Shown here in pieces: positions 1 to 52,826 of a DNA stretch of 52,826 bases. The position numbers and the translations under genes are program-made. Source of the stretch: a virus; IMG/VR virus record IMGVR_UViG_3300046323_000202, positions 1 through 52,826 of that record; one strand, given 5' to 3'. The first letter of the stretch is position 1. Each line of letters opens with the position of its first letter. The notes below the pieces were generated by a model. It was not told the origin of the DNA and did no database searches. It saw only the letters and a program-made list of their open reading frames with translations.

Positions 1-339
1 GCCGTTACATCCGCAATTACACGCCACGGTCTTCTGCTGAGTTATACATCAGTCACAACTGGAGCTTATGACGTAGAAACTGGAGCACCAGCGATTACTC
101 GTGTACTGTACTCTCTTTTGATGTATCCAAAGCAAATCATTGCTAACTCCTATAACTACCCTTCACTCGTAGGTAAAGAATCCTCTATGTTCTATCTTAG
201 TGCTGCTGGACTGGCGTTCACTCCTAAGATGAACGATGAGATTATCTATTCAGGGAATACCTACAGAGTTCAGTCCTATCAATCCCACGTAGCAAATGCT
301 AGTACTGTCCTTTACAGGATTATCGCAGTAAGGGGTTAA
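1..339 (+). CDS. Neck / head-tail connector protein, 3' part (truncated by window edge)
   Basis: The frame is open from base 1 to a TAA at 337-339, giving at least 112 residues with no start inside the window, so the gene enters from the left. The C-terminal part resembles small phage head-closure proteins: it is beta-rich, has the segment DEIIYSGNTYRV, and ends in a short strand. It lies directly upstream of an HK97 gp10-like gene, where the head-completion protein normally sits in siphovirus neck operons. Function is inferred mainly from position. The internal ATG at 118 is probably not the true start, because the reading frame upstream of it is uninterrupted and protein-like. Confidence 0.6.
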   Translation, partial: AVTSAITRHGLLLSYTSVTTGAYDVETGAPAITRVLYSLLMYPKQIIANSYNYPSLVGKESSMFYLSAAGLAFTPKMNDEIIYSGNTYRVQSYQSHVANASTVLYRIIAVRG

Positions 340-348
340 GGGGTTAAT

Positions 349-834
349 ATGCTTTCTATTGACGTATCTAAGTTAATACTTGAGTTAAAAGAATACAAAG
401 TAGATGTACAAAGAAGATTAGAGAATATGGTAAGTGGATTCTCTTATGAGTTAGCATTGACTGCTATTGATAACACTCCCCTTGGTGATTCCGAGGCTTA
501 TATCAAGCTCTATAAACGCAGAGAGAAAGCCTACGGGTTACTTCCAGAGGAAGGTCTAGCTAGAGGTGGATGGCAAGTATCTCTTGATGGTTCTTTGGAC
601 TTTCAACAGATATATGGCTCTGGCTCTGGAGATACTGCTGGTGCTGCTGTGAAGATTCATATGATGAACTACAAGCTCGGTGAAGAAGTAATCATCGGTA
701 ATAAAGGGCCGTACATTAAGTACCTAGAGAATGGTAGTTCAACTACTCAAGCTCCTGATGGTATTATGCAGCCAACAATAAATGACATAATGAGCGCACA
801 TAAGATTAGTCTAAACCGATACTACAACGAATAA
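349..834 (+). CDS. HK97 gp10-like neck / tail completion protein
   Basis: This 161-residue protein has an N-terminal amphipathic helix and the C-terminal signature GPYIKYLENGSS followed by APDGIM. That signature is typical of the HK97 gp10 family, which joins the capsid connector to the tail. Length matches the family (about 130-170 residues). It starts 10 bases after the previous stop behind a GGGG-type ribosome site and is followed 9 bases later by the tail terminator gene, the usual order in siphovirus neck operons. The family call is good; the exact position of the protein in the neck is inferred. Confidence 0.8.
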   Translation: MLSIDVSKLILELKEYKVDVQRRLENMVSGFSYELALTAIDNTPLGDSEAYIKLYKRREKAYGLLPEEGLARGGWQVSLDGSLDFQQIYGSGSGDTAGAAVKIHMMNYKLGEEVIIGNKGPYIKYLENGSSTTQAPDGIMQPTINDIMSAHKISLNRYYNE

Positions 835-842
835 GGGGCAAT

Positions 843-1253
843 ATGTCAGAAATACTGAATATAAAGAAAGCAGCAGAACGAAAATTGTCCTTGATTACTC
901 CAACCGTACCTACAGGATATGAAGCGGTTGATTTTAATCCTCCGGTTGATTCAATGTACCAACGGTGTCAATTCAGGATTGACTCTCCTGATGACCCTAG
1001 TTTACCTGTTGGGTTCCACAGAGAACAAGTGCAGATGCAAGTGTTCGTTTGTGATATTAAAGGACACGGTACAGGTTTAGCTCTTGCTCGTAGTGAGTTG
1101 ATCCGTAGTACTTTCAAACGAGGTCTAAGTATGATTGAAGGTAATGCACGGATTCGTGTCTTGACTACACCTCATATTGGTTCAGCATTCATATCAAATG
1201 ATAGGGTGATTGTACCAGTGATGATCGAGTTAACTTGTGACATAGATACATAG
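843..1253 (+). CDS. Tail terminator-like protein
   Basis: A 136-residue protein lying between the gp10-like gene and the tail tube gene, which is the canonical place for the tail terminator. The fold pattern (N-terminal helix, central strands around RCQFRID and QMQVFVCDIKG, C-terminal strand pair ending VPVMIELTCD) fits small tail-terminator or DUF4128-type proteins. These form a hexamer that caps the tail tube and stops its polymerisation. No catalytic motif is expected. The start follows a GGGGCAAT ribosome site. Confidence 0.65.
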   Translation: MSEILNIKKAAERKLSLITPTVPTGYEAVDFNPPVDSMYQRCQFRIDSPDDPSLPVGFHREQVQMQVFVCDIKGHGTGLALARSELIRSTFKRGLSMIEGNARIRVLTTPHIGSAFISNDRVIVPVMIELTCDIDT

Positions 1254-1270
1254 GTTACTGAAAAGAATAC

Positions 1271-1344
1271 AGCCAGTTGGCTACGTATGAATTGCTCTAG
1301 GCAATTATGGCAGCTATGCCTGAATAGCATTATTTGCAAATAAT
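1271..1344 (+). promoter_or_regulatory. Leader with four small hairpins before the tail tube gene
   Basis: The 105-base gap before the tail tube gene holds four consecutive inverted repeats: AGCC/GGCT (1271-1282), ATTGC/GCAAT (1291-1305), GGCA/TGCC (1309-1320) and the perfect 16-base palindrome ATTATTTGCAAATAAT (1329-1344). The last is followed by an AAGGAAAA ribosome site and the ATG at 1359. None has a U-tract, so they are not ordinary terminators. An mRNA-stabilising or processing leader for the most abundant tail transcript is an inference. Confidence 0.45.
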
Positions 1345-1358
1345 TAAGGAAAATATAA

Positions 1359-2576
1359 ATGGCAACAAAAGCAAAAGGCGTAAGTAAATTAGTCGCCTAT
1401 AAGAAAGAAACTACTTTCGGTACAGCAGCCGGTACTTCTGGCGGTAAACTCCTACGTAGGACTACCGCTGATTTTACTAGTAATCGTGAAAGTTATGAAT
1501 CCTCTGAGATTCGTGCTGATCGGCAAGTAGCTGATTTCCGTCTAGGTACTAAAAGTACTGATGGCTCATTGTCTGGTGAATTGTCTCCGGGTTCTTACTC
1601 TGATCTGATTCAATCAGTCCTAGCTAAGGATTTCGCAGTCGGTGGTACAGCCGCTGCTATCAGTGTTACTATTGCAGCTTCTGGTTCGTTCTTCACTTTG
1701 ACTCGTGGTACTGGTTCTTACTTGACTGACAACTTCAAAGTTGGTGAAGTCGTTCGTATGACTGGTGCTGGTTTGAACGTAGCTAACGTAGGTAATAACT
1801 GCCTAGTAGTCGCTGTGTCTGCACTCGTGTTGACTGTACGTGTTATCAGCGAAACTACTCTCATTGCAGAAGGCCCGATTGCTACAGTTACTATTACTGC
1901 TGCTGGTAAAGAGTCTATTGTACCTTTGACTGGTCACACTGATGATTCTTACAGCGTAGAAGAGTTCTACTCTGATATTGCTCAATCAGAACTCCACACT
2001 GGTGTTAAGTTCGGTAACTTCTCAGTCAATGTGCCAGCTACAGGATTGGTTACTACTGACTTTACAGCGATGGGTAAAGGGCTGGCTCTAACAGGTACTA
2101 GTGCTTATTTCGTAGCACCTGCTGCATTGTCCACGACTGGTGTAGTTGCTGCTGTTAATGGTGCAGTTATTATCAACGGTTCAGCTACTACTGCTTGCGT
2201 GACTTCGTTTGATCTGTCAATTGACCGTGAAATGGAAGCATCTCAGTGTATCGGTTCTAACTCCGCAGAGGAAATTTTCACTGGTGTTATTCGTGCTACT
2301 GGTAATCTCTCCATGTATTTCGAAGACGGTGTTGTGCGTAGTCTCTTTGAGAATGAATCACTGGTTACTCTGGTGTTGGCTCTCGCTACAGGCACTGAAA
2401 AAAATGCCGGCGTTATTACATTCACTATCCCTAAAGCAAAGCTTTCCAGCTTCTCTAAGGCAGATGGTTCAATGGGTATTACTGCTACTTCCGCATTCAC
2501 TGCTATGTTGAATGATGTTAGCACTGCTGGTCTGCCATTGACTACTATCCAAGTTGTTGATACCGCTGTAGTTTAA
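1359..2576 (+). CDS. Major tail (tube) protein
   Basis: A 405-residue protein rich in Ala, Gly, Ser and Thr with long beta-strand stretches. The N-terminus has a conserved-looking segment (VAYKKETTFGTAAG), and a ETTDxxSNRESYESSEIRADRQ-like motif appears near residue 40, both typical of phage tail-tube proteins. It lies between the terminator-like gene and the tail chaperone pair, the standard place for the tube protein. A strong transcription terminator follows at 2593, as expected for a high-level structural gene. Polymerised hexamer rings would form the tail lumen. The region around residues 90-190 could be an inserted domain; I do not recognise it. Confidence 0.8.
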   Translation: MATKAKGVSKLVAYKKETTFGTAAGTSGGKLLRRTTADFTSNRESYESSEIRADRQVADFRLGTKSTDGSLSGELSPGSYSDLIQSVLAKDFAVGGTAAAISVTIAASGSFFTLTRGTGSYLTDNFKVGEVVRMTGAGLNVANVGNNCLVVAVSALVLTVRVISETTLIAEGPIATVTITAAGKESIVPLTGHTDDSYSVEEFYSDIAQSELHTGVKFGNFSVNVPATGLVTTDFTAMGKGLALTGTSAYFVAPAALSTTGVVAAVNGAVIINGSATTACVTSFDLSIDREMEASQCIGSNSAEEIFTGVIRATGNLSMYFEDGVVRSLFENESLVTLVLALATGTEKNAGVITFTIPKAKLSSFSKADGSMGITATSAFTAMLNDVSTAGLPLTTIQVVDTAVV

Positions 2577-2592
2577 TAACTAGATGAATAAG

Positions 2593-2625
2593 CCCCGGAT
2601 ATCTTAAGTGATATCTGGGGTTTTC
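2593..2625 (+). terminator. Rho-independent terminator after the tail tube gene
   Basis: An 11-base-pair stem CCCCGGATATC / GATATCTGGGG (one G-U pair) with a small loop is followed directly by TTTTCT. It separates the tail tube gene from the promoter and chaperone genes downstream. Confidence 0.85.
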
Positions 2626-2648
2626 TATTTGAGCCTATCACATTTCAC

Positions 2649-2677
2649 TTGCATATTAATACCCTCAATGCTATAAT
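2649..2677 (+). promoter_or_regulatory. Sigma70-type promoter for tail chaperone and tape measure
   Basis: The -35 box TTGCAT (2649-2654) and perfect -10 box TATAAT (2672-2677) are 17 bases apart, with an extended -10 TGC just upstream. It lies between a terminator and the tail-assembly chaperone gene, so it probably restarts transcription there. Confidence 0.75.
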
Positions 2678-2754
2678 AGATTTTGACGAGATATACATCC
2701 AGTATACCTCAATTTAACCAAGGAATAAAACCCTGAACAATAAAGGAAATAACC

Positions 2755-3156
2755 ATGCTTGACTTAGCAGTAAAGAACCTAGCCGACCAATCCGAAGCAG
2801 GATATGAATTTGAGCTTACTTGGCCTCCAACTGGCGAGAAGACCGGGGCTTTTATTAAAATTCGTGGAGCGCAATCCAAGGTTGCCCGCGCATTCGCCCG
2901 TAAGAAGTACACTGAGTTTCGACAGAAAGAGCAGATGGCTAAACGTAAGGGGCGCGAAGAAGAAATGTCATTGGATGATGCTGAAGATATGGCAATTGAA
3001 ACTGCTATTACTCGGATCATTTCATGGAAAGGTATTACTAATGCAGGAGTGGATGTTCCTTTTAATAAAGAGAATGCAGAACGTATCCTTCGTGAACATT
3101 CATGGATCAGGGAATCTATCGTGGAGGAGAGCGATCAGCTCCTGAACTTTCAGTGA
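2755..3156 (+). CDS. Tail assembly chaperone, short form (gpG-like)
   Basis: A 133-residue acidic, helical protein immediately upstream of the tape measure gene, where siphoviruses encode the short chaperone that coats the tape measure during tail assembly. The start ATG follows AAAGGAAATAACC. The stop at 3154-3156 is overlapped by a second, open frame in the +1 register that has no start codon of its own for 170 bases. The pair therefore looks like the lambda G/GT arrangement, in which a fraction of ribosomes shift frame to make a longer product. Confidence 0.75.
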   Translation: MLDLAVKNLADQSEAGYEFELTWPPTGEKTGAFIKIRGAQSKVARAFARKKYTEFRQKEQMAKRKGREEEMSLDDAEDMAIETAITRIISWKGITNAGVDVPFNKENAERILREHSWIRESIVEESDQLLNFQ

Positions 3157-3538
3157 AGAGGACATTCTAGCTCTTAAAGAATACGCTGAGCAAGAGTTCA
3201 AGTTAAGTGCCCATCAAAAGGATGGGTCTACTTTAAGACAACAGCTAGAAGCAGTCGAACGTATCACTAAGAAGAAACCCAAGGAATTACTTGATCTAGT
3301 AGAGATACCAGATACTATGCGTGAGTACTGGCAGTGGTTCCTTGATTTGAATACTACTAGACCGAGTTCAATGAACGGTATATCTAGCATTCAGTATCTT
3401 GAGATGATGGCTTACTTTACTCTTAATGGCATCTGTGCTGAACCACAAGAGGTGCAGATAATTAAAATGCTTGATGGTGTAGCTATTAGTGCTGCACGCG
3501 AGCAAGAAGAGCAGAATAAGACCAAGAATAAAACGTAA
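3146..3538 (+). CDS. Tail assembly chaperone, frameshift extension (T part of gpGT)
   Basis: Codons continue open from 3146 to a stop at 3536-3538 in the frame +1 to the short chaperone. The first ATG is at 3317, but the 57 codons before it read as normal protein (EEDILALKEYAEQEF and onward) and there is no ribosome site for an independent start near 3146. Translation by frameshift from the upstream gene is therefore the simplest explanation. A shift on TTT at 3148-3150 would give a fused protein of about 260 residues. The T domain is expected to recruit tail tube subunits. Independent translation from 3317 (73 residues) is possible but less likely. Confidence 0.65.
   Translation, partial: TFSEEDILALKEYAEQEFKLSAHQKDGSTLRQQLEAVERITKKKPKELLDLVEIPDTMREYWQWFLDLNTTRPSSMNGISSIQYLEMMAYFTLNGICAEPQEVQIIKMLDGVAISAAREQEEQNKTKNKT
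3148..3156 (+). promoter_or_regulatory. Putative programmed frameshift site in the tail chaperone
   Basis: The zero frame reads AAC TTT CAG TGA. A +1 slip of the Phe tRNA from TTT to TTC at 3148-3151 would let the ribosome continue AGT GAA GAG in the extension frame, just before the stop. The usual lambda-type -1 heptamer (XXXYYYZ) is not present here, and a -1 shift would not enter the open frame. A -2 slip would reach the same frame and cannot be excluded. Confidence 0.5.
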
Positions 3539-3547
3539 TAACTAACT

Positions 3548-3573
3548 TAAGCTCCTTCGGGGGCTTATTTTTT
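3548..3573 (+). terminator. Terminator before the tape measure gene
   Basis: An 8-base-pair stem TAAGCTCC / GGGGCTTA closed by a UUCG tetraloop is followed by TTTTTT. It sits 10 bases after the chaperone extension stop. As the tape measure gene has no clear promoter of its own in the 58 bases that follow, partial read-through is likely. Confidence 0.85.
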
Positions 3574-3631
3574 AATTAAATTCTCTGAGTCTAATTAAGA
3601 AATAATGCAAGAAAAGAAATAAAGGAATAAC

Positions 3632-6600
3632 ATGTCCCTCGACCTAAGCACGATAAAATTTCAAGTTAATACAGACGATTTAGTTGAAGCAGTTAAAAAG
3701 ATTGAGACACTGGGAAAGAGTGTTGAAGGACTAGCTACGTCCCTTGGAAAGTTAGATAAGGCTACTGCTGAAGCTAACAAGGAACAATCTCAAGCTAACC
3801 TTAACAACGCTAAGACTGAAGCAATTAATATCAAGAATGCTAAAACTCTTCGTGATTCAGCAGCAGCAAGTGACGAGCTAACAGACGCAACACGGAAGCG
3901 TCAATCCGTAGAAGAGCGTCAGGCTGCGATTACACGTCTTATGGCCGAAGGTAACTCCAGAGGCCAAGCGTCGATCCTAGCCACCGCTGAAGCCCTTGGT
4001 GAAGCTACTGAGAAGACCAATGAGTATCTTAAAGCTCAACGTGCAATGTCGAGCAACAATCCGTTCGACCGCAGTTTAGGTGCAGCTACTGTATTCGCTA
4101 ACGAGTTAAAGGTAGCCACAGTCGCCAGTGATCTCTACAATAAAGACTTAGGATTTACCAAGAATCAACTTCAAGAGTTGGGGCGTGAGCATGTTCGTCT
4201 GACTGAGCAATTCAAAGTCCAAGGTAAATCCTTGTCTGGACTTGATGCTGAATTCAATAAGATCGTCCAATCCGCCCAGCAAGTAACTCAAGCTGAAAAT
4301 GCAATGGCAGCATCCATGAAAAATGGACAGAAGGCCACAGTTGACGCAGGTAAAGCAAACGCATATATCGAAAGCGAACTCCAGAAAGTACGATTTGCTT
4401 TACAGGCTAATAACGAAGAGTTAAACCGCAGTACAGCTAACTCATTAGTGCGCTTTGAGAACGCCCTGAAGAAATCAGGTTTAACCCTAGATCAACAGAA
4501 GGTTAAAATTGATGAGTACCGTAAGGCTCAAGTAGAACTACAGAAAACTACCTCCGCAAATCAAACTGACTATATTACACGGGCAGTAGGTCCACAAATT
4601 ACGGATATTGTCGTAGGATTATCCACGGGTCAATCACCCCTAACAGTGATGATGCAGCAGGGTGGTCAGCTACGAGATCAGTTCGGTATGATGGGTATTG
4701 CTGCTAAGGATATGGGCGATGTAATGCGCAATGCCATGAAGGGTATGGCTCAGTCCGTTTTTGATACTGGCAAGGCTATCGGTAGTATGCTTGTTGGCGG
4801 TATTTATGATGCTGGTAAAGCTGTAGTTGATTTCGGAATGAATCTGACAAAAATGAATTCATTACTAGAAGGTGGAAAGCGTCTATTGGCAGCACAAGGT
4901 GAAGAGGGATTTAAGTACATTGGTATGCTTAATCGTGCTGGCGCAGTATTAACTGGTGTATTTGCTGTAGGTATTGCTGCTGGCGCATTAGTGGTAGTAG
5001 CTTTGGGTATTGCCTTTGCTCAAGTTACTAAAGCCCAAGATGATTTGACTAAAAGCTTAGTAAGCTCTGGTGCTCAACTTGGATTATCTAATGTAGATGC
5101 AATCGCACTAGCTGAATCATTAAGGGGTGTAGGGTCTACATCTGTTGAAATTCTTGCTGCATTTACACAAATATCAGAGTCTGGTAAGATCAGTCGTGAG
5201 TCTTTAGTTGCTGTTGCTGAGGCTGCATTACTTCTTGAAAATGCTGGTGGTAAAGCCGCATCAAAGACTATAGAGATGTTCACTAAATTAGCTGATAAGC
5301 CAATGGAGACATTATCAGAGTATGCACAGAAAACAGGGTTAGTAGATCAGGCAGAAATGCAAAGGATTGATACTTTAGTTAAGCTCGGACAGGAAATAAC
5401 AGCTACAGAAGAGTCAACTAAGATACTCACTAAAGCAACTGAAAATGAGGCAGCTATCATGGTAGCTAGTCTTAGTGATGTGTCACGCCTGTGGTTAACA
5501 GTCAAGGCTGGTACTAGCGAAGCATGGAGAGCAGTACAGGAGTTTGCTAGTTCCGCTGAAGTAATGAGTGTAGTCAAGGTTGTACTACAGACTGTAGCAG
5601 TATTGGCTACTGAAGTATGGTATGGCATTAAAGGTATTGGAGAATCCCTTGGTGGGCTAGGCGCAATAGCTGCTGCCGTGATGACTGATATTAAGAACTT
5701 AGATACTAACTTTACAGCTTCTAAGGGAATGTTGGGAATGATTGAAGAGCAAGATAAGGCTCGTGCTTCCTCCTATAATGATTCAATTGCTCGCATTATG
5801 CAAGAAGGTAAATACTCCAGAGAAGAGTTAAATAAAACCGCTGCACTTGCTGCTACTGGTCGTAAGGTTACCGCAGATGCTGAAAAAGATCGAGTAGCGC
5901 ACGAACTAGCTATGAAACCTTGGAGAGAGCAAGAGCAAAAGAGTCTAGCTGATAATCTGACTAAACAGGAATTCATTAAGCAAGCCATTGACAAGACTAA
6001 CAAAGCTCTAACAGAGGGTAAGACTTTACGCGCTGAAGAGATTGCTCAGATTACTAAATTGGCCGGTGCTGACTGGGATAAGTCCAACAAACCAAAGAAA
6101 ACTAAGTTAACTGATGAGCAGAAAGAAATAAATAAAGCTCGTGAAGAATATATTGATATTCAAAATAAAGCTATTGGTGTAAATAAGGATTTTAATAACC
6201 AATTAGAACGCCAGAATTTATTATTTACTAAAGGTGAAATCTCCGAAGAGGCTTACATTAAAGTAGTTCAAGATTTAATCAAGACTCAACCTTTCTATAT
6301 CAAAGGCTTAGCGGACGAAGAAAAGGCACAGAACGCTGCTAAAAAAGCGGCTGAAGATCACATGAAATTAGTGGAAGAATTCACTAAGATTAAAGCTAAG
6401 TTTATTGCTACTACATTAACTAATCAAACAGATATTACTAATGAGACTGCTTCATTAAAACTCCGTAATGAATTATTGGGTAAAACTGAAGAAGAACAAA
6501 AGAAGATTAATCTGCAATATAAAGCGCAAGGTGATATTACTAAGATTAATCTTAAGTACGATAAGCAACGTCTTGATTTACAGCAGGAATACTTAAAGTT

Positions 6601-9600
6601 ACAAGCCGATGGTTTTGATGTTGACTATGATACATGGAATGCTCAAATCAATGAGTCAGTAAGACAACAAGGTGAGGAAGCTAAACTAGTATGGGCTGGT
6701 GTAGCAATGAGTGCTGCTGAAAATTTACAAAAAGAATTCGAGGCTATTAAATCAACAATCACTGACACAATTGTCACTGCCCTTTTTGACGGCGGTAAAG
6801 CTGGTAGTAAAAAGCTCAGAGATCAAGTTGTAGCTGCATTCCGTAATAAAATCACAGTTGTAATTGACGCTGTAGTTAACACTGCATTGTCTGGAGGAAT
6901 GAACGCGCTAGGTATAGGTAAAGGCGCTGGCGGTTTAATGTCAGGTGTTGGTACTGCTGCTAATTTGTACAGCATGGGTAGTGCTACTCTTGGTGGTTTA
7001 GCCTCTGGTGCTACAAGTTTAGGCGGCATACTGTCAGCGACTGGAGCGTCTGTTGGAACTGCTGCCACTTACGGTACAGCTATTGGCTCTGCACAGACAG
7101 CAATGTTAGCCGCACAAGAAGCAGGAATGGGTCTTGCTGGTGCAGCTAACGGAATAACTGCTGCGCTCGGAAGTATACCAGTATGGGGGTGGTTAGCTAT
7201 GGGTGGTTTAGCCCTAGCAGGTGCCCTTCAGGGTGGTGAAACACGCTCTGGTGGTCAGTACTCAAGTACAGCTACTACAGGTGCATCATTAGTTTCTGGA
7301 CCTTCTGGTGGAGAAATAAACGGTGCTGTTGCGCGTCAAATGCTTGATATTACCCAAATGGGTATTAACGCTATGTTTAAGGCTGTTGGTTCTACAGCAA
7401 CTATTGCAGCATTTACTGCTGGTTTAGAAAGCTCAGAAGCTGGTAAAGGTTTTGCTTACGCAGGTGGTACTTTATCAACAGGAGCAAAGTTCGGGGACTT
7501 AAACAGTTACATGAATAATCGTGGTAATAAAACACCCGAAGAAGCAATGGCTGCTTACAAGACTGAATTATTGCAGGCTACCCTTGGTGCCCTTAAAGCT
7601 GCAACCGATGTACCTCGGACAATTCAGAATATCATTGGTGATACTGATATTGGTACATTGACTGAATCAGCGGCTACGGCATTAATGAGTCAGATCAGTA
7701 CAATTATTACAGCAGTTGATTCTTTGAAGTCTTCACTTCTTGTACTTCCATTTGAATATCTAAAGAGTCTTAGCTTTGATGCTGCTGCTGGTTTAATTGC
7801 CGCTGCTGGCGGTTTAGAGACATTAAGCAATAACCTTTCTGGTTTCTATGATAACTTCTATACTGAAGCTGAAAAGACAGCTAATCTAACAAAGAACACA
7901 TCTGATGCATTCGCTGCAATGAACATTGAGATGCCCAAGATTGATGAGAATACACGTAATTGGTACAGGTCAGAAGTTGAGCGATTAGGCGCGATGGACT
8001 TGAGCATTGAATCAAACGCTCAAGCCTACGCTTCAGTACTGGGTCTACAAGGCGCTGTAAATACCCTAGCACCTGCGTTTGATTCCGTTGGTACATCTGT
8101 TAGTGATTTGGCAGAAAGCGCTAGACAAGCTGCTGCTACTATGGTTAGCTCTTGGGCTAGTATTATGCAAGCTCGTGGAGTAGCTAGTTCAGATGTCACT
8201 AGGTATACAGCACAAGCTAGTATTGATGCTGCTTTCACTCAGTACAAAACAACTGACAAGGCTGGTATTAAATCCGCAGAACAATTCAGTACTATTACTC
8301 AGGCTGATTTCAAGAACTATACATCAGAACAACAGGTATTAATTGCTACTATTTTGACGGGTTTTAAATCAATCGCTGATTCTAATGTACTAGTTGAAAC
8401 TCAAGTTCAGGACTCTTATACACAAGTTAAACAAGCCTCAGAGAATACAGCCGGAGTTGTAAAGGATGCATTTGAAAGCATCAGAGAGAATCTCAGGGGT
8501 ACTTCAGCATCTTTAGAAGTTGATCTGCTTAATGTTCAAGGTCGTACTGCTGAAGCTAAAGCTGCTCAAGTAGCAATTGATACTGCATCTTTTTCTACTG
8601 ATGAAGCTTCTATGGCTTTGTATAGTTATAACCAATCATTAAAGGATCAAATCAGTCACTTCAGTACATTAAAAGGACTGCAAGAAGAGTACGATAATTT
8701 AACACTTAGTCAAGCTGAGAAAAGAAATAAAGTCCTGAACGCTTTAAATAAGCAAGACCCTACAGGTTCTCTTGGTGGAAAGCAAACTGAAATATGGAAC
8801 AAGCAAGACTCTGAACTGGTCAAGCAATCAGTTTTTGATTTCAATAGAGCAATTCTTGAAGCTTCTGGTAATAGCTCCGGTCTTGAAGCATTTGATAAAG
8901 CGGTAACTGATGCTGCACTTATAGCTAAAGGTTGGACATCTGAACAGATTAAAGCTGTTGATGCTGCTAAAGCTAAGACTACTGCTGATACTAAGACTCT
9001 TGAAGACAATAAAGCGTTAGCTCAAGTCCAGTCCGACTATAACAGAGCTTTATTAGAAGCCCAAGGTAATAGCTCCGGTCTTGAAGCATTTGACAAAGCT
9101 ATTTCTGACGCTGCACTTATAGCTAAAGGTTGGACATCTGAACAGATTAAAGCTGTTGATGCTGCTAAAGCTAAGACTTCCGCTGATGCTAAATCAACTG
9201 AGAATGCCATCACAAGAAATTCATGGAGAGATAAGCTCGATGTTCTAATGGGTGCTCGGACTCAAGAACAAATGGATACTCAAAATGCTCTCGCTGGTGT
9301 AACTGATTTAGCCACGGTTGAATTGATTATGCTTGTACTTGGTCTTGAAAGAACTCAAGCTGCTGCTAAGAAGCTAGCTGAAGAGAATGAAAGAGTAGCT
9401 CAAGTTACTTCAGAATTCAATAGGTCACTTCTTGAAGCGCAAGGTAATACATCAGGTTTAGCTGAATTTGACAAAGCTATTTCTGACGCTGCACTTATAG
9501 CTAAAGGTTGGACTCAGGCCCAAATAGATGCTATTGATACTGCTAGAGCTAAAACCTTAGCTGATACTAAAGCAATTGAAGACAATAAAGCGTTAGCTCA

Positions 9601-12313
9601 AGTCCAGTCAAATTACAATAAAGCTTTACTTGAAGCTCAAGGTGATACTAAAGGATTAGAAGTATTTAATAAAGCTATTTCTGACGCCGCTTTAATTACG
9701 GAAGGTTGGTCATTAGACCAGATCAAAAATATTGATGCTGCTAGGGCTAAAACCTTGTTTGATGCTAAGACTATTGAAGACAATAAAGCGCTAGCTCAAG
9801 TTACGTCAGATTTTAGTAGAGCTTTACTTGAAGCTCAAGGTGATACGGCAGGACTTGCTGCATTTGATCGGAAGTTATCTGACGCTGCTTTGGTAGCTTC
9901 TGGTTGGACTCAAGTTCAGGTAGATGCTGTAAATGCTGCTAGAGCTAGTGCTGAAGCAATTCAAGTTCAGTCTAATTATAGTAGAGCTTTACTTGAAGCT
10001 CAAGGTGATACGTCAGGACTTGCTGCATTTGATCGGAAGTTATCTGACGCTGCTTTGGTAGCTTCTGGTTGGACTGAGAGTATGGTTCTAGCTGTGAACG
10101 AAGCTCGTACTAAAGTTGAAGCTGATCTTAAGTTAAAAGAACAAACTCAGACTCAATCTGACTTTAATCGTGCTCTTCTGGAAGCTTCAAATGATACCTC
10201 TAGTTTAGCTGAATTCGATCGGAAGTTATCTGACGCTGCTTTGGTAGCTGCTGGTTGGACTCAAGTTCAGGTGGATGCTGTAAATGCTGCTAGAGCTAGT
10301 ACTGAAGCTAAAGCTAAAGCTGATACTTTAGTTCAAGTCCAGTCTGACTATAGCAGAGCTTTACTTGAAGCTACTGGAGATAACTCTGGTTTAGCTGAAT
10401 TCGATCAGAAGTTATCCGACGCTGCACTTGTTGCTTCTGGTTGGACTCAAGTTCAGGTGGATGCTGTAAATACTGCTAAAGCTAAGACTGCTGCTGATAC
10501 TAAGACTATTGAAGACAATAAAGCGTTAGCTCAAGTTCAGTCTGACTACAGTAGAGCGTTGCTAGACGCTACTGGAGATACTTCTGGTTTAGCTGAATTC
10601 GATCAGAAGTTATCCGACGCTGCACTTGTTGCTTCTGGTTGGACTCAAGTTCAGGTGGATGCTGTAAATACTGCTAAAGCTAAGACTGCTGCTGATACTA
10701 AGACTATTGAAGACAATAAAGCGTTAGCTCAAGTCCAGTCTGACTATAACAGAGCTTTATTAGAAGCTACTGGAGATAACTCTGGTTTAGCTGCATTTGA
10801 TAAGGCAGTATCTGACGCTGCACTTGTAGCTGCTGGATGGACTGCTGCTCAAGTAAAGAAAGTTAACGAAGCTAAAGATGAATTACGAGTTAAAACAGGT
10901 ATTGGTACATGGCAAGAAAGACTTAATTCACTAAGTGAAGAGGGTATTATATTAAACAGACTAATCCAGTTACAACGTGACTTATCAGCAGCATCTAGTG
11001 ATACTGAAAAATCCCTGATTAGACAAGTTTATGCTCAAGAGGATTTGAAATCAGCTACGGATAAGGCAACTGCTGCTTCTAAAGAAGCTGCTAATTCTGC
11101 TTTTAGTGCGCTGCAACGTGCAGTTGATTCCCAGCGTCAAATCTACGAAAAAGCAAAAGAAAATGCTACTGAGTTAGTATCTGTACTTAAGGGTTTATTT
11201 GATTTACTAAGAAGTAATATTAAAGAATTGTACAGTGAAGTAGATAGCACAGCAAAGATGCAAGCACAGGCAGGTTTAGCGTTTATTAAGAGTTCTTTAC
11301 AGAAGGCTAAAACTACAGGTGTCCTTCCTGAAACAGAACTTCTTAGTGAGGCAATTAATGCTGTCAGGAATGATACTAAGTTATATGGAACTAGGTTAGA
11401 ACAAGAGTTTGCTAAGTTAACTCTAGCAAATGATTTATCAGAACTTGAGAAGTTAACTAAAGGTCAATTGACTGATGCTGAAAAAGCCCTAGCAAATGCT
11501 GAAGCTCAACTAGCAGCACTTAACAATGTTCTTATGCTAGCTCAGAAACAGTTAGATGCTGCTAACGGTATTAATACTTCCGTTATAAGTGTAGCAGACG
11601 CTGTTAATAATCTAGCTATAGCCCTTGGGGTTGATGCAAGTACTATTATGGGTGGTGGTTCAGTCAGCAATCCATACGGCACATATAGCATAGGAGGGAG
11701 GGACTATACTGGTAATCAAAGTGAGTCCATAAACTTAAAGAAAGCTAAGGAAATTACAGCAGGTTTAACTGACCCTAATGATATTGCTTATGCTCTTTTA
11801 AAGAAAACTGGAACATGGGGAGATACTATACTTTATAACGATTTACGTGAATCAGGAGCCAAGGGGGCTGCGAGAGCAACTTCAGAGAAAATGGCGGAGG
11901 ATATCGCTAAGAAGTACGGCTCTATTGAGAACTTGAAGGAAAAAGCAGCAGCTTTACCTGAGAACTACGGGTCTAACCCTTATCAAGACATCATTGATAA
12001 TTTAAATAATCAGAATGAAATTGCAGGACTTCCAGCATACGAGATTGGTACTAACTACGTACCAAACGACGGGTTGGCTTTCCTACACGAGGGTGAAGCG
12101 GTTATCCCGAAAGCCTACAACCCGGCTGTCAGTGATTTAAATAATTCCTCAAGTCTAGTAGAAGAGTTGAAATCATTGCGGATTGAAGTTCAGATGTTAA
12201 GAATTGAAGCAAGAGCTACAGCTATTAACACTTCTAAATTAAACAACAACTTTGAAAGAAGTATTGTCCCTACTACCGAAGGTGATGCACTCTTGGTAAA
12301 AACAGCGGTGTAA
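3632..12313 (+). CDS. Tail length tape measure protein
   Basis: 2893 residues, among the longest siphovirus tape measures. The N-terminal third is coiled coil. Residues about 313-350 (TGQSPLTVMMQQGGQ) match the lambda gpH-like tape measure domain. Hydrophobic segments lie near residues 436-462 and 1180-1202, as expected for a protein ejected through the inner membrane. Residues about 1726-2417 are ten tandem copies of a unit of about 66 residues. The C-terminus has the family signature YVPNDGLAFLHEGEAVIPKAY near residue 2806. The start follows AAAGGAATAAC. At roughly 0.15 nm per helical residue the tail would be near 430 nm; this is an estimate from the known length rule. Confidence 0.95.
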   Translation: MSLDLSTIKFQVNTDDLVEAVKKIETLGKSVEGLATSLGKLDKATAEANKEQSQANLNNAKTEAINIKNAKTLRDSAAASDELTDATRKRQSVEERQAAITRLMAEGNSRGQASILATAEALGEATEKTNEYLKAQRAMSSNNPFDRSLGAATVFANELKVATVASDLYNKDLGFTKNQLQELGREHVRLTEQFKVQGKSLSGLDAEFNKIVQSAQQVTQAENAMAASMKNGQKATVDAGKANAYIESELQKVRFALQANNEELNRSTANSLVRFENALKKSGLTLDQQKVKIDEYRKAQVELQKTTSANQTDYITRAVGPQITDIVVGLSTGQSPLTVMMQQGGQLRDQFGMMGIAAKDMGDVMRNAMKGMAQSVFDTGKAIGSMLVGGIYDAGKAVVDFGMNLTKMNSLLEGGKRLLAAQGEEGFKYIGMLNRAGAVLTGVFAVGIAAGALVVVALGIAFAQVTKAQDDLTKSLVSSGAQLGLSNVDAIALAESLRGVGSTSVEILAAFTQISESGKISRESLVAVAEAALLLENAGGKAASKTIEMFTKLADKPMETLSEYAQKTGLVDQAEMQRIDTLVKLGQEITATEESTKILTKATENEAAIMVASLSDVSRLWLTVKAGTSEAWRAVQEFASSAEVMSVVKVVLQTVAVLATEVWYGIKGIGESLGGLGAIAAAVMTDIKNLDTNFTASKGMLGMIEEQDKARASSYNDSIARIMQEGKYSREELNKTAALAATGRKVTADAEKDRVAHELAMKPWREQEQKSLADNLTKQEFIKQAIDKTNKALTEGKTLRAEEIAQITKLAGADWDKSNKPKKTKLTDEQKEINKAREEYIDIQNKAIGVNKDFNNQLERQNLLFTKGEISEEAYIKVVQDLIKTQPFYIKGLADEEKAQNAAKKAAEDHMKLVEEFTKIKAKFIATTLTNQTDITNETASLKLRNELLGKTEEEQKKINLQYKAQGDITKINLKYDKQRLDLQQEYLKLQADGFDVDYDTWNAQINESVRQQGEEAKLVWAGVAMSAAENLQKEFEAIKSTITDTIVTALFDGGKAGSKKLRDQVVAAFRNKITVVIDAVVNTALSGGMNALGIGKGAGGLMSGVGTAANLYSMGSATLGGLASGATSLGGILSATGASVGTAATYGTAIGSAQTAMLAAQEAGMGLAGAANGITAALGSIPVWGWLAMGGLALAGALQGGETRSGGQYSSTATTGASLVSGPSGGEINGAVARQMLDITQMGINAMFKAVGSTATIAAFTAGLESSEAGKGFAYAGGTLSTGAKFGDLNSYMNNRGNKTPEEAMAAYKTELLQATLGALKAATDVPRTIQNIIGDTDIGTLTESAATALMSQISTIITAVDSLKSSLLVLPFEYLKSLSFDAAAGLIAAAGGLETLSNNLSGFYDNFYTEAEKTANLTKNTSDAFAAMNIEMPKIDENTRNWYRSEVERLGAMDLSIESNAQAYASVLGLQGAVNTLAPAFDSVGTSVSDLAESARQAAATMVSSWASIMQARGVASSDVTRYTAQASIDAAFTQYKTTDKAGIKSAEQFSTITQADFKNYTSEQQVLIATILTGFKSIADSNVLVETQVQDSYTQVKQASENTAGVVKDAFESIRENLRGTSASLEVDLLNVQGRTAEAKAAQVAIDTASFSTDEASMALYSYNQSLKDQISHFSTLKGLQEEYDNLTLSQAEKRNKVLNALNKQDPTGSLGGKQTEIWNKQDSELVKQSVFDFNRAILEASGNSSGLEAFDKAVTDAALIAKGWTSEQIKAVDAAKAKTTADTKTLEDNKALAQVQSDYNRALLEAQGNSSGLEAFDKAISDAALIAKGWTSEQIKAVDAAKAKTSADAKSTENAITRNSWRDKLDVLMGARTQEQMDTQNALAGVTDLATVELIMLVLGLERTQAAAKKLAEENERVAQVTSEFNRSLLEAQGNTSGLAEFDKAISDAALIAKGWTQAQIDAIDTARAKTLADTKAIEDNKALAQVQSNYNKALLEAQGDTKGLEVFNKAISDAALITEGWSLDQIKNIDAARAKTLFDAKTIEDNKALAQVTSDFSRALLEAQGDTAGLAAFDRKLSDAALVASGWTQVQVDAVNAARASAEAIQVQSNYSRALLEAQGDTSGLAAFDRKLSDAALVASGWTESMVLAVNEARTKVEADLKLKEQTQTQSDFNRALLEASNDTSSLAEFDRKLSDAALVAAGWTQVQVDAVNAARASTEAKAKADTLVQVQSDYSRALLEATGDNSGLAEFDQKLSDAALVASGWTQVQVDAVNTAKAKTAADTKTIEDNKALAQVQSDYSRALLDATGDTSGLAEFDQKLSDAALVASGWTQVQVDAVNTAKAKTAADTKTIEDNKALAQVQSDYNRALLEATGDNSGLAAFDKAVSDAALVAAGWTAAQVKKVNEAKDELRVKTGIGTWQERLNSLSEEGIILNRLIQLQRDLSAASSDTEKSLIRQVYAQEDLKSATDKATAASKEAANSAFSALQRAVDSQRQIYEKAKENATELVSVLKGLFDLLRSNIKELYSEVDSTAKMQAQAGLAFIKSSLQKAKTTGVLPETELLSEAINAVRNDTKLYGTRLEQEFAKLTLANDLSELEKLTKGQLTDAEKALANAEAQLAALNNVLMLAQKQLDAANGINTSVISVADAVNNLAIALGVDASTIMGGGSVSNPYGTYSIGGRDYTGNQSESINLKKAKEITAGLTDPNDIAYALLKKTGTWGDTILYNDLRESGAKGAARATSEKMAEDIAKKYGSIENLKEKAAALPENYGSNPYQDIIDNLNNQNEIAGLPAYEIGTNYVPNDGLAFLHEGEAVIPKAYNPAVSDLNNSSSLVEELKSLRIEVQMLRIEARATAINTSKLNNNFERSIVPTTEGDALLVKTAV
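8808..10880 (+). repeat. Ten tandem 66-residue repeats inside the tape measure gene
   Basis: Each unit has the pattern SxxxRALLEAxGDxSGLAxFDxxxSDAALVAxGWTxxQVxAVxxA, followed by a lysine/alanine-rich helix ending EDNKALAQ in most copies. The last three units start at 10337, 10535 and 10733, exactly 198 bases apart, and are almost identical in DNA, showing recent duplication. Earlier copies are more diverged. Copy 2 carries an extra insertion (about 9200-9400), and copies 5 and 6 have shortened linkers. The conserved GWT corresponds to a turn between two helices in each unit. Confidence 0.95.
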
Positions 12314-12321
12314 TTAAAGAT

Positions 12322-12346
12322 AACACGGACTAACCATCCGTGTTTC
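12322..12346 (+). terminator. Terminator after the tape measure gene
   Basis: An 8-base-pair stem AACACGGA / TCCGTGTT with a 7-base loop is followed by a short TTCTT tail, 9 bases after the tape measure stop. The short U-tract suggests partial termination. Confidence 0.65.
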
Positions 12347-12364
12347 TTAATAAATAAGGTAAAT

Positions 12365-12391
12365 ATGAAAGATTACAATGAAAGTAATTAA
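12365..12391 (+). CDS. Possible 8-codon leader peptide overlapping the next start
   Basis: The best ribosome site here (AAGG at 12356-12359) is placed for the ATG at 12365, which opens an 8-codon frame (MKDYNESN) ending TAA at 12389-12391. The tail gene ATG at 12378 lies inside it in another frame and has no good ribosome site of its own. Translational coupling or re-initiation is possible. It may also be chance, as the spacing to 12378 is only 18 bases. Confidence 0.25.
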   Translation: MKDYNESN

Positions 12392-13265
12392 ACCACTCCA
12401 GTATCAAGAAAGTCAATTAATCTCTTCATCAGCAGTAGAAACAGTGCCGTTGTACGTAGCAGGTACTACTTATGCTGTTGGTGCTATTGTTCGATACGGA
12501 TTTAGATTGTACACAAGTCTATCCAGCAGTAACGTAGGTAATCAGCCAGATATTAGTCCTACTAAATGGATTGATTCAGGCCCTGATAATACCCACGCTA
12601 TGTTCGATAATGAAGTTAGTACTGTTAGTACAGCTACTTCACCTTTCGTTGTAGTGACTAAACCCACTGCAATTTTTGATTCAGTAAGTTACTTGAACTT
12701 AACAGGAACTTCATTGAATGTCAAAGTTCAGAATGGAATAGGAGGTACTGAAGTTTATAATCGAACAGTACCACTTGACGACACTGATATACTTGATTGG
12801 TTCATGTACTATTTTGAACCCTATGATTTATTGACTGAAGTTGTCTTGACCGATATCCCACCTTATGCAAATGGTGTTATCACAAGTACATTAACGGGTT
12901 CAGGTACAGTTCAAATAGGCAGTCTAATCTACGGTACTGTCTATAAGATAGGTGGTACACAGTACGGTGCCTCAGTTGGTATTAAGGACTACTCAGTAAA
13001 AACTACTGATGATTTCGGAGGTACTACTTTTGTGCAACGTGCATTCAGTAAACGAATGGATGCTGAAGTCTACATGGATAATGCAAGACTGAACTTCAAT
13101 TATAAACTCTTGAGCGATCTAAGGGCTATTCCTTCAGTGTGGATCGGATCAGATGATACTATGTATAAACCACTAATCGTTTTTGGATATTACAGGGACT
13201 TCAACGTAACTATTCAATACCCAACGTATTCACTTTGCTCATTGCAGATTGAAGGGTTGACTTAA
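12378..13265 (+). CDS. Tail protein with N-terminal carbohydrate-binding-like segment
   Basis: A 295-residue beta-rich protein that follows the tape measure gene, a place used for distal tail and tail-tip proteins. Residues about 27-67 (YVAGTTYAVGAIV, then LYTSLSSSNVGNQPD, then KWID) match the pattern of small type 5/12 carbohydrate-binding modules that phages use on tail proteins. The rest is not recognised. A role at the tail tip, touching host surface sugars, is inferred from this segment and from position. Tail genes for a classical distal tail protein, hub and central fibre are not obvious elsewhere in the window, so this operon is unusually compact. Confidence 0.55.
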   Translation: MKVIKPLQYQESQLISSSAVETVPLYVAGTTYAVGAIVRYGFRLYTSLSSSNVGNQPDISPTKWIDSGPDNTHAMFDNEVSTVSTATSPFVVVTKPTAIFDSVSYLNLTGTSLNVKVQNGIGGTEVYNRTVPLDDTDILDWFMYYFEPYDLLTEVVLTDIPPYANGVITSTLTGSGTVQIGSLIYGTVYKIGGTQYGASVGIKDYSVKTTDDFGGTTFVQRAFSKRMDAEVYMDNARLNFNYKLLSDLRAIPSVWIGSDDTMYKPLIVFGYYRDFNVTIQYPTYSLCSLQIEGLT

Positions 13266-13295
13266 TTAATGCTTAACCTAATAAGAAAGAAATAA

Positions 13296-14693
13296 ATGAC
13301 TACACTAACAGCTTTACCTGATGCACCACAACGGTCATCCCCTAGTACATTCGCAACTAAAGCAGACGCTTGGGTTGATGCAATTGAGAATGTATTCACT
13401 CCTGAAATGAATCTAATTATACCCGAGATTAACGCTTTGACTGTTACTACTACTACTCAAGCGGGTATTGCTACTACTCAAGCGGGTATTGCTACTACTC
13501 AAGCTATACTAGCTGCTAATCAGGTTATTCTAGCACAAGATCAAGTTTCACTGGCAGAACAAGCCGCACTGAGTGCAGGTTCAATTGTTTGGATATCTGG
13601 AACTACGTACGCCACAGGTGATTTACGTTACAGTCCTTTGGACTTTCAGAGTTATCGAAGAATTACAGCAGGTGCAGGAACTACTGATCCTAGCCTTGAC
13701 GTCACAAATTGGAGCAAAGCTTTTAACCCCTCGTTAATTCGCTCAGCACGTACAGCAGATATTATGCTTGGCAAATACGACAACGGCAAGATAATTGATA
13801 TCACTAGTGGTACATTTACACAAACATTTGATTCGGCTGCAACTTTAAAAGATGGTTGGTTTTGTTATTTGCAAAACTCCGGTACAGGCGACATCACAAT
13901 TGATCCAAGCGGCGCGGAGTTGATTGATGGATTGTCTGGCTTTGTGATGTACCCTGGCGAAGTGCGGCTGGTGCAATGCGATGGTGTGGCGCTGCGCTCG
14001 GTGGTGCTGAATGCTTTTTGCAAGACGTTTACAGCAAGTGGCACTTTCACAAAGCCACCGGGCTACAGTCAGTTTGGAGGATTTTTATGGGCCGGTGGTG
14101 GCAGTGGCAGACGGGGTGCGGCTTCCAGTCTGCGCAATGGTGGCGGCGGCGGCGCATGTACGCCAATACTTGTTTTGTCTACTGCTGTTGGCTCAAGTGA
14201 GTCTGTAGTAATCGGTGCCGGAGGTCTTGGCGCAACAGTAGACAGCACCAATGGTGCAGCAGGCGGAACGTCAACTTTTGTCGGTTTATCCTCGTTTGGT
14301 GGTGGCGAGGGTGACAACCTTTCAACACTGGCGAGTGCTTTGTCAAGAGGTGGTTCGGCACTTTACTCATCAACCACGGCGGCAGAGTCACCTGTTATTG
14401 GCGGATCATCATCAACAGGGGCGTACTACGGCGGTGCAAGAGGTGGGGCTGATGGGTCTACAAAATCGGGCAGCACTACTTACGGTGGCGCTGGCGGGCA
14501 GGGAATATCAGCCGCGAACGCTTTAAATCTGCAAACAACCAGCATTTACGGTGGTGCTGGCGGCACTACAAACGCTGGCGGCACTTTGCCAGTGGCGGGG
14601 ACGGCGCCCGGTGGTGGTGGTGGGGCATCAATAAACGGCACAGCATCCGGCGCAGGCGCTCGGGGCGAACTTCGTATTTGGGGGATCATCTAA
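13296..14693 (+). CDS. Tail fibre / receptor-binding protein with glycine-rich tip
   Basis: 465 residues. The N-terminus (ALPDAPQRSSPSTFATKADAWVD) is a common anchor of phage tail fibres. A short coiled segment with a duplicated 7-residue unit (AGIATTQ) follows. The last 200 residues form a glycine-rich domain with many GGGG and GGAGG runs, starting FTASGTFTKP and LWAGGGSG. Such domains form receptor-contacting tips, as in adhesins built from polyglycine helices. Base composition rises sharply inside the gene near 13.88 kb and the rest is GC-rich, a sign of exchange of the tip module. The final TAA overlaps the next ATG. Confidence 0.8.
   Translation: MTTLTALPDAPQRSSPSTFATKADAWVDAIENVFTPEMNLIIPEINALTVTTTTQAGIATTQAGIATTQAILAANQVILAQDQVSLAEQAALSAGSIVWISGTTYATGDLRYSPLDFQSYRRITAGAGTTDPSLDVTNWSKAFNPSLIRSARTADIMLGKYDNGKIIDITSGTFTQTFDSAATLKDGWFCYLQNSGTGDITIDPSGAELIDGLSGFVMYPGEVRLVQCDGVALRSVVLNAFCKTFTASGTFTKPPGYSQFGGFLWAGGGSGRRGAASSLRNGGGGGACTPILVLSTAVGSSESVVIGAGGLGATVDSTNGAAGGTSTFVGLSSFGGGEGDNLSTLASALSRGGSALYSSTTAAESPVIGGSSSTGAYYGGARGGADGSTKSGSTTYGGAGGQGISAANALNLQTTSIYGGAGGTTNAGGTLPVAGTAPGGGGGASINGTASGAGARGELRIWGII
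13452..13504 (+). repeat. 21-base direct repeats in the tail fibre gene
   Basis: A 21-base unit coding TTQAGIA occurs at 13452-13472 and 13473-13493, with a partial third copy to 13504. It extends a heptad-like helical stalk between the anchor and the tip. Confidence 0.9.
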
Positions 14694-15094
14694 TGGCACG
14701 CTTTGCAATCATTGACGCAGGGCGCGTCACCAACATCATCGAATCTGACGCAGAATTTGCAGCAAGCATCGGTGCTATCGACGCAACCGGGGCAATCATT
14801 GGGTGGCTGTGGGACGGCGAGACATTCACCGCACCGACACCGCCACCCGCCATCGTCCCGCAGTCCGTCACTATGCGCCAAGCAAGATTAGCTTTACTTC
14901 AAGCAGGGCTACTTTCAAATGTAACTAGTGCTATTAATGCGTTACCTAGTCCTCAAAAGGAGGCAGCTAGTATTGAATGGGAGTACAGCCAGACAGTAGA
15001 ACGCAACAGAGGCTTTGTGTTACTTCTAGGTGCAGCTTTGGGATTAACTGAAACTCAACTGGATGATTTATTCATCCTAGCAAGTACTTTATAA
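14693..15094 (+). CDS. Tail fibre assembly / accessory protein
   Basis: 133 residues from the ATG at 14693, which overlaps the fibre stop codon as TAATG. An upstream in-frame ATG at 14678 exists but would sit inside the fibre gene and adds only five residues. The N-terminal half (ARFAIIDAGRVTNIIESD, then GWLWDGETFTAP) is typical of the small proteins encoded after phage tail fibres, often acting as fibre assembly chaperones. The C-terminal half is helical. The first ~185 bases are GC-rich like the fibre tip and the remainder is like the rest of the genome, so a recombination joint falls inside this gene near 14.88 kb. Confidence 0.6.
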   Translation: MARFAIIDAGRVTNIIESDAEFAASIGAIDATGAIIGWLWDGETFTAPTPPPAIVPQSVTMRQARLALLQAGLLSNVTSAINALPSPQKEAASIEWEYSQTVERNRGFVLLLGAALGLTETQLDDLFILASTL

Positions 15095-15095
15095 T

Positions 15096-15548
15096 ATGAG
15101 ACTTGCCTTATACAAAGGCCCAACGGATGATTTAATGCACAGTATCTCTCACTGGGTTACCTGCATTGTCTTATCCGTTAGGGACATGAAAATAAATAAG
15201 TACTCTCACACTGAGATTCAAATCAATGGGATGTGCTTCAGTAGTTCTGTACGTGATGGAGGTGTAAGAGCTAAACCTATTAACCTTTTTTCGGGTAAAT
15301 GGGATTACATTGAAATACCTAAGGAGTACGAACAGAAAGCACTGGAAGTCTTCCTAGCAAAGCAAGGACGTAAGTACGATTGGTTCGGTGCATTAGGGTT
15401 TGGTTTACCTTTCCTTAAACAAGATAACGCTAAGGAATACTGTTTTGAGATCAATGCAGAAATGCTAGGAATGGATACATCAAAGATGCACTCACCAATG
15501 GATTTTATTGAGCACTTCAAAGATTACGATGTAGTAGAAATTAACTAA
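15096..15548 (+). CDS. Permuted NlpC/P60-like (papain-fold) protein
   Basis: 150 residues. The segment KYSHTEIQING contains the candidate catalytic His38. GRKYDWFGALGFGLP precedes KEYCFE with the candidate nucleophile Cys116. This His-before-Cys order is that of permuted NlpC/P60 (YiiX/YaeF-like) enzymes, which cleave amide or thioester bonds in cell-envelope substrates. It lies between the tail fibre genes and the lysis cassette. The most likely role is processing of host envelope material during entry or lysis, but activity is not demonstrated by sequence alone. Confidence 0.65.
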   Translation: MRLALYKGPTDDLMHSISHWVTCIVLSVRDMKINKYSHTEIQINGMCFSSSVRDGGVRAKPINLFSGKWDYIEIPKEYEQKALEVFLAKQGRKYDWFGALGFGLPFLKQDNAKEYCFEINAEMLGMDTSKMHSPMDFIEHFKDYDVVEIN

Positions 15549-15560
15549 GGAACTTTAAAT

Positions 15561-16184
15561 ATGAAACTGAATAAAACACTCACAGCATCAATCATAGCAC
15601 TTAGCTTAGTTGGGTGTGCTTCACCTGATTACGCGCAATACAGTAAATCCATGCAAGAGATAGCTGCTTCTAAGAACTCAGCGGATACCGAAAAGTACAA
15701 AGCACTTGCTTCTATCGCAGCGTCTGGGGACAGTACAGCCAAGGTGGCCGCTGTAATGGCTTTAAGCTCACTAGGTGGTGCTACCCAAGGGCAATCAGCT
15801 CTAATGCAGCCACAGCCCAATGTAGCCCTTCAGTGGGCATCTATCTTAGTACCGGGTTTAACTCAGGTTGCAGGTATGCGATATAACTATATGAGTCAAT
15901 CAGTTAGCTCCAATAATGCTACAGCCCTAGGAATGAGCACTAATACAACTTTCAGTGCTATCGCAGGTAAGATTCAAGCACCTACTACGATCACTACATT
16001 AAGTGGAACTGGTACTCTTGGTTCTGGTGCGTATAGTACCTCTGATAACCACTCTATCTCAACAGAAGCACCTTTTGCTGTTCCTACTGTTGTTACTCCT
16101 ACAGTTATTCAACCAGTCACTATTATCGAACCCACTGTTGTTACTCCTACAGTTATTCAACCAGTGGTCAATTCAGTTAAGTAA
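15561..16184 (+). CDS. Phage lipoprotein with Pro/Thr repeat tail
   Basis: 207 residues with a lipoprotein signal (positive start, hydrophobic core, lipobox LVGC with Cys19). The middle is Ala/Ser-rich. The C-terminus carries a duplicated 16-residue unit PTVVTPTVIQPV, encoded by a 32-base exact direct repeat. It lies just upstream of the lysis genes. Outer-membrane anchoring is predicted. It could be a superinfection-blocking or lysis-timing lipoprotein, but no family is recognised. Confidence 0.65.
   Translation: MKLNKTLTASIIALSLVGCASPDYAQYSKSMQEIAASKNSADTEKYKALASIAASGDSTAKVAAVMALSSLGGATQGQSALMQPQPNVALQWASILVPGLTQVAGMRYNYMSQSVSSNNATALGMSTNTTFSAIAGKIQAPTTITTLSGTGTLGSGAYSTSDNHSISTEAPFAVPTVVTPTVIQPVTIIEPTVVTPTVIQPVVNSVK
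16086..16165 (+). repeat. 32-base direct repeat in the lipoprotein gene
   Basis: The same 32 bases occur at 16086-16117 and 16134-16165, a 48-base period that preserves the reading frame (16 residues). It encodes a Pro/Thr/Val-rich C-terminal spacer. Confidence 0.9.
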
Positions 16185-16195
16185 TAAGGTGCAGT

Positions 16196-16663
16196 ATGTT
16201 AGTGACAGAGATTATTCAAATAGTAGGTGCTGTCATAGCATCAATAGCTGGTGTAGTTTTTACGTACCAACGATATATAGCATTAAGAACAAAGGAGATG
16301 ACAGTAGAGGCGAGTGAACATGCAATTAAATCCCAATTCCAGAATCTAAGAGATGCTATTGAAGCTAACCGAACAGAGGCGAGTGATGCACGTAAAGAAG
16401 CTCAAGAAGCCCGTAAAGAGACTGCTGAGTTAAGACATGAGTTCGCTCGCATGGATAGGATTATTCATGTACAACAACGAACCATTACACGTATGGAGTT
16501 ATTGATTCGTCAGTTCTCTAAACTAGTACAACAAAACGGTATTGATGTACCTTCACATATGCAAGAAGAGCTAGAGGACTTGATTATTGATAATAAAACA
16601 CTGGCTAAACGTATTCAAGATGCTATGCATAATGATAGTAAAGTTGAAGGTTACGAGTTCTAA
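16196..16663 (+). CDS. Membrane-anchored coiled-coil protein of the lysis region
   Basis: 155 residues with one N-terminal transmembrane helix (residues about 5-24, IIQIVGAVIASIAGVVFTY) followed by a long, charged coiled coil (residues about 40-110). It lies just upstream of the probable holin. The layout (single membrane helix, then large coiled domain) is not that of a classical holin. It may be a lysis regulator or an injected membrane protein. No family is recognised. Confidence 0.5.
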   Translation: MLVTEIIQIVGAVIASIAGVVFTYQRYIALRTKEMTVEASEHAIKSQFQNLRDAIEANRTEASDARKEAQEARKETAELRHEFARMDRIIHVQQRTITRMELLIRQFSKLVQQNGIDVPSHMQEELEDLIIDNKTLAKRIQDAMHNDSKVEGYEF

Positions 16664-16674
16664 CAAGGAATAAT

Positions 16675-16965
16675 ATGGAACCAAAACAAAATTACACTCT
16701 TCAGGTACTTCAAGAAAGGGTTAATTTCTTGAGTAAAGAAGTACAAGAAATACAACTAGAACTAAAGGACGACACTACAATTCAGCGTACTTTTAATTCA
16801 ATAGAAAAGTTAGATACTAAACACAATGAATTAGACCAACGAGTAGACGCTCTTGAAAAAGAGCAACCAATGAGTAAGTTAGTTCATAAGTGGGTAATCG
16901 CTGCTGTGTGGACTGCGGCTAGTGCTGCTGTACTACTATGCGCTAAGTTTCTTGGTATTATGTAA
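16675..16965 (+). CDS. Probable holin (one C-terminal membrane helix)
   Basis: 96 residues. A coiled N-terminal domain (residues 1-65) is followed by one strongly hydrophobic helix (residues about 72-94, WVIAAVWTAASAAVLLCAKFLG). This layout resembles the XhlA-like group of single-helix holin components. Its stop overlaps the lysozyme ATG as TAATG, so the two are translated together. With a signal-anchor lysozyme downstream, a small pinholin-type depolariser would be sufficient. Assignment rests on position and topology. Confidence 0.6.
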   Translation: MEPKQNYTLQVLQERVNFLSKEVQEIQLELKDDTTIQRTFNSIEKLDTKHNELDQRVDALEKEQPMSKLVHKWVIAAVWTAASAAVLLCAKFLGIM

Positions 16966-17444
16966 TGAAGACAAGGACTAAAATAGCTGCATTGGTACTC
17001 AGTGTAGCAGGCCTAGGTGGAATTGCTAGTCATGAAGGGCTAAAGCTCCAAGCGTACCGTCCAGTACCTCAAGATGTACCGACTGTAGGCTATGGTAGCA
17101 CTTTCTATGAAGATGGTTCCCCTGTAAAAATGGGAGATGCCATTACTAAAGAACGTGCTACTGTATTACTAAAGAACACTTCACTTGGCTTTGAAAGTAA
17201 AATCAAGCAATGCATTAAGGTTCCTTTGTGGCAATATGAGTACGATGCTTATGTTTCTTTGAGTTTCAATATAGGTACAAGTGCATTCTGCGGTAGTACT
17301 TTAGTTAAACGCTTGAATCAGTACGATTACGCTGGAGCTTGCCAAGAGATACTAAAATGGGATAAATTTCAAGGTCTACCTTTACGAGGGTTGACTAACC
17401 GTAGAATTCAGGAGAACCAGCAATGCCTTGGTATTATCAAGTAG
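16965..17444 (+). CDS. Endolysin: signal-anchor-release lysozyme (GH24)
   Basis: 159 residues. The N-terminus (IAALVLSVAGLGGIASHEG) is a weakly hydrophobic signal-anchor of the type found in phage 21-like lysozymes, exported by Sec and released on membrane depolarisation. Glu24 in the HEG motif is the expected catalytic acid. The segment DVPTVGYGST gives the catalytic Thr40. Position +9 from Glu24, where T4-type lysozymes have Asp, is Pro33 here; Asp37 is the nearest acidic residue. The C-terminus has GLTNRRIQENQQCL, a family hallmark. It cleaves the glycan strands of peptidoglycan. The gene overlaps both neighbours. Confidence 0.88.
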   Translation: MKTRTKIAALVLSVAGLGGIASHEGLKLQAYRPVPQDVPTVGYGSTFYEDGSPVKMGDAITKERATVLLKNTSLGFESKIKQCIKVPLWQYEYDAYVSLSFNIGTSAFCGSTLVKRLNQYDYAGACQEILKWDKFQGLPLRGLTNRRIQENQQCLGIIK

Positions 17445-17977
17445 TAATTATTCTTACATTAAGCCTATCATTAGTCCTAGGGTTTAAGTCTTGGCATAAC
17501 CAAGTATTGAAATCCGCAGTAACTGATGCTGTGCTGATCCGTACTCAAGAGATTAACGCAGAGTACACCCAAAGACTAGCTGATCTAAAGATTGAGCAAG
17601 ATAAGAACCAGACTATCCTTGATAACAAAATCAAAGATACATTAAAGGAAAAACAAAATGCACTTCAAACTAGCACTAATAAGTACAATGATCTTCTTAA
17701 GTGGGTGCAATCACAACCCTTCCGTACCAATGGTTCCACCAGCGAAGGTAATCTCATTAGAGATACCAGTAATCCAGAAGGCACCAGAGGAGTATCTTTC
17801 AACGGATTACTACAACAAGATGCAATTAATCTTGTTGAATACGCTCAACGAACAGAAGAACTAAAGGTTTACTTGAACTCGTGCTATAGACAGTACGATG
17901 ATGTAAAGAGCACAGTGGATGCTTTTGTTCTGAAGCATAATAAGCAGGTAACCGTAGAACCCTCTGAGAAGCCCTAG
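17423..17977 (+). CDS. Rz: Inner-membrane spanin (Rz-like)
   Basis: 184 residues with one N-terminal membrane helix (residues about 5-21, YQVVIILTLSLSLVLGF) and a long helical periplasmic part. This is the i-spanin topology. It overlaps the lysozyme gene by 22 bases and contains a complete outer-spanin gene in another frame. Together the two bridge inner and outer membranes and fuse them in the last lysis step. Confidence 0.85.
   Translation: MPWYYQVVIILTLSLSLVLGFKSWHNQVLKSAVTDAVLIRTQEINAEYTQRLADLKIEQDKNQTILDNKIKDTLKEKQNALQTSTNKYNDLLKWVQSQPFRTNGSTSEGNLIRDTSNPEGTRGVSFNGLLQQDAINLVEYAQRTEELKVYLNSCYRQYDDVKSTVDAFVLKHNKQVTVEPSEKP
17658..17864 (+). CDS. Rz1: Outer-membrane spanin lipoprotein (Rz1-like), nested in Rz
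   Basis: 68 residues, entirely inside the Rz gene in the +1 frame. It begins with a lipoprotein signal (LALISTMIFLSGC, lipobox LSGC with Cys17), followed by a proline-containing stretch (PSVPMVPP). The start follows AAGGAAAAACAAA. Nested o-spanins of this type are known from lambda. The C-terminus should contact the C-terminus of Rz in the periplasm. Gram-negative host is implied. Confidence 0.85.
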   Translation: MHFKLALISTMIFLSGCNHNPSVPMVPPAKVISLEIPVIQKAPEEYLSTDYYNKMQLILLNTLNEQKN

Positions 17978-17990
17978 AACAGCCTAGGAT

Positions 17991-18041
17991 GGATTTAAAG
18001 TACCTAGGTAATACAACCATAGCCACCTTGTGTTTAAATCC
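17991..18041. repeat. Inverted repeat in the convergent intergenic region
   Basis: A 9-base perfect inverted repeat, GGATTTAAA (17991-17999) and TTTAAATCC (18033-18041), spans 33 bases between the two converging gene blocks. It has no U-tract. CCTAGG also occurs twice nearby. The role is unknown; it could fold in transcripts of either strand. Confidence 0.5.
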
Positions 18042-18080
18042 ACTGTAGCCCTTGTAAACAACTCTAGGTTCACAAAGCAG

Positions 18081-18117
18081 AAAACCCCAGACGCCACTTA
18101 AGGTATCTGGGGTTTTT
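18081..18117. terminator. Bidirectional terminator between converging gene blocks
   Basis: A 9-base-pair stem AACCCCAGA / TCTGGGGTT is flanked by A-rich sequence on the left and TTTTT on the right, so it can stop transcription from both sides. It lies between the spanin genes (plus) and the end of the metabolic block (minus). Confidence 0.85.
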
Positions 18118-18129
18118 CTATATCTGTAC

Positions 18130-18450
18130 TTACTGGTACGTTCGTTTCTCTTTAATCTTTTGGTTAGCCCACATATAAAAACTCACTGAAGCATCATCAG
18201 TTAACTCAATTAACTTAGCTGAGTGATACTCAAGATAGCAACAACGGTTGTACTCTTGGTTGTGCTTCTGAATCTCCTTCTGGATTAACTCAGCATAATC
18301 ATTAAGTGATTTAGTGTTCTCTTCTTGCATTAAACCGCTGGAGATAATCATAGTAGTACGCTGGAGTTCTTGGCGTAGACCTTGGACTAATTCACCAAGG
18401 TACGATGAATACTCCGCTAGGTCAACGTAGTGTTTTACCGATGAAGTCAA
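18130..18450 (-). CDS. Hypothetical helical protein
   Basis: 106 residues, mostly alpha-helical and charged, with a CC pair in the middle (YNRCCYLEYH). No family is recognised. It is the last gene of the nucleotide-metabolism transcript and its start overlaps the thioredoxin stop by four bases (ATGA), so they are co-translated. Confidence 0.6.
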   Translation of the reverse strand: MTSSVKHYVDLAEYSSYLGELVQGLRQELQRTTMIISSGLMQEENTKSLNDYAELIQKEIQKHNQEYNRCCYLEYHSAKLIELTDDASVSFYMWANQKIKEKRTYQ

Positions 18451-18704
18451 TCTGTACCTCCTAGGAATTTCATGAGTTCATCTTTGTTAAACGCTCCACT
18501 CTTTCGCTTGATTTCCTCTCCAGTCTCGTCAAGGTAAATGAGAGTTGGTAATCCACGAACACCGTAGGATTTTGCACTGACTGTATCTGCGTCGATGTTA
18601 ATAGGTACTACTTCAATTCCAGTCAAGTCAACATCCTTGAGTAGATTGGAGAGTACCTTACAGCCGCTGCACCACGGGGCCTCAAATTTTAGTAATGTTT
18701 TCAT
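18447..18704 (-). CDS. Thioredoxin / glutaredoxin-like protein
   Basis: 85 residues of the short thioredoxin fold. The active site is WCSGC (Cys12 and Cys15), and the cis-proline motif GLPT (Pro53) is present. It directly follows the ribonucleotide reductase genes and is the natural electron donor for the C-terminal cysteine pair of the large subunit. The start follows AAAGGAAAT. Phage thioredoxins of this length are common beside RNR genes. Confidence 0.88.
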   Translation of the reverse strand: MKTLLKFEAPWCSGCKVLSNLLKDVDLTGIEVVPINIDADTVSAKSYGVRGLPTLIYLDETGEEIKRKSGAFNKDELMKFLGGTD

Positions 18705-18720
18705 ATTTCCTTTCGTTAAG

Positions 18721-18738
18721 AAAAGGCCGAAGCCCTTT
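18721..18738 (-). terminator. Weak terminator between nrdA and thioredoxin
   Basis: On the minus strand a 7-base-pair stem AAAGGGC / GCCTTTT with a UUCG loop lies 4 bases after the RNR stop. The U-tract is short (TTTTC), so it probably only attenuates transcription into the thioredoxin gene. Confidence 0.5.
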
Positions 18739-18741
18739 CAG

Positions 18742-21441
18742 TTATTGGCAAGCTTCGCATTCGCCTTTACTTGCTTGCACACCCGCTTGAGTGTACACGT
18801 AGTACAGAGCCAGAATGTTAGGATCAGCAAATGCTTCCTGATGAACTTCAGCAATCCAGTTAGGGGATTCATCAGCAGAGAAGAACAAGTTCAGTGACTG
18901 CCATTGATCAATATATGCAGACCTTGCTGACGCTAATCGTAACACAGCTTTCTGGTTAATCTCGAACGCTGTCTTGAATACTTGTTTCTCTTCATCAGTT
19001 AACCAATCTACCTTCTGAACTGAGCCTTGATTATCTGTCATCTCCTGAATGTGTTTCTTCGTGTATACGCCTTTCTTTTTCATAAGTTCAAGCAACACAG
19101 GATTAGTCCTATCCATTTCACCAGCAGATGTTGTCTGAGTATAACTCATAGCTGGATCAGGATTGATACCCTCTGATACACCACCCATCAGTAAAGCTGT
19201 GGACTTAGTAGGAGCAATCGCAATCAAGTGAGTATTCCGTACTCCATAACCTTTGCACCATTCTGGTTCACCTAATTCTACTGCCATTTCAGACGTAGCT
19301 AATGAAGCACCTTCCATAATACTAGCTGAGATTTCTTGGCTTAACATGTGTGCATCAAAGGATTCAAACGGTAACATCTTCTGCATAAACAATGTATGGA
19401 TACCACATAGACCTAGACCAAGTGCCCTTGATTTCTCAGTGAATTTAACTGCCTTTTCTAATCCGCGAATACCCTTAGCTCGTTCAATGAATTCTCCAGC
19501 TACACAGTCCAAGAAAATAGTAGCCCAGTAAACAGCGTCAGTATCTTTCCATTCGTTGAACTTAGCTGCATTCATCGAAGAGAGTACGCAAGTGTAGGTC
19601 AAGTCTTTACTGTTATGAAGAATAATTTCTGAACATTGTCCTGTCAATAATCCATTGAATACCCCCATTCCTCGTTTTGGTTCTGTAAAACAGTAGGTGT
19701 CATCAATTCGTCCCTCGTCAATTACCTCCATGACTTTAACAAAGTGATTACATTCCCGATTTGGGCGGTGATCACTTAGAACCAACCTGTGAGTCTTAAA
19801 TCCAAGGTCTTGCAAGTTATTTATACCAGTTTGACCAAACATGATTCTCCACGAGTTCTGACAGAAGTACTCCTTGTTTAGCCCCGTACCATCATTTGCG
19901 GGTAAACTGCGCATTCCTTCATCAGCAGCCCACATTACCTTAGAGGATACCCCCATCGTTTGTAGCATCATTTGTATTTCTAGTAAGAAATTCTTATTAA
20001 TACTCCCTGCTTGAATACTTTGAGTAGGTCCATTACGACAAACAACTCCATCACCATCTAAGAATCCAGCAAGCCACTCAAGTTTAGATTTAATTGTATA
20101 GTTCCCAGAGGGTACAAAGAATTTATTCTTCAATAGTTTAGTTGTCTTGTACTGACGATTCATATCCTCTTGCACGTACCATTTACCACCAAGGTCATCA
20201 AATAGGTTTTCAAGTTTACGTTTTGCATGATAAAGGTAGATACGTTGTCCTGCTTTTTCAATACACCCGTCCGCGCTATAAAATCCATTAGCATACGCAA
20301 AATCAAGTGTATCTTCACCTTCAATGATAGGAAAATCGCACTTAATTAGTTTGTCGCCTTTCTTTAATTCATTTGCTCGTTTTTCAATAATCCAGCGATT
20401 ACCACTAACATCATTTCGCATTGCTACATAGAACTTGTGGTAAGGAGTGCATTCTAATTCAAACCCACTATTCGTAACTACCCGAACTAACTTCTGATTC
20501 TCACCAGTTTTCTTTACAACTACACTAGAGAACTCTTTACCATTCCATACATTTACGGTTTCATCTTCAAGATCAACAATCTGTTGATACCCCTCATCTG
20601 TTAGAACTAAAGTTTCAGGTGCTACACAAAGTTGACTGTTGTTAATAAACAACCCTCTATCCTTGTACATAGCTGGACGTTTTTCGTTGGCTTTGTCAAT
20701 AAAGAAGAAGTAGCCCTTACCAGTTACCATCTTGACTTTCATGGCTTTCTGGAAACGCTCTACAGCTTCAGAATCTCCTTTGTTTAAACGATCAATAAAT
20801 GTTTGCTTGATAGTCCACCCAATATTTAAATCATCACCATCTGCGGATAAGTGGTCAATCAGTTCATTGAAGTCCCCGTGTTCAATATCTAGATAGCAAG
20901 CCCAAGCACCTCTACGTGCTGTACCTTGAGCGATATTTCGCATTGCACTTACATGTTCTTTAACAATCGGCATCACCCCGGAAGCCTTACCACCTACACT
21001 GATCTTAGAACCACGAGGACGAATTGAACTCAAATCCGTAGCAGTACCAAAGCCGTACTTGGTCAACATAGCTACTTCGTGTAGATTGCTGTAGAAGCCA
21101 TCCACAGAGTCCTCTGCGACTGTTCCAGAGCATGATACTGGCATACCCCTTGCTGTACCCATATTAGCCAACACAGGAGTACTAGGAGACAACCAACCGT
21201 TCCACAGCAGTTCAAAGAATTTATCTTTCGCTTCAGCCTCAAATACAGTACCTTTTAGATGCTTAGCTGCTGTAGCTGCAATACGCTCAAATTGCCCTTT
21301 AACTGATTTCCCGTTCGTATCGTACTCGTACTTATCAGCGAACATTTGATAGCCGCCTGTGGTATACCAGCTAGGAACAAGACCTTGCTCTTGTAGTTCT
21401 TTTCGTTTCTCACTTAAGTCCTTGTATAGATTCTTACTCAT
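18742..21441 (-). CDS. nrdA: Class I ribonucleotide reductase large subunit, containing an intein
   Basis: 899 codons encoding a precursor in which a 331-residue intein (residues 272-602) splits the enzyme. The joined exteins give a 568-residue protein that reduces ribonucleoside diphosphates. Visible residues: Cys104 (SCSGT, first redox cysteine), the radical site CSEI (Cys603, Glu605), its redox partner Cys618 (TCVLSS), the tyrosine pair Tyr880-Tyr881 (LALYYVY), and the C-terminal CEAC pair that meets thioredoxin. The residue corresponding to E. coli Asn437 is Gln270. No N-terminal ATP-cone is present. The start overlaps the small-subunit gene by 8 bases. Confidence 0.93.
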   Translation of the reverse strand: MSKNLYKDLSEKRKELQEQGLVPSWYTTGGYQMFADKYEYDTNGKSVKGQFERIAATAAKHLKGTVFEAEAKDKFFELLWNGWLSPSTPVLANMGTARGMPVSCSGTVAEDSVDGFYSNLHEVAMLTKYGFGTATDLSSIRPRGSKISVGGKASGVMPIVKEHVSAMRNIAQGTARRGAWACYLDIEHGDFNELIDHLSADGDDLNIGWTIKQTFIDRLNKGDSEAVERFQKAMKVKMVTGKGYFFFIDKANEKRPAMYKDRGLFINNSQLCVAPETLVLTDEGYQQIVDLEDETVNVWNGKEFSSVVVKKTGENQKLVRVVTNSGFELECTPYHKFYVAMRNDVSGNRWIIEKRANELKKGDKLIKCDFPIIEGEDTLDFAYANGFYSADGCIEKAGQRIYLYHAKRKLENLFDDLGGKWYVQEDMNRQYKTTKLLKNKFFVPSGNYTIKSKLEWLAGFLDGDGVVCRNGPTQSIQAGSINKNFLLEIQMMLQTMGVSSKVMWAADEGMRSLPANDGTGLNKEYFCQNSWRIMFGQTGINNLQDLGFKTHRLVLSDHRPNRECNHFVKVMEVIDEGRIDDTYCFTEPKRGMGVFNGLLTGQCSEIILHNSKDLTYTCVLSSMNAAKFNEWKDTDAVYWATIFLDCVAGEFIERAKGIRGLEKAVKFTEKSRALGLGLCGIHTLFMQKMLPFESFDAHMLSQEISASIMEGASLATSEMAVELGEPEWCKGYGVRNTHLIAIAPTKSTALLMGGVSEGINPDPAMSYTQTTSAGEMDRTNPVLLELMKKKGVYTKKHIQEMTDNQGSVQKVDWLTDEEKQVFKTAFEINQKAVLRLASARSAYIDQWQSLNLFFSADESPNWIAEVHQEAFADPNILALYYVYTQAGVQASKGECEACQ
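19636..20628 (-). mobile_element. Intein with LAGLIDADG homing endonuclease in NrdA
   Basis: The intein begins at Cys272 (CVAPETLVLTDEG, splicing block A) and contains a block-B-like ECTPYHKFYV near residue 330. Two LAGLIDADG-type motifs follow: ANGFYSADGC near 384 and EWLAGFLDGDG near 455. The C-terminal block reads GMGVFNGLLTGQ, ending in Gln602 instead of the usual Asn, and the first extein residue is Cys603. It is inserted exactly before the catalytic cysteine of the RNR radical site, a conserved insertion point for RNR inteins. Both self-splicing and homing functions look intact. Confidence 0.92.
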
Positions 21442-22402
21442 TGATAGCCTTCCATTTAAATTCTGATTGATCCCAGTTCCGATTGTACTCTCTTCCTACT
21501 CCGCTGAAAAAGTCATTGAACTGGTATTTATTGATCCCATCGTAGAATGTTTCAGCAATTGGATTGTACTTTACATCGTACTCTTTTTCATACCCTAATT
21601 CCTTCAGACACTCATTGACTCTTGACTGAACAAAACACTCAAGCTGATGCGCCGTGATTCCGGGAATAGTTCCTTTCTCAAATAGCATAGAAATGATCTT
21701 GCACTCGTGTTCATAAATTTTACGACCAGCTTCTCTTACTTTATTTTCAAGCTCTGCTAGTTCCTCTTCGGAATGGTCTTCTAATGATAATTTGTATTTA
21801 AACGCCCAAGCTCCACCGATTGAGTGGAGGTGTTCGTCCCTACAAGACATATTTATGCCACGAACTACGTTCATTAGTTTGTTCTTACCTTGGGATTGAT
21901 AGTGCTTCAAGAAAGCAAAACTACTATACAAGATAACACCTTCGACCATACTAAACGCTGCAAGTGAAATCAAATCATCAGGGTGATCAATGATCTCTCC
22001 AATGTGTTCAACCCTTGATTTAAGGATAGGATCATCCAAGTAAGACATATAGAACTCTGGAGTATCAATATGAAGTAACTGATTAATCTTGTTGTAGAAC
22101 GGTGCATGAATAGCTAGTTCAACCATACTAAAAACAGAAGCCATTCGGTGAAACTCCGCACCATTGAACATTTTCTTAAAGCGTCCACCCCAGTATTCAG
22201 AACCAGCATGAGTCTCATAGATACTGAATAATTTTAGAGTAGTAATAACTGCGTGTTTCTCTGATTCAGTGAAGTTAACCAGAACGTCCTGAATATCTTT
22301 AGCTACATTGATCTCGTCAGCAGTCCAGAATACTTTAAGTTGTTGATCTGCGAACTCAATTGGTTCTTCTCGTTCGTTAATTGGTAGTAAGTAATTTTCC
22401 AT
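21434..22402 (-). CDS. nrdB: Class I ribonucleotide reductase small subunit
   Basis: 322 residues of the ferritin-like R2 fold, which makes the radical for NrdA. Candidate metal ligands are Glu63 (IYETHAG), Glu95 and His99 (VELAIHAPFY), Glu154 (MVEGV), and Glu190 and His193 (RDEHLH). Tyr103 lies four residues after His99, as the radical tyrosine does in E. coli. The first E/H pair is spaced by four rather than three residues, so the metal site may differ from the classical one. It is shorter than E. coli R2 (375), as usual for phages. It overlaps nrdA by 8 bases. Confidence 0.9.
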   Translation of the reverse strand: MENYLLPINEREEPIEFADQQLKVFWTADEINVAKDIQDVLVNFTESEKHAVITTLKLFSIYETHAGSEYWGGRFKKMFNGAEFHRMASVFSMVELAIHAPFYNKINQLLHIDTPEFYMSYLDDPILKSRVEHIGEIIDHPDDLISLAAFSMVEGVILYSSFAFLKHYQSQGKNKLMNVVRGINMSCRDEHLHSIGGAWAFKYKLSLEDHSEEELAELENKVREAGRKIYEHECKIISMLFEKGTIPGITAHQLECFVQSRVNECLKELGYEKEYDVKYNPIAETFYDGINKYQFNDFFSGVGREYNRNWDQSEFKWKAINE

Positions 22403-22415
22403 TATTTTCCTTTAT

Positions 22416-22748
22416 TTATTCTGTCATTCCACGCAAGGAATATAAATCCTTGACTAAATTATTCCCACTTGATTTATCCTTAGCCTCTTGGCTGGAGTAC
22501 TCTGACTCGATCCACTTCTGATCTAAGCGTTCATTTCCGACAAACCTGCTACAAGTATTGATATTTCCGAACCGATTACGATGAGTGTTGAACTGAACCT
22601 CATAGGGCTGATTAACATCTATTCCAAGGTCATATAACACCCCTTCTAGCTGCTGTGGATTGCTCTGAACCCATTCCTCAGTGTAAAGAGGATTAACCGT
22701 CCATAGCTCGCTTTGGCTAATGTAGACTAGTGCAATAATTGAACTCAT
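22416..22748 (-). CDS. Hypothetical protein between thyX and nrdB
   Basis: 110 residues, soluble and not recognised. Its ATG overlaps the thyX stop (ATGA), and the nrdB gene begins 13 bases after its stop, so it belongs to the nucleotide-metabolism operon. A small domain with SELWTVNP and THRNRFGN is visible but no motif points to a function. Confidence 0.6.
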   Translation of the reverse strand: MSSIIALVYISQSELWTVNPLYTEEWVQSNPQQLEGVLYDLGIDVNQPYEVQFNTHRNRFGNINTCSRFVGNERLDQKWIESEYSSQEAKDKSSGNNLVKDLYSLRGMTE

Positions 22749-23407
22749 TGTTTATCTCCTTGTTTAACTAATGCCTTCCATGCAACGGGAAATAAATCAA
22801 GTGCTTTTATGTTAATCATTTCAGCAACCTCTGTAGCCTCTTTCTGAGTATGAGGATCAAGCCTTAAGCTACACATCTTTGCAAAAGCAAATAAACTTCC
22901 TGACCAAACCCAATCAGTGCATGTATCTAGAAGTAAGGCTGCTCGTGCTTGCTCAGGTGCGACATTCAATGCTAATAGTTCATTATAAGCCTTCAATGAG
23001 TGTTCAGCTAAATCCCAAAAGATTTTATCCGCTAATTCAAAATCATTGTTATTCAATAAACCACCCGAGCCTTGTTTAATTGATTTATCAGGACGGTATC
23101 GCCATTCTAATTTAAAGAACTCCGGCACGTCATCAACATATCGGCGAGATGTTTCATTCCAAGGTAAATATTCGTGTTTTACTAGTTGTCGTGCTACAAA
23201 AATAGGTGCCTTTACTCGAAATGACATAAAAGCATGATTGAAGCAACTCTTATGATTGTGATCAGATAAATACCGAATCAGCTTACTATTCTGCTCATCT
23301 GAATACAAACCAGATGTTTTGTTAAATGAAACCCTTGCTGCATTGACTACTGAATTATCATTACCAAAATGGTCAATATACTCTACTTGTGTTGTTGTCT
23401 TAATCAT
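22745..23407 (-). CDS. thyX: Flavin-dependent thymidylate synthase ThyX
   Basis: 220 residues. It methylates dUMP to dTMP with FAD and methylene-tetrahydrofolate. The ThyX motif is the variant RQLVKHEYLPWNETSRRY (residues 73-90), with Lys77-His78 in place of the usual Arg-His-Arg, a variant form also seen in phage enzymes. The N-terminus NAARVSFNK and the C-terminal LRLDPHTQKE fit the fold. The gene starts inside the end of an HNH gene (8-base overlap). Confidence 0.88.
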   Translation of the reverse strand: MIKTTTQVEYIDHFGNDNSVVNAARVSFNKTSGLYSDEQNSKLIRYLSDHNHKSCFNHAFMSFRVKAPIFVARQLVKHEYLPWNETSRRYVDDVPEFFKLEWRYRPDKSIKQGSGGLLNNNDFELADKIFWDLAEHSLKAYNELLALNVAPEQARAALLLDTCTDWVWSGSLFAFAKMCSLRLDPHTQKEATEVAEMINIKALDLFPVAWKALVKQGDKQ

Positions 23408-24044
23408 TTAACTCCTTAATTACTCTGTTGTAGATATCTGGAAAACTATAACCACTGCATATTGCCTGAAGACATTGGCGGCTATACTTATGATCCTCCA
23501 TGATCATATCAATCGCCCCTTGTTTGGCACGATTTAAGTCTCCTTTAATTTTTAAATATTTCCTGAGAATTATTTCTACCTCTTCGTCCTTAACTACAGA
23601 GTTAAGTGGACGTAATCCTTGAGATTTTCTAGCATGCGCGGAAATTCTGCACCTATCGGCGGCAGGTTTATCTAAATTATTATCCCTAGAACTACCAATC
23701 GCAATGTTGTTTTTACTTAAATCAAGTTTATTTGCGTTAAGGTGTCTTACGTTAACCCCTTTTCTTAATGCAATTTCTCCATATAGTAAATATGCAACAA
23801 ATTTGTGAATGGCAAAAGAGACATTTTTCTTTCTTCCTGTATTGTCATTCATAGTTAAGAACGGATACCTTTGAGTACCGTACTGTTTTGGTTTCATTCT
23901 TGTGCCCAACGGTGTAACAACTTCTTGAGAGTTAAAATCAAAATAGTAACCTCTTTCTACTGCTTTAATTATGTTAAGACAATTGCTGCTGTACTCTAAA
24001 GGATAGTTGATTATACTCTCAGGAATTTCTGGTAGAAATGTCAT
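23400..24044 (-). CDS. Free-standing HNH endonuclease beside thyX
   Basis: 214 residues. The HNH core is FAIHKFVAYLLYG, then NVRHLNANKLDLSKNNIAIGSSRDN, with the expected first His, the RHL pair and the N-x-x-x-DL-x-x-x-N loop. The C-terminal helical region may bind DNA. Codon use is more AT-rich than that of the neighbouring genes. It is inserted between the small gene at 24.05 kb and thyX with tight overlaps on the thyX side, typical of homing genes in phage nucleotide operons. Confidence 0.8.
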   Translation of the reverse strand: MTFLPEIPESIINYPLEYSSNCLNIIKAVERGYYFDFNSQEVVTPLGTRMKPKQYGTQRYPFLTMNDNTGRKKNVSFAIHKFVAYLLYGEIALRKGVNVRHLNANKLDLSKNNIAIGSSRDNNLDKPAADRCRISAHARKSQGLRPLNSVVKDEEVEIILRKYLKIKGDLNRAKQGAIDMIMEDHKYSRQCLQAICSGYSFPDIYNRVIKELND

Positions 24045-24052
24045 AGTTCTCC

Positions 24053-24256
24053 TTATTCTGCGTTAGTAATGTCTGTACTTTCACCTGTGTTAATCCAATA
24101 AGAATCAAAGGGTGCATCTGTGGCTTTCACATGAAAGATTCCTTGTGCTTGAAGCTCCACTACTTGTACGTTGCGTCCGTTATGAAGGAATACTTCACCT
24201 AGTGTGTACTGCTTAATAGGTGTATCTTTTGTTTGTGCGTTTGTATTCTTAGTCAT
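24053..24256 (-). CDS. Small hypothetical protein
   Basis: 67 residues, with a Thr/Lys-rich start and a beta-rich body (GEVFLHNGRNVQVVELQAQG) like small OB or SH3-type domains. No family is recognised. It is the first gene after the promoter at 24304-24332. Start follows AAAGGAATAAT. Confidence 0.6.
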   Translation of the reverse strand: MTKNTNAQTKDTPIKQYTLGEVFLHNGRNVQVVELQAQGIFHVKATDAPFDSYWINTGESTDITNAE

Positions 24257-24303
24257 ATTATTCCTTTATTCATTCTGATATTAGCTTTTAAAAGTGGGCA
24301 GTT

Positions 24304-24332
24304 ATTCTAACACACCCAACGAGGGACTTCAA
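24304..24332 (-). promoter_or_regulatory. Sigma70-type promoter of the nucleotide-metabolism operon
   Basis: On the minus strand, -35 box TTGAAG and -10 box TAGAAT are 17 bases apart, with an extended -10 TG. It overlaps the stop of the diphosphohydrolase gene and reads toward thyX, nrdB and nrdA. Confidence 0.65.
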
Positions 24333-24658
24333 GTGAAGTATTGCTTTGATTTACCTTCTTTGTAACCCTTCATCTCAAACCAAAGTAAAAACAATACATT
24401 AGTACAAGCATGAGCCAAGTGATGTAGTCCTGATTCTTGATCGTTCTTCTCACCGTCCCACCATGCAGTAATGTGCCGCATCAAAGCACTGTAGTACCGC
24501 TTCTTAGCGTTAGGTACTTGCTTCCAGTTACATCCATCATCTGCTGGATACTTCTTATCACCGTAGTGCAGCACCTTTAGGACTTCTTTGATGGGTTCAA
24601 TTGGCAGATACCACCATTGAAGCTTACCATCGTCGTACTTGATTCCTTTATTTTCCAT
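24329..24658 (-). CDS. dATP/dGTP diphosphohydrolase-like protein
   Basis: 109 residues from the ATG at 24658, which has AAAGGAG five bases upstream; an upstream in-frame ATG at 24688 has no ribosome site and would overlap the previous gene. The body shows the family pattern: KYDDGKLQWWYLP at the start, CNWKQ, then YYSALMRHITAWWDGE and SGLHHLAHACTNVLF with a cluster of His residues (62, 79, 80, 83). This all-helical family degrades deoxypurine triphosphates. It may tune dATP/dGTP pools with the RNR and ThyX encoded downstream. Confidence 0.75.
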   Translation of the reverse strand: MENKGIKYDDGKLQWWYLPIEPIKEVLKVLHYGDKKYPADDGCNWKQVPNAKKRYYSALMRHITAWWDGEKNDQESGLHHLAHACTNVLFLLWFEMKGYKEGKSKQYFT

Positions 24659-24671
24659 CGTACTCCTTTTA

Positions 24672-25142
24672 TTAATTCCAGCAATCACTCAAGTCGTTTT
24701 CTATGAAACCTTTGGGTTTTCTGTACTTACCACTCGAGTCTCGTATCACCCACTTATTGTACATCAGATCAAGACTCGCCTTGGTTTCAATTCCTTTGTT
24801 TTTGTAGAATTCTACAGTCTCTTCTACCACCGTATGATCAGTAGGGAACTTCGTTAGGTTATTCTGACCTGTCTTAACTAACGCTTTACCTAAGTCAGCA
24901 CCTTGACGTTCTAGTTTAATCATATAACCAAAGATCGTTACAAGCGAATCAACACAACCATCAAGCTGTTCTGTGAGATCATCACTGTCGAGTGCTTCTT
25001 GAATCTCTTGGACTTCCTCTTTGATTAACTTTAGTTGCTGCTGCTTTGCCTCTTTAGTAATCTCTTTGGACTGTCCTGCAATATTACAGCACATTTCACT
25101 GTCCTTAAATAGACTCCAGAGTGCATCTTGCATTTTATTCAT
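24672..25142 (-). CDS. MazG-like nucleotide pyrophosphohydrolase
   Basis: 156 residues of the all-alpha NTP-pyrophosphatase fold. Metal-binding acids lie in KEEVQEIQEAL (Glu42, Glu43, Glu46) and in the second helix QLDGCVDSL (Asp61, Asp65). The TGQNNLTKFP segment (residues 91-100) is typical of phage MazG-type enzymes. It would hydrolyse dNTPs or alarmones to monophosphates. It sits directly upstream of the diphosphohydrolase gene. Confidence 0.78.
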   Translation of the reverse strand: MNKMQDALWSLFKDSEMCCNIAGQSKEITKEAKQQQLKLIKEEVQEIQEALDSDDLTEQLDGCVDSLVTIFGYMIKLERQGADLGKALVKTGQNNLTKFPTDHTVVEETVEFYKNKGIETKASLDLMYNKWVIRDSSGKYRKPKGFIENDLSDCWN

Positions 25143-25218
25143 TCGTATTCCTTTGTAAACGTAACCGCAGGTTGCAGTTACTTGTGTTAAGTATTAGTCT
25201 AAGTTCTCGGTAGTTCAT
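25135..25218 (-). CDS. Possible 27-residue coupled peptide
   Basis: An ATG at 25218 overlaps the previous TAA as TAATG and opens a 27-codon frame that ends within the start of the MazG-like gene. There is no ribosome site. The peptide is basic and Asn/Leu/Arg-rich. It may be a coupling leader only, or not translated. Confidence 0.25.
   Translation of the reverse strand: MNYRELRLILNTSNCNLRLRLQRNTNE
25161..25181 (-). promoter_or_regulatory. Hairpin just upstream of the MazG-like gene
   Basis: The near-perfect inverted repeat GTAACxGCA / TGCxGTTAC lies 8 bases before the AAAGGA ribosome site of the MazG-like gene. It lacks a U-tract, so control of translation or RNA processing is more likely than termination. 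Confidence 0.4.
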
Positions 25219-25517
25219 TACCCGTAAATCTGGATTACTTTTTGACTGCGTGTACTATTATTCTCATTATAGTACCCAACAGTAATTTCAACACTTTGTG
25301 GACTTTGAATAGTAGCATTTAAGTCCCATAGTACTATTCCTTTCTTAGTCAAACCAGTAGCATTCAGTATTTGTTGAAATAAATGTGCATTCACCCCTTC
25401 TGGCTTAACCTCAGTTTTTAACTTGGGCTTATCCACAAATACACCTTCACTGATCCACTTATCGTTCCCTTCAGCATCCACGATAACACTGAAGATTTTA
25501 ACTTCGTTCTCTTTCAT
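25218..25517 (-). CDS. Hypothetical protein
   Basis: 99 residues, predicted beta-rich C-terminal half (VEITVGYYNENN). No family is recognised. It follows the small membrane protein gene directly. Confidence 0.55.
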   Translation of the reverse strand: MKENEVKIFSVIVDAEGNDKWISEGVFVDKPKLKTEVKPEGVNAHLFQQILNATGLTKKGIVLWDLNATIQSPQSVEITVGYYNENNSTRSQKVIQIYG

Positions 25518-25775
25518 TTACTCTCCTTTGATTAAGTATTTAATAACGGTATAAGCAGCTTGAGTAATCCGAAGAATAATCATAGCTGAAAACCCAAGAA
25601 CTACTCCGATGATTCCTCCCATTGGGAATAAGTAAACACCATAAAGTAAAAGACCAAGGGTTAGTCCTAGAGTAACTACTAGAAGACTAGTATAAGCGTC
25701 TTGTACTTTATTGGGTGCATAGTCGCCTCTGATTGCTGAAAATCTACTTAGTATTTGTTTACTGATCATTTTCAT
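25518..25775 (-). CDS. Small membrane protein (two helices)
   Basis: 85 residues with two transmembrane segments (residues about 29-48, LLVVTLGLTLGLLLYGVYLF, and about 50-70, GGIIGVVLGFSAMIILRIT). Charged ends. No family is recognised. Possibly an inner-membrane modulator expressed early. Confidence 0.6.
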   Translation of the reverse strand: MKMISKQILSRFSAIRGDYAPNKVQDAYTSLLVVTLGLTLGLLLYGVYLFPMGGIIGVVLGFSAMIILRITQAAYTVIKYLIKGE

Positions 25776-25781
25776 TTTCCT

Positions 25782-25967
25782 TTATTCGTTAACTTCAGCG
25801 CAATCGGAGTATAACACGTAGTTTTTAGTATTGTACATTCCAGCAGTCCTTACCCACACTGACATATCTTTTGGTTCTTTCAGAACATATAGAACATCGA
25901 ACACTTCACCAACGCGGTCATGATACCACATAAGACTGTCGCTGCACTTCATAATTTTGATCTTCAT
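25782..25967 (-). CDS. Small hypothetical protein
   Basis: 61 residues from the ATG at 25967, which follows AAGGAGAATTA; a longer frame reaches back to 26006 but crosses the terminator hairpin. It begins MKIKIMKCSDSLMWY and contains DRVGEVFDVLY, a pattern seen in many small phage proteins of unknown role. Confidence 0.65.
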   Translation of the reverse strand: MKIKIMKCSDSLMWYHDRVGEVFDVLYVLKEPKDMSVWVRTAGMYNTKNYVLYSDCAEVNE

Positions 25968-25987
25968 TAATTCTCCTTTGGACGTAG

Positions 25988-26015
25988 AAAAACCCTCGCT
26001 CATCACGAGGGTTTT
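25988..26015 (-). terminator. Terminator after the exonuclease gene
   Basis: A 10-base-pair stem AAAACCCTCG / CGAGGGTTTT with a 7-base loop is followed by TTTTT on the minus strand, 3 bases past the exonuclease stop. Confidence 0.85.
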
Positions 26016-26018
26016 ACT

Positions 26019-26945
26019 TTAGTTAGCTAACAGACTCTTGCGCTTAGTCTTTGTATTGACTAGCACTTTACCACGAGAGCGAGTACCGCAGTTTCCGCAC
26101 TCAATTTCTGTGTACTCACAAGTCGGAGTATACACTGAATTCAGTGTCTCGTGCAGATCATCAGAACCACACACAGGGCAACGTGGGGTTTCATCAGGAA
26201 CGAACAATGCAGAGTTCAATGGACGTACATCAAACGCTCGTAGACGCATGTACACACGATACAGTAAATCAACATCCTCTAAGTTATACGTCAGCATTTC
26301 ATTTAGTGAATCTTGGTTTCCAGCCATGCATCCAATCCACGTATTAATCCCAGAATGGCTTGCTTTATCACCTTCACCTAGGATGACACCCAAAGAACCA
26401 AGGCGATTACTCGGAAAGCGCATTTGACGAGCAATCTTCAGGGTGTCAATAGTCTTGATCTTCTTTGGTGGCTGGAACTTATTAATCACTAATCGACTCT
26501 TGATCATTGGTAGATCGAAGTTGTCAATGTTATGACCAATCAGTGCCTCAGCTTTCTCAATCAAAGCGAATAGAACTGCACATAATCGTGAATCATTACC
26601 CTCAATAGCCTCTGCTGGTGTCAGCGCCAGTCCTTGTGCTGTTTTATCACCCATCCAGCGCCAGCTAATACTGACGATAGTACCACCGTCTTTTAGGATG
26701 TTATCCTGCCCTAGATTAGCCTTAAATCGCTTGAATGTAACAGCAATATCAGGGAGTGTTTCAATATCAATAAAGCAATACCGTTTAAGACTGTCTGGTA
26801 CTGGTACTTGAGTTTCCATGTAGCGGTTAAATACATAGTTCACACTGGACTTAGATACACTGAGGGCATTGGCTATATATCTGGACTTAAATCCGACTTT
26901 CTTAAGGTCGATAATCTTTTGGGTAATTTCTTGTGAATGTTTCAT
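26019..26945 (-). CDS. HTH - DEDDy exonuclease - zinc ribbon protein
   Basis: 308 residues in three parts. Residues 1-45 are a helix-turn-helix (SRYIANALSVSKSSVNYVF). Residues about 55-235 are a DnaQ-like exonuclease with Asp60/Glu62 in FIDIETLP, Asp144 in HNIDNFD, and the ExoIII motif Tyr220-x3-Asp224 (YNLED), so DEDDy type. Residues 256-286 are a zinc ribbon (CPVC and CGNC). The combination suggests a sequence-directed nuclease that binds DNA at both ends. It could proofread, degrade host DNA or process ends; the specific role is not visible. Confidence 0.8.
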   Translation of the reverse strand: MKHSQEITQKIIDLKKVGFKSRYIANALSVSKSSVNYVFNRYMETQVPVPDSLKRYCFIDIETLPDIAVTFKRFKANLGQDNILKDGGTIVSISWRWMGDKTAQGLALTPAEAIEGNDSRLCAVLFALIEKAEALIGHNIDNFDLPMIKSRLVINKFQPPKKIKTIDTLKIARQMRFPSNRLGSLGVILGEGDKASHSGINTWIGCMAGNQDSLNEMLTYNLEDVDLLYRVYMRLRAFDVRPLNSALFVPDETPRCPVCGSDDLHETLNSVYTPTCEYTEIECGNCGTRSRGKVLVNTKTKRKSLLAN

Positions 26946-26981
26946 TCATTTCCTTTATGTTAATTAAGAATCTACGCAGTA

Positions 26982-27473
26982 CTACCTGAACTTCTTGATC
27001 AAGTCCATTACTTCATTATAGCTGAACTTACGTGTCATCAGTGCTTTACTGAAGTTCTTTTTGCGTTCTAGTGCGTTCCTGCCAACTGTACTTCCTAGCT
27101 CAATCAAGACAGCATCTTTGGAGCTTTCCTTAAGCGCACAGAACTTAGTGGTGACTTTAGCCAGCCAGCCATTGTGCCTGTACCTACGATCTACCCCACG
27201 CTCAATATAATCAGCTACAAGCCTAAGAAACTCAGGATAGGTGCCATCGTACCAGTACCCCACGTAACGAGCGTACAGCCCCTCTATACGACCCAGTGCT
27301 ACGTTCTCTTTACTGTTGATCACTGCACGTACTAACTGCTCATCATCGTGCAAATGATCAACGCAAGGATTCTTCAAAGGCAATCCAGTCATTGCACTTG
27401 AGCCGTTCTGCTCTTTGGTTAGTAGAGTACGTACTTCAGTTATGTCTTTTGTTGTGTATAAATCTTCTGTAAT
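26982..27473 (-). CDS. Endonuclease VII-like Holliday-junction resolvase, probable AUU start
   Basis: 163 residues if started at ATT 27473, which follows AAAGGGG at a 7-base spacing. The first ATG (27392) has no ribosome site, and the 27 codons upstream of it read as the family N-terminus (LLTKEQNG). The catalytic His-Me core is CVDHLHDDEQLVRAVINSKENVALG: Asp39-His40 and Asn57 match T4 gp49 Asp40, His41 and Asn62. The four zinc cysteines of T4 gp49 are absent. It would resolve branched DNA before packaging. No zinc site means the fold must be stabilised otherwise. Confidence 0.75.
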   Translation of the reverse strand: MTEDLYTTKDITEVRTLLTKEQNGSSAMTGLPLKNPCVDHLHDDEQLVRAVINSKENVALGRIEGLYARYVGYWYDGTYPEFLRLVADYIERGVDRRYRHNGWLAKVTTKFCALKESSKDAVLIELGSTVGRNALERKKNFSKALMTRKFSYNEVMDLIKKFR

Positions 27474-27488
27474 GTTAGTTCCCCTTTG

Positions 27489-27665
27489 TTAATAACTACT
27501 TAGATCATCGTGAACGTAATTACCCCAAGAAGTACAGTCACAGCAGCACTCACTTGGTTCATGAGCAAAGCACAGGCAAATCTCTTCTGGGATTTTACTT
27601 CCGTCTTCATTGCGGTAGTACCTTCGGTTTGAATCGTCATAATGATAACCGTTCTTTATGCTCAT
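27489..27665 (-). CDS. Short cysteine-rich protein
   Basis: 58 residues, starting on an ATG that overlaps the previous TGA (ATGA). The body is polar, with Tyr/Asn-rich start and a cluster of six cysteines (CLC, then ECCCDC; residues 30-44) plus His35, consistent with a small metal-binding knuckle. Too short for standard gene calls, but frame, coupling and composition support it. Function unknown. Confidence 0.6.
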   Translation of the reverse strand: MSIKNGYHYDDSNRRYYRNEDGSKIPEEICLCFAHEPSECCCDCTSWGNYVHDDLSSY

Positions 27666-27856
27666 CTGGTACTTTCAATAAAAGCTAATCTTAACTCGTG
27701 TATTTCCATTGCTGCCTGTTCAAGTAAATCAGCAATACGATCTGGTTCACCTTTAATAACGGATTTACGCAAAGGAATAGACCTACGTATTAAACGGTGT
27801 ACGATATCTCCTTCAGGTAAGGAATCTTTGATTTGCTGTAGGTTTGTTAGGTTCAT
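27662..27856 (-). CDS. Small helical protein
   Basis: 64 residues; the C-terminal helix LLEQAAMEIHELR resembles a motif common in small phage proteins of unknown role. Both ends overlap neighbours by four bases (ATGA), so it is translationally coupled to the exonuclease and the cysteine-rich gene. Confidence 0.6.
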   Translation of the reverse strand: MNLTNLQQIKDSLPEGDIVHRLIRRSIPLRKSVIKGEPDRIADLLEQAAMEIHELRLAFIESTR

Positions 27857-28824
27857 AATTCTACTCCGTATTTATTAAAGAAATTCACGACATTTAAAAC
27901 ATCATCCCGAGTTTCTTTCATTCTTACACAAGAATGGTAGAGTTGCATCATACCTAACCAGTCTGACTCCGTGCTATCACCATTGCAGTCCACATATGTA
28001 AATTCTGAACTGTACCATACTTTGTACTGCTTCTGAACAGCGTGAAGTATATCTTGTTCTGTTTTACAATCCTTCAAGATTTTATACGCTGACTTCTCAC
28101 CGAACTTAACCCCACATATCTCCGTTGGTCTGTATGAATCAACGATGTCCCCAATGCACATTTGCAGACCGTACTGCATCATACCATTGGCACGTACCTT
28201 GTTCTTATCATCAATAAATATTTCACCCAAAGTAGGTATCTCATTTACACCCTCTTGTGGTTTATCTGGATTGAACAAAAAGAGTCCACTGTACGCTTTA
28301 GCATCCTTGTCTGAGGCTACTAGTACTGGCTTATTACCTTTAGCTAACTCTTCGTACCCCATCCACACTTGCATATCATCACATTCCTCCATATCGCTCT
28401 GTGTTGCATTGAATTTCTTCTTGGCATACTGACGTAGCTCTTTGAGTAAAAGCGGTCTAATGGGGCTTCTAGTGCCTTTATATGGGCTTGGTAGAGGTAG
28501 GTCATTTCTGAAGTTCTTGGGACCGGATAACATGTATATAGTGCAGTCAGGCCAGATGCACTCAAGAGCACTCTCTACTTGTGACTTCAGAAGTTTGATA
28601 GCGTGAGACAATGGTTCAGCCTCTTGTTGATCCTTAATCTCGTATTGTTCAAGAAGCTGAAGTTTATCCTTGGACTTAAGAAGTTCTTTCAACTCTGTTC
28701 TGTTCTTGAATATTTTTGTAGCACCTGTCGGTCTATGGGTTACTTCAATAGTTCGTTGTTCACAAGCTGCTGCTGCTTTGTAGATAGGGGTATCTAGGTC
28801 GAATAGTGCGATTGTTTTATTCAT
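27853..28824 (-). CDS. 5'-3' exonuclease (T7 gp6-like, FEN family)
   Basis: 323 residues. Nuclease motifs are seen in order: LFDLDTPIY near residue 8 (first acidic residues), GPKNFRNDL and PSPYKGTRSPIRP near 100-122, the acidic pair SDMEECDDMQ near 145, LVASDKDA near 168, and the GDIVDSY segment near 223, followed by an HhH-like helix (KFGEKSAYKIL). These match phage FEN-type exonucleases that remove RNA primers and degrade host DNA. It pairs logically with the T7-like polymerase and primase-helicase. Start follows AAAGGAGAT. Confidence 0.85.
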   Translation of the reverse strand: MNKTIALFDLDTPIYKAAAACEQRTIEVTHRPTGATKIFKNRTELKELLKSKDKLQLLEQYEIKDQQEAEPLSHAIKLLKSQVESALECIWPDCTIYMLSGPKNFRNDLPLPSPYKGTRSPIRPLLLKELRQYAKKKFNATQSDMEECDDMQVWMGYEELAKGNKPVLVASDKDAKAYSGLFLFNPDKPQEGVNEIPTLGEIFIDDKNKVRANGMMQYGLQMCIGDIVDSYRPTEICGVKFGEKSAYKILKDCKTEQDILHAVQKQYKVWYSSEFTYVDCNGDSTESDWLGMMQLYHSCVRMKETRDDVLNVVNFFNKYGVEL

Positions 28825-28834
28825 GTATCTCCTT

Positions 28835-29053
28835 TCAATAAACCCATGATCTTACTATCTGATCTCTATTGGGCATGAAATCACCCTCCTTTGCATCGCG
28901 CATCAATCTAAGGTCAAACCACTCGGACTCCGGTAGGTCGTGTTTCATGATCGTTACTAGTGCATTGTAGTACGTAATAGCCTCTTGGGAATCATTGAAT
29001 AGTTTTCCATTGTAATCTGTGTACTTTCTGTTTGTTGTTTCTAGCCAATACAT
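28835..29053 (-). CDS. Hypothetical protein
   Basis: 72 residues, Tyr/Asp-rich, no family recognised. Starts 17 bases upstream of the terminator at 29069 on the transcription side and precedes the exonuclease gene by 10 bases. Start follows GAAAGGTTAGT. Confidence 0.5.
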   Translation of the reverse strand: MYWLETTNRKYTDYNGKLFNDSQEAITYYNALVTIMKHDLPESEWFDLRLMRDAKEGDFMPNRDQIVRSWVY

Positions 29054-29068
29054 ACTAACCTTTCATTC

Positions 29069-29099
29069 AAAAAGAAACCCTCCGTATTAAGGGAGGGTT
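29069..29099 (-). terminator. Terminator after the small coiled-coil gene
   Basis: An 8-base-pair stem AACCCTCC / GGAGGGTT with an 8-base loop is followed by TTCTTTTT on the minus strand. Confidence 0.75.
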
Positions 29100-29112
29100 C
29101 ATTGTATCCTGA

Positions 29113-29331
29113 TTAACTGCGTACTACTTCGATAGCGTCCAGAACATCGTTGGATTTAGTCTTGAGTTCATCCACTTTATTACTTACGATAGCCTTAGCG
29201 ACTGCTGAGAGTACAGCTACATTTAACTCGCTTGCTTTGGCTTCATCTTTGATTTCTTTCAAGGACTCGTTCAGAGAATCAATCTCACTAAGAATCTTGA
29301 CCATTTTCTCAATTGCTTGTTTTGCGTTCAT
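29113..29331 (-). CDS. Small coiled-coil protein
   Basis: 72 residues, all helical, with heptad-like pattern (IEKMVKILSEIDSLNESLKEIK). The second half (ELNVAVLSAVAKAIVSNKVDELK) is faintly like small phage dsDNA-binding helical proteins such as T4 DsbA, but this is weak. No firm family. Confidence 0.6.
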   Translation of the reverse strand: MNAKQAIEKMVKILSEIDSLNESLKEIKDEAKASELNVAVLSAVAKAIVSNKVDELKTKSNDVLDAIEVVRS

Positions 29332-29360
29332 ATGTTTCCTTTAGAGTTACTGATTAATGA

Positions 29361-29552
29361 TTACTTAGAATTGAACTTAACTTTGTTAGCAGCAACAATC
29401 ATGGTTAACCAAAGTACTGCCAACCAGTTCCAGATGGTAATACCAATAGCTAGACCGAATACAGCATTGAGGGAAATGATGGTAAGAACTGGGCCAATAC
29501 CAATGAGGAAAATACCCAAGAGAATAAGAGCGATAATTCCGAATGTTTTCAT
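29361..29552 (-). CDS. Small membrane protein
   Basis: 63 residues with two hydrophobic helices (residues about 4-27 and 33-54). No family recognised. It has its own upstream promoter-like region (29581-29660). Confidence 0.55.
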   Translation of the reverse strand: MKTFGIIALILLGIFLIGIGPVLTIISLNAVFGLAIGITIWNWLAVLWLTMIVAANKVKFNSK

Positions 29553-29580
29553 GTGGTTCCTTATATTAAATGATGAACTG

Positions 29581-29645
29581 ATTATACCTAAGAAAGAACC
29601 CGGTAGGTTTCGATTCTATCGAACCGATTCCGGAATTAACCGGAT
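29581..29645 (-). promoter_or_regulatory. Promoter-like region with inverted repeats
   Basis: On the minus strand a perfect -10 box TATAAT (29581-29586) is preceded by GGTTCGAT / ATCGAAACC, a near-perfect hairpin or dyad around 29607-29627, and by TTCCGGAA. The -35 region (AACCTA) is weak, so an activator bound at the dyad could be needed. It serves the small membrane protein gene after the SSB gene. Confidence 0.45.
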
Positions 29646-29666
29646 TCTCCTTTTATTTACGTAACA

Positions 29667-30353
29667 TTAAAATGGAATGTCATCGTCCATGTCATCAAAT
29701 GATGGCCGTGGTGCAGCTTTCGATTGAGCCTTTGGTGCTACCTTGGTTTTTGCAGATGCTGGAACCTTAGTAGAACCTCCATTACCGTCACTTGCAGAGT
29801 CATCACCGAATTCACTTCCAGCTTCGTAATCTGAGTCTTGCTTGACGTACTCGATCATGTTAGTAACTAAGAGATTCTTCAGGAACAACGAAGAGCCTCC
29901 AGCAGTACGATCAAACTTATCAATACTTACTGTACCGTAACTTCCGTTGCCCGGTAGCTTAGTTGTAGTGACCTCTACCATTGTATTCTTTACTTTCTCA
30001 AATACTTTAGGCTGGTATTGAAACGGCACGGGCTTGCCTGTCTTACCAAGCTCAGTTGATTTACGAAGAGTAAAAATCCATACATTCTTACCTGCACCTT
30101 CTGGTACTGCACATTTGTATTTCTCTTCAAACTCAGCAGTCTTTACTTTCTTCATACTCAAGAGTGTATCCAGTGATTTACCGTAGGCTTCTAGCTCGTC
30201 AACGTAATCTTCGTCGGTTAGTACAATTGAGCATTTCCATTCGTCGGGTTTAGACGGTGTACCGGGCTTAACGTACGCTTTAACTGGCTCAGCCATTTGA
30301 CAGAATACAATAGTACCACTAACCTTGCTGAAATCATTATTTGTGTTTGACAT
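29667..30353 (-). CDS. Single-stranded DNA-binding protein (T7 gp2.5-like)
   Basis: 228 residues: an OB-type core (residues about 8-165), a low-complexity Ala/Lys/Ser linker and an acidic tail SFDDMDDDIPF. The acidic, aromatic-ended tail is the protein-interaction tail of SSBs and of T7 gp2.5. It covers unwound DNA and recruits polymerase and helicase. The tRNA gene lies just upstream on the same strand. Start follows AAGGAAATAT. Confidence 0.82.
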   Translation of the reverse strand: MSNTNNDFSKVSGTIVFCQMAEPVKAYVKPGTPSKPDEWKCSIVLTDEDYVDELEAYGKSLDTLLSMKKVKTAEFEEKYKCAVPEGAGKNVWIFTLRKSTELGKTGKPVPFQYQPKVFEKVKNTMVEVTTTKLPGNGSYGTVSIDKFDRTAGGSSLFLKNLLVTNMIEYVKQDSDYEAGSEFGDDSASDGNGGSTKVPASAKTKVAPKAQSKAAPRPSFDDMDDDIPF

Positions 30354-30426
30354 ATATTTCCTTATAGATAATTAATAAACAATAAACAATTAATCTCAAT
30401 TGAATTGTAGAGATAAACCAAGTATT

Positions 30427-30503
30427 TGGTGCGAGTGGAGAGACTTGAACTCCCGACATGTTGTGTAGAAGACAACTGTTCTATCCAACTGAACTACACT
30501 CGC
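30427..30503 (-). tRNA. tRNA-Arg (anticodon UCU)
   Basis: 77 bases including an encoded 3' ACCA. Acceptor stem GCGAGTG / CACTCGC pairs fully. The anticodon stem GTTGT / ACAAC encloses loop CTTCTAC with anticodon TCT, reading AGA. D-loop AGTTGGATAGA and T-arm GGGAG-TTCAAGT-CTCTC are normal. AGA is used often in the phage genes, so the tRNA may supplement the host pool, or replace a host tRNA cut by a defence nuclease. Confidence 0.95.
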
Positions 30504-30561
30504 TTTCGTAACCTGCATTGTACCATAACTTGCTCCAGATACAACACAGCTTCTATCTTAT

Positions 30562-30921
30562 TTACAATCGAAAGAACTGAGTAACTACAACAGCCTTTGG
30601 TTTAACAAAGAAGAACTCATCAAAGTCAGCACCATCGTATGACTGATAGCTTCCATTAAACTGAGCATAAACACTAGCACTTTCTTGTGTGAACTTAAAG
30701 ACTGACCAGTACTCTTCTCCTTCACCTTCTCCTCCGTGATTATCAACGAATTCGTACTGAATATTAAGACCCTCACAAGTCCTAACGAACACTTCTGTTT
30801 CGCTTCCTTCGTCTGTCCATTGGTTGATCTCTGGCGTATCTGAACCAAAGAAAGTATTCAGTACTTCTGATCCTGCTGTATCCAAGAGAACTTGGACTTT
30901 ATCCTGTAAAGTTGTTTTCAT
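30562..30921 (-). CDS. Hypothetical acidic protein
   Basis: 119 residues, strongly acidic (runs such as GGEGEGEEY) with a beta-rich C-terminus. No family is recognised. Very acidic phage proteins sometimes mimic DNA, but here there is no specific evidence. Start follows AAAGGTAAAT. Confidence 0.6.
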   Translation of the reverse strand: MKTTLQDKVQVLLDTAGSEVLNTFFGSDTPEINQWTDEGSETEVFVRTCEGLNIQYEFVDNHGGEGEGEEYWSVFKFTQESASVYAQFNGSYQSYDGADFDEFFFVKPKAVVVTQFFRL

Positions 30922-30953
30922 ATTTACCTTTCTGTTGTTGACTGATTAGGACT

Positions 30954-31757
30954 TTATTGTACTTCACTAAGTAACTTATTTTTCACTTCATTGAACTTAT
31001 TTTTACTGAATAACTCAACTGCACTTGGGTAATTGTCCAGAGTAAAATCTCTGAACCAGCCAGAGGTCAACGTAGTGCAAACCTTCTGAAGTGCTTTCAT
31101 GTAAGCTGCCTTAGCTGGATAATTCCAGTCCTTAGGAACTAGAAATCTTTCAGTAGCTATTACCTGTGTTTCTTCAGCTACACATTGTACCTTTTGCTCA
31201 TGGGTAAGATTATCCCATAAATCCAGATTGCATTTGGCTAACTCTGGATTCCTTTGTAGTTTAGTGTACAGAGGTCTATCTTCATAAGCAAATAACTCAT
31301 GTAGATAATCATGATTATACCTCTTATACACTGCGTCATTGAAGAAGGAATCAACTGACTGATTCAAGTTTGGCTTAACCTGAGGAAATTCCTCCAAAGT
31401 CATTTGAGTTCTTTGAGCTAAGAAAGCCAAGTCGCTCTCGTTCCAGAACTTACTCTCGTACTGGAGATATTTCCAGTAGTGAGTTATGTGCTTATTGAAG
31501 CTCAAATCACGGTGCAAGTGGCTGCGTTTTACTAGAGATAGCCCCTTCATTGAAAGCACATGAAATGTATTTCCATTGAATTGAAGTTTCTCGTCTGTGC
31601 AGTACCTGAACAAATCATCATTGTTCAAGAGGAACCTATCGTGAAATTCTACGCCCTTTATTGGTGAACAACTAATGACATCCCAATCAGAGTCACTCTG
31701 AATAGGAACAGAAGGGTTCCAGTAGTTCATTGCTCTTGATCCGATTAGAATGTTCAT
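30954..31757 (-). CDS. Nucleotidyltransferase-fold protein
   Basis: 267 residues. The N-terminus reads IGSRAMNYW followed by SDSDWDVI, matching the Gly-Ser ... Asp-x-Asp-x-Asp signature of the minimal nucleotidyltransferase fold (Gly6-Ser7, Asp22/24/26). The rest is helical and His/Tyr-rich. Related proteins occur in many phages without known substrate. Possible roles include RNA or protein nucleotidylation. It sits beside rIIB and the tRNA, so a part in RNA repair is an open option. Confidence 0.65.
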   Translation of the reverse strand: MNILIGSRAMNYWNPSVPIQSDSDWDVISCSPIKGVEFHDRFLLNNDDLFRYCTDEKLQFNGNTFHVLSMKGLSLVKRSHLHRDLSFNKHITHYWKYLQYESKFWNESDLAFLAQRTQMTLEEFPQVKPNLNQSVDSFFNDAVYKRYNHDYLHELFAYEDRPLYTKLQRNPELAKCNLDLWDNLTHEQKVQCVAEETQVIATERFLVPKDWNYPAKAAYMKALQKVCTTLTSGWFRDFTLDNYPSAVELFSKNKFNEVKNKLLSEVQ

Positions 31758-31785
31758 TAGTTTCTTTCTTTAGTTATGTTCTATC

Positions 31786-32817
31786 TTATTTCACATGAGT
31801 GTAAGTCAAACCGTCCCGAATACGTGCAATAGTCCTTGGACTAACTAAGTAATACTCAGCGATTTTAGCTAGACTTCGTTGACCAATCAGACCACGAATT
31901 TCACGCACCTCGTACTCTTCCAATATACCAACGAAGTTATTTGGTTTGTCTTGAACGTATTGTACCGTGTTTTCTTCGATTCCATTCAACTCTTCTACTT
32001 TAACAAAATCAGCAGCAACTTCCGCTTCATTGTACCAAAAATCCAACGTAAAGCCTTCGTCTAGTTTATTGTGCGGAAGTTTGTATCCGTTTAACTCAGA
32101 CTCACCCACGACTTCATATCTGCAAGTACGTCCTTTGCTGTTATTATAATCCGCTGGAATAGCCACAACATCCTTCGGATTGATCTTCACGATCACGATA
32201 CGTTCACCACTGAAGCTCTTCAAGTAATCAAACGAACAAAAGTGCAAACCAGCAGAGCAAGTACGGTTCTTATCGTCATCTACAGCATTACGATCCATCT
32301 CAAGTACATTACCCACTGAATTATCCATTGTACCCGAATGACAATCCAGATAATCCTCACGTACTCGCTTGTAAGCCAAGAAATGACCATCTGGTGTAAT
32401 AGGTAAAGTACAAGCCTCCAAGAACCCAAACAACTCATCTACGGCTCGTTTGGATGGGTTCTGCATGAGGTTCTCAATGAACTTAACCATTGGTTGAACA
32501 TCCAGTCCTAGACGAATAACCTCAAATACACGAGAAGCAATCAATCCAGTTACTTCACGATCTTTGTAGAAGATAGATGCACCCTTAATACGAACGTCAG
32601 TGCTGGCATTACTCAGGCTACTCACGATAGTCTCCTTGATCTTAACAGCAGAGCGAACTGCGTTGATATCCTTAGAGCGAACTGCTTGGAGTACTAGCTC
32701 GTATGTCTTGGCTTGTTTATTAATGGTGTATGAAGCTCCATCTACAAAGACTGTGAGACTATCAGAGCCAAGGATGAAATTCAGGGTGTTGTTCAGTGAG
32801 GTATTCAGTGCTGTCAT
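31786..32817 (-). CDS. rIIB: rIIB-like protein with C-terminal helix-turn-helix
   Basis: 343 residues. Strong likeness to T4 rIIB in the central and C-terminal body: ITPDGHFLAYKRVREDYLDC, then NSVGNVLEMDR, CSAGLHFCS, and IVKINPKDVVAIPADYN with TCRYEVV. T4 rIIB has its helix-turn-helix at the N-terminus; here that part is missing and a helix-turn-helix (RSLAKIAEYYLVSPRTIARI) ends the protein near residues 310-335. It works with rIIA. The order rIIA-rIIB is as in T4. Confidence 0.88.
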   Translation of the reverse strand: MTALNTSLNNTLNFILGSDSLTVFVDGASYTINKQAKTYELVLQAVRSKDINAVRSAVKIKETIVSSLSNASTDVRIKGASIFYKDREVTGLIASRVFEVIRLGLDVQPMVKFIENLMQNPSKRAVDELFGFLEACTLPITPDGHFLAYKRVREDYLDCHSGTMDNSVGNVLEMDRNAVDDDKNRTCSAGLHFCSFDYLKSFSGERIVIVKINPKDVVAIPADYNNSKGRTCRYEVVGESELNGYKLPHNKLDEGFTLDFWYNEAEVAADFVKVEELNGIEENTVQYVQDKPNNFVGILEEYEVREIRGLIGQRSLAKIAEYYLVSPRTIARIRDGLTYTHVK

Positions 32818-32902
32818 ATGTTTCCTTTAAGGTAAAGAGGGTTACTACTGGAGAGCCCTGATTGTACATCGAATTGGGCTCTTTTGAAAATCTTAGAGAG
32901 AC

Positions 32903-34996
32903 TTAGAGAACTTTCTGCATTTGCTTCAAGTACTCGCACAGATGCACGTCAGAAATATTCCGGTGCATTTCCCAAGCTGATACCTTCAGAAGAGGGTACT
33001 TATCTAGAATGTTAGCATAGAATGTTTTCATCTTGTACTTACGTTCAGTGGGCACAGAATGAACCAAAGAATTGTACTTCATGAAGTTGACCTTAGCATT
33101 GAACTCAGGTGTAATCTTGCTATCACTATAGACTGAGCTTTTCTTTACTTTGTTAGCAAACGCAATCAAACGAGCCAATTCATTATCTGGTGCTTTGCTT
33201 GTAATCATCTTCGCTTTACTATTCCAATCGTGAACTTGAGATTTAACAGCAGTATAAAAAAGGTTCTTCTTATAGATAAAGAAATCCTCGTCTGACTGAT
33301 GCTCTTCGGTCTTCTGATTGATGTATTGCTCCAATGAAATACACTCACTATTCAAGTGCTTAACTGATGCTTCACGCAGAGCAATCAAGTCCAATACATC
33401 GTCGAATTTCTTCAGTTCTTCGTATTGGCTAACACGAGCAACATCCTGAAAATTCACTAGGTTAGCATCCTTCACTATAACATAAACCATAGGCTCAGTA
33501 ACATCCTTCAGTGACTCGTAGGACTTATCCCAATCTCGGATATTGTTACCTTCATTGTATTCGTAGTAACTAACCACTGAACTCTTAGAACGCACTCCAG
33601 AGGCTACGGACGGTAAAACAATACTGCTCATCAAGATAACGTTATCGAAGCCTCCTAGGGCTGTTTTAACGACCTGTACATCGTATTGCTTATCGAACAT
33701 TTCGATCTCGTACACCTGCTGTAGTTTTGGGTTCGTTTTAAGCACATGCTTAATCTTCGTAGCTGATAGGTGTGTTTTATCCCGTAATACTACCAGCAAT
33801 TGATCCGAAGGCATAGGCCGAATTCTACCAGCACTGCGCTTTTTATTCTTCATTGAACGATCAATAAAGTAGACCATTCCTTGCAATAAAACACCACCGG
33901 CGGGGCGCTTCATGATTGCCTCAAGATTGAAGTACCAATCAGAGCCGAACTTTGTAGCTGTGGTGAACACTGTATCTTTTGCCAAGCGACTGAGTACTTG
34001 GCTTGAATTCAAGTACTCTGTGCGTTCCCATTCCGTTACTTTGCTCTTTAACTGAGCATTAATATACTCTTGAACTTGCGCTCGTACCAGCGTCATCTTG
34101 GCGTTGATATTAGCCAACGTAGTAGCGTTGTATTCTACGCCCTCACGAGAAGCAGTTACACCAATCTGACCAATCTCAAAATTCAACTCAATGTAAAGCC
34201 CCAGGTTACTCTCAAAGAACTTATAGTGTTCTGGCATTGCCTCTTTAAGATTATCAATAGCCAAAGGATAACCTACATTGCCTTGGATAATGTACGGAGC
34301 TTTCTTGTAGTAAGAATTACCAGTATCAATAATCCGAGCATCCACTGTCTCGAGAATGACAACACCACCTTGTTCTTGGTAAGTACAAGTTCCATTTTCA
34401 ATCCGGGGTTTGACCTTGAAGAATTTCAACTGTTCTTGAACTTCATTCTTGAACTTCACGTAGTCTTGACTCTTGACTGAGAGTTTAATCTCTACACCTG
34501 ATGGTTCTGTTGATTCGCTGCTGTACATTTCAATGATGTTCGGCACACCTGACTCAGTGATAAATGCAGAGTAGATCGTGCAGATACCATCTTGGTAAGA
34601 AGTTACCGTGAACTGGTCGGTGTAGCTGAAAGGTGTCTTTGCTCCGAGTCCTAGCATACCTGTACACTCATTAGATTGGTCTTTTGTACTTGCAAAGTAC
34701 ACGGTAAAGACATTCTTGATATCGCTTGCGCTCAGTCCTTTACCGAAGTCACGAACAGAAAACCAAGGAGAGAAATTATCAGGAAGATGAATGACGAACT
34801 CTTGATCGGCTTTATCAGCTTGAACGTGTGCATCATTTGCATTACAGGAGATTTCACGAACAATCGCTCCAATTTTATTTTCATAGAGCGTGTCGGAAAG
34901 TACACGGAAAGCCTTGGAATTGAACGCTATAGTGAACGCACCTGTATTGTTACCACCTTGGACTTCGACTGGAGAGGACTGATTAGTGAGCTTCAA
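32903..34996 (-). CDS. rIIA: rIIA-like protein (GHKL ATPase)
   Basis: 697 residues, close to T4 rIIA in length. The Bergerat ATP-binding fold is plain: EISCNANDAH (Glu48, Asn52, Asp55), VRDFGKG (Asp83, Gly85, Gly87), and the TGMLGLGAKTPFS lid (near 112-124). T4 rIIA/rIIB are needed on hosts carrying certain exclusion systems, such as RexAB. The start is a TTG with AAGGA five bases upstream (minus strand), so expression may be limited at initiation. rIIB follows after 85 bases. Confidence 0.88.
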   Translation of the reverse strand: MKLTNQSSPVEVQGGNNTGAFTIAFNSKAFRVLSDTLYENKIGAIVREISCNANDAHVQADKADQEFVIHLPDNFSPWFSVRDFGKGLSASDIKNVFTVYFASTKDQSNECTGMLGLGAKTPFSYTDQFTVTSYQDGICTIYSAFITESGVPNIIEMYSSESTEPSGVEIKLSVKSQDYVKFKNEVQEQLKFFKVKPRIENGTCTYQEQGGVVILETVDARIIDTGNSYYKKAPYIIQGNVGYPLAIDNLKEAMPEHYKFFESNLGLYIELNFEIGQIGVTASREGVEYNATTLANINAKMTLVRAQVQEYINAQLKSKVTEWERTEYLNSSQVLSRLAKDTVFTTATKFGSDWYFNLEAIMKRPAGGVLLQGMVYFIDRSMKNKKRSAGRIRPMPSDQLLVVLRDKTHLSATKIKHVLKTNPKLQQVYEIEMFDKQYDVQVVKTALGGFDNVILMSSIVLPSVASGVRSKSSVVSYYEYNEGNNIRDWDKSYESLKDVTEPMVYVIVKDANLVNFQDVARVSQYEELKKFDDVLDLIALREASVKHLNSECISLEQYINQKTEEHQSDEDFFIYKKNLFYTAVKSQVHDWNSKAKMITSKAPDNELARLIAFANKVKKSSVYSDSKITPEFNAKVNFMKYNSLVHSVPTERKYKMKTFYANILDKYPLLKVSAWEMHRNISDVHLCEYLKQMQKVL

Positions 34997-35111
34997 GATA
35001 TTCCTTTGTATTTAATTCGATGTAGTGATTGTAGTGCACTTTAGCTGCCTTCTTGCATAATCGCTTTGATTAAATACCATTTAACTTTAGTCTGATTTCA
35101 GCATTCCCTTG

Positions 35112-35453
35112 TTAAACCCGAGAATCTGGATCACCTAGTAATTCAGGCGTAATCTCAGGTATTTCATTGAAGTCCCAACATTCAGAACCATTGTATTCAA
35201 ATCGACTACTCCACGTTACACCGTCATTGTACCAGATAGTGCCATAGAGATTCTGACCGCCGTAACCATCATTGTACTCTAGATTGATCTCCTTCAAGAA
35301 CTCTTCTAGGTCTTCTGGAGTGTATCCAACGGGTAGAATGGCCTCTACTTTGTTCTTTGCATTGTAGAGTTTGATCTGAGCGCAACGGACGGTTCTACCA
35401 CCTACGCAGCGTTCAGAGATGTGGTCTAGAAATTCTTGTTTAGCGTTGGTCAT
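35112..35453 (-). CDS. Hypothetical protein
   Basis: 113 residues from the ATG at 35453 (AAAGGAAACC upstream); a longer frame to 35492 would overlap the HNH gene. Contains GGRTVRCAQIKLYN and an acidic, aromatic C-terminal part. Not recognised. Confidence 0.55.
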   Translation of the reverse strand: MTNAKQEFLDHISERCVGGRTVRCAQIKLYNAKNKVEAILPVGYTPEDLEEFLKEINLEYNDGYGGQNLYGTIWYNDGVTWSSRFEYNGSECWDFNEIPEITPELLGDPDSRV

Positions 35454-35466
35454 GGTTTCCTTTCGT

Positions 35467-36015
35467 TTAACTTGTAGTGATTGTAGCATCAATCATATCT
35501 GTAATGTCTTTTCTACTCCTCTTATTCATAATGCTACTGATCGTTGTCCTTGGCTTACACATACTCCTAGCTACCTCAGCAACGCCTTCACCGGACTTGA
35601 CACGAGTGTAGCAGTCAATGACTTGTTCTTTAGTAAGAATCACAATTGAAGCATCAGTTGACCGCTTAATCATCCGTCCTTCCTCGTGCGCGTGTTTGAT
35701 GTTATCTGAACCTGAAATCCACTCAAGGTTGTCAACGTGGTTGTTGGACTTGTTGCAGTCTTTATGGTTCACTTGAGGGAGATTATCTGGATTGTCCAAG
35801 AAATGTTTAGCGACTAAACGGTGAATGTAATCGCGTTTGCTTTTAGTTTTACCAGAGTCAGACCTATAAGTTGCAACTTGCACTGAGAAATAACCCGCGC
35901 CATTGTCAGTTAGCTTTCGATGCTCTCCTTTTGTGTTAGTGATAAATCCTGTGTTAGATACTCGTGATGTAATAACCCCATTGAAGTAGACATCTTTCCA
36001 AATTTCTGTTGTCAT
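35467..36015 (-). CDS. Free-standing HNH endonuclease beside the polymerase intron
   Basis: 182 residues with an N-terminal NUMOD4-like segment (WKDVYFNGVITSRVSNTGFI), the HNH core IHRLVAKHFL then QVNHKDCNKSNNHVDNLEW, and a C-terminal DNA-binding helix region (TKEQVIDCYTRVKSGEG, then VARSMCKPRTTIS). It starts 17 bases after polymerase exon 2, outside the intron. The gene is not inside the intron, so it may move the adjacent ORF-less intron in trans (collaborative homing). Start follows AAAGGGC. Confidence 0.82.
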   Translation of the reverse strand: MTTEIWKDVYFNGVITSRVSNTGFITNTKGEHRKLTDNGAGYFSVQVATYRSDSGKTKSKRDYIHRLVAKHFLDNPDNLPQVNHKDCNKSNNHVDNLEWISGSDNIKHAHEEGRMIKRSTDASIVILTKEQVIDCYTRVKSGEGVAEVARSMCKPRTTISSIMNKRSRKDITDMIDATITTS

Positions 36016-36032
36016 ATAAGCCCTTTAAATAA

Positions 36033-36191
36033 TTAGTGAACATCACGCCAGCTACCTTCGTAGCTTATCTTACCTTCTCCGTTAAGTGGCAATGCTAGCT
36101 TGAGTAATTCGCCAGCTTTAACAATAGCCTTAACACTCATTTTTTGGATAGCTTCCTGTGCACCATCTTCGACTTCAAAGCTGTATTCGTC
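36033..36191 (-). CDS. DNA polymerase, exon 2 (motif C and C-terminus)
   Basis: 52 codons read DEYSFEVEDG, then AQEAIQKMSVKAIVKAGELL, and end SWRDVH before TAA. DE at the start completes polymerase motif C: exon 1 ends MVH, and joined they give MVHDE. The end resembles the T7 polymerase C-terminus (WAICH). Total spliced length is 707 residues, against 704 in T7. The segment has no start codon and no meaning without splicing. Confidence 0.85.
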   Translation of the reverse strand, partial: DEYSFEVEDGAQEAIQKMSVKAIVKAGELLKLALPLNGEGKISYEGSWRDVH

Positions 36192-36421
36192 CTTACTGTT
36201 GTGTACTTCGTTAGAGTACGCCCAGATTGCTCCGGGTGTCGGGCTAGCTCACCTTCCACCAGGGAAGTCTTCCATTTCGGATTCACTTGAACCCTACTCC
36301 CTTTCGGGATAGCCTCCACACGTTCCCTGCTAAGGGCTTCGCTCGGTATTGCCCACGAGGGGTTTCACCGAATTAGAAAGATTATTCGACTGATATTACT
36401 ACCAGAAGGCACCACAAATTA
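36192..36421 (-). ncRNA. Group I intron (T4 td-like, subgroup IA2), 230 bases, ORF-less
   Basis: The first splice site follows a U (CAT of exon 1) and the last intron base is G, as group I introns need. Core blocks resemble the T4 td intron: CTATCCC, GGGAGTAGGG, TTCAAGTGAATCCGAAA, with AATCTTTCTAA near the 5' end. The exon end GCAU can pair with GUGC at intron positions 10-13 to form P1 with a U-G at the splice site. The stop TAA at 36419-36421 is the first intron triplet. No ORF lies inside; the HNH gene is next door. Confidence 0.8.
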
Positions 36422-38386
36422 ATGCACCATTGAAATACGCTTAACTACTTTACCTTCTAGCAAATAGTAAGGTCTGCCTAACTCATCCAAATACATATCC
36501 CCAAGCCAAGTATCCATCAGACAAGCTGCATAGGACATTGCAATAGCACCACAACCTTGCCCTAGACACGATAGTAGCACGTTCTTACCACGAACAGAAA
36601 CAATACGTCCATCAATAGCTGGAATGTACTTTTTCTTACCAGTTGTCTCAAAGTACCCCTCGACTTGTTTCTTGAGTAACCCCAGACCTTTATTACTTTC
36701 CCAGTAGTTATCAAACGCTGCTTTGCCTGCACTCTGAGATAAACCAAGACTACTTGCTAGCTTAGGCGCTCCACCACCGAATGCCAGAAGGTATGCTCCA
36801 GTTTTAGCCTTGTTCCTCCATGACTTGAACTCAGGATTCTCTTTGTTAGTCTGGTCATTAATATCGAACTTCTCGTGCAATGCAGGAAAGAAAGCAAATG
36901 CGTTAAAACTATGAGGATCGCCCTCAGTCTGCATCCTAGCAAAAGCGCCATCATCGTACTTGTATGTGTAGCTACTGAGTGTTCTATTTTCAAGAGCGGC
37001 AGCATCAGTTCCACAGTACCAATAACCATTGTCAACATAGAACAAATCCCGCATTTCATTTCCAAGTAGAACCTTTGGGTCAGCCTTGGGACAATTCACT
37101 ACTGTCTTGTGCTTAACCCTTGACGTTGGTGCATAGCCAGAAATCTCAGCAGACAATCTCCCATCGAATTCAATACGCCAATTAGATAACCAACCATTGA
37201 CTACCCCTAATCTGTTTCTTAATGAAAGAAACTTAACTACCTTACGAGGAATCTCCCCATTTAGTTTCTCAAGATTAGGACAAAGCTGGCCTTGATTTTG
37301 AATCTTTGGTGTTGTCTTAATGAACTTATTCTTTTCGTCACGTATTGGCTTACCGTCTGGACCTTTCTTTACATTCCAGAAATCCTCATGAGGCTCCCAC
37401 CCGGAATCAATAAAGTACTGTTTTAACTCAGCGTTATCATCAATTTCCATTGGGAGTTCAATCGGTAGTACAGCATTCGCTTCGAGCTTTACCTTTAATC
37501 CATAGGCTTCAATCCAGCCATTACTCAATGTAGCACTGTGCTTCTCTAACCATTTAACCATCAACGCAGACATCTCACCGTTCTTTGTGAAGGGCTTACT
37601 TGGCTGCTTATAGAATGCTTGCTCTGCGGTCTTTAAAGCCCTAGGTGGTAGCTTAGGGTCAACCTCTAGCTTAATTACCTGCATAGCCTCTTCTACGTGC
37701 TTTACAAGGGCTTGTGCTTTGTCTACATTGAACCTAACACCAGTGTAAGCTTGCGCTGAGTACAGAAAGTAATCCTTCTGCATTTGACGAAAGCTAGGAT
37801 GCACCCAGTTCTCGCCATATAGAACTTGCGCTTGACCCCAAAGATTATTGAATACTTTAATCGTAGCATCCACGTCACGGTTACAGTAAGGCTCCATTAA
37901 CTCGTGATAAAAACTGAACTCGGTTCCCTTGGGTGAATCACGTTCTAACGCTCCAGCATCAATTAGACTTTTCCTATAGTCAATCTTACCTTCTTCATCC
38001 TCTGAACCAGAGAGGTACTCAAGGGAATGCTTAATTGAATTAGGATTCAAGTACATACTCAGAACGTAAGTATCCACGAATTGTACGTGCTTATCCTCAA
38101 TCCAATCCTTGCCGCCTTTACCTACCCTTGGCTGAATTCCAAGGAGCTTCCAGAGTACCCATAAATCGTACCCAAGACCATTATGCTGTACTACATAAGC
38201 ACCATCGTCGAATGAGTTCACCCACTGCATGATCTTTTCATAGTTCACTTCAGTACTATCACGAAATGGATGAATGCTTATTTCTCGTGCTCCGCCCAAT
38301 GACTTGAACTTGATGTACCAAATCTTCTTTGATTGTAAGTACAAATTATCAGCTTCAATGTCAAAGCACCAACCGTTTATGCTCAT
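36422..38386 (-). CDS. DNA polymerase, exon 1 (T7-like family A, with 3'-5' exonuclease)
   Basis: 655 residues. The N-terminal proofreading domain has CFDIEAD (Asp9, Glu11), HNGLGYD (Asn69, Asp74) and the YCNRDVD motif. The polymerase domain has motif A YCGTDAAAL (Asp461) and motif B RNKAKTGAY (Arg524, Lys528, Tyr532). It stops just after MVH because an intron interrupts motif C. Catalytic Asp656 and Glu657 are supplied by exon 2. This is the replicative enzyme, paired with a T7-like primase-helicase upstream. Without splicing the protein would be inactive. Confidence 0.92.
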
Positions 38387-38411
38387 ATCAACCTTTCAGT
38401 GTTTAAAAATA

Positions 38412-38447
38412 AAAAGACAGTCTACCACAAGATGATAGCTGTCTTTT
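38412..38447 (-). terminator. Terminator after the primase-helicase gene
   Basis: A 9-base-pair stem AAAAGACAG / CTGTCTTTT with an 18-base loop, the second arm ending in TTTTTATTTT on the minus strand. It lies between the primase-helicase stop and the polymerase start. Confidence 0.8.
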
Positions 38448-38457
38448 GTTTACATGC

Positions 38458-40230
38458 TTAAAACGTATCCATCCCATTCTCTTTCTTCCATTCTTCTAAA
38501 TCATACATTTGATGTGTATCGGAACAATAGTACAAATCCCCTGCCGCCCCAGTAATACTTCCTCTACGATTCTTACTAAGAACTACGTGAGTTGTATTTC
38601 TGACAATAGGATCAGTATTGTACTTGTCCCTACTTAACATAGCTACCCATGATGCACTCTTCGTTAAGGCTCCAGAACCATAAATGGCTTCCTCTGGTAC
38701 AAAAGCTCCAGAACTAGCAGCACCTTTATTGTCAGAGGACTTTCTAATGTGAGCAAGTAGCAAGAAACTAACCGGATAAGTTTTCATCGTACTTTTCAAA
38801 AACTTCATAAAACCAGCAGCAGCTTCGTGTGGAAGTGATTCGAATAGGTCGGATACCGGATCAAGGATAATAATCTGACACCCACCGGAGATAATCATTT
38901 CGAGTATCTTATCTTCCATAACTTCAATGCTGAAATCACGTTCATCAAGCACCATAAACCTATCAGCACCAGTCTCTGTTTTAAACAACTCATCAGACTT
39001 AGCTTTAATATCAGGTGTCTTCAAGTAATTAATACGCTCTACTGGATCATTAATTGATGAAATTCGGTTGTGGATATGACGAGAAAGAAGAGCCTGTGCA
39101 TACTGTCCTGCATCCAATTCAAGACTAACAATACCTGTCTTGTACTGTGTATTAAATAGTAAGTGATAAATAATCTCGTTAGCTATTGTTGTCTTGGCAG
39201 CACCTGTTCCTGCTGCGATAACTCCACAAGTCTGCAACTCAAATGATCCAAGCATAGTCTCTAACTTGGACATAAAAGGTGGAAACGGAATACGTTCACG
39301 TCCAGCTTGCTCCAAAAGTTTTTCATACAATTCAGAACTACCTACTACACCTGCGGGTACGTATGCCTTAGCATTGTAGTAATCACTAATAAACAGTTTC
39401 TCAAGATCATCCTCTAACATTTTATTAGGGTCTTTACGACTCCACTTAGCAATGAATACTTTACCTTTTGGGAGCGCAGCGATAGCCTTTTCTGTCGCTT
39501 CAATACCAGCATCATCCTGATCGAATCCCAGTACAATACGATCAAACCCATCATAGAATGCATAATTCTTAGCTAATTGTTTGGCGCAACCAGTCTCACC
39601 AACTGTAGGAGAAACTACCGGAGTCTCGTAATCCCAGCCTTTACTTTTATAGTAGTTCTGAAGCATCTGATATGCGGCTAGTGCATCGTGCTCTCCACCT
39701 ACGATAAGAACGAACTTACCTCCAGTTTTGAACTTAAATTGGCCGAACATATCACAAGTATTTCCAGTACGTCCGATACTTCCACCAAAGATTTTCGGAT
39801 GTACCCTTGGCTTCCAACCTGAAAGTTCCCCATCTTCTGTACATGGATAATAAACAGCAGATACATCCCCGGACTCTTCATCGTACTCTGTACGTACACC
39901 GTAGGCTTTCAGAGTGGCATCTGAAATTCCACGGTAGTTATTCCCTTTCAGTGAAGTACGGGATTTCAGTTCTTCAGTTTGTTCTGGTGTAACTGCTGCT
40001 TTACTCTTTTGTTTATCTTCACTCATAGTATCCTTTGTTTTATCTTGTTTAATATTCCGTTTACCTTTAGTCTTCTCTGCGTTCTTACTCTCAATGTACT
40101 CTTTACTTGCTACAGTTTTACCGCAGCTAAAGCAATGAGAGTTCTCACTTCCGTCTTCATCTTGATAGACGGCTTTAGCGTCAGAGCTTCCACAGCTATC
40201 GCAGCCTTCGTGTCTCAATAAAACACTCAT
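38458..40230 (-). CDS. DNA primase-helicase (T7 gp4-like)
   Basis: 590 residues. An N-terminal zinc ribbon (Cys10, Cys13, Cys33, Cys36) recognises primer sites. The TOPRIM domain has GGEHDAL (near 179) and FDQDD (236-240). The helicase domain has Walker A GTGAAKTT (341-348), Walker B IIILDPVSD and a C-terminal DnaB-like core. As in T7, an internal in-frame ATG (Met69, at 40026-40024) follows AAAGGA and would give a helicase-only form lacking the zinc domain. The main start follows AAGGAGG. Confidence 0.92.
   Translation of the reverse strand: MSVLLRHEGCDSCGSSDAKAVYQDEDGSENSHCFSCGKTVASKEYIESKNAEKTKGKRNIKQDKTKDTMSEDKQKSKAAVTPEQTEELKSRTSLKGNNYRGISDATLKAYGVRTEYDEESGDVSAVYYPCTEDGELSGWKPRVHPKIFGGSIGRTGNTCDMFGQFKFKTGGKFVLIVGGEHDALAAYQMLQNYYKSKGWDYETPVVSPTVGETGCAKQLAKNYAFYDGFDRIVLGFDQDDAGIEATEKAIAALPKGKVFIAKWSRKDPNKMLEDDLEKLFISDYYNAKAYVPAGVVGSSELYEKLLEQAGRERIPFPPFMSKLETMLGSFELQTCGVIAAGTGAAKTTIANEIIYHLLFNTQYKTGIVSLELDAGQYAQALLSRHIHNRISSINDPVERINYLKTPDIKAKSDELFKTETGADRFMVLDERDFSIEVMEDKILEMIISGGCQIIILDPVSDLFESLPHEAAAGFMKFLKSTMKTYPVSFLLLAHIRKSSDNKGAASSGAFVPEEAIYGSGALTKSASWVAMLSRDKYNTDPIVRNTTHVVLSKNRRGSITGAAGDLYYCSDTHQMYDLEEWKKENGMDTF
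40024..40039 (-). promoter_or_regulatory. Internal ribosome site for a helicase-only product
   Basis: AAAGGA lies four bases before an in-frame ATG (codon 69 of the primase-helicase), after the zinc domain and its linker. T7 gene 4 makes a full 4A and short 4B protein from such an internal start at Met64. The short form would be 522 residues here. Confidence 0.55.
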
Positions 40231-40249
40231 TAATCCTCCTTAATCTTTA

Positions 40250-40438
40250 TCAGAAATAATTCTTTATTATTTCTTGGATATCTCTAGCATAAATCGCTGC
40301 TACAGCATCACTTACACCAGCACGACTGAACCTATTCAGTAAGAATTCTAGCATCTCCTTTGGTGTATCTGCGACAGGCTCATTACAACCACATTCACAA
40401 TCAGTAAATATTGCAATGTTACTTCCTAGTGTATTCAT
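40250..40438 (-). CDS. Small Cys-containing protein
   Basis: 62 residues. TDCECGCNEP gives three Cys near the N-terminus, followed by helices. No family recognised. Precedes the primase-helicase gene; start follows AAGGAG. Confidence 0.55.
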   Translation of the reverse strand: MNTLGSNIAIFTDCECGCNEPVADTPKEMLEFLLNRFSRAGVSDAVAAIYARDIQEIIKNYF

Positions 40439-40467
40439 AGAAACTCCTTAAATCGTAGCATTGTACA

Positions 40468-41484
40468 TCATCCCTTCTTGATAAGGTACGAGGCTCCGAT
40501 AACTTTGAAACTTTCGTTCGTCTCTAGGTTCTTGTACACATAACCTTCCCTGATAGCTTTCGTATTAACGCACGATGTCCCATCTGCTGAATCAATAAGC
40601 TCCTGCATAGTGCTGTAGAACTCGCCTAAGCAAAGATTACCCTCGTGTGGTACGTGAGGTACACCCAAGACCAACGCGACCCTGTAAGCCTGATCTGGTG
40701 GCAAATAAGACTGGTCATCAATGTCATAGATGGAGTACAGTGCGAATCGCTGGTCATCAAGACCGTAGAGATTACCATTGATACCCGTTCCATAAATCTC
40801 ACCTTGAATAGCGAGATTACGCCCAGTGCTACGAAGGATTTCAAGTAGTTTGTACTTCTTGGTCATTTTCCAGTACGTGTTATTTTCATCCTCCAGTAGC
40901 TCAAGATTACGCGAGCAAACACCAGAGTGATCTGCATTAACGAATACTGTCATAGAACTACCATCTAGTTTCTCAGTCTTCTGCCATACTGAACCGTTAC
41001 CTAACCAAATATTAAAATCCCTAGAAAGATTCTGTACTCGTTCCTGATCTGTTTTGGGAATAAAACTAGGAAAGTTACCCTTGGCATTAGCTGGAATGAA
41101 TTCTTCTGGTGCTTCCCATTTGATGATACCTAGAATACCTGTAATATCTAGTCCTTCAATCAACTCTACGTTGTCCAGTACATAAGGAGATAATGGAAGA
41201 ATTAATCCTTGACTAATCTGCTTCTTGAGCTTGACAGTCTTCAGCCGTTCACCACGAATACTCATGTACTCCCTTGGCTCTTTTCCTTTACTAAGGAACG
41301 ATGCAAGTTCAGTTGGTACGAAAGAATCAATTTCGATGTACGTGACTAATTCTCCAACAGTGAACTCACCTTTCTTACCTACGACCCACCAGCCTTGCAC
41401 ACGATATGCTTGGATCAGATCAGCATCTGGAATATCTTTGACTTCAGCGATACGCTGGATGCTTGCTAGTTTACGTTCTGTCAT
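40468..41484 (-). CDS. RNA ligase, Rnl5 (Deinococcus DraRnl) type
   Basis: 338 residues with the Rnl5 layout: an N-terminal OB-type module (residues 1-115, KLASIQRIAEV and onward) followed by the nucleotidyltransferase domain. Motif I is EKLDGSS with nucleophile Lys172, motif III FALYSIYD, motif IV EGYVYK, motif V near FKVIGASYLIKK. The D. radiodurans enzyme seals 3'-OH/5'-phosphate nicks in RNA-containing duplexes. The AMP acceptor may be repair of tRNA or mRNA breaks. DenV and a DNA ligase are close upstream. Confidence 0.85.
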   Translation of the reverse strand: MTERKLASIQRIAEVKDIPDADLIQAYRVQGWWVVGKKGEFTVGELVTYIEIDSFVPTELASFLSKGKEPREYMSIRGERLKTVKLKKQISQGLILPLSPYVLDNVELIEGLDITGILGIIKWEAPEEFIPANAKGNFPSFIPKTDQERVQNLSRDFNIWLGNGSVWQKTEKLDGSSMTVFVNADHSGVCSRNLELLEDENNTYWKMTKKYKLLEILRSTGRNLAIQGEIYGTGINGNLYGLDDQRFALYSIYDIDDQSYLPPDQAYRVALVLGVPHVPHEGNLCLGEFYSTMQELIDSADGTSCVNTKAIREGYVYKNLETNESFKVIGASYLIKKG

Positions 41485-41494
41485 TGTAATCTCC

Positions 41495-41914
41495 TTATTC
41501 CTTAGCGGTTTCTTCTACGGTAATTCCGTGTTGCTTCCTGTATTCTACTTCATTCAAGAACAATTCCTTGATATGAGCAGGAATGTGAGTCTGCGTATCT
41601 AGGATTGCTTGGATGTGTGAATCTCCGAGCTTAAACAAAGGAATCCATACTTTATCATTACGGTAGTCACGCAAGAAGGAACCCCAACAGAAGTACTTAC
41701 GGATTTCCTCGTGTTTATCGTCAGTGTACAAGCAAAGGCTTGTGAGTTTACCGGATACACGACTCATCAAAGTGCCACCATCAACTGCCGAATATTCGTT
41801 GTTAGCATCTACGTAGTCAACGTAGTCGTAACGGTGCTTTGATTGCAGAATATGACCATCAGCACATAACCAACGGTTTACTAGGAGTTTTGGAGTATCA
41901 TCTTCACTGTTCAT
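41495..41914 (-). CDS. Conserved phage hypothetical protein
   Basis: 139 residues with an N-terminal motif LQSKHRYDYVDYV and SAVDGG, reminiscent of small phage proteins with an IESK-H-DYV then DGG pattern. Function unknown. The ATG touches the denV stop (shared base at 41914). Confidence 0.55.
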   Translation of the reverse strand: MNSEDDTPKLLVNRWLCADGHILQSKHRYDYVDYVDANNEYSAVDGGTLMSRVSGKLTSLCLYTDDKHEEIRKYFCWGSFLRDYRNDKVWIPLFKLGDSHIQAILDTQTHIPAHIKELFLNEVEYRKQHGITVEETAKE

Positions 41915-42312
41915 TATTTACCTTTCAGTTGTTTCTTAGCTGCACTATCAGCTAATCGTTCGTTAATTCTAGCACGATTCAACGCCAGTGCAGCATCCGT
42001 AACTTTGTAGTTCCAGAATAAACTCCGATCAATCCCTCGTTCTAGTTCAGCTTGATCTACGCGATTACAGACGTAGCCTCTGTGCTGCATTTCGGTACAA
42101 AGGGAGTTATACCGTTCGGTGATGTACTTGAGCTTGTCAAAGAAAAACAAACAATGGCCAGTACCTAACGTGTAATCATTCGGAATCTTCTTCTTGTGAA
42201 TCTCGTACTGAGCTTTACGGGCTAATCCAAAGATGCGTGTGATTTCATGTACCTCTGCGACAAGATGTTTGCCAGTTAATTCGGAAGGCTGTACTACGTT
42301 AATACGGGTCAT
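41914..42312 (-). CDS. denV: Pyrimidine dimer DNA glycosylase (T4 DenV-like)
   Basis: 132 residues, against 138 in T4. The start MTRIN gives the catalytic N-terminal Thr after Met removal, and Glu23 (HEITRIFG) matches the T4 catalytic Glu23. GTGHCLFFFDKLKYI aligns with T4 GAGHVTFFYDKLEFL. It cuts the glycosyl bond at UV-induced pyrimidine dimers and nicks the strand. A phage with this gene is likely exposed to sunlight. It is followed by an Rnl5-like ligase gene and preceded by DNA ligase. Confidence 0.9.
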   Translation of the reverse strand: MTRINVVQPSELTGKHLVAEVHEITRIFGLARKAQYEIHKKKIPNDYTLGTGHCLFFFDKLKYITERYNSLCTEMQHRGYVCNRVDQAELERGIDRSLFWNYKVTDAALALNRARINERLADSAAKKQLKGK

Positions 42313-42329
42313 TCTAGTTCCTTATTTAA

Positions 42330-43220
42330 TCAAAGATCAATCTTATCACGGATGCCCTTAAAAACCCCAAACCGGGGCACATCATACCCGCCCACATCGA
42401 AATATTTAACAGTAGCCAACTTACCAACTAGACTGTCGCGCACAGCCCACAGTTCATCCCTTGTTTTATCATCAAAGCCACTACCGCAACCGAACTCTTT
42501 ACCTTCTGGTGTACGCAAATAAAGTACTCCAAGTGTGTCCAGTGCAACCATACCTTCTTTATTGGTCGAACGTGAGGTTCTGCCTAGCTCATTAACTTTA
42601 GCTTCATTTGAATTATGGTACTTGCACTCAAATCCTACGATTTCGAATTCAGAGTCTCTGAACAATTTCATTTTCAGTAGCAACCCTTCCTTGATACTTG
42701 ACCTTCCGAACTTGTACTTTCCAGTCATTTTCTTAACCATAGCACCCTCATAACCCTCTTCCACTGCTTTAGTCCTGTAAGCCTCCAGTTCAACCTCAGA
42801 TCGTACAACAGTCTGCTTCAGCACTACTACCCTAGGAATCAATGGAAGAGCTTCTAGGGCTTCCTGACGCTCTTGTGCTGTGGATGTAATATTCACTCTA
42901 TCAAAAGCAAAGAACTGGAATTCCTCGACTTTATCAATTGACATTACGAAACTGGTTGTATCCCGAAATACTGTCTCGGACGTAGGTGAACCGTTAATGA
43001 ACTCTCCGTCAAGTCCTTCAAGATTCTGAGCATTCTCCTTAGCCCATTTCTGGATGGAAAGATTAGGAATCAGCTTAAGACTACGAGAATAAGCTACACC
43101 GTTGAAAATGGTTGCTCGAATACCGTCTAGCTTTTTACTAACATACAAAGGGTAACTGAGCTTACTCAAGTCATCAATTTGTGTCGCTAACATCGGGGAG
43201 AACTTACGATCTTTATTCAT
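42330..43220 (-). CDS. ATP-dependent DNA ligase
   Basis: 296 residues, the minimal two-domain size (like T7 ligase). Motif I is KKLDGIRA with the adenylated Lys30. DGEF (motif III-like, near 71), FFAFDRV, EGAMVK and LLKMKLF follow in order. It seals nicks during replication. Its ATG overlaps the upstream HNH stop (ATGA). Confidence 0.92.
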   Translation of the reverse strand: MNKDRKFSPMLATQIDDLSKLSYPLYVSKKLDGIRATIFNGVAYSRSLKLIPNLSIQKWAKENAQNLEGLDGEFINGSPTSETVFRDTTSFVMSIDKVEEFQFFAFDRVNITSTAQERQEALEALPLIPRVVVLKQTVVRSEVELEAYRTKAVEEGYEGAMVKKMTGKYKFGRSSIKEGLLLKMKLFRDSEFEIVGFECKYHNSNEAKVNELGRTSRSTNKEGMVALDTLGVLYLRTPEGKEFGCGSGFDDKTRDELWAVRDSLVGKLATVKYFDVGGYDVPRFGVFKGIRDKIDL

Positions 43221-43756
43221 TTTCCATGCCTTTCTGTATAATCACCAATTGTGCTCAGCTTGTCTTCTCTCCAGTTGATTGCCAACTCCAGAGCGGCCTC
43301 TTCACCAAGTTTTAAAAGATTGAAAGATTTACTTCTGGTTTTACCGTCATGTTTGATTGTAGCAATAACATACTCGATAGTGTTGACAGTGTAAAAACCT
43401 ATCCCAGTAATACCTGAGATATTATTAGATTGCTTTCTTCTATTCCTAGTGTTAACTTTTTGAGATGTCACTCTTATATTCTTTATATTGTTATTATAGG
43501 GATTTCCATCTAGATGGTCTATAATAAAATTATTTAGAATTTCTTTGCTATTTAATATAGCAATAATTCTATGTACTAACCACCTTCCACTATTAAATGA
43601 AAGCATCCATCCTATACGCCCAAGCGACTTCGCTTTTTTAGAAGGTATTCTACCAACTGGTTTATTATTTAAGTTACTTAAACCAGTTGGACTATCACTA
43701 TCTAATTTAAAATGCAATTTCCAATCTACTTCATAGTAGTCTCTTGTTGTTTTCAT
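43217..43756 (-). CDS. HNH endonuclease with AP2-type DNA-binding domain
   Basis: 179 residues from the ATG at 43756, which follows AGGAGAAAAT; a longer frame to 43819 would read through the promoter. HNH core: WLVHRIIAIL, then IDHLDGNPYNNNIKNIRVTS. The C-terminal part (GITGIGFYTVNTIEYVIATI, then KSFNLLKLGEEAALELA) is an AP2-like domain. Codon use is clearly AT-richer than its neighbours. It is a free-standing homing endonuclease next to DNA ligase. Confidence 0.85.
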   Translation of the reverse strand: MKTTRDYYEVDWKLHFKLDSDSPTGLSNLNNKPVGRIPSKKAKSLGRIGWMLSFNSGRWLVHRIIAILNSKEILNNFIIDHLDGNPYNNNIKNIRVTSQKVNTRNRRKQSNNISGITGIGFYTVNTIEYVIATIKHDGKTRSKSFNLLKLGEEAALELAINWREDKLSTIGDYTERHGK

Positions 43757-43775
43757 ATTTTCTCCTGTTAAAACT

Positions 43776-43804
43776 AGAGTATACCTCAAAAGAGCGCGAG
43801 TCAA
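43776..43804 (-). promoter_or_regulatory. Sigma70-type promoter of the HNH / ligase operon
   Basis: On the minus strand -35 TTGACT is followed at 17 bases by TACTCT, or at 15 by TATACT. It lies 14 bases past the terminator at 43818-43849 and reads into the HNH and ligase genes. Confidence 0.6.
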
Positions 43805-43817
43805 CCTCAAAAACAAC

Positions 43818-43849
43818 AAAAGCTCCTATCCGTTAGAACAGGAGCTTTA
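43818..43849 (-). terminator. Terminator after small genes, before the ligase operon
   Basis: A 9-base-pair stem AAAGCTCCT / AGGAGCTTT with a 12-base loop ends in TTTTG on the minus strand. Confidence 0.7.
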
Positions 43850-43851
43850 AT

Positions 43852-44016
43852 TTATTCTTGAGATTGAACCTTTGGATCAGTTCCAAGAACATGAATCAAA
43901 CGATTGATTGAGTCAATAATTAACTGCTGATTCTGTAGCCCTAGATCATGCCATGAGCGAGAATCATTAGTCTTTTCTTTGATTGCATTCCAGTAATCAA
44001 TTACGTTAAAATTCAT
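43852..44016 (-). CDS. Short hypothetical protein
   Basis: 54 residues from the ATG at 44016, overlapping the previous TGA (ATGA) with AGGTG upstream. The segment NDSRSWHDLGLQNQQLIIDSIN is amphipathic and helical. It precedes the terminator by 3 bases. Function unknown. Confidence 0.6.
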   Translation of the reverse strand: MNFNVIDYWNAIKEKTNDSRSWHDLGLQNQQLIIDSINRLIHVLGTDPKVQSQE

Positions 44017-44195
44017 TGTTCACCTCGTTTCATCGAACGCTGTACCTTGAAATCATCCTTGGATTTGATGCGTTTCTTATCTTTGGGTTCGTACTGCTCT
44101 TTAGCTGGCGCTGGAGTCTTCTCCTTGGAATCCTGCGCGTATTGACGTGAGCTAAACATAAAGAAATCCTCTTCCTCAATGAATTTAATCTTCAT
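44013..44195 (-). CDS. Short basic protein
   Basis: 60 residues. An acidic start is followed by a Lys-rich tail (PKDKKRIKSKDDFK). No family recognised. Both ends overlap neighbours by four bases. Confidence 0.55.
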   Translation of the reverse strand: MKIKFIEEEDFFMFSSRQYAQDSKEKTPAPAKEQYEPKDKKRIKSKDDFKVQRSMKRGEQ

Positions 44196-44440
44196 TCTGT
44201 TTCTCCAGTATCACTATTAAGTGCTTCGTTGTCGCTTGAACTAGCGTTCAACGCTTCTACCATCATAGCAGCGTCCTCGAAGTCCAGATCAACTTGGACT
44301 GTAGCAAGTAGCTCTCCTTTACGATCTACTGCCACTACATTGAACTTCTGAAAACTCGTAGGACTGCGCGTAATCGTAAAGGCGTGAACGCTGGATTTAT
44401 TGGGCTGAGTAGCTTGTACTGATTGGATGGATTGATTCAT
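44192..44440 (-). CDS. Hypothetical protein
   Basis: 82 residues with a small beta-rich body (TSFQKFNVVAVDRKGE) and an acidic Ser/Asp-rich tail. No family recognised. Coupled to the gene that follows (ATGA). Confidence 0.55.
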   Translation of the reverse strand: MNQSIQSVQATQPNKSSVHAFTITRSPTSFQKFNVVAVDRKGELLATVQVDLDFEDAAMMVEALNASSSDNEALNSDTGETE

Positions 44441-44456
44441 GTGTTCTTTCTATTAG

Positions 44457-44639
44457 TTAATTACTGGAGTCAGAATTACAGCCCGAAAATTCCCTGTGTT
44501 GTATTCTATATTCAACACCGATAGAACTCTTTGCTTCTCGTTCATCTTCTTTGGTGTTGAAGTACAAGTAGTCCTCATCTGGAATATTCTGAGAGGTTTT
44601 GGGTTTCATTTTGGGATTTATTTTGGATTTATTCTGCAT
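44457..44639 (-). CDS. Short hypothetical protein
   Basis: 60 residues, Lys/Asn/Ser-rich and probably disordered at the start. Its ATG overlaps the previous TGA (TGATG). Not recognised. Confidence 0.5.
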   Translation of the reverse strand: MQNKSKINPKMKPKTSQNIPDEDYLYFNTKEDEREAKSSIGVEYRIQHREFSGCNSDSSN

Positions 44640-44758
44640 CAGTTCACTCCTACCTTGATTATCCTGTACCTTTTATTGTTGATCTTAAGGTACAAGCCAG
44701 CCCAAAGAAACATCCTTGGTGATTGCCAGATTAATCTAACCTTAGGAAACTGCATCAT
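44639..44758 (-). CDS. Short basic protein
   Basis: 39 residues from the first of two tandem ATGs (44758 or 44755), with AAGGAG four or seven bases upstream. It is basic and aromatic (RMFLWAGLYLKINNKRYRI). The stop overlaps the next ATG. Strong ribosome site and exact coupling support it. Unknown function. Confidence 0.55.
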   Translation of the reverse strand: MMQFPKVRLIWQSPRMFLWAGLYLKINNKRYRIIKVGVN

Positions 44759-45068
44759 TTTTCTCCTTTGTATAAGCCTTGATTCTCTTCTGCAATGAAA
44801 CAGCAGGGGTGAACTTCAGTGTTGTGCTTTCAGGATAAGTACAAGGTTCACCTGAAGTTAAACTCGCTGTAGTAAAAGAGGGATTAATCTTGGGTTGGAA
44901 CGTACCAAAACCATCAAGTGCAATTGTACGTCCTTCTTTTACTAATTGTTCGATTACTTCAGTAAAAATATTCAGCATATCATCACACTCGTAAACAAGA
45001 TAATCTTCGCTCCATTCAGACATCAAAGATGCGAGAGTCTTACGGTTGATATTTGCTTTAGAAGTCAT
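44742..45068 (-). CDS. HU-family DNA-binding protein
   Basis: 108 residues from the ATG at 45068 (GGAG nine bases upstream; an ATG at 45074 is also possible). The fold is that of HU/IHF: helical N-terminal part (NRKTLASLMSEW), then IEQLVKEGRTIALDGFGTF and, after the arm, SGEPCTYPESTTLKFTPA. GFGTF is the family hallmark. It bends DNA, perhaps in replication or packaging. Overlaps the end of the gene before it. Confidence 0.78.
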   Translation of the reverse strand: MTSKANINRKTLASLMSEWSEDYLVYECDDMLNIFTEVIEQLVKEGRTIALDGFGTFQPKINPSFTTASLTSGEPCTYPESTTLKFTPAVSLQKRIKAYTKEKNDAVS

Positions 45069-45444
45069 TATCATCTTCTCCAGCGGAAGGATGCACCACA
45101 ACTTCAGCCAACAGGAGTTTACCAGTAACTCCACAGAATGTTAACTTAAGGTTGTCCGTTGAAATGAATTTAGTACTGAAGTTACCTACTAGCTCGTTAG
45201 CTAATACAGCATAAGAAATGTCAGTACCTTTGTACATTTCAGCGTTAGCATAAAGCTCAATGTCCTTTGGTGGTTTTGGCTTAACCCTGTAATGATTATC
45301 TACAGAAAAACTAGGATTACCAGTACAATCCTCCCATTTAATACCATCGAAGCTGTGCTGAATTCGTGCGCCCATAGCCCAAGCTATAATTACTTCAGCA
45401 TGAACGTGAGGTTGAAGTTCAGTTTTTACTTTATCTTGACTCAT
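45058..45444 (-). CDS. Conserved phage hypothetical protein
   Basis: 128 residues. Begins QPHVHAEVIIAWAMGARIQHSFDG and NPSFSVDNHYRVKP, a pattern common in small phage proteins (HAEVIKAWADG...NPSF...YRIKP) of unknown role. A His/Ala-rich helix and small beta domain are predicted. Confidence 0.6.
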   Translation of the reverse strand: MSQDKVKTELQPHVHAEVIIAWAMGARIQHSFDGIKWEDCTGNPSFSVDNHYRVKPKPPKDIELYANAEMYKGTDISYAVLANELVGNFSTKFISTDNLKLTFCGVTGKLLLAEVVVHPSAGEDDNDF

Positions 45445-45456
45445 ATAATTCCTTTA

Positions 45457-46050
45457 CTAGTCTGTTGTTACGTAATTCTTATGGTGATCTACTACATTGA
45501 CTGCTCGTTCCTTCATGTAGTTCTCCACATCCATCAAAGAGAAGAACTTGTGTTCTTGGTACTGATTATATGCTGAATCCAGTCCAACATCCAAGGATTT
45601 TCCAATTGATTTATGATTTCCATGAGAATGTCCATAAAGATGCCAAGCTCCATATCCTTGTTTATGCCAAGATGAAATCGGAAAATGAAACAGATCAATA
45701 TGTTGGACTTCTCCAGTGGACAACGGGACTTTAATCTCCTTGTACATAAACCAGTTCTCAATGAGGTTGTCATCCTTGAGCTTCTTCAGGTTCACTTCAC
45801 GATCATGGTTACCTTTCAGCAAAACGATACGACCGTTTAGCCTAGATACAAAATCAGAAATTTCACTGTACTTTGTAGCGAAGGAGAGATCACCCAAGTG
45901 ATATACAAGGTCATTCTTTTGTACTGTCTTATTCCAAATGTCAATCAACCATTCATTATGCTGATCTTTAGAAGTAGCTTTGCCTCGTTCAGTGAACTCC
46001 ACGATATTCTTGTGAGAATGATGCAGATCGGATGTGAAATAAATTGTCAT
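45457..46050 (-). CDS. Calcineurin-like metallophosphoesterase
   Basis: 197 residues with the full motif set: TSDLHHSH near the start, HLGDLSF near 51, LKGNHDRE near 78, HFPISSW near 125 and LYGHSHGN near 138. Two metal ions are expected. It could hydrolyse cyclic nucleotides, nucleotide or RNA phosphodiesters or protein phosphates. A role in 2',3'-cyclic phosphate removal during RNA repair is possible but not shown. Confidence 0.85.
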   Translation of the reverse strand: MTIYFTSDLHHSHKNIVEFTERGKATSKDQHNEWLIDIWNKTVQKNDLVYHLGDLSFATKYSEISDFVSRLNGRIVLLKGNHDREVNLKKLKDDNLIENWFMYKEIKVPLSTGEVQHIDLFHFPISSWHKQGYGAWHLYGHSHGNHKSIGKSLDVGLDSAYNQYQEHKFFSLMDVENYMKERAVNVVDHHKNYVTTD

Positions 46051-46058
46051 AACTTTCC

Positions 46059-46133
46059 TTAATTAACTAAGATAACGAATGATACCACAGAAATTAAGAC
46101 CATCAGTGCATAGAACACGTATTCTTTATTCAA
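46059..46133 (-). CDS. Tiny membrane peptide (TTG start)
   Basis: 24 residues from a TTG that overlaps the deaminase stop as TTGA, with GGAGG four bases upstream. The peptide is a single hydrophobic helix (YVFYALMVLISVVSFVILV) with charged residues at the start. Too short for usual gene calls, but overlap, ribosome site and composition fit a small membrane protein. Confidence 0.45.
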   Translation of the reverse strand: MNKEYVFYALMVLISVVSFVILVN

Positions 46134-46564
46134 TTAGCCTCCATTTGTTCAACTTGAACATTAGCTTTTGATAACAGGAGTACACCAGTTGTATCTCTAT
46201 AGACTTCACTGTACACCAACCTCTTAATCCCAGCATTAATCAGCATAGCCGAGCAAGGAACACACGGTGAAAGTGTAGTATAGATTGTAGCGCCAAAGCA
46301 CGATACACCTTCCTTTGCAGCCTTGAGTACACAATTTAGTTCTGCGTGTATGGTTGAATCTTTAGTAACTAACTCACCATTAACTCCACCAATGTATTCG
46401 CACGCATTAGAACCACCTGTAGGTTGTCCGTTCACTCCTCCAAGTACTACCCCGTGCTCTGTGACTAAACACGCCCCTACTTGCTTACGTTCAGCCTTGG
46501 ATAACTTAGCGTACTGATATGCAATACCCATGTACAACCCATCTGTTTCTTGTTTAGTTGGCAT
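46130..46564 (-). CDS. Deoxycytidylate (dCMP) deaminase-like protein
   Basis: 144 residues of the cytidine deaminase fold. Zinc motif: HAELN (His73, Glu75) and SPCVPCSAML (Cys101, Cys104). It fits dCMP deaminases, which make dUMP for ThyX. The start is at the end of the upstream gene, overlapping by 11 bases. Confidence 0.82.
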   Translation of the reverse strand: MPTKQETDGLYMGIAYQYAKLSKAERKQVGACLVTEHGVVLGGVNGQPTGGSNACEYIGGVNGELVTKDSTIHAELNCVLKAAKEGVSCFGATIYTTLSPCVPCSAMLINAGIKRLVYSEVYRDTTGVLLLSKANVQVEQMEAN

Positions 46565-46943
46565 TGCACTTCACTTCACTAAAGCTGTACTCAACTTCAT
46601 CAACGTAGTAATAAGTCTTGGCGTGACGGTTGTACTCCACCTTGATTTTACCTTCATAAACTACATCTGAGTCAATCAACTGGTACTCTTGCGTGTACTC
46701 TGATTGTCCATAGCAGTAAGAACCTTCGCAATCATTAGATGCTTTATCTTCGAGTACACCTGCAATCAAATCCTGAGCTTCTTCATGAGTCTTGAACTGA
46801 AAGAAGCAAATGTTTGATTTTATACTCTCAAGATTGCACTGTACTTCCTCTAGTGCTGTAGTCAGATAATCTCTCTGTGCATTAAAGAATTTAATCTTGG
46901 TATTTAATAAATCACACTCTGTCTTTATTTGTTTTTTATTCAT
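46554..46943 (-). CDS. Hypothetical protein
   Basis: 129 residues from the ATG at 46943 (AAGGATTAAC upstream); the in-frame ATG at 46961 lacks a ribosome site. Coiled-coil start (IKTECDLLNTKIKFFNAQRDYL), then a beta-rich C-terminus. Not recognised. Confidence 0.55.
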   Translation of the reverse strand: MNKKQIKTECDLLNTKIKFFNAQRDYLTTALEEVQCNLESIKSNICFFQFKTHEEAQDLIAGVLEDKASNDCEGSYCYGQSEYTQEYQLIDSDVVYEGKIKVEYNRHAKTYYYVDEVEYSFSEVKCNAN

Positions 46944-46944
46944 G

Positions 46945-47148
46945 TTAATCCTTAAATACAATAAATACAGAAGTCTTCAGTACTTCCCCTGTAAAGAAGA
47001 TTTTACCTCCGTTGTAATCAAATCGAAGATTATTGAAATTCCCTCGGGTTGCTTTATCAACCCAATCAATTGCTTCAGGATAACTTACTGCTGTGAATTC
47101 GTCAGATAGAAATTCACCCTGATCTTTTGTTATTACCTTAATTCTCAT
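46945..47148 (-). CDS. Small hypothetical protein
   Basis: 67 residues with a beta-alpha-beta-like pattern (KVITKDQGEF, then SYPEAIDWVDKA). No family recognised. Start follows AAGGAGCTAGT. Confidence 0.55.
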   Translation of the reverse strand: MRIKVITKDQGEFLSDEFTAVSYPEAIDWVDKATRGNFNNLRFDYNGGKIFFTGEVLKTSVFIVFKD

Positions 47149-47157
47149 ACTAGCTCC

Positions 47158-47511
47158 TTAATTTGTGTTTAACCGTTTCTCTATCCATCCGTCATCAGTC
47201 GTGTATCTTACCACAGATACTCCCCACATTTTCATGGCCTCTTTGCACATAGCACAAGGTTCTGCTAGCTTAATCTCACCTTCACTATTATATCGCTCAA
47301 CAGTCAACATGTACGGTACTTTATCCTTGCATTTCAACAATGCAACGATCTCCGCATGAAGATAGATCATTTTATTGGGGTAGGGTGAATACTTGGATAA
47401 GTAAAGCATCAACGGATGCGTCTTAGAATAAGAATTAAAACCCATTGAAAGTTGCCTACCTTTCTTATCAAAGGTAGCAGCTTTAAGTAAGAACTTCTTA
47501 CGACTGCTCAT
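47158..47511 (-). CDS. Second cytidine/dCMP deaminase-fold protein
   Basis: 117 residues. Zinc motif: LHAEIVALL (His52, Glu54) and EPCAMCKEAM (Cys86, Cys89). Shorter than the dCMP deaminase at 46130 and closer to the general cytidine/tRNA-adenosine deaminase group. Possible substrates are free cytidine, dCMP or RNA. Start is one base inside the previous stop. Confidence 0.75.
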   Translation of the reverse strand: MSSRKKFLLKAATFDKKGRQLSMGFNSYSKTHPLMLYLSKYSPYPNKMIYLHAEIVALLKCKDKVPYMLTVERYNSEGEIKLAEPCAMCKEAMKMWGVSVVRYTTDDGWIEKRLNTN

Positions 47512-47813
47512 TACCGCATCCGTTTAATCTTTCGTTGTAGTTCAGATAACTTAGTAATCTTGAGCTTAACCTTCTTGATATCACTGTAGCACATATCAGA
47601 ATACAAAGGGTTTACTTCCTTTAGTACTTTGGCTTCATCCTTGAGATGCTGTACTACTGTTTCAGTCTGAGTGAGAAACGCACTGAATACATCCTTCATA
47701 AAATCAATGTCACTCTTAGTCAAGTGGACTTTCTCGTATTTCTCGCACTCTTTAACTGAAGTGAACTCTGTGCCATCTTTGGCGAGGTAAAAACGGCGAA
47801 TTTGAACTTTCAT
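47511..47813 (-). CDS. Hypothetical helical protein
   Basis: 100 residues, basic, with a small N-terminal strand part (RRFYLAKDGTEF) and helical C-terminus. Not recognised. Stop overlaps next start by one base. Confidence 0.55.
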   Translation of the reverse strand: MKVQIRRFYLAKDGTEFTSVKECEKYEKVHLTKSDIDFMKDVFSAFLTQTETVVQHLKDEAKVLKEVNPLYSDMCYSDIKKVKLKITKLSELQRKIKRMR

Positions 47814-47826
47814 ATGATCTCCTTGA

Positions 47827-48204
47827 TTAATTACTGTTGCTACGGAAGGTGTCAGGGCAGTGTAACATCAAAAGAGACTTCAGGTTCTCTCCTTTGTAAA
47901 TATTACGTTTAGCCAATCCGAAGTAAAACAACTCTTCGACACTGGCTTTAAATGCAAAATCAGCTTCTGCTGCATTCATAACTGAATTATGCCTCGCTAC
48001 AGCTTGTGTTTTGTCTTTGATCTGAACCCATACGTAGATAAGTTCAGTTAATTCAAAGCACATCTTAGAATAGGACGAGTCCGGTAAGCGAGAAGATGCA
48101 TAGGACGCACTAGGAATGGCTACAGCGCACGATAGTACTGCCACTGATACCAGTGTAGCCATCTTGCGTTTAAATCCATTAGAGAACGAATTAATTGATT
48201 TCAT
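47827..48204 (-). CDS. Secreted (periplasmic) protein
   Basis: 125 residues from the ATG at 48204; a longer frame to 48234 has no ribosome site. A signal peptide is clear: basic start (FKRKMATLVS), hydrophobic core VAVLSCAVAIP and an Ala-x-Ala-like site (SYASS). The mature part is helical with two cysteines. No family recognised. A periplasmic role, for example in superinfection control, is possible. Confidence 0.6.
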   Translation of the reverse strand: MKSINSFSNGFKRKMATLVSVAVLSCAVAIPSASYASSRLPDSSYSKMCFELTELIYVWVQIKDKTQAVARHNSVMNAAEADFAFKASVEELFYFGLAKRNIYKGENLKSLLMLHCPDTFRSNSN

Positions 48205-48251
48205 GTTTATGTTGATCCTTTGTTTGTTTAACATGATTGAATGTTAGCACG

Positions 48252-48443
48252 TTAATCCATCTTCTGCAAAAGAACAGGAACTTTCTTCTCTTTATTGTTC
48301 TGGAACGATGCGCCTAGCTCAAACGCCAGATAAACATACTCAGCCAAAGAAGCATCCCCGAGAGACGAACGTAAGACCTGTTGTAGCTCTGTCTTGTGTT
48401 GTTCCGTCATACAATAGGATTTGTTGATACGTTGAATTTGCAT
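48252..48443 (-). CDS. Small hypothetical protein (first gene of the minus block)
   Basis: 63 residues, helical (ELQQVLRSSLGDASLAEYVYLA). Start follows GAAGGAACC. It is the first gene after the divergent control region and so may be expressed early. Not recognised. Confidence 0.55.
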   Translation of the reverse strand: MQIQRINKSYCMTEQHKTELQQVLRSSLGDASLAEYVYLAFELGASFQNNKEKKVPVLLQKMD

Positions 48444-48757
48444 TGGTTCCTTCGCTGTGGTTGGTGAGTAACGTACGTAGAACTTCAGCTATACGTATGT
48501 TGTAACTTGCATTGTAACTTACGTTATACTTTAGTTAAACAGTATTAAGTATTAATCTATAACTTACATAACTTCCGTATTCCGATAAATCGGATTGTAG
48601 CACAGGAATGCTAGAATTTCAACATTTACGTAAATAGTCCAGTAGGAATGAATTCGTTGTGCAGAAACAACAGTTAGCTACGATTTAATTTACGTAGTAC
48701 TGAAGTTAAATGATTTTGTGCTAGACTTCATCCATCTTAAACAAACAAGGAAATTAA
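48444..48757. promoter_or_regulatory. 314-bp divergent control region
   Basis: No gene. It separates minus-strand and plus-strand blocks. It holds a dyad TCCGAT-AA-ATCGGA (near 48580), the perfect palindrome ATTTACGTAAAT (48624-48635), a second ATTTACGTA (48688-48696), dyad GTTGT/ACAAC near 48660, and several GTAACTT/GTAACG elements. An extended -10-like TGCTAGACT (48719-48727) reads right. Divergent early promoters and their operators probably lie here; exact starts cannot be read. Confidence 0.5.
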
Positions 48758-49849
48758 ATGCAACAACCAATGCACGTTCAAACTTACCTTCGTACTTTCG
48801 GTCTTGAAAAGATTCAGTCTGAACTAGGAATCAAAGTAAAAGTCTACGAAGACGAAGGATTAATGGTGTTGAACTACTCTCAGATTGACTCTCCAAAATC
48901 TCACCCTGTTGTTGTGGAGTGCCGTGGATTGATTTTGGATTTGGACTTCAACGTAGTCAGTCGCTCAATGGATCGGTTCTTTAACCTAGGAGAAGTGCCA
49001 GAGTCTCAGGCTTGTATTGATATGCAAAAAGCTGTGTGTTTCCAGAAGGTAGATGGGAGTCTAATCCGCATCTATAATCATAAAGGAACTTGGTACATTG
49101 CTACTCGTGGTATGGCGTGCGCTGAAGCTACAGTTAACGGCTTCAATGTTACATTCAAAGAGCTTGTACTAAAAGCCCTTGGTTTAAATGAACAGGAATT
49201 CCAAGATAAGTGCAATGTGTTCCTTCTTCCTGATGTTACATATATTTGTGAGATTACATCAACTGAGAATAGGTGCGTGAAGTCCTATAGTGGTTATACC
49301 TTGTGGTACTTGACTGCACGTTCTAACGTAACATTTGAGTACCTTGACCAGTCATCTAATGCTAAAGTGATGAATATGTCATTTCCTCGTGCTTATTCTT
49401 TTGACTCAATGGAAGACATCAATGAAGACGTTCGTAATCTCAAGAACCTTGACGAAGGTTATGTGATGTACCAAGATGGTGTGCCCATCTGCAAGATCAA
49501 ATCTCCTGCTTACTGTGCAGTTCATCTGCTGAGAGGCGAAGGATTGAACCCAAAGCGAGTATGTGAGCTTGTATTGACTGGTGAACAAGAAGAGTACTTA
49601 ACGTACTTTCCAGAAGATCGTGCATTCATTCAAGAGTACGTAGATAAGTTCAATGAAATCCTACAAGGGTTGGAGTTGGCTTATTTCTCCACTAAATCCA
49701 TTCAAGATCAGAAGGAGTTTGCTTTGGCTATTCGTTCAGTACAGGGTAATAGTGTCTTGTTCACAGCACGTAAGATGAGCATCAGCCCGAAGGAAGCGTT
49801 CAAACTAATGCCAGACAGTGCTAAACTCAAGATGTTACTAGGAGCTTAA
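48758..49849 (+). CDS. RNA ligase, T4 Rnl1 type
   Basis: 363 residues, near T4 Rnl1 (374). The adenylylation motif is FQKVDGSL with nucleophile Lys97 (Lys99 in T4). VVECRGLILD and RSMDRFFNLGE are family marks, with motif IV near DEGYVMY and motif V near CKIKSPAY. It repairs broken RNA such as cleaved tRNA anticodon loops. It starts the right-hand plus-strand block from the divergent control region. Start follows AAGGAAATTA. Confidence 0.88.
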   Translation: MQQPMHVQTYLRTFGLEKIQSELGIKVKVYEDEGLMVLNYSQIDSPKSHPVVVECRGLILDLDFNVVSRSMDRFFNLGEVPESQACIDMQKAVCFQKVDGSLIRIYNHKGTWYIATRGMACAEATVNGFNVTFKELVLKALGLNEQEFQDKCNVFLLPDVTYICEITSTENRCVKSYSGYTLWYLTARSNVTFEYLDQSSNAKVMNMSFPRAYSFDSMEDINEDVRNLKNLDEGYVMYQDGVPICKIKSPAYCAVHLLRGEGLNPKRVCELVLTGEQEEYLTYFPEDRAFIQEYVDKFNEILQGLELAYFSTKSIQDQKEFALAIRSVQGNSVLFTARKMSISPKEAFKLMPDSAKLKMLLGA

Positions 49850-50410
49850 TTGAAATCAAACATCCCTTATAAATTCCTCATTGGAGCGTCAGTTGTACTC
49901 TCCTTGACCTTTTGTTCTTTGCAGAGTAAGCACGAAAGTGTTCCTGTGATTACACCAAAGCAACAGCAGCATATCATCAATGAAGATGCGTGTATTCGTG
50001 AATCCCTTTTTCATGAAACAAGGGGTGAACCCTTGGAAGGTCAACTGGCAGTTCTCTCCGTAATTCAGAACAGGAAGAACTCAGGGTTGTACCCAGATAC
50101 ATTCTGTGGAGTCATTAAGCAAAAGAATCAGTTCTCTTATCGTAATGGGAAAGGGCAAGGACTGATTAAAACGCTCTACAATCCCACGGAAGAGCAAATC
50201 AAGGCAACCATAGCCCAATGGTCGTTTCAGGCTGCTGTAGGCCGTTTTAAGGGTACTGTGGAGGATTCTGTAATGTTCTATCATGCTGCCTCAATGAGGG
50301 TGCAACCAAAGTGGGCTACTGAAAATAAATTCTGTGCTAAATGCAAATTGAAATCAAAAAACCCAAGGTTCTATTGTACAATCGGTCAACATCACTTTTA
50401 CAGGAGTTAA
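49850..50410 (+). CDS. Cell-wall hydrolase (SleB-like), membrane anchored
   Basis: 186 residues from a TTG directly after the ligase stop, with GGAG seven bases upstream. Residues about 8-24 form a signal peptide or anchor. The catalytic domain starts at CIRESLFHETRGEP (Glu56 and neighbours), then GQLAVLSVIQNR and QFSYRNGKGQG, as in Hydrolase_2/SleB enzymes that cut peptidoglycan. It lies far from the lysis cassette, so it may act in DNA entry or as a second lysin. The C-terminal half has five Cys. Confidence 0.8.
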   Translation: MKSNIPYKFLIGASVVLSLTFCSLQSKHESVPVITPKQQQHIINEDACIRESLFHETRGEPLEGQLAVLSVIQNRKNSGLYPDTFCGVIKQKNQFSYRNGKGQGLIKTLYNPTEEQIKATIAQWSFQAAVGRFKGTVEDSVMFYHAASMRVQPKWATENKFCAKCKLKSKNPRFYCTIGQHHFYRS

Positions 50411-50411
50411 T

Positions 50412-50549
50412 ATGACTGATCCTCACTGGCCATTTCCGAGCTTGAAATACCCGTTAACACCTCCTAAACCTATTGAGTACGCGGACTATGCACTCTTGGT
50501 TAGTGCAGAAATAAAAACTCAAGCCACAACGCAGGATGCACTTTTATAG
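50412..50549 (+). CDS. Short proline-rich protein
   Basis: 45 residues from an ATG with AGGAG five bases upstream, directly after the hydrolase stop. Proline-rich start (WPFPSLKYPLTPPKP) then a helix. No family recognised. Missed by length cut-offs but well supported by its ribosome site. Confidence 0.5.
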   Translation: MTDPHWPFPSLKYPLTPPKPIEYADYALLVSAEIKTQATTQDALL

Positions 50550-50590
50550 TACACTTAAGTACATTAATGTTTAACTAACGGAATAAAGCA

Positions 50591-50914
50591 ATGAAAATAT
50601 ACAAAACGATCTGTCCAGAGACAGCAGAGAATGAATACAGGATTGAACTAGATATTGACGTTTCAGTCACTCTCCCGGACTACTCCAATGATGCTTCTGA
50701 CATTGATTACTATGGTTGCGTGGAGCTAAGGGATTTTGAAATAATTTCTGTACAAAAACGAAAAGGAATTGAAAATTCTAATGCACCAAGGCAAAGAAAG
50801 GATGTTCTGGGCTATACTTACGATGACGTTCTGATTGAGGATATTCCACTTGAAGAACGCGAAGAACTAATGCAAGAAATTAACAAAGAGGTAATGAAGT
50901 ATGTCAATTGCTAA
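50591..50914 (+). CDS. Hypothetical protein
   Basis: 107 residues, acidic beta-rich start, charged C-terminal helix. Not recognised. Start follows GGAATAAAGCA. Overlaps the next gene by 14 bases. Confidence 0.55.
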   Translation: MKIYKTICPETAENEYRIELDIDVSVTLPDYSNDASDIDYYGCVELRDFEIISVQKRKGIENSNAPRQRKDVLGYTYDDVLIEDIPLEEREELMQEINKEVMKYVNC

Positions 50915-51158
50915 AGAAAACAGTAAAGTAACACTAAGACAAGCAGCGCACAAGGTTGAGCGTGATTTCTTGACTATGGCAAACAAGGACTTGTCAGAAG
51001 CTATGAATCGGTATCAACAGTTGCAACAGGCTGCAAAGCTGGCATTGGATGCGCTGTACACGGCTAAGTGTTACACATCTGCGCTACCCGAATACCACCT
51101 TAGTGATTTAGAGGTTTCAGAAGCTATTGAAACACTCAAGAAAGCGGGGGTTAAATGA
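50901..51158 (+). CDS. Hypothetical helical protein
   Basis: 85 residues, helical, with QLQQAAKLALDALY. Similar helices occur in many small phage proteins of unknown role. Coupled both sides. Confidence 0.55.
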   Translation: MSIAKENSKVTLRQAAHKVERDFLTMANKDLSEAMNRYQQLQQAAKLALDALYTAKCYTSALPEYHLSDLEVSEAIETLKKAGVK

Positions 51159-51352
51159 GGTTCCCAGTAGTAACCACTATCAATTCTGATAGCGGCTATA
51201 CAAAAGCTCAGATTCAAGCCTACGGCCAGCAATGCCGAGCCGAGGCACTGGAGGAAGCTGCACAAGTTTGTGAATCTTTGGCTTGCACAGATGACCATGC
51301 CGCAACAGTCACTCGGCTTGAATGCGCAGAAAAAATCAGGAGCATGAAATGA
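51155..51352 (+). CDS. Small hypothetical protein
   Basis: 65 residues ending EALEEAAQVCESL...ECAEKIRSMK, a common phage small-protein pattern. ATGA overlaps at both ends. Confidence 0.55.
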   Translation: MRFPVVTTINSDSGYTKAQIQAYGQQCRAEALEEAAQVCESLACTDDHAATVTRLECAEKIRSMK

Positions 51353-51600
51353 TCAACATACAGGATAAAGTACATGTCAGGCTAACGTCCACAGGCGCTA
51401 CTACTCTGAACGATCTCAATCGCCGAGCTAACACAGGATTCCTCCTTAGGTCATCTGTGCGTTTCAGGATTGATTACAAAGAAGGTGAAATCTACAGTGA
51501 TCAGCTATGGCATTTGATGAAGGTCTTTGGTGATAAGTGCGACCTTGGATTGGAAGCACCGTTCGCTGATTTGTGGGTAAAGGATGAGGAATTGAAATAA
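51349..51600 (+). CDS. Hypothetical protein
   Basis: 83 residues from the ATG at 51349, which overlaps the previous stop and follows AGGAGC. A longer frame to 51322 would read the ribosome site. Beta-rich; not recognised. Confidence 0.55.
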   Translation: MINIQDKVHVRLTSTGATTLNDLNRRANTGFLLRSSVRFRIDYKEGEIYSDQLWHLMKVFGDKCDLGLEAPFADLWVKDEELK

Positions 51601-51670
51601 TTCTACAGGGATTTCATTCTGGATTCAAAAATCCGTTACACTACGACCTTACCACTAAGAAATAAAGATC

Positions 51671-51871
51671 ATGAAACTCAAGCTAAAACCGCAGTCAGTA
51701 ATCGAAATGGAAATCCATTCTTCGCAGGATGAACTCAGGTTGCTCCGTAAAGCAATAGGACGATTCTGCCTACGGGATTTTGTTCGTGTAGGTATGACAG
51801 AAAAAGAGCAAGAAGTGTTTAGGCAGTTTCATCAGGATTTATCAGAGATTGATACTGTCGTTGGGAAATAA
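51671..51871 (+). CDS. Small helical protein
   Basis: 66 residues, basic N-terminus, then helices with EVFRQFHQDLSEI. Not recognised. Preceded by a 70-base gap that holds CAAAAATCCGTTACACT. Confidence 0.5.
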   Translation: MKLKLKPQSVIEMEIHSSQDELRLLRKAIGRFCLRDFVRVGMTEKEQEVFRQFHQDLSEIDTVVGK

Positions 51872-51884
51872 AATGGAATAATCC

Positions 51885-51893
51885 TGTTAGAAT
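51885..51893 (+). promoter_or_regulatory. Extended -10 promoter-like element
   Basis: TGTTAGAAT is the same extended -10 seen at 24304-24309 on the other strand. No good -35 box at 17 bases. It precedes the gene at 51931. Confidence 0.4.
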
Positions 51894-51930
51894 CTAGTCT
51901 CACTTCAACGTTAACAACACAAGGGTTTAT

Positions 51931-52185
51931 ATGTACAGGCAGAACCAAGATAACATCGGCAGCTTCATTGAGAAGGAATTCAAGAATGAGTTCACTTATC
52001 GTTTGACTAAGGATGAATGGGCGATTTCTCAGGGTTATGAACACGAGATAGACGTGGGTTTCTTTGGGGAGATTCGCTTTGGTACAGTGAAGAAAACTGT
52101 TGCGTATGTACTGTGTGAAGACCAAGATGGTAATGTAGTAGAACAGAAGTGGCTTCTGGCTCGGAATACAGTGTTTAACAAGTAA
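51931..52185 (+). CDS. Hypothetical protein
   Basis: 84 residues, mixed alpha/beta (GEIRFGTVKKTVAYVLC). Not recognised. The ATG is at 51931, seven bases after AAGGG. Confidence 0.5.
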   Translation: MYRQNQDNIGSFIEKEFKNEFTYRLTKDEWAISQGYEHEIDVGFFGEIRFGTVKKTVAYVLCEDQDGNVVEQKWLLARNTVFNK

Positions 52186-52193
52186 GGAAATAT

Positions 52194-52508
52194 ATGAATA
52201 AGCTAAGTGACTTCTTGATTGGTACACGAGTCATCTACACGTACAACGACGGTAGAATTGATCTAGGTACAGTTGTGGGACAATATGCAGAGAACATCCG
52301 TGTTCAATGGGACGACGAAGACGAGTGCGAAATAATGGATTATCACTACAATAACACCCACATTACATTGGCTAATTCAGCATCAGTTACTAAAGATAGT
52401 GAATCAACAGAAGAAAAGATCAAAAGTCTAATCGTGCATCTTGTTGCTGTTAATGAAACTGATCGTGCATGTGAAGTTATAGAGGTACTGAAGAGGTACT
52501 TAAAATAA
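52194..52508 (+). CDS. Tudor/SH3-like small protein
   Basis: 104 residues. The N-terminal half (GTRVIYTYNDGRIDLGTVVG, then VQWDDEDECEIMDY) has the pattern of small SH3/Tudor-like beta barrels. The C-terminal half is helical. Function unknown. Last gene before the repeat-rich tail. Start follows AAGGAAATAT. Confidence 0.55.
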   Translation: MNKLSDFLIGTRVIYTYNDGRIDLGTVVGQYAENIRVQWDDEDECEIMDYHYNNTHITLANSASVTKDSESTEEKIKSLIVHLVAVNETDRACEVIEVLKRYLK

Positions 52509-52615
52509 AAATCCCATTCGGTATTTGAAATAAAAATCCCACTTGATTACTGTAGGAATAATGACAGTATCTTCTTGAATAAAAATCCGACTCCGTAAAG
52601 ATAATCAAAAATCCA
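52504..52615. repeat. Four direct repeats (AATAAAAATCCxA) at 25-base steps
   Basis: Copies at 52504, 52529, 52578 and 52603 are spaced 25, 49 and 25 bases, that is, near multiples of 25. The core AAAAATCC is constant. Periodic copies of a short motif in AT-rich DNA are typical of iterons that bind a replication initiator, or of operators. Confidence 0.7.
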
Positions 52616-52668
52616 TTCTTACATTTACGTATTAAAATGCACTTTAGATGCAGGAATCGGAAACACAA

Positions 52669-52718
52669 ATAAGCAATTGCTTATATAATGATATTCGAAA
52701 TTAATTATGTCCGAATAT
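52669..52718. repeat. Palindrome and inverted repeat in AT-rich DNA
   Basis: A perfect 16-base palindrome ATAAGCAATTGCTTAT (52669-52684) and an inverted repeat ATATTCG / CGAATAT (52691-52697, 52712-52718) lie between the iteron-like repeats and the tandem repeats at the edge. Confidence 0.8.
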
Positions 52719-52750
52719 AAGCAAGAAGCAATGCACTGATATGGTGCAGA

Positions 52751-52826
52751 GTGAAGGAAGCGATAGCGACCCAGTGAAGGAAGCGATAGCGACCCAGTGA
52801 AGGAAGCGATAGCGACCCAGTGAAGG
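52751..52826. repeat. 23-base tandem repeats at the right edge
   Basis: The unit GTGAAGGAAGCGATAGCGACCCA is present three times (52751, 52774, 52797) and begins a fourth at 52820, where the window ends. Copies are identical and GC-richer than the rest of the tail. The array is therefore longer than seen, or the assembly stopped in it. Confidence 0.95.

Follow-up and report, generated by a model that had tools for sequence, protein, structure and literature searches.

A group I intron in motif C of a phage family-A DNA polymerase gene and the HNH endonuclease gene directly behind it

Results

A split polymerase gene and its two exons

The window analyzed here, a phage contig of 52,826 nucleotides (IMG/VR record IMGVR_UViG_3300046323_000202), carries on its minus strand a DNA polymerase gene that is split in the middle of catalytic motif C. 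The interruption is, we conclude with near certainty, a group I intron whose removal would join ...CAU to GAC.... The first-pass annotation was correct in reading the gap as a group I intron; the insertion site is already known, and what is new is the HNH endonuclease gene right behind the polymerase.

Exon 1 (36422-38386, minus strand), an open frame of 655 codons, encodes a family-A (T7-like) DNA polymerase and ends in ...VKRISMVH. The next codon is an in-frame TAA, and the frame thus stops after MVH, as originally described. After a gap of exactly 230 nt (36421-36192), exon 2 (36033-36191, minus strand; 52 codons and a stop) starts with the two catalytic motif-C residues, DE. Its translation, read from 36191 to 36033, is DEYSFEVEDGAQEAIQKMSVKAIVKAGELLKLALPLNGEGKISYEGSWRDVH (DEYSF...WRDVH, followed by the stop), which agrees with the earlier description of a start-less continuation DEYSFEVE. 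Upstream of the junction the frame of exon 2 stays open only as far as 36248, a stretch with no ATG, GTG or TTG, so exon 2 alone could not be made in full; the first ATG within the exon comes well after its start. Joined, the two exons give a stop-free frame of 707 amino acids, the spliced length that had been predicted. The polymerase was assigned to its family by a match to PHROG 17 (DNA polymerase, E 1.2e-71), and it also matches Pfam DNA_pol_A with an E-value of 2.7e-5, under the curated cut-off. Alignment of the joined protein, which the first-pass annotation had proposed as a check, runs continuously across the junction with uninterrupted homologues, and an alignment with mycobacterial Pol I extends through VHDE. 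An unspliced product would be expected to stop at 655 amino acids and to lack the catalytic DE; the frames and the intron fold both support the earlier claim that splicing is needed to join H to DE.

Detection of the intron

In an 801-base search, the Rfam group I model RF00028 matches 36431-36220 (full model, 32.4 bits, E 2.4e-6), so that the covariance search proposed earlier did find a group I core. The score falls below the curated gathering cut-off of 50 for RF00028, which is why a default Rfam scan missed the intron; the scores of relatives arranged alike are 44-79 bits. With the window left out, the introns of six relatives yielded a covariance model that recovers the window intron with 171.7 bits and an E-value of 3.8e-56, the E-values of this model being rough because of a short calibration. 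When the seven introns (the window and the six relatives) were folded together with RNAalifold, 45 pairs were obtained, and in 33 of these both partners have changed in one or more of the sequences. By the Rfam match, the covariance model and this covariation, the stretch 36192-36421 (minus strand) folds as a group I intron far above chance. It contains no open reading frame within its 230 nt. An HNH endonuclease gene inside the intron, in P6a, was looked for in the window intron and is absent; the P6a loop measures 4 nt.

Two other covariance matches were set aside. An Rfam group II match within the region searched (12.8 bits, E 2.8) is attributable to chance, and a weak match of the model from the six relatives, at 23024-23184 on the minus strand (14.8 bits), falls inside an intact open frame, 22745-23407.

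Intron fold and splice sites

A U closes exon 1 and a G is the final base of the intron (36192), both as the first-pass annotation had read them, and the same holds in all seven introns. P1 (36408-36428, minus strand) is formed by the exon sequence GGUGCAU (36428-36422) and the internal guide sequence GUGGUGCC (36415-36408); read from the sequence, it has a U.G pair at the 5' splice site and one bulge. The histidine codon before the intron is CAT in 7/7 intron-bearing genes versus 6/17 intronless ones (p 0.006, indicative only since the sequences are related), a preference that fits U.G pairing at the 5' splice site.

Downstream of P1, the core helices P3-P8 are present, with the P3/P7 pseudoknot (all coordinates on the minus strand). 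P3 (36268-36381) pairs UCUUUC at 36381-36376 with GGAAGA at 36273-36268 and encloses the hand-drawn helices P4-P6 (36371-36325) as well as P7.1 (36309-36298, UCCC/GGGA) and P7.2 (36293-36280, GGUUC/GAAUC). The guanosine-binding helix P7 (36242-36314) pairs GGCUA at 36314-36310 with UAGCC at 36246-36242 in a pseudoknot with P3. This pairing varies among the relatives, reading GGUCA/UGACC at locus L017, GACUA/UAGUC at four others and GGACA/UGUUC at L120. P9 (36236-36221) and the terminal hairpin P9.2 (36219-36203) were likewise drawn by hand, and a GNRA loop sits on P2 in all seven introns. Including the P3/P7 pseudoknot, the hand-drawn helices pair throughout (311/311), a count that carries no statistical test as the helices were chosen by eye.

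The presence of both P7.1 and P7.2 between P7 and the 3' strand of P3 defines subgroup IA2. By hand assignment, these two helices indicate that the window intron belongs to this subgroup, as the first reading had proposed. The 'td-like core' blocks named in that reading (CTATCCC and GGGAGTAGGG) do mark subgroup IA, but they belong mostly to the peripheral P7.1 hairpin beside the 5' strand of P7 and not to the catalytic core.

Empty sites and a second intron-bearing relative

When viral contigs were scanned with the joined protein, 20 loci were obtained; 17 are unbroken at the junction and two end before it. The uninterrupted homologues are 63-79% identical to the window polymerase. The remaining locus, L017, lies on a separate uncultivated phage contig (IMGVR_UViG_3300050144_000058) and bears an intron of 232 nt at the same site, 76% identical to that of the window. 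Its polymerase is 80% and its downstream HNH protein 58% identical to the window's.

Window and L017 are identical over the 44 exon bases that flank the intron (36181-36454, minus strand; 33 on the 5' side and 11 on the 3' side), corresponding to CDS 1933-1976 with the junction at 1965/1966. This tract is the longest identical run among 28 polymerase-gene pairs, the next being 30, and the two polymerase genes are 73% identical in DNA overall. We considered recent transfer between window and L017 as its source and rejected it, given identities of only 76% between the introns and about 61% in DNA between the HNH genes. The tract may possibly reflect constraint from splicing or from endonuclease recognition.

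Several polymerase genes in the set carry insertions elsewhere. Near residue 495, L027 (4614-5434) and L029 and L031 (5485-6413) have another insertion, which in L027 and L029 appears intein-like by a look at the sequence and by PHROG matches. In addition to its intron, the polymerase gene of L117 holds an insertion of roughly 870 nt (2149-3017).

The insertion site in known phages

Gene 5 of the T7-like phage 13a is annotated as a join of two pieces and reads TGGGTGCAT, then the intron, then GATGAGATTCAA. Insertion position and phase are identical in the window and in 13a: at CAT/GAY, in phase 0, separating the His of motif C from the Asp. We take 'site 881' in Pol I numbering to be the boundary His881/Asp882, the E. 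coli Pol I sequence being H881-D882-E883. The gene 5 introns of the T7-like phages PhiI and W31 are placed at this 'site 881' (PMC3428280). Thus the motif-C insertion site is not new, with examples in T7-like phages on record since 2004.

PhiI and W31 (with the HNH endonuclease I-TslI) and 13a share with the window the host gene family, the insertion site and the logic of P1. By contrast, their introns hold the HNH gene inside, whereas the window has an ORF-less intron and, downstream, a free-standing HNH from another clade, and their polymerases are very distant from that of the window. Phages SPO1, SP82, Bastille and Pf-WMP3 resemble the window in having group IA2 introns in family-A polymerases, but at a different site, 674, and with the HNH inside.

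Pattern and covariance-model searches uncovered many further introns at the His/Asp site; one pattern, CATTAATNNNGGTGGCTTYRY, matched mostly unrelated DNA and was dropped. Among them, recovered by the covariance model, is the polymerase of the isolated Vibrio phage S4-7 (L010, KX507046), which has an ORF-less intron at the same site as the window but differs in having an extra intron upstream and in lacking an HNH of the window's clade right behind the polymerase. Its polymerase gene contains two group I introns, at 1960-2221 and 2547-2829, and the exons are annotated as separate genes.

A clade of free-standing HNH genes beside polymerases

In the window, a free-standing HNH endonuclease gene (35467-36015, minus strand; 182 amino acids) adjoins the host gene of the ORF-less intron, beginning 17 nt after the polymerase stop, and is a candidate homing partner of the intron. 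It matches PHROG 59 (HNH, E 5.4e-37) and, just below the cut-off, Pfam HNH_3 (24.2 bits). A tree places it in a 14-member clade (support 100/100) that was gathered by searches for the HNH and for the intron and whose members all lie beside DNA polymerase genes. Twelve adjoin family-A polymerases, nine of them with the motif-C intron (the window, L017, L035, L036, which is cut by the contig end, L037, L117, L120, L121 and L209) and three intronless (L118, L119 and phage M1). The other two, L034 and L116, follow an unrelated polymerase (PHROG 1252). The polymerases at which intron and clade HNH occur together can be as far apart as about 25% identity.

Among close intronless relatives with readable downstream DNA, the clade HNH is absent from at least 15, and other HNH genes lie behind the polymerases of L019, L024, L025, L028 and L033. 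It is also missing at seven or more ORF-less introns: L186, L191, L193, L197, L204 and L213 have no HNH nearby, and L184 has instead a GIY-YIG gene behind the polymerase (by a look at the sequence). Still other motif-C introns encode an HNH inside (L187, L189, L192, L198, L199, L205 and others). A two-by-two tally of intron against clade HNH gives a Fisher p of 0.035, which is only suggestive because the loci do not all come from one search. The 14 free-standing HNHs form their own clade (100/100), apart from the intron-encoded ones, and we therefore rejected a recent exchange between the two kinds.

The HNHs of L116 and L117 are 91% identical behind unrelated polymerases, and a similar promoter-like stretch lies upstream of each. 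This pair suggests that the HNH moves by itself.

The window contains other features of this kind. The ribonucleotide reductase large subunit (18742-21441, minus strand) has an in-frame intein with a splicing domain and a LAGLIDADG domain at about residues 272-603. Two further HNH-like endonuclease genes lie at 23400-24044 and 43217-43819 (both minus strand), the latter with an additional weak AP2-like match, and a tRNA-Arg gene (anticodon TCT) lies at 30427-30503 (minus strand).

Discussion

The fold, its covariation, the restoration of the frame at the splice sites and the empty sites in relatives together lend splicing strong support from structure, and we infer that the intron almost certainly removes itself, autocatalytically, in the cell. 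In the mechanism that we propose, P1 would form between the exon GGUGCAU and its guide GUGGUGCC, P7 would bind guanosine, and splicing would join the exons into a 707-residue family-A polymerase. As a second and less certain step, the downstream HNH would cleave polymerase alleles lacking the intron, at its insertion site or close by, and repair would copy intron, exon 2 and the HNH gene together. Such a scheme corresponds to collaborative homing, in which a neighboring endonuclease opens the intronless site (PMC3984707, PMC10448857).

We favor collaborative homing by the downstream HNH over independent spread, at what we judge to be about an even chance, on the pattern of occurrence of intron and HNH: at 9/12 family-A loci with the clade HNH the intron is present too, and at least 15 close relatives without the intron also lack this HNH. 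The existence of both HNH-only and intron-only loci weighs against the homing step. The broader proposal is that ORF-less intron and free-standing HNH constitute one two-part mobile element, which would home into motif C of very distant (about 25% identical) family-A polymerases in phages unrelated to T3 and T7. We regard it as plausible, if a shade short of probable.

Free-standing endonuclease genes beside a gene with an intron insertion site have parallels in two cases linked with collaborative homing, gene 5.3 of phage T3 and F-CphI beside psbA of cyanophage S-PM2. T3 differs from the window in that its own polymerase is intronless and its HNH falls outside the window clade (27% over 82 amino acids), and F-CphI in coming from another endonuclease family and accompanying another host gene, psbA. 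The T3 case points to the main alternative, that the intron splices but the HNH is unrelated to it and spreads alone by intronless homing, as is thought for T3 gene 5.3. We give this alternative somewhat less than an even chance. On this reading, endonuclease genes would often land in the region downstream of phage polymerases, which the other HNHs at L019, L024, L025, L028 and L033 support. Furthermore, HNHs of the same clade lie beside the intronless polymerases of L118, L119 and M1 and beside the unrelated polymerase, the nearly identical HNHs of L116 and L117 follow different polymerases, and ORF-less introns occur apart from the clade HNH. Against this, it is one specific clade, rather than any HNH, that accompanies the intron so often, a tally that remains suggestive, and that is missing from 15 or more close intronless relatives.

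Two other readings concern splicing itself. A dead or degenerate intron in a pseudogene, with the phage using another polymerase, would be in line with the Rfam score under the gathering cut-off, but the conserved helices, the splice-site U.G pair and the final G are all intact, both exons are open and conserved, and a non-exhaustive look through the ORFs recognized no second polymerase gene; we consider it very improbable. Least probable of all is that exon 2 is translated alone and the two halves assemble without RNA splicing, for which split ribonucleotide reductase offers a phage precedent but which is opposed by the missing start codon upstream of DE, the first ATG well inside exon 2 and the folding of the gap as a group I intron.

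A spliced polymerase, as we read the gene, has a practical consequence, since the enzyme is essential: where a gene caller misses the intron, the enzyme is reported as truncated and without its catalytic pair, as the separately annotated exons of S4-7 illustrate. The more interesting part is the tie, at present suggestive, of one HNH clade to the intron over very distant polymerases. At this single site four arrangements are found, namely an HNH without an intron, an ORF-less intron with an adjacent HNH, an intron with an HNH inside and an ORF-less intron alone, and the gain and loss of endonucleases by mobile introns is thereby open to direct comparison. If intron and HNH do form one two-part element, these loci would represent a natural series of the proposed steps by which mobile introns acquire endonucleases.
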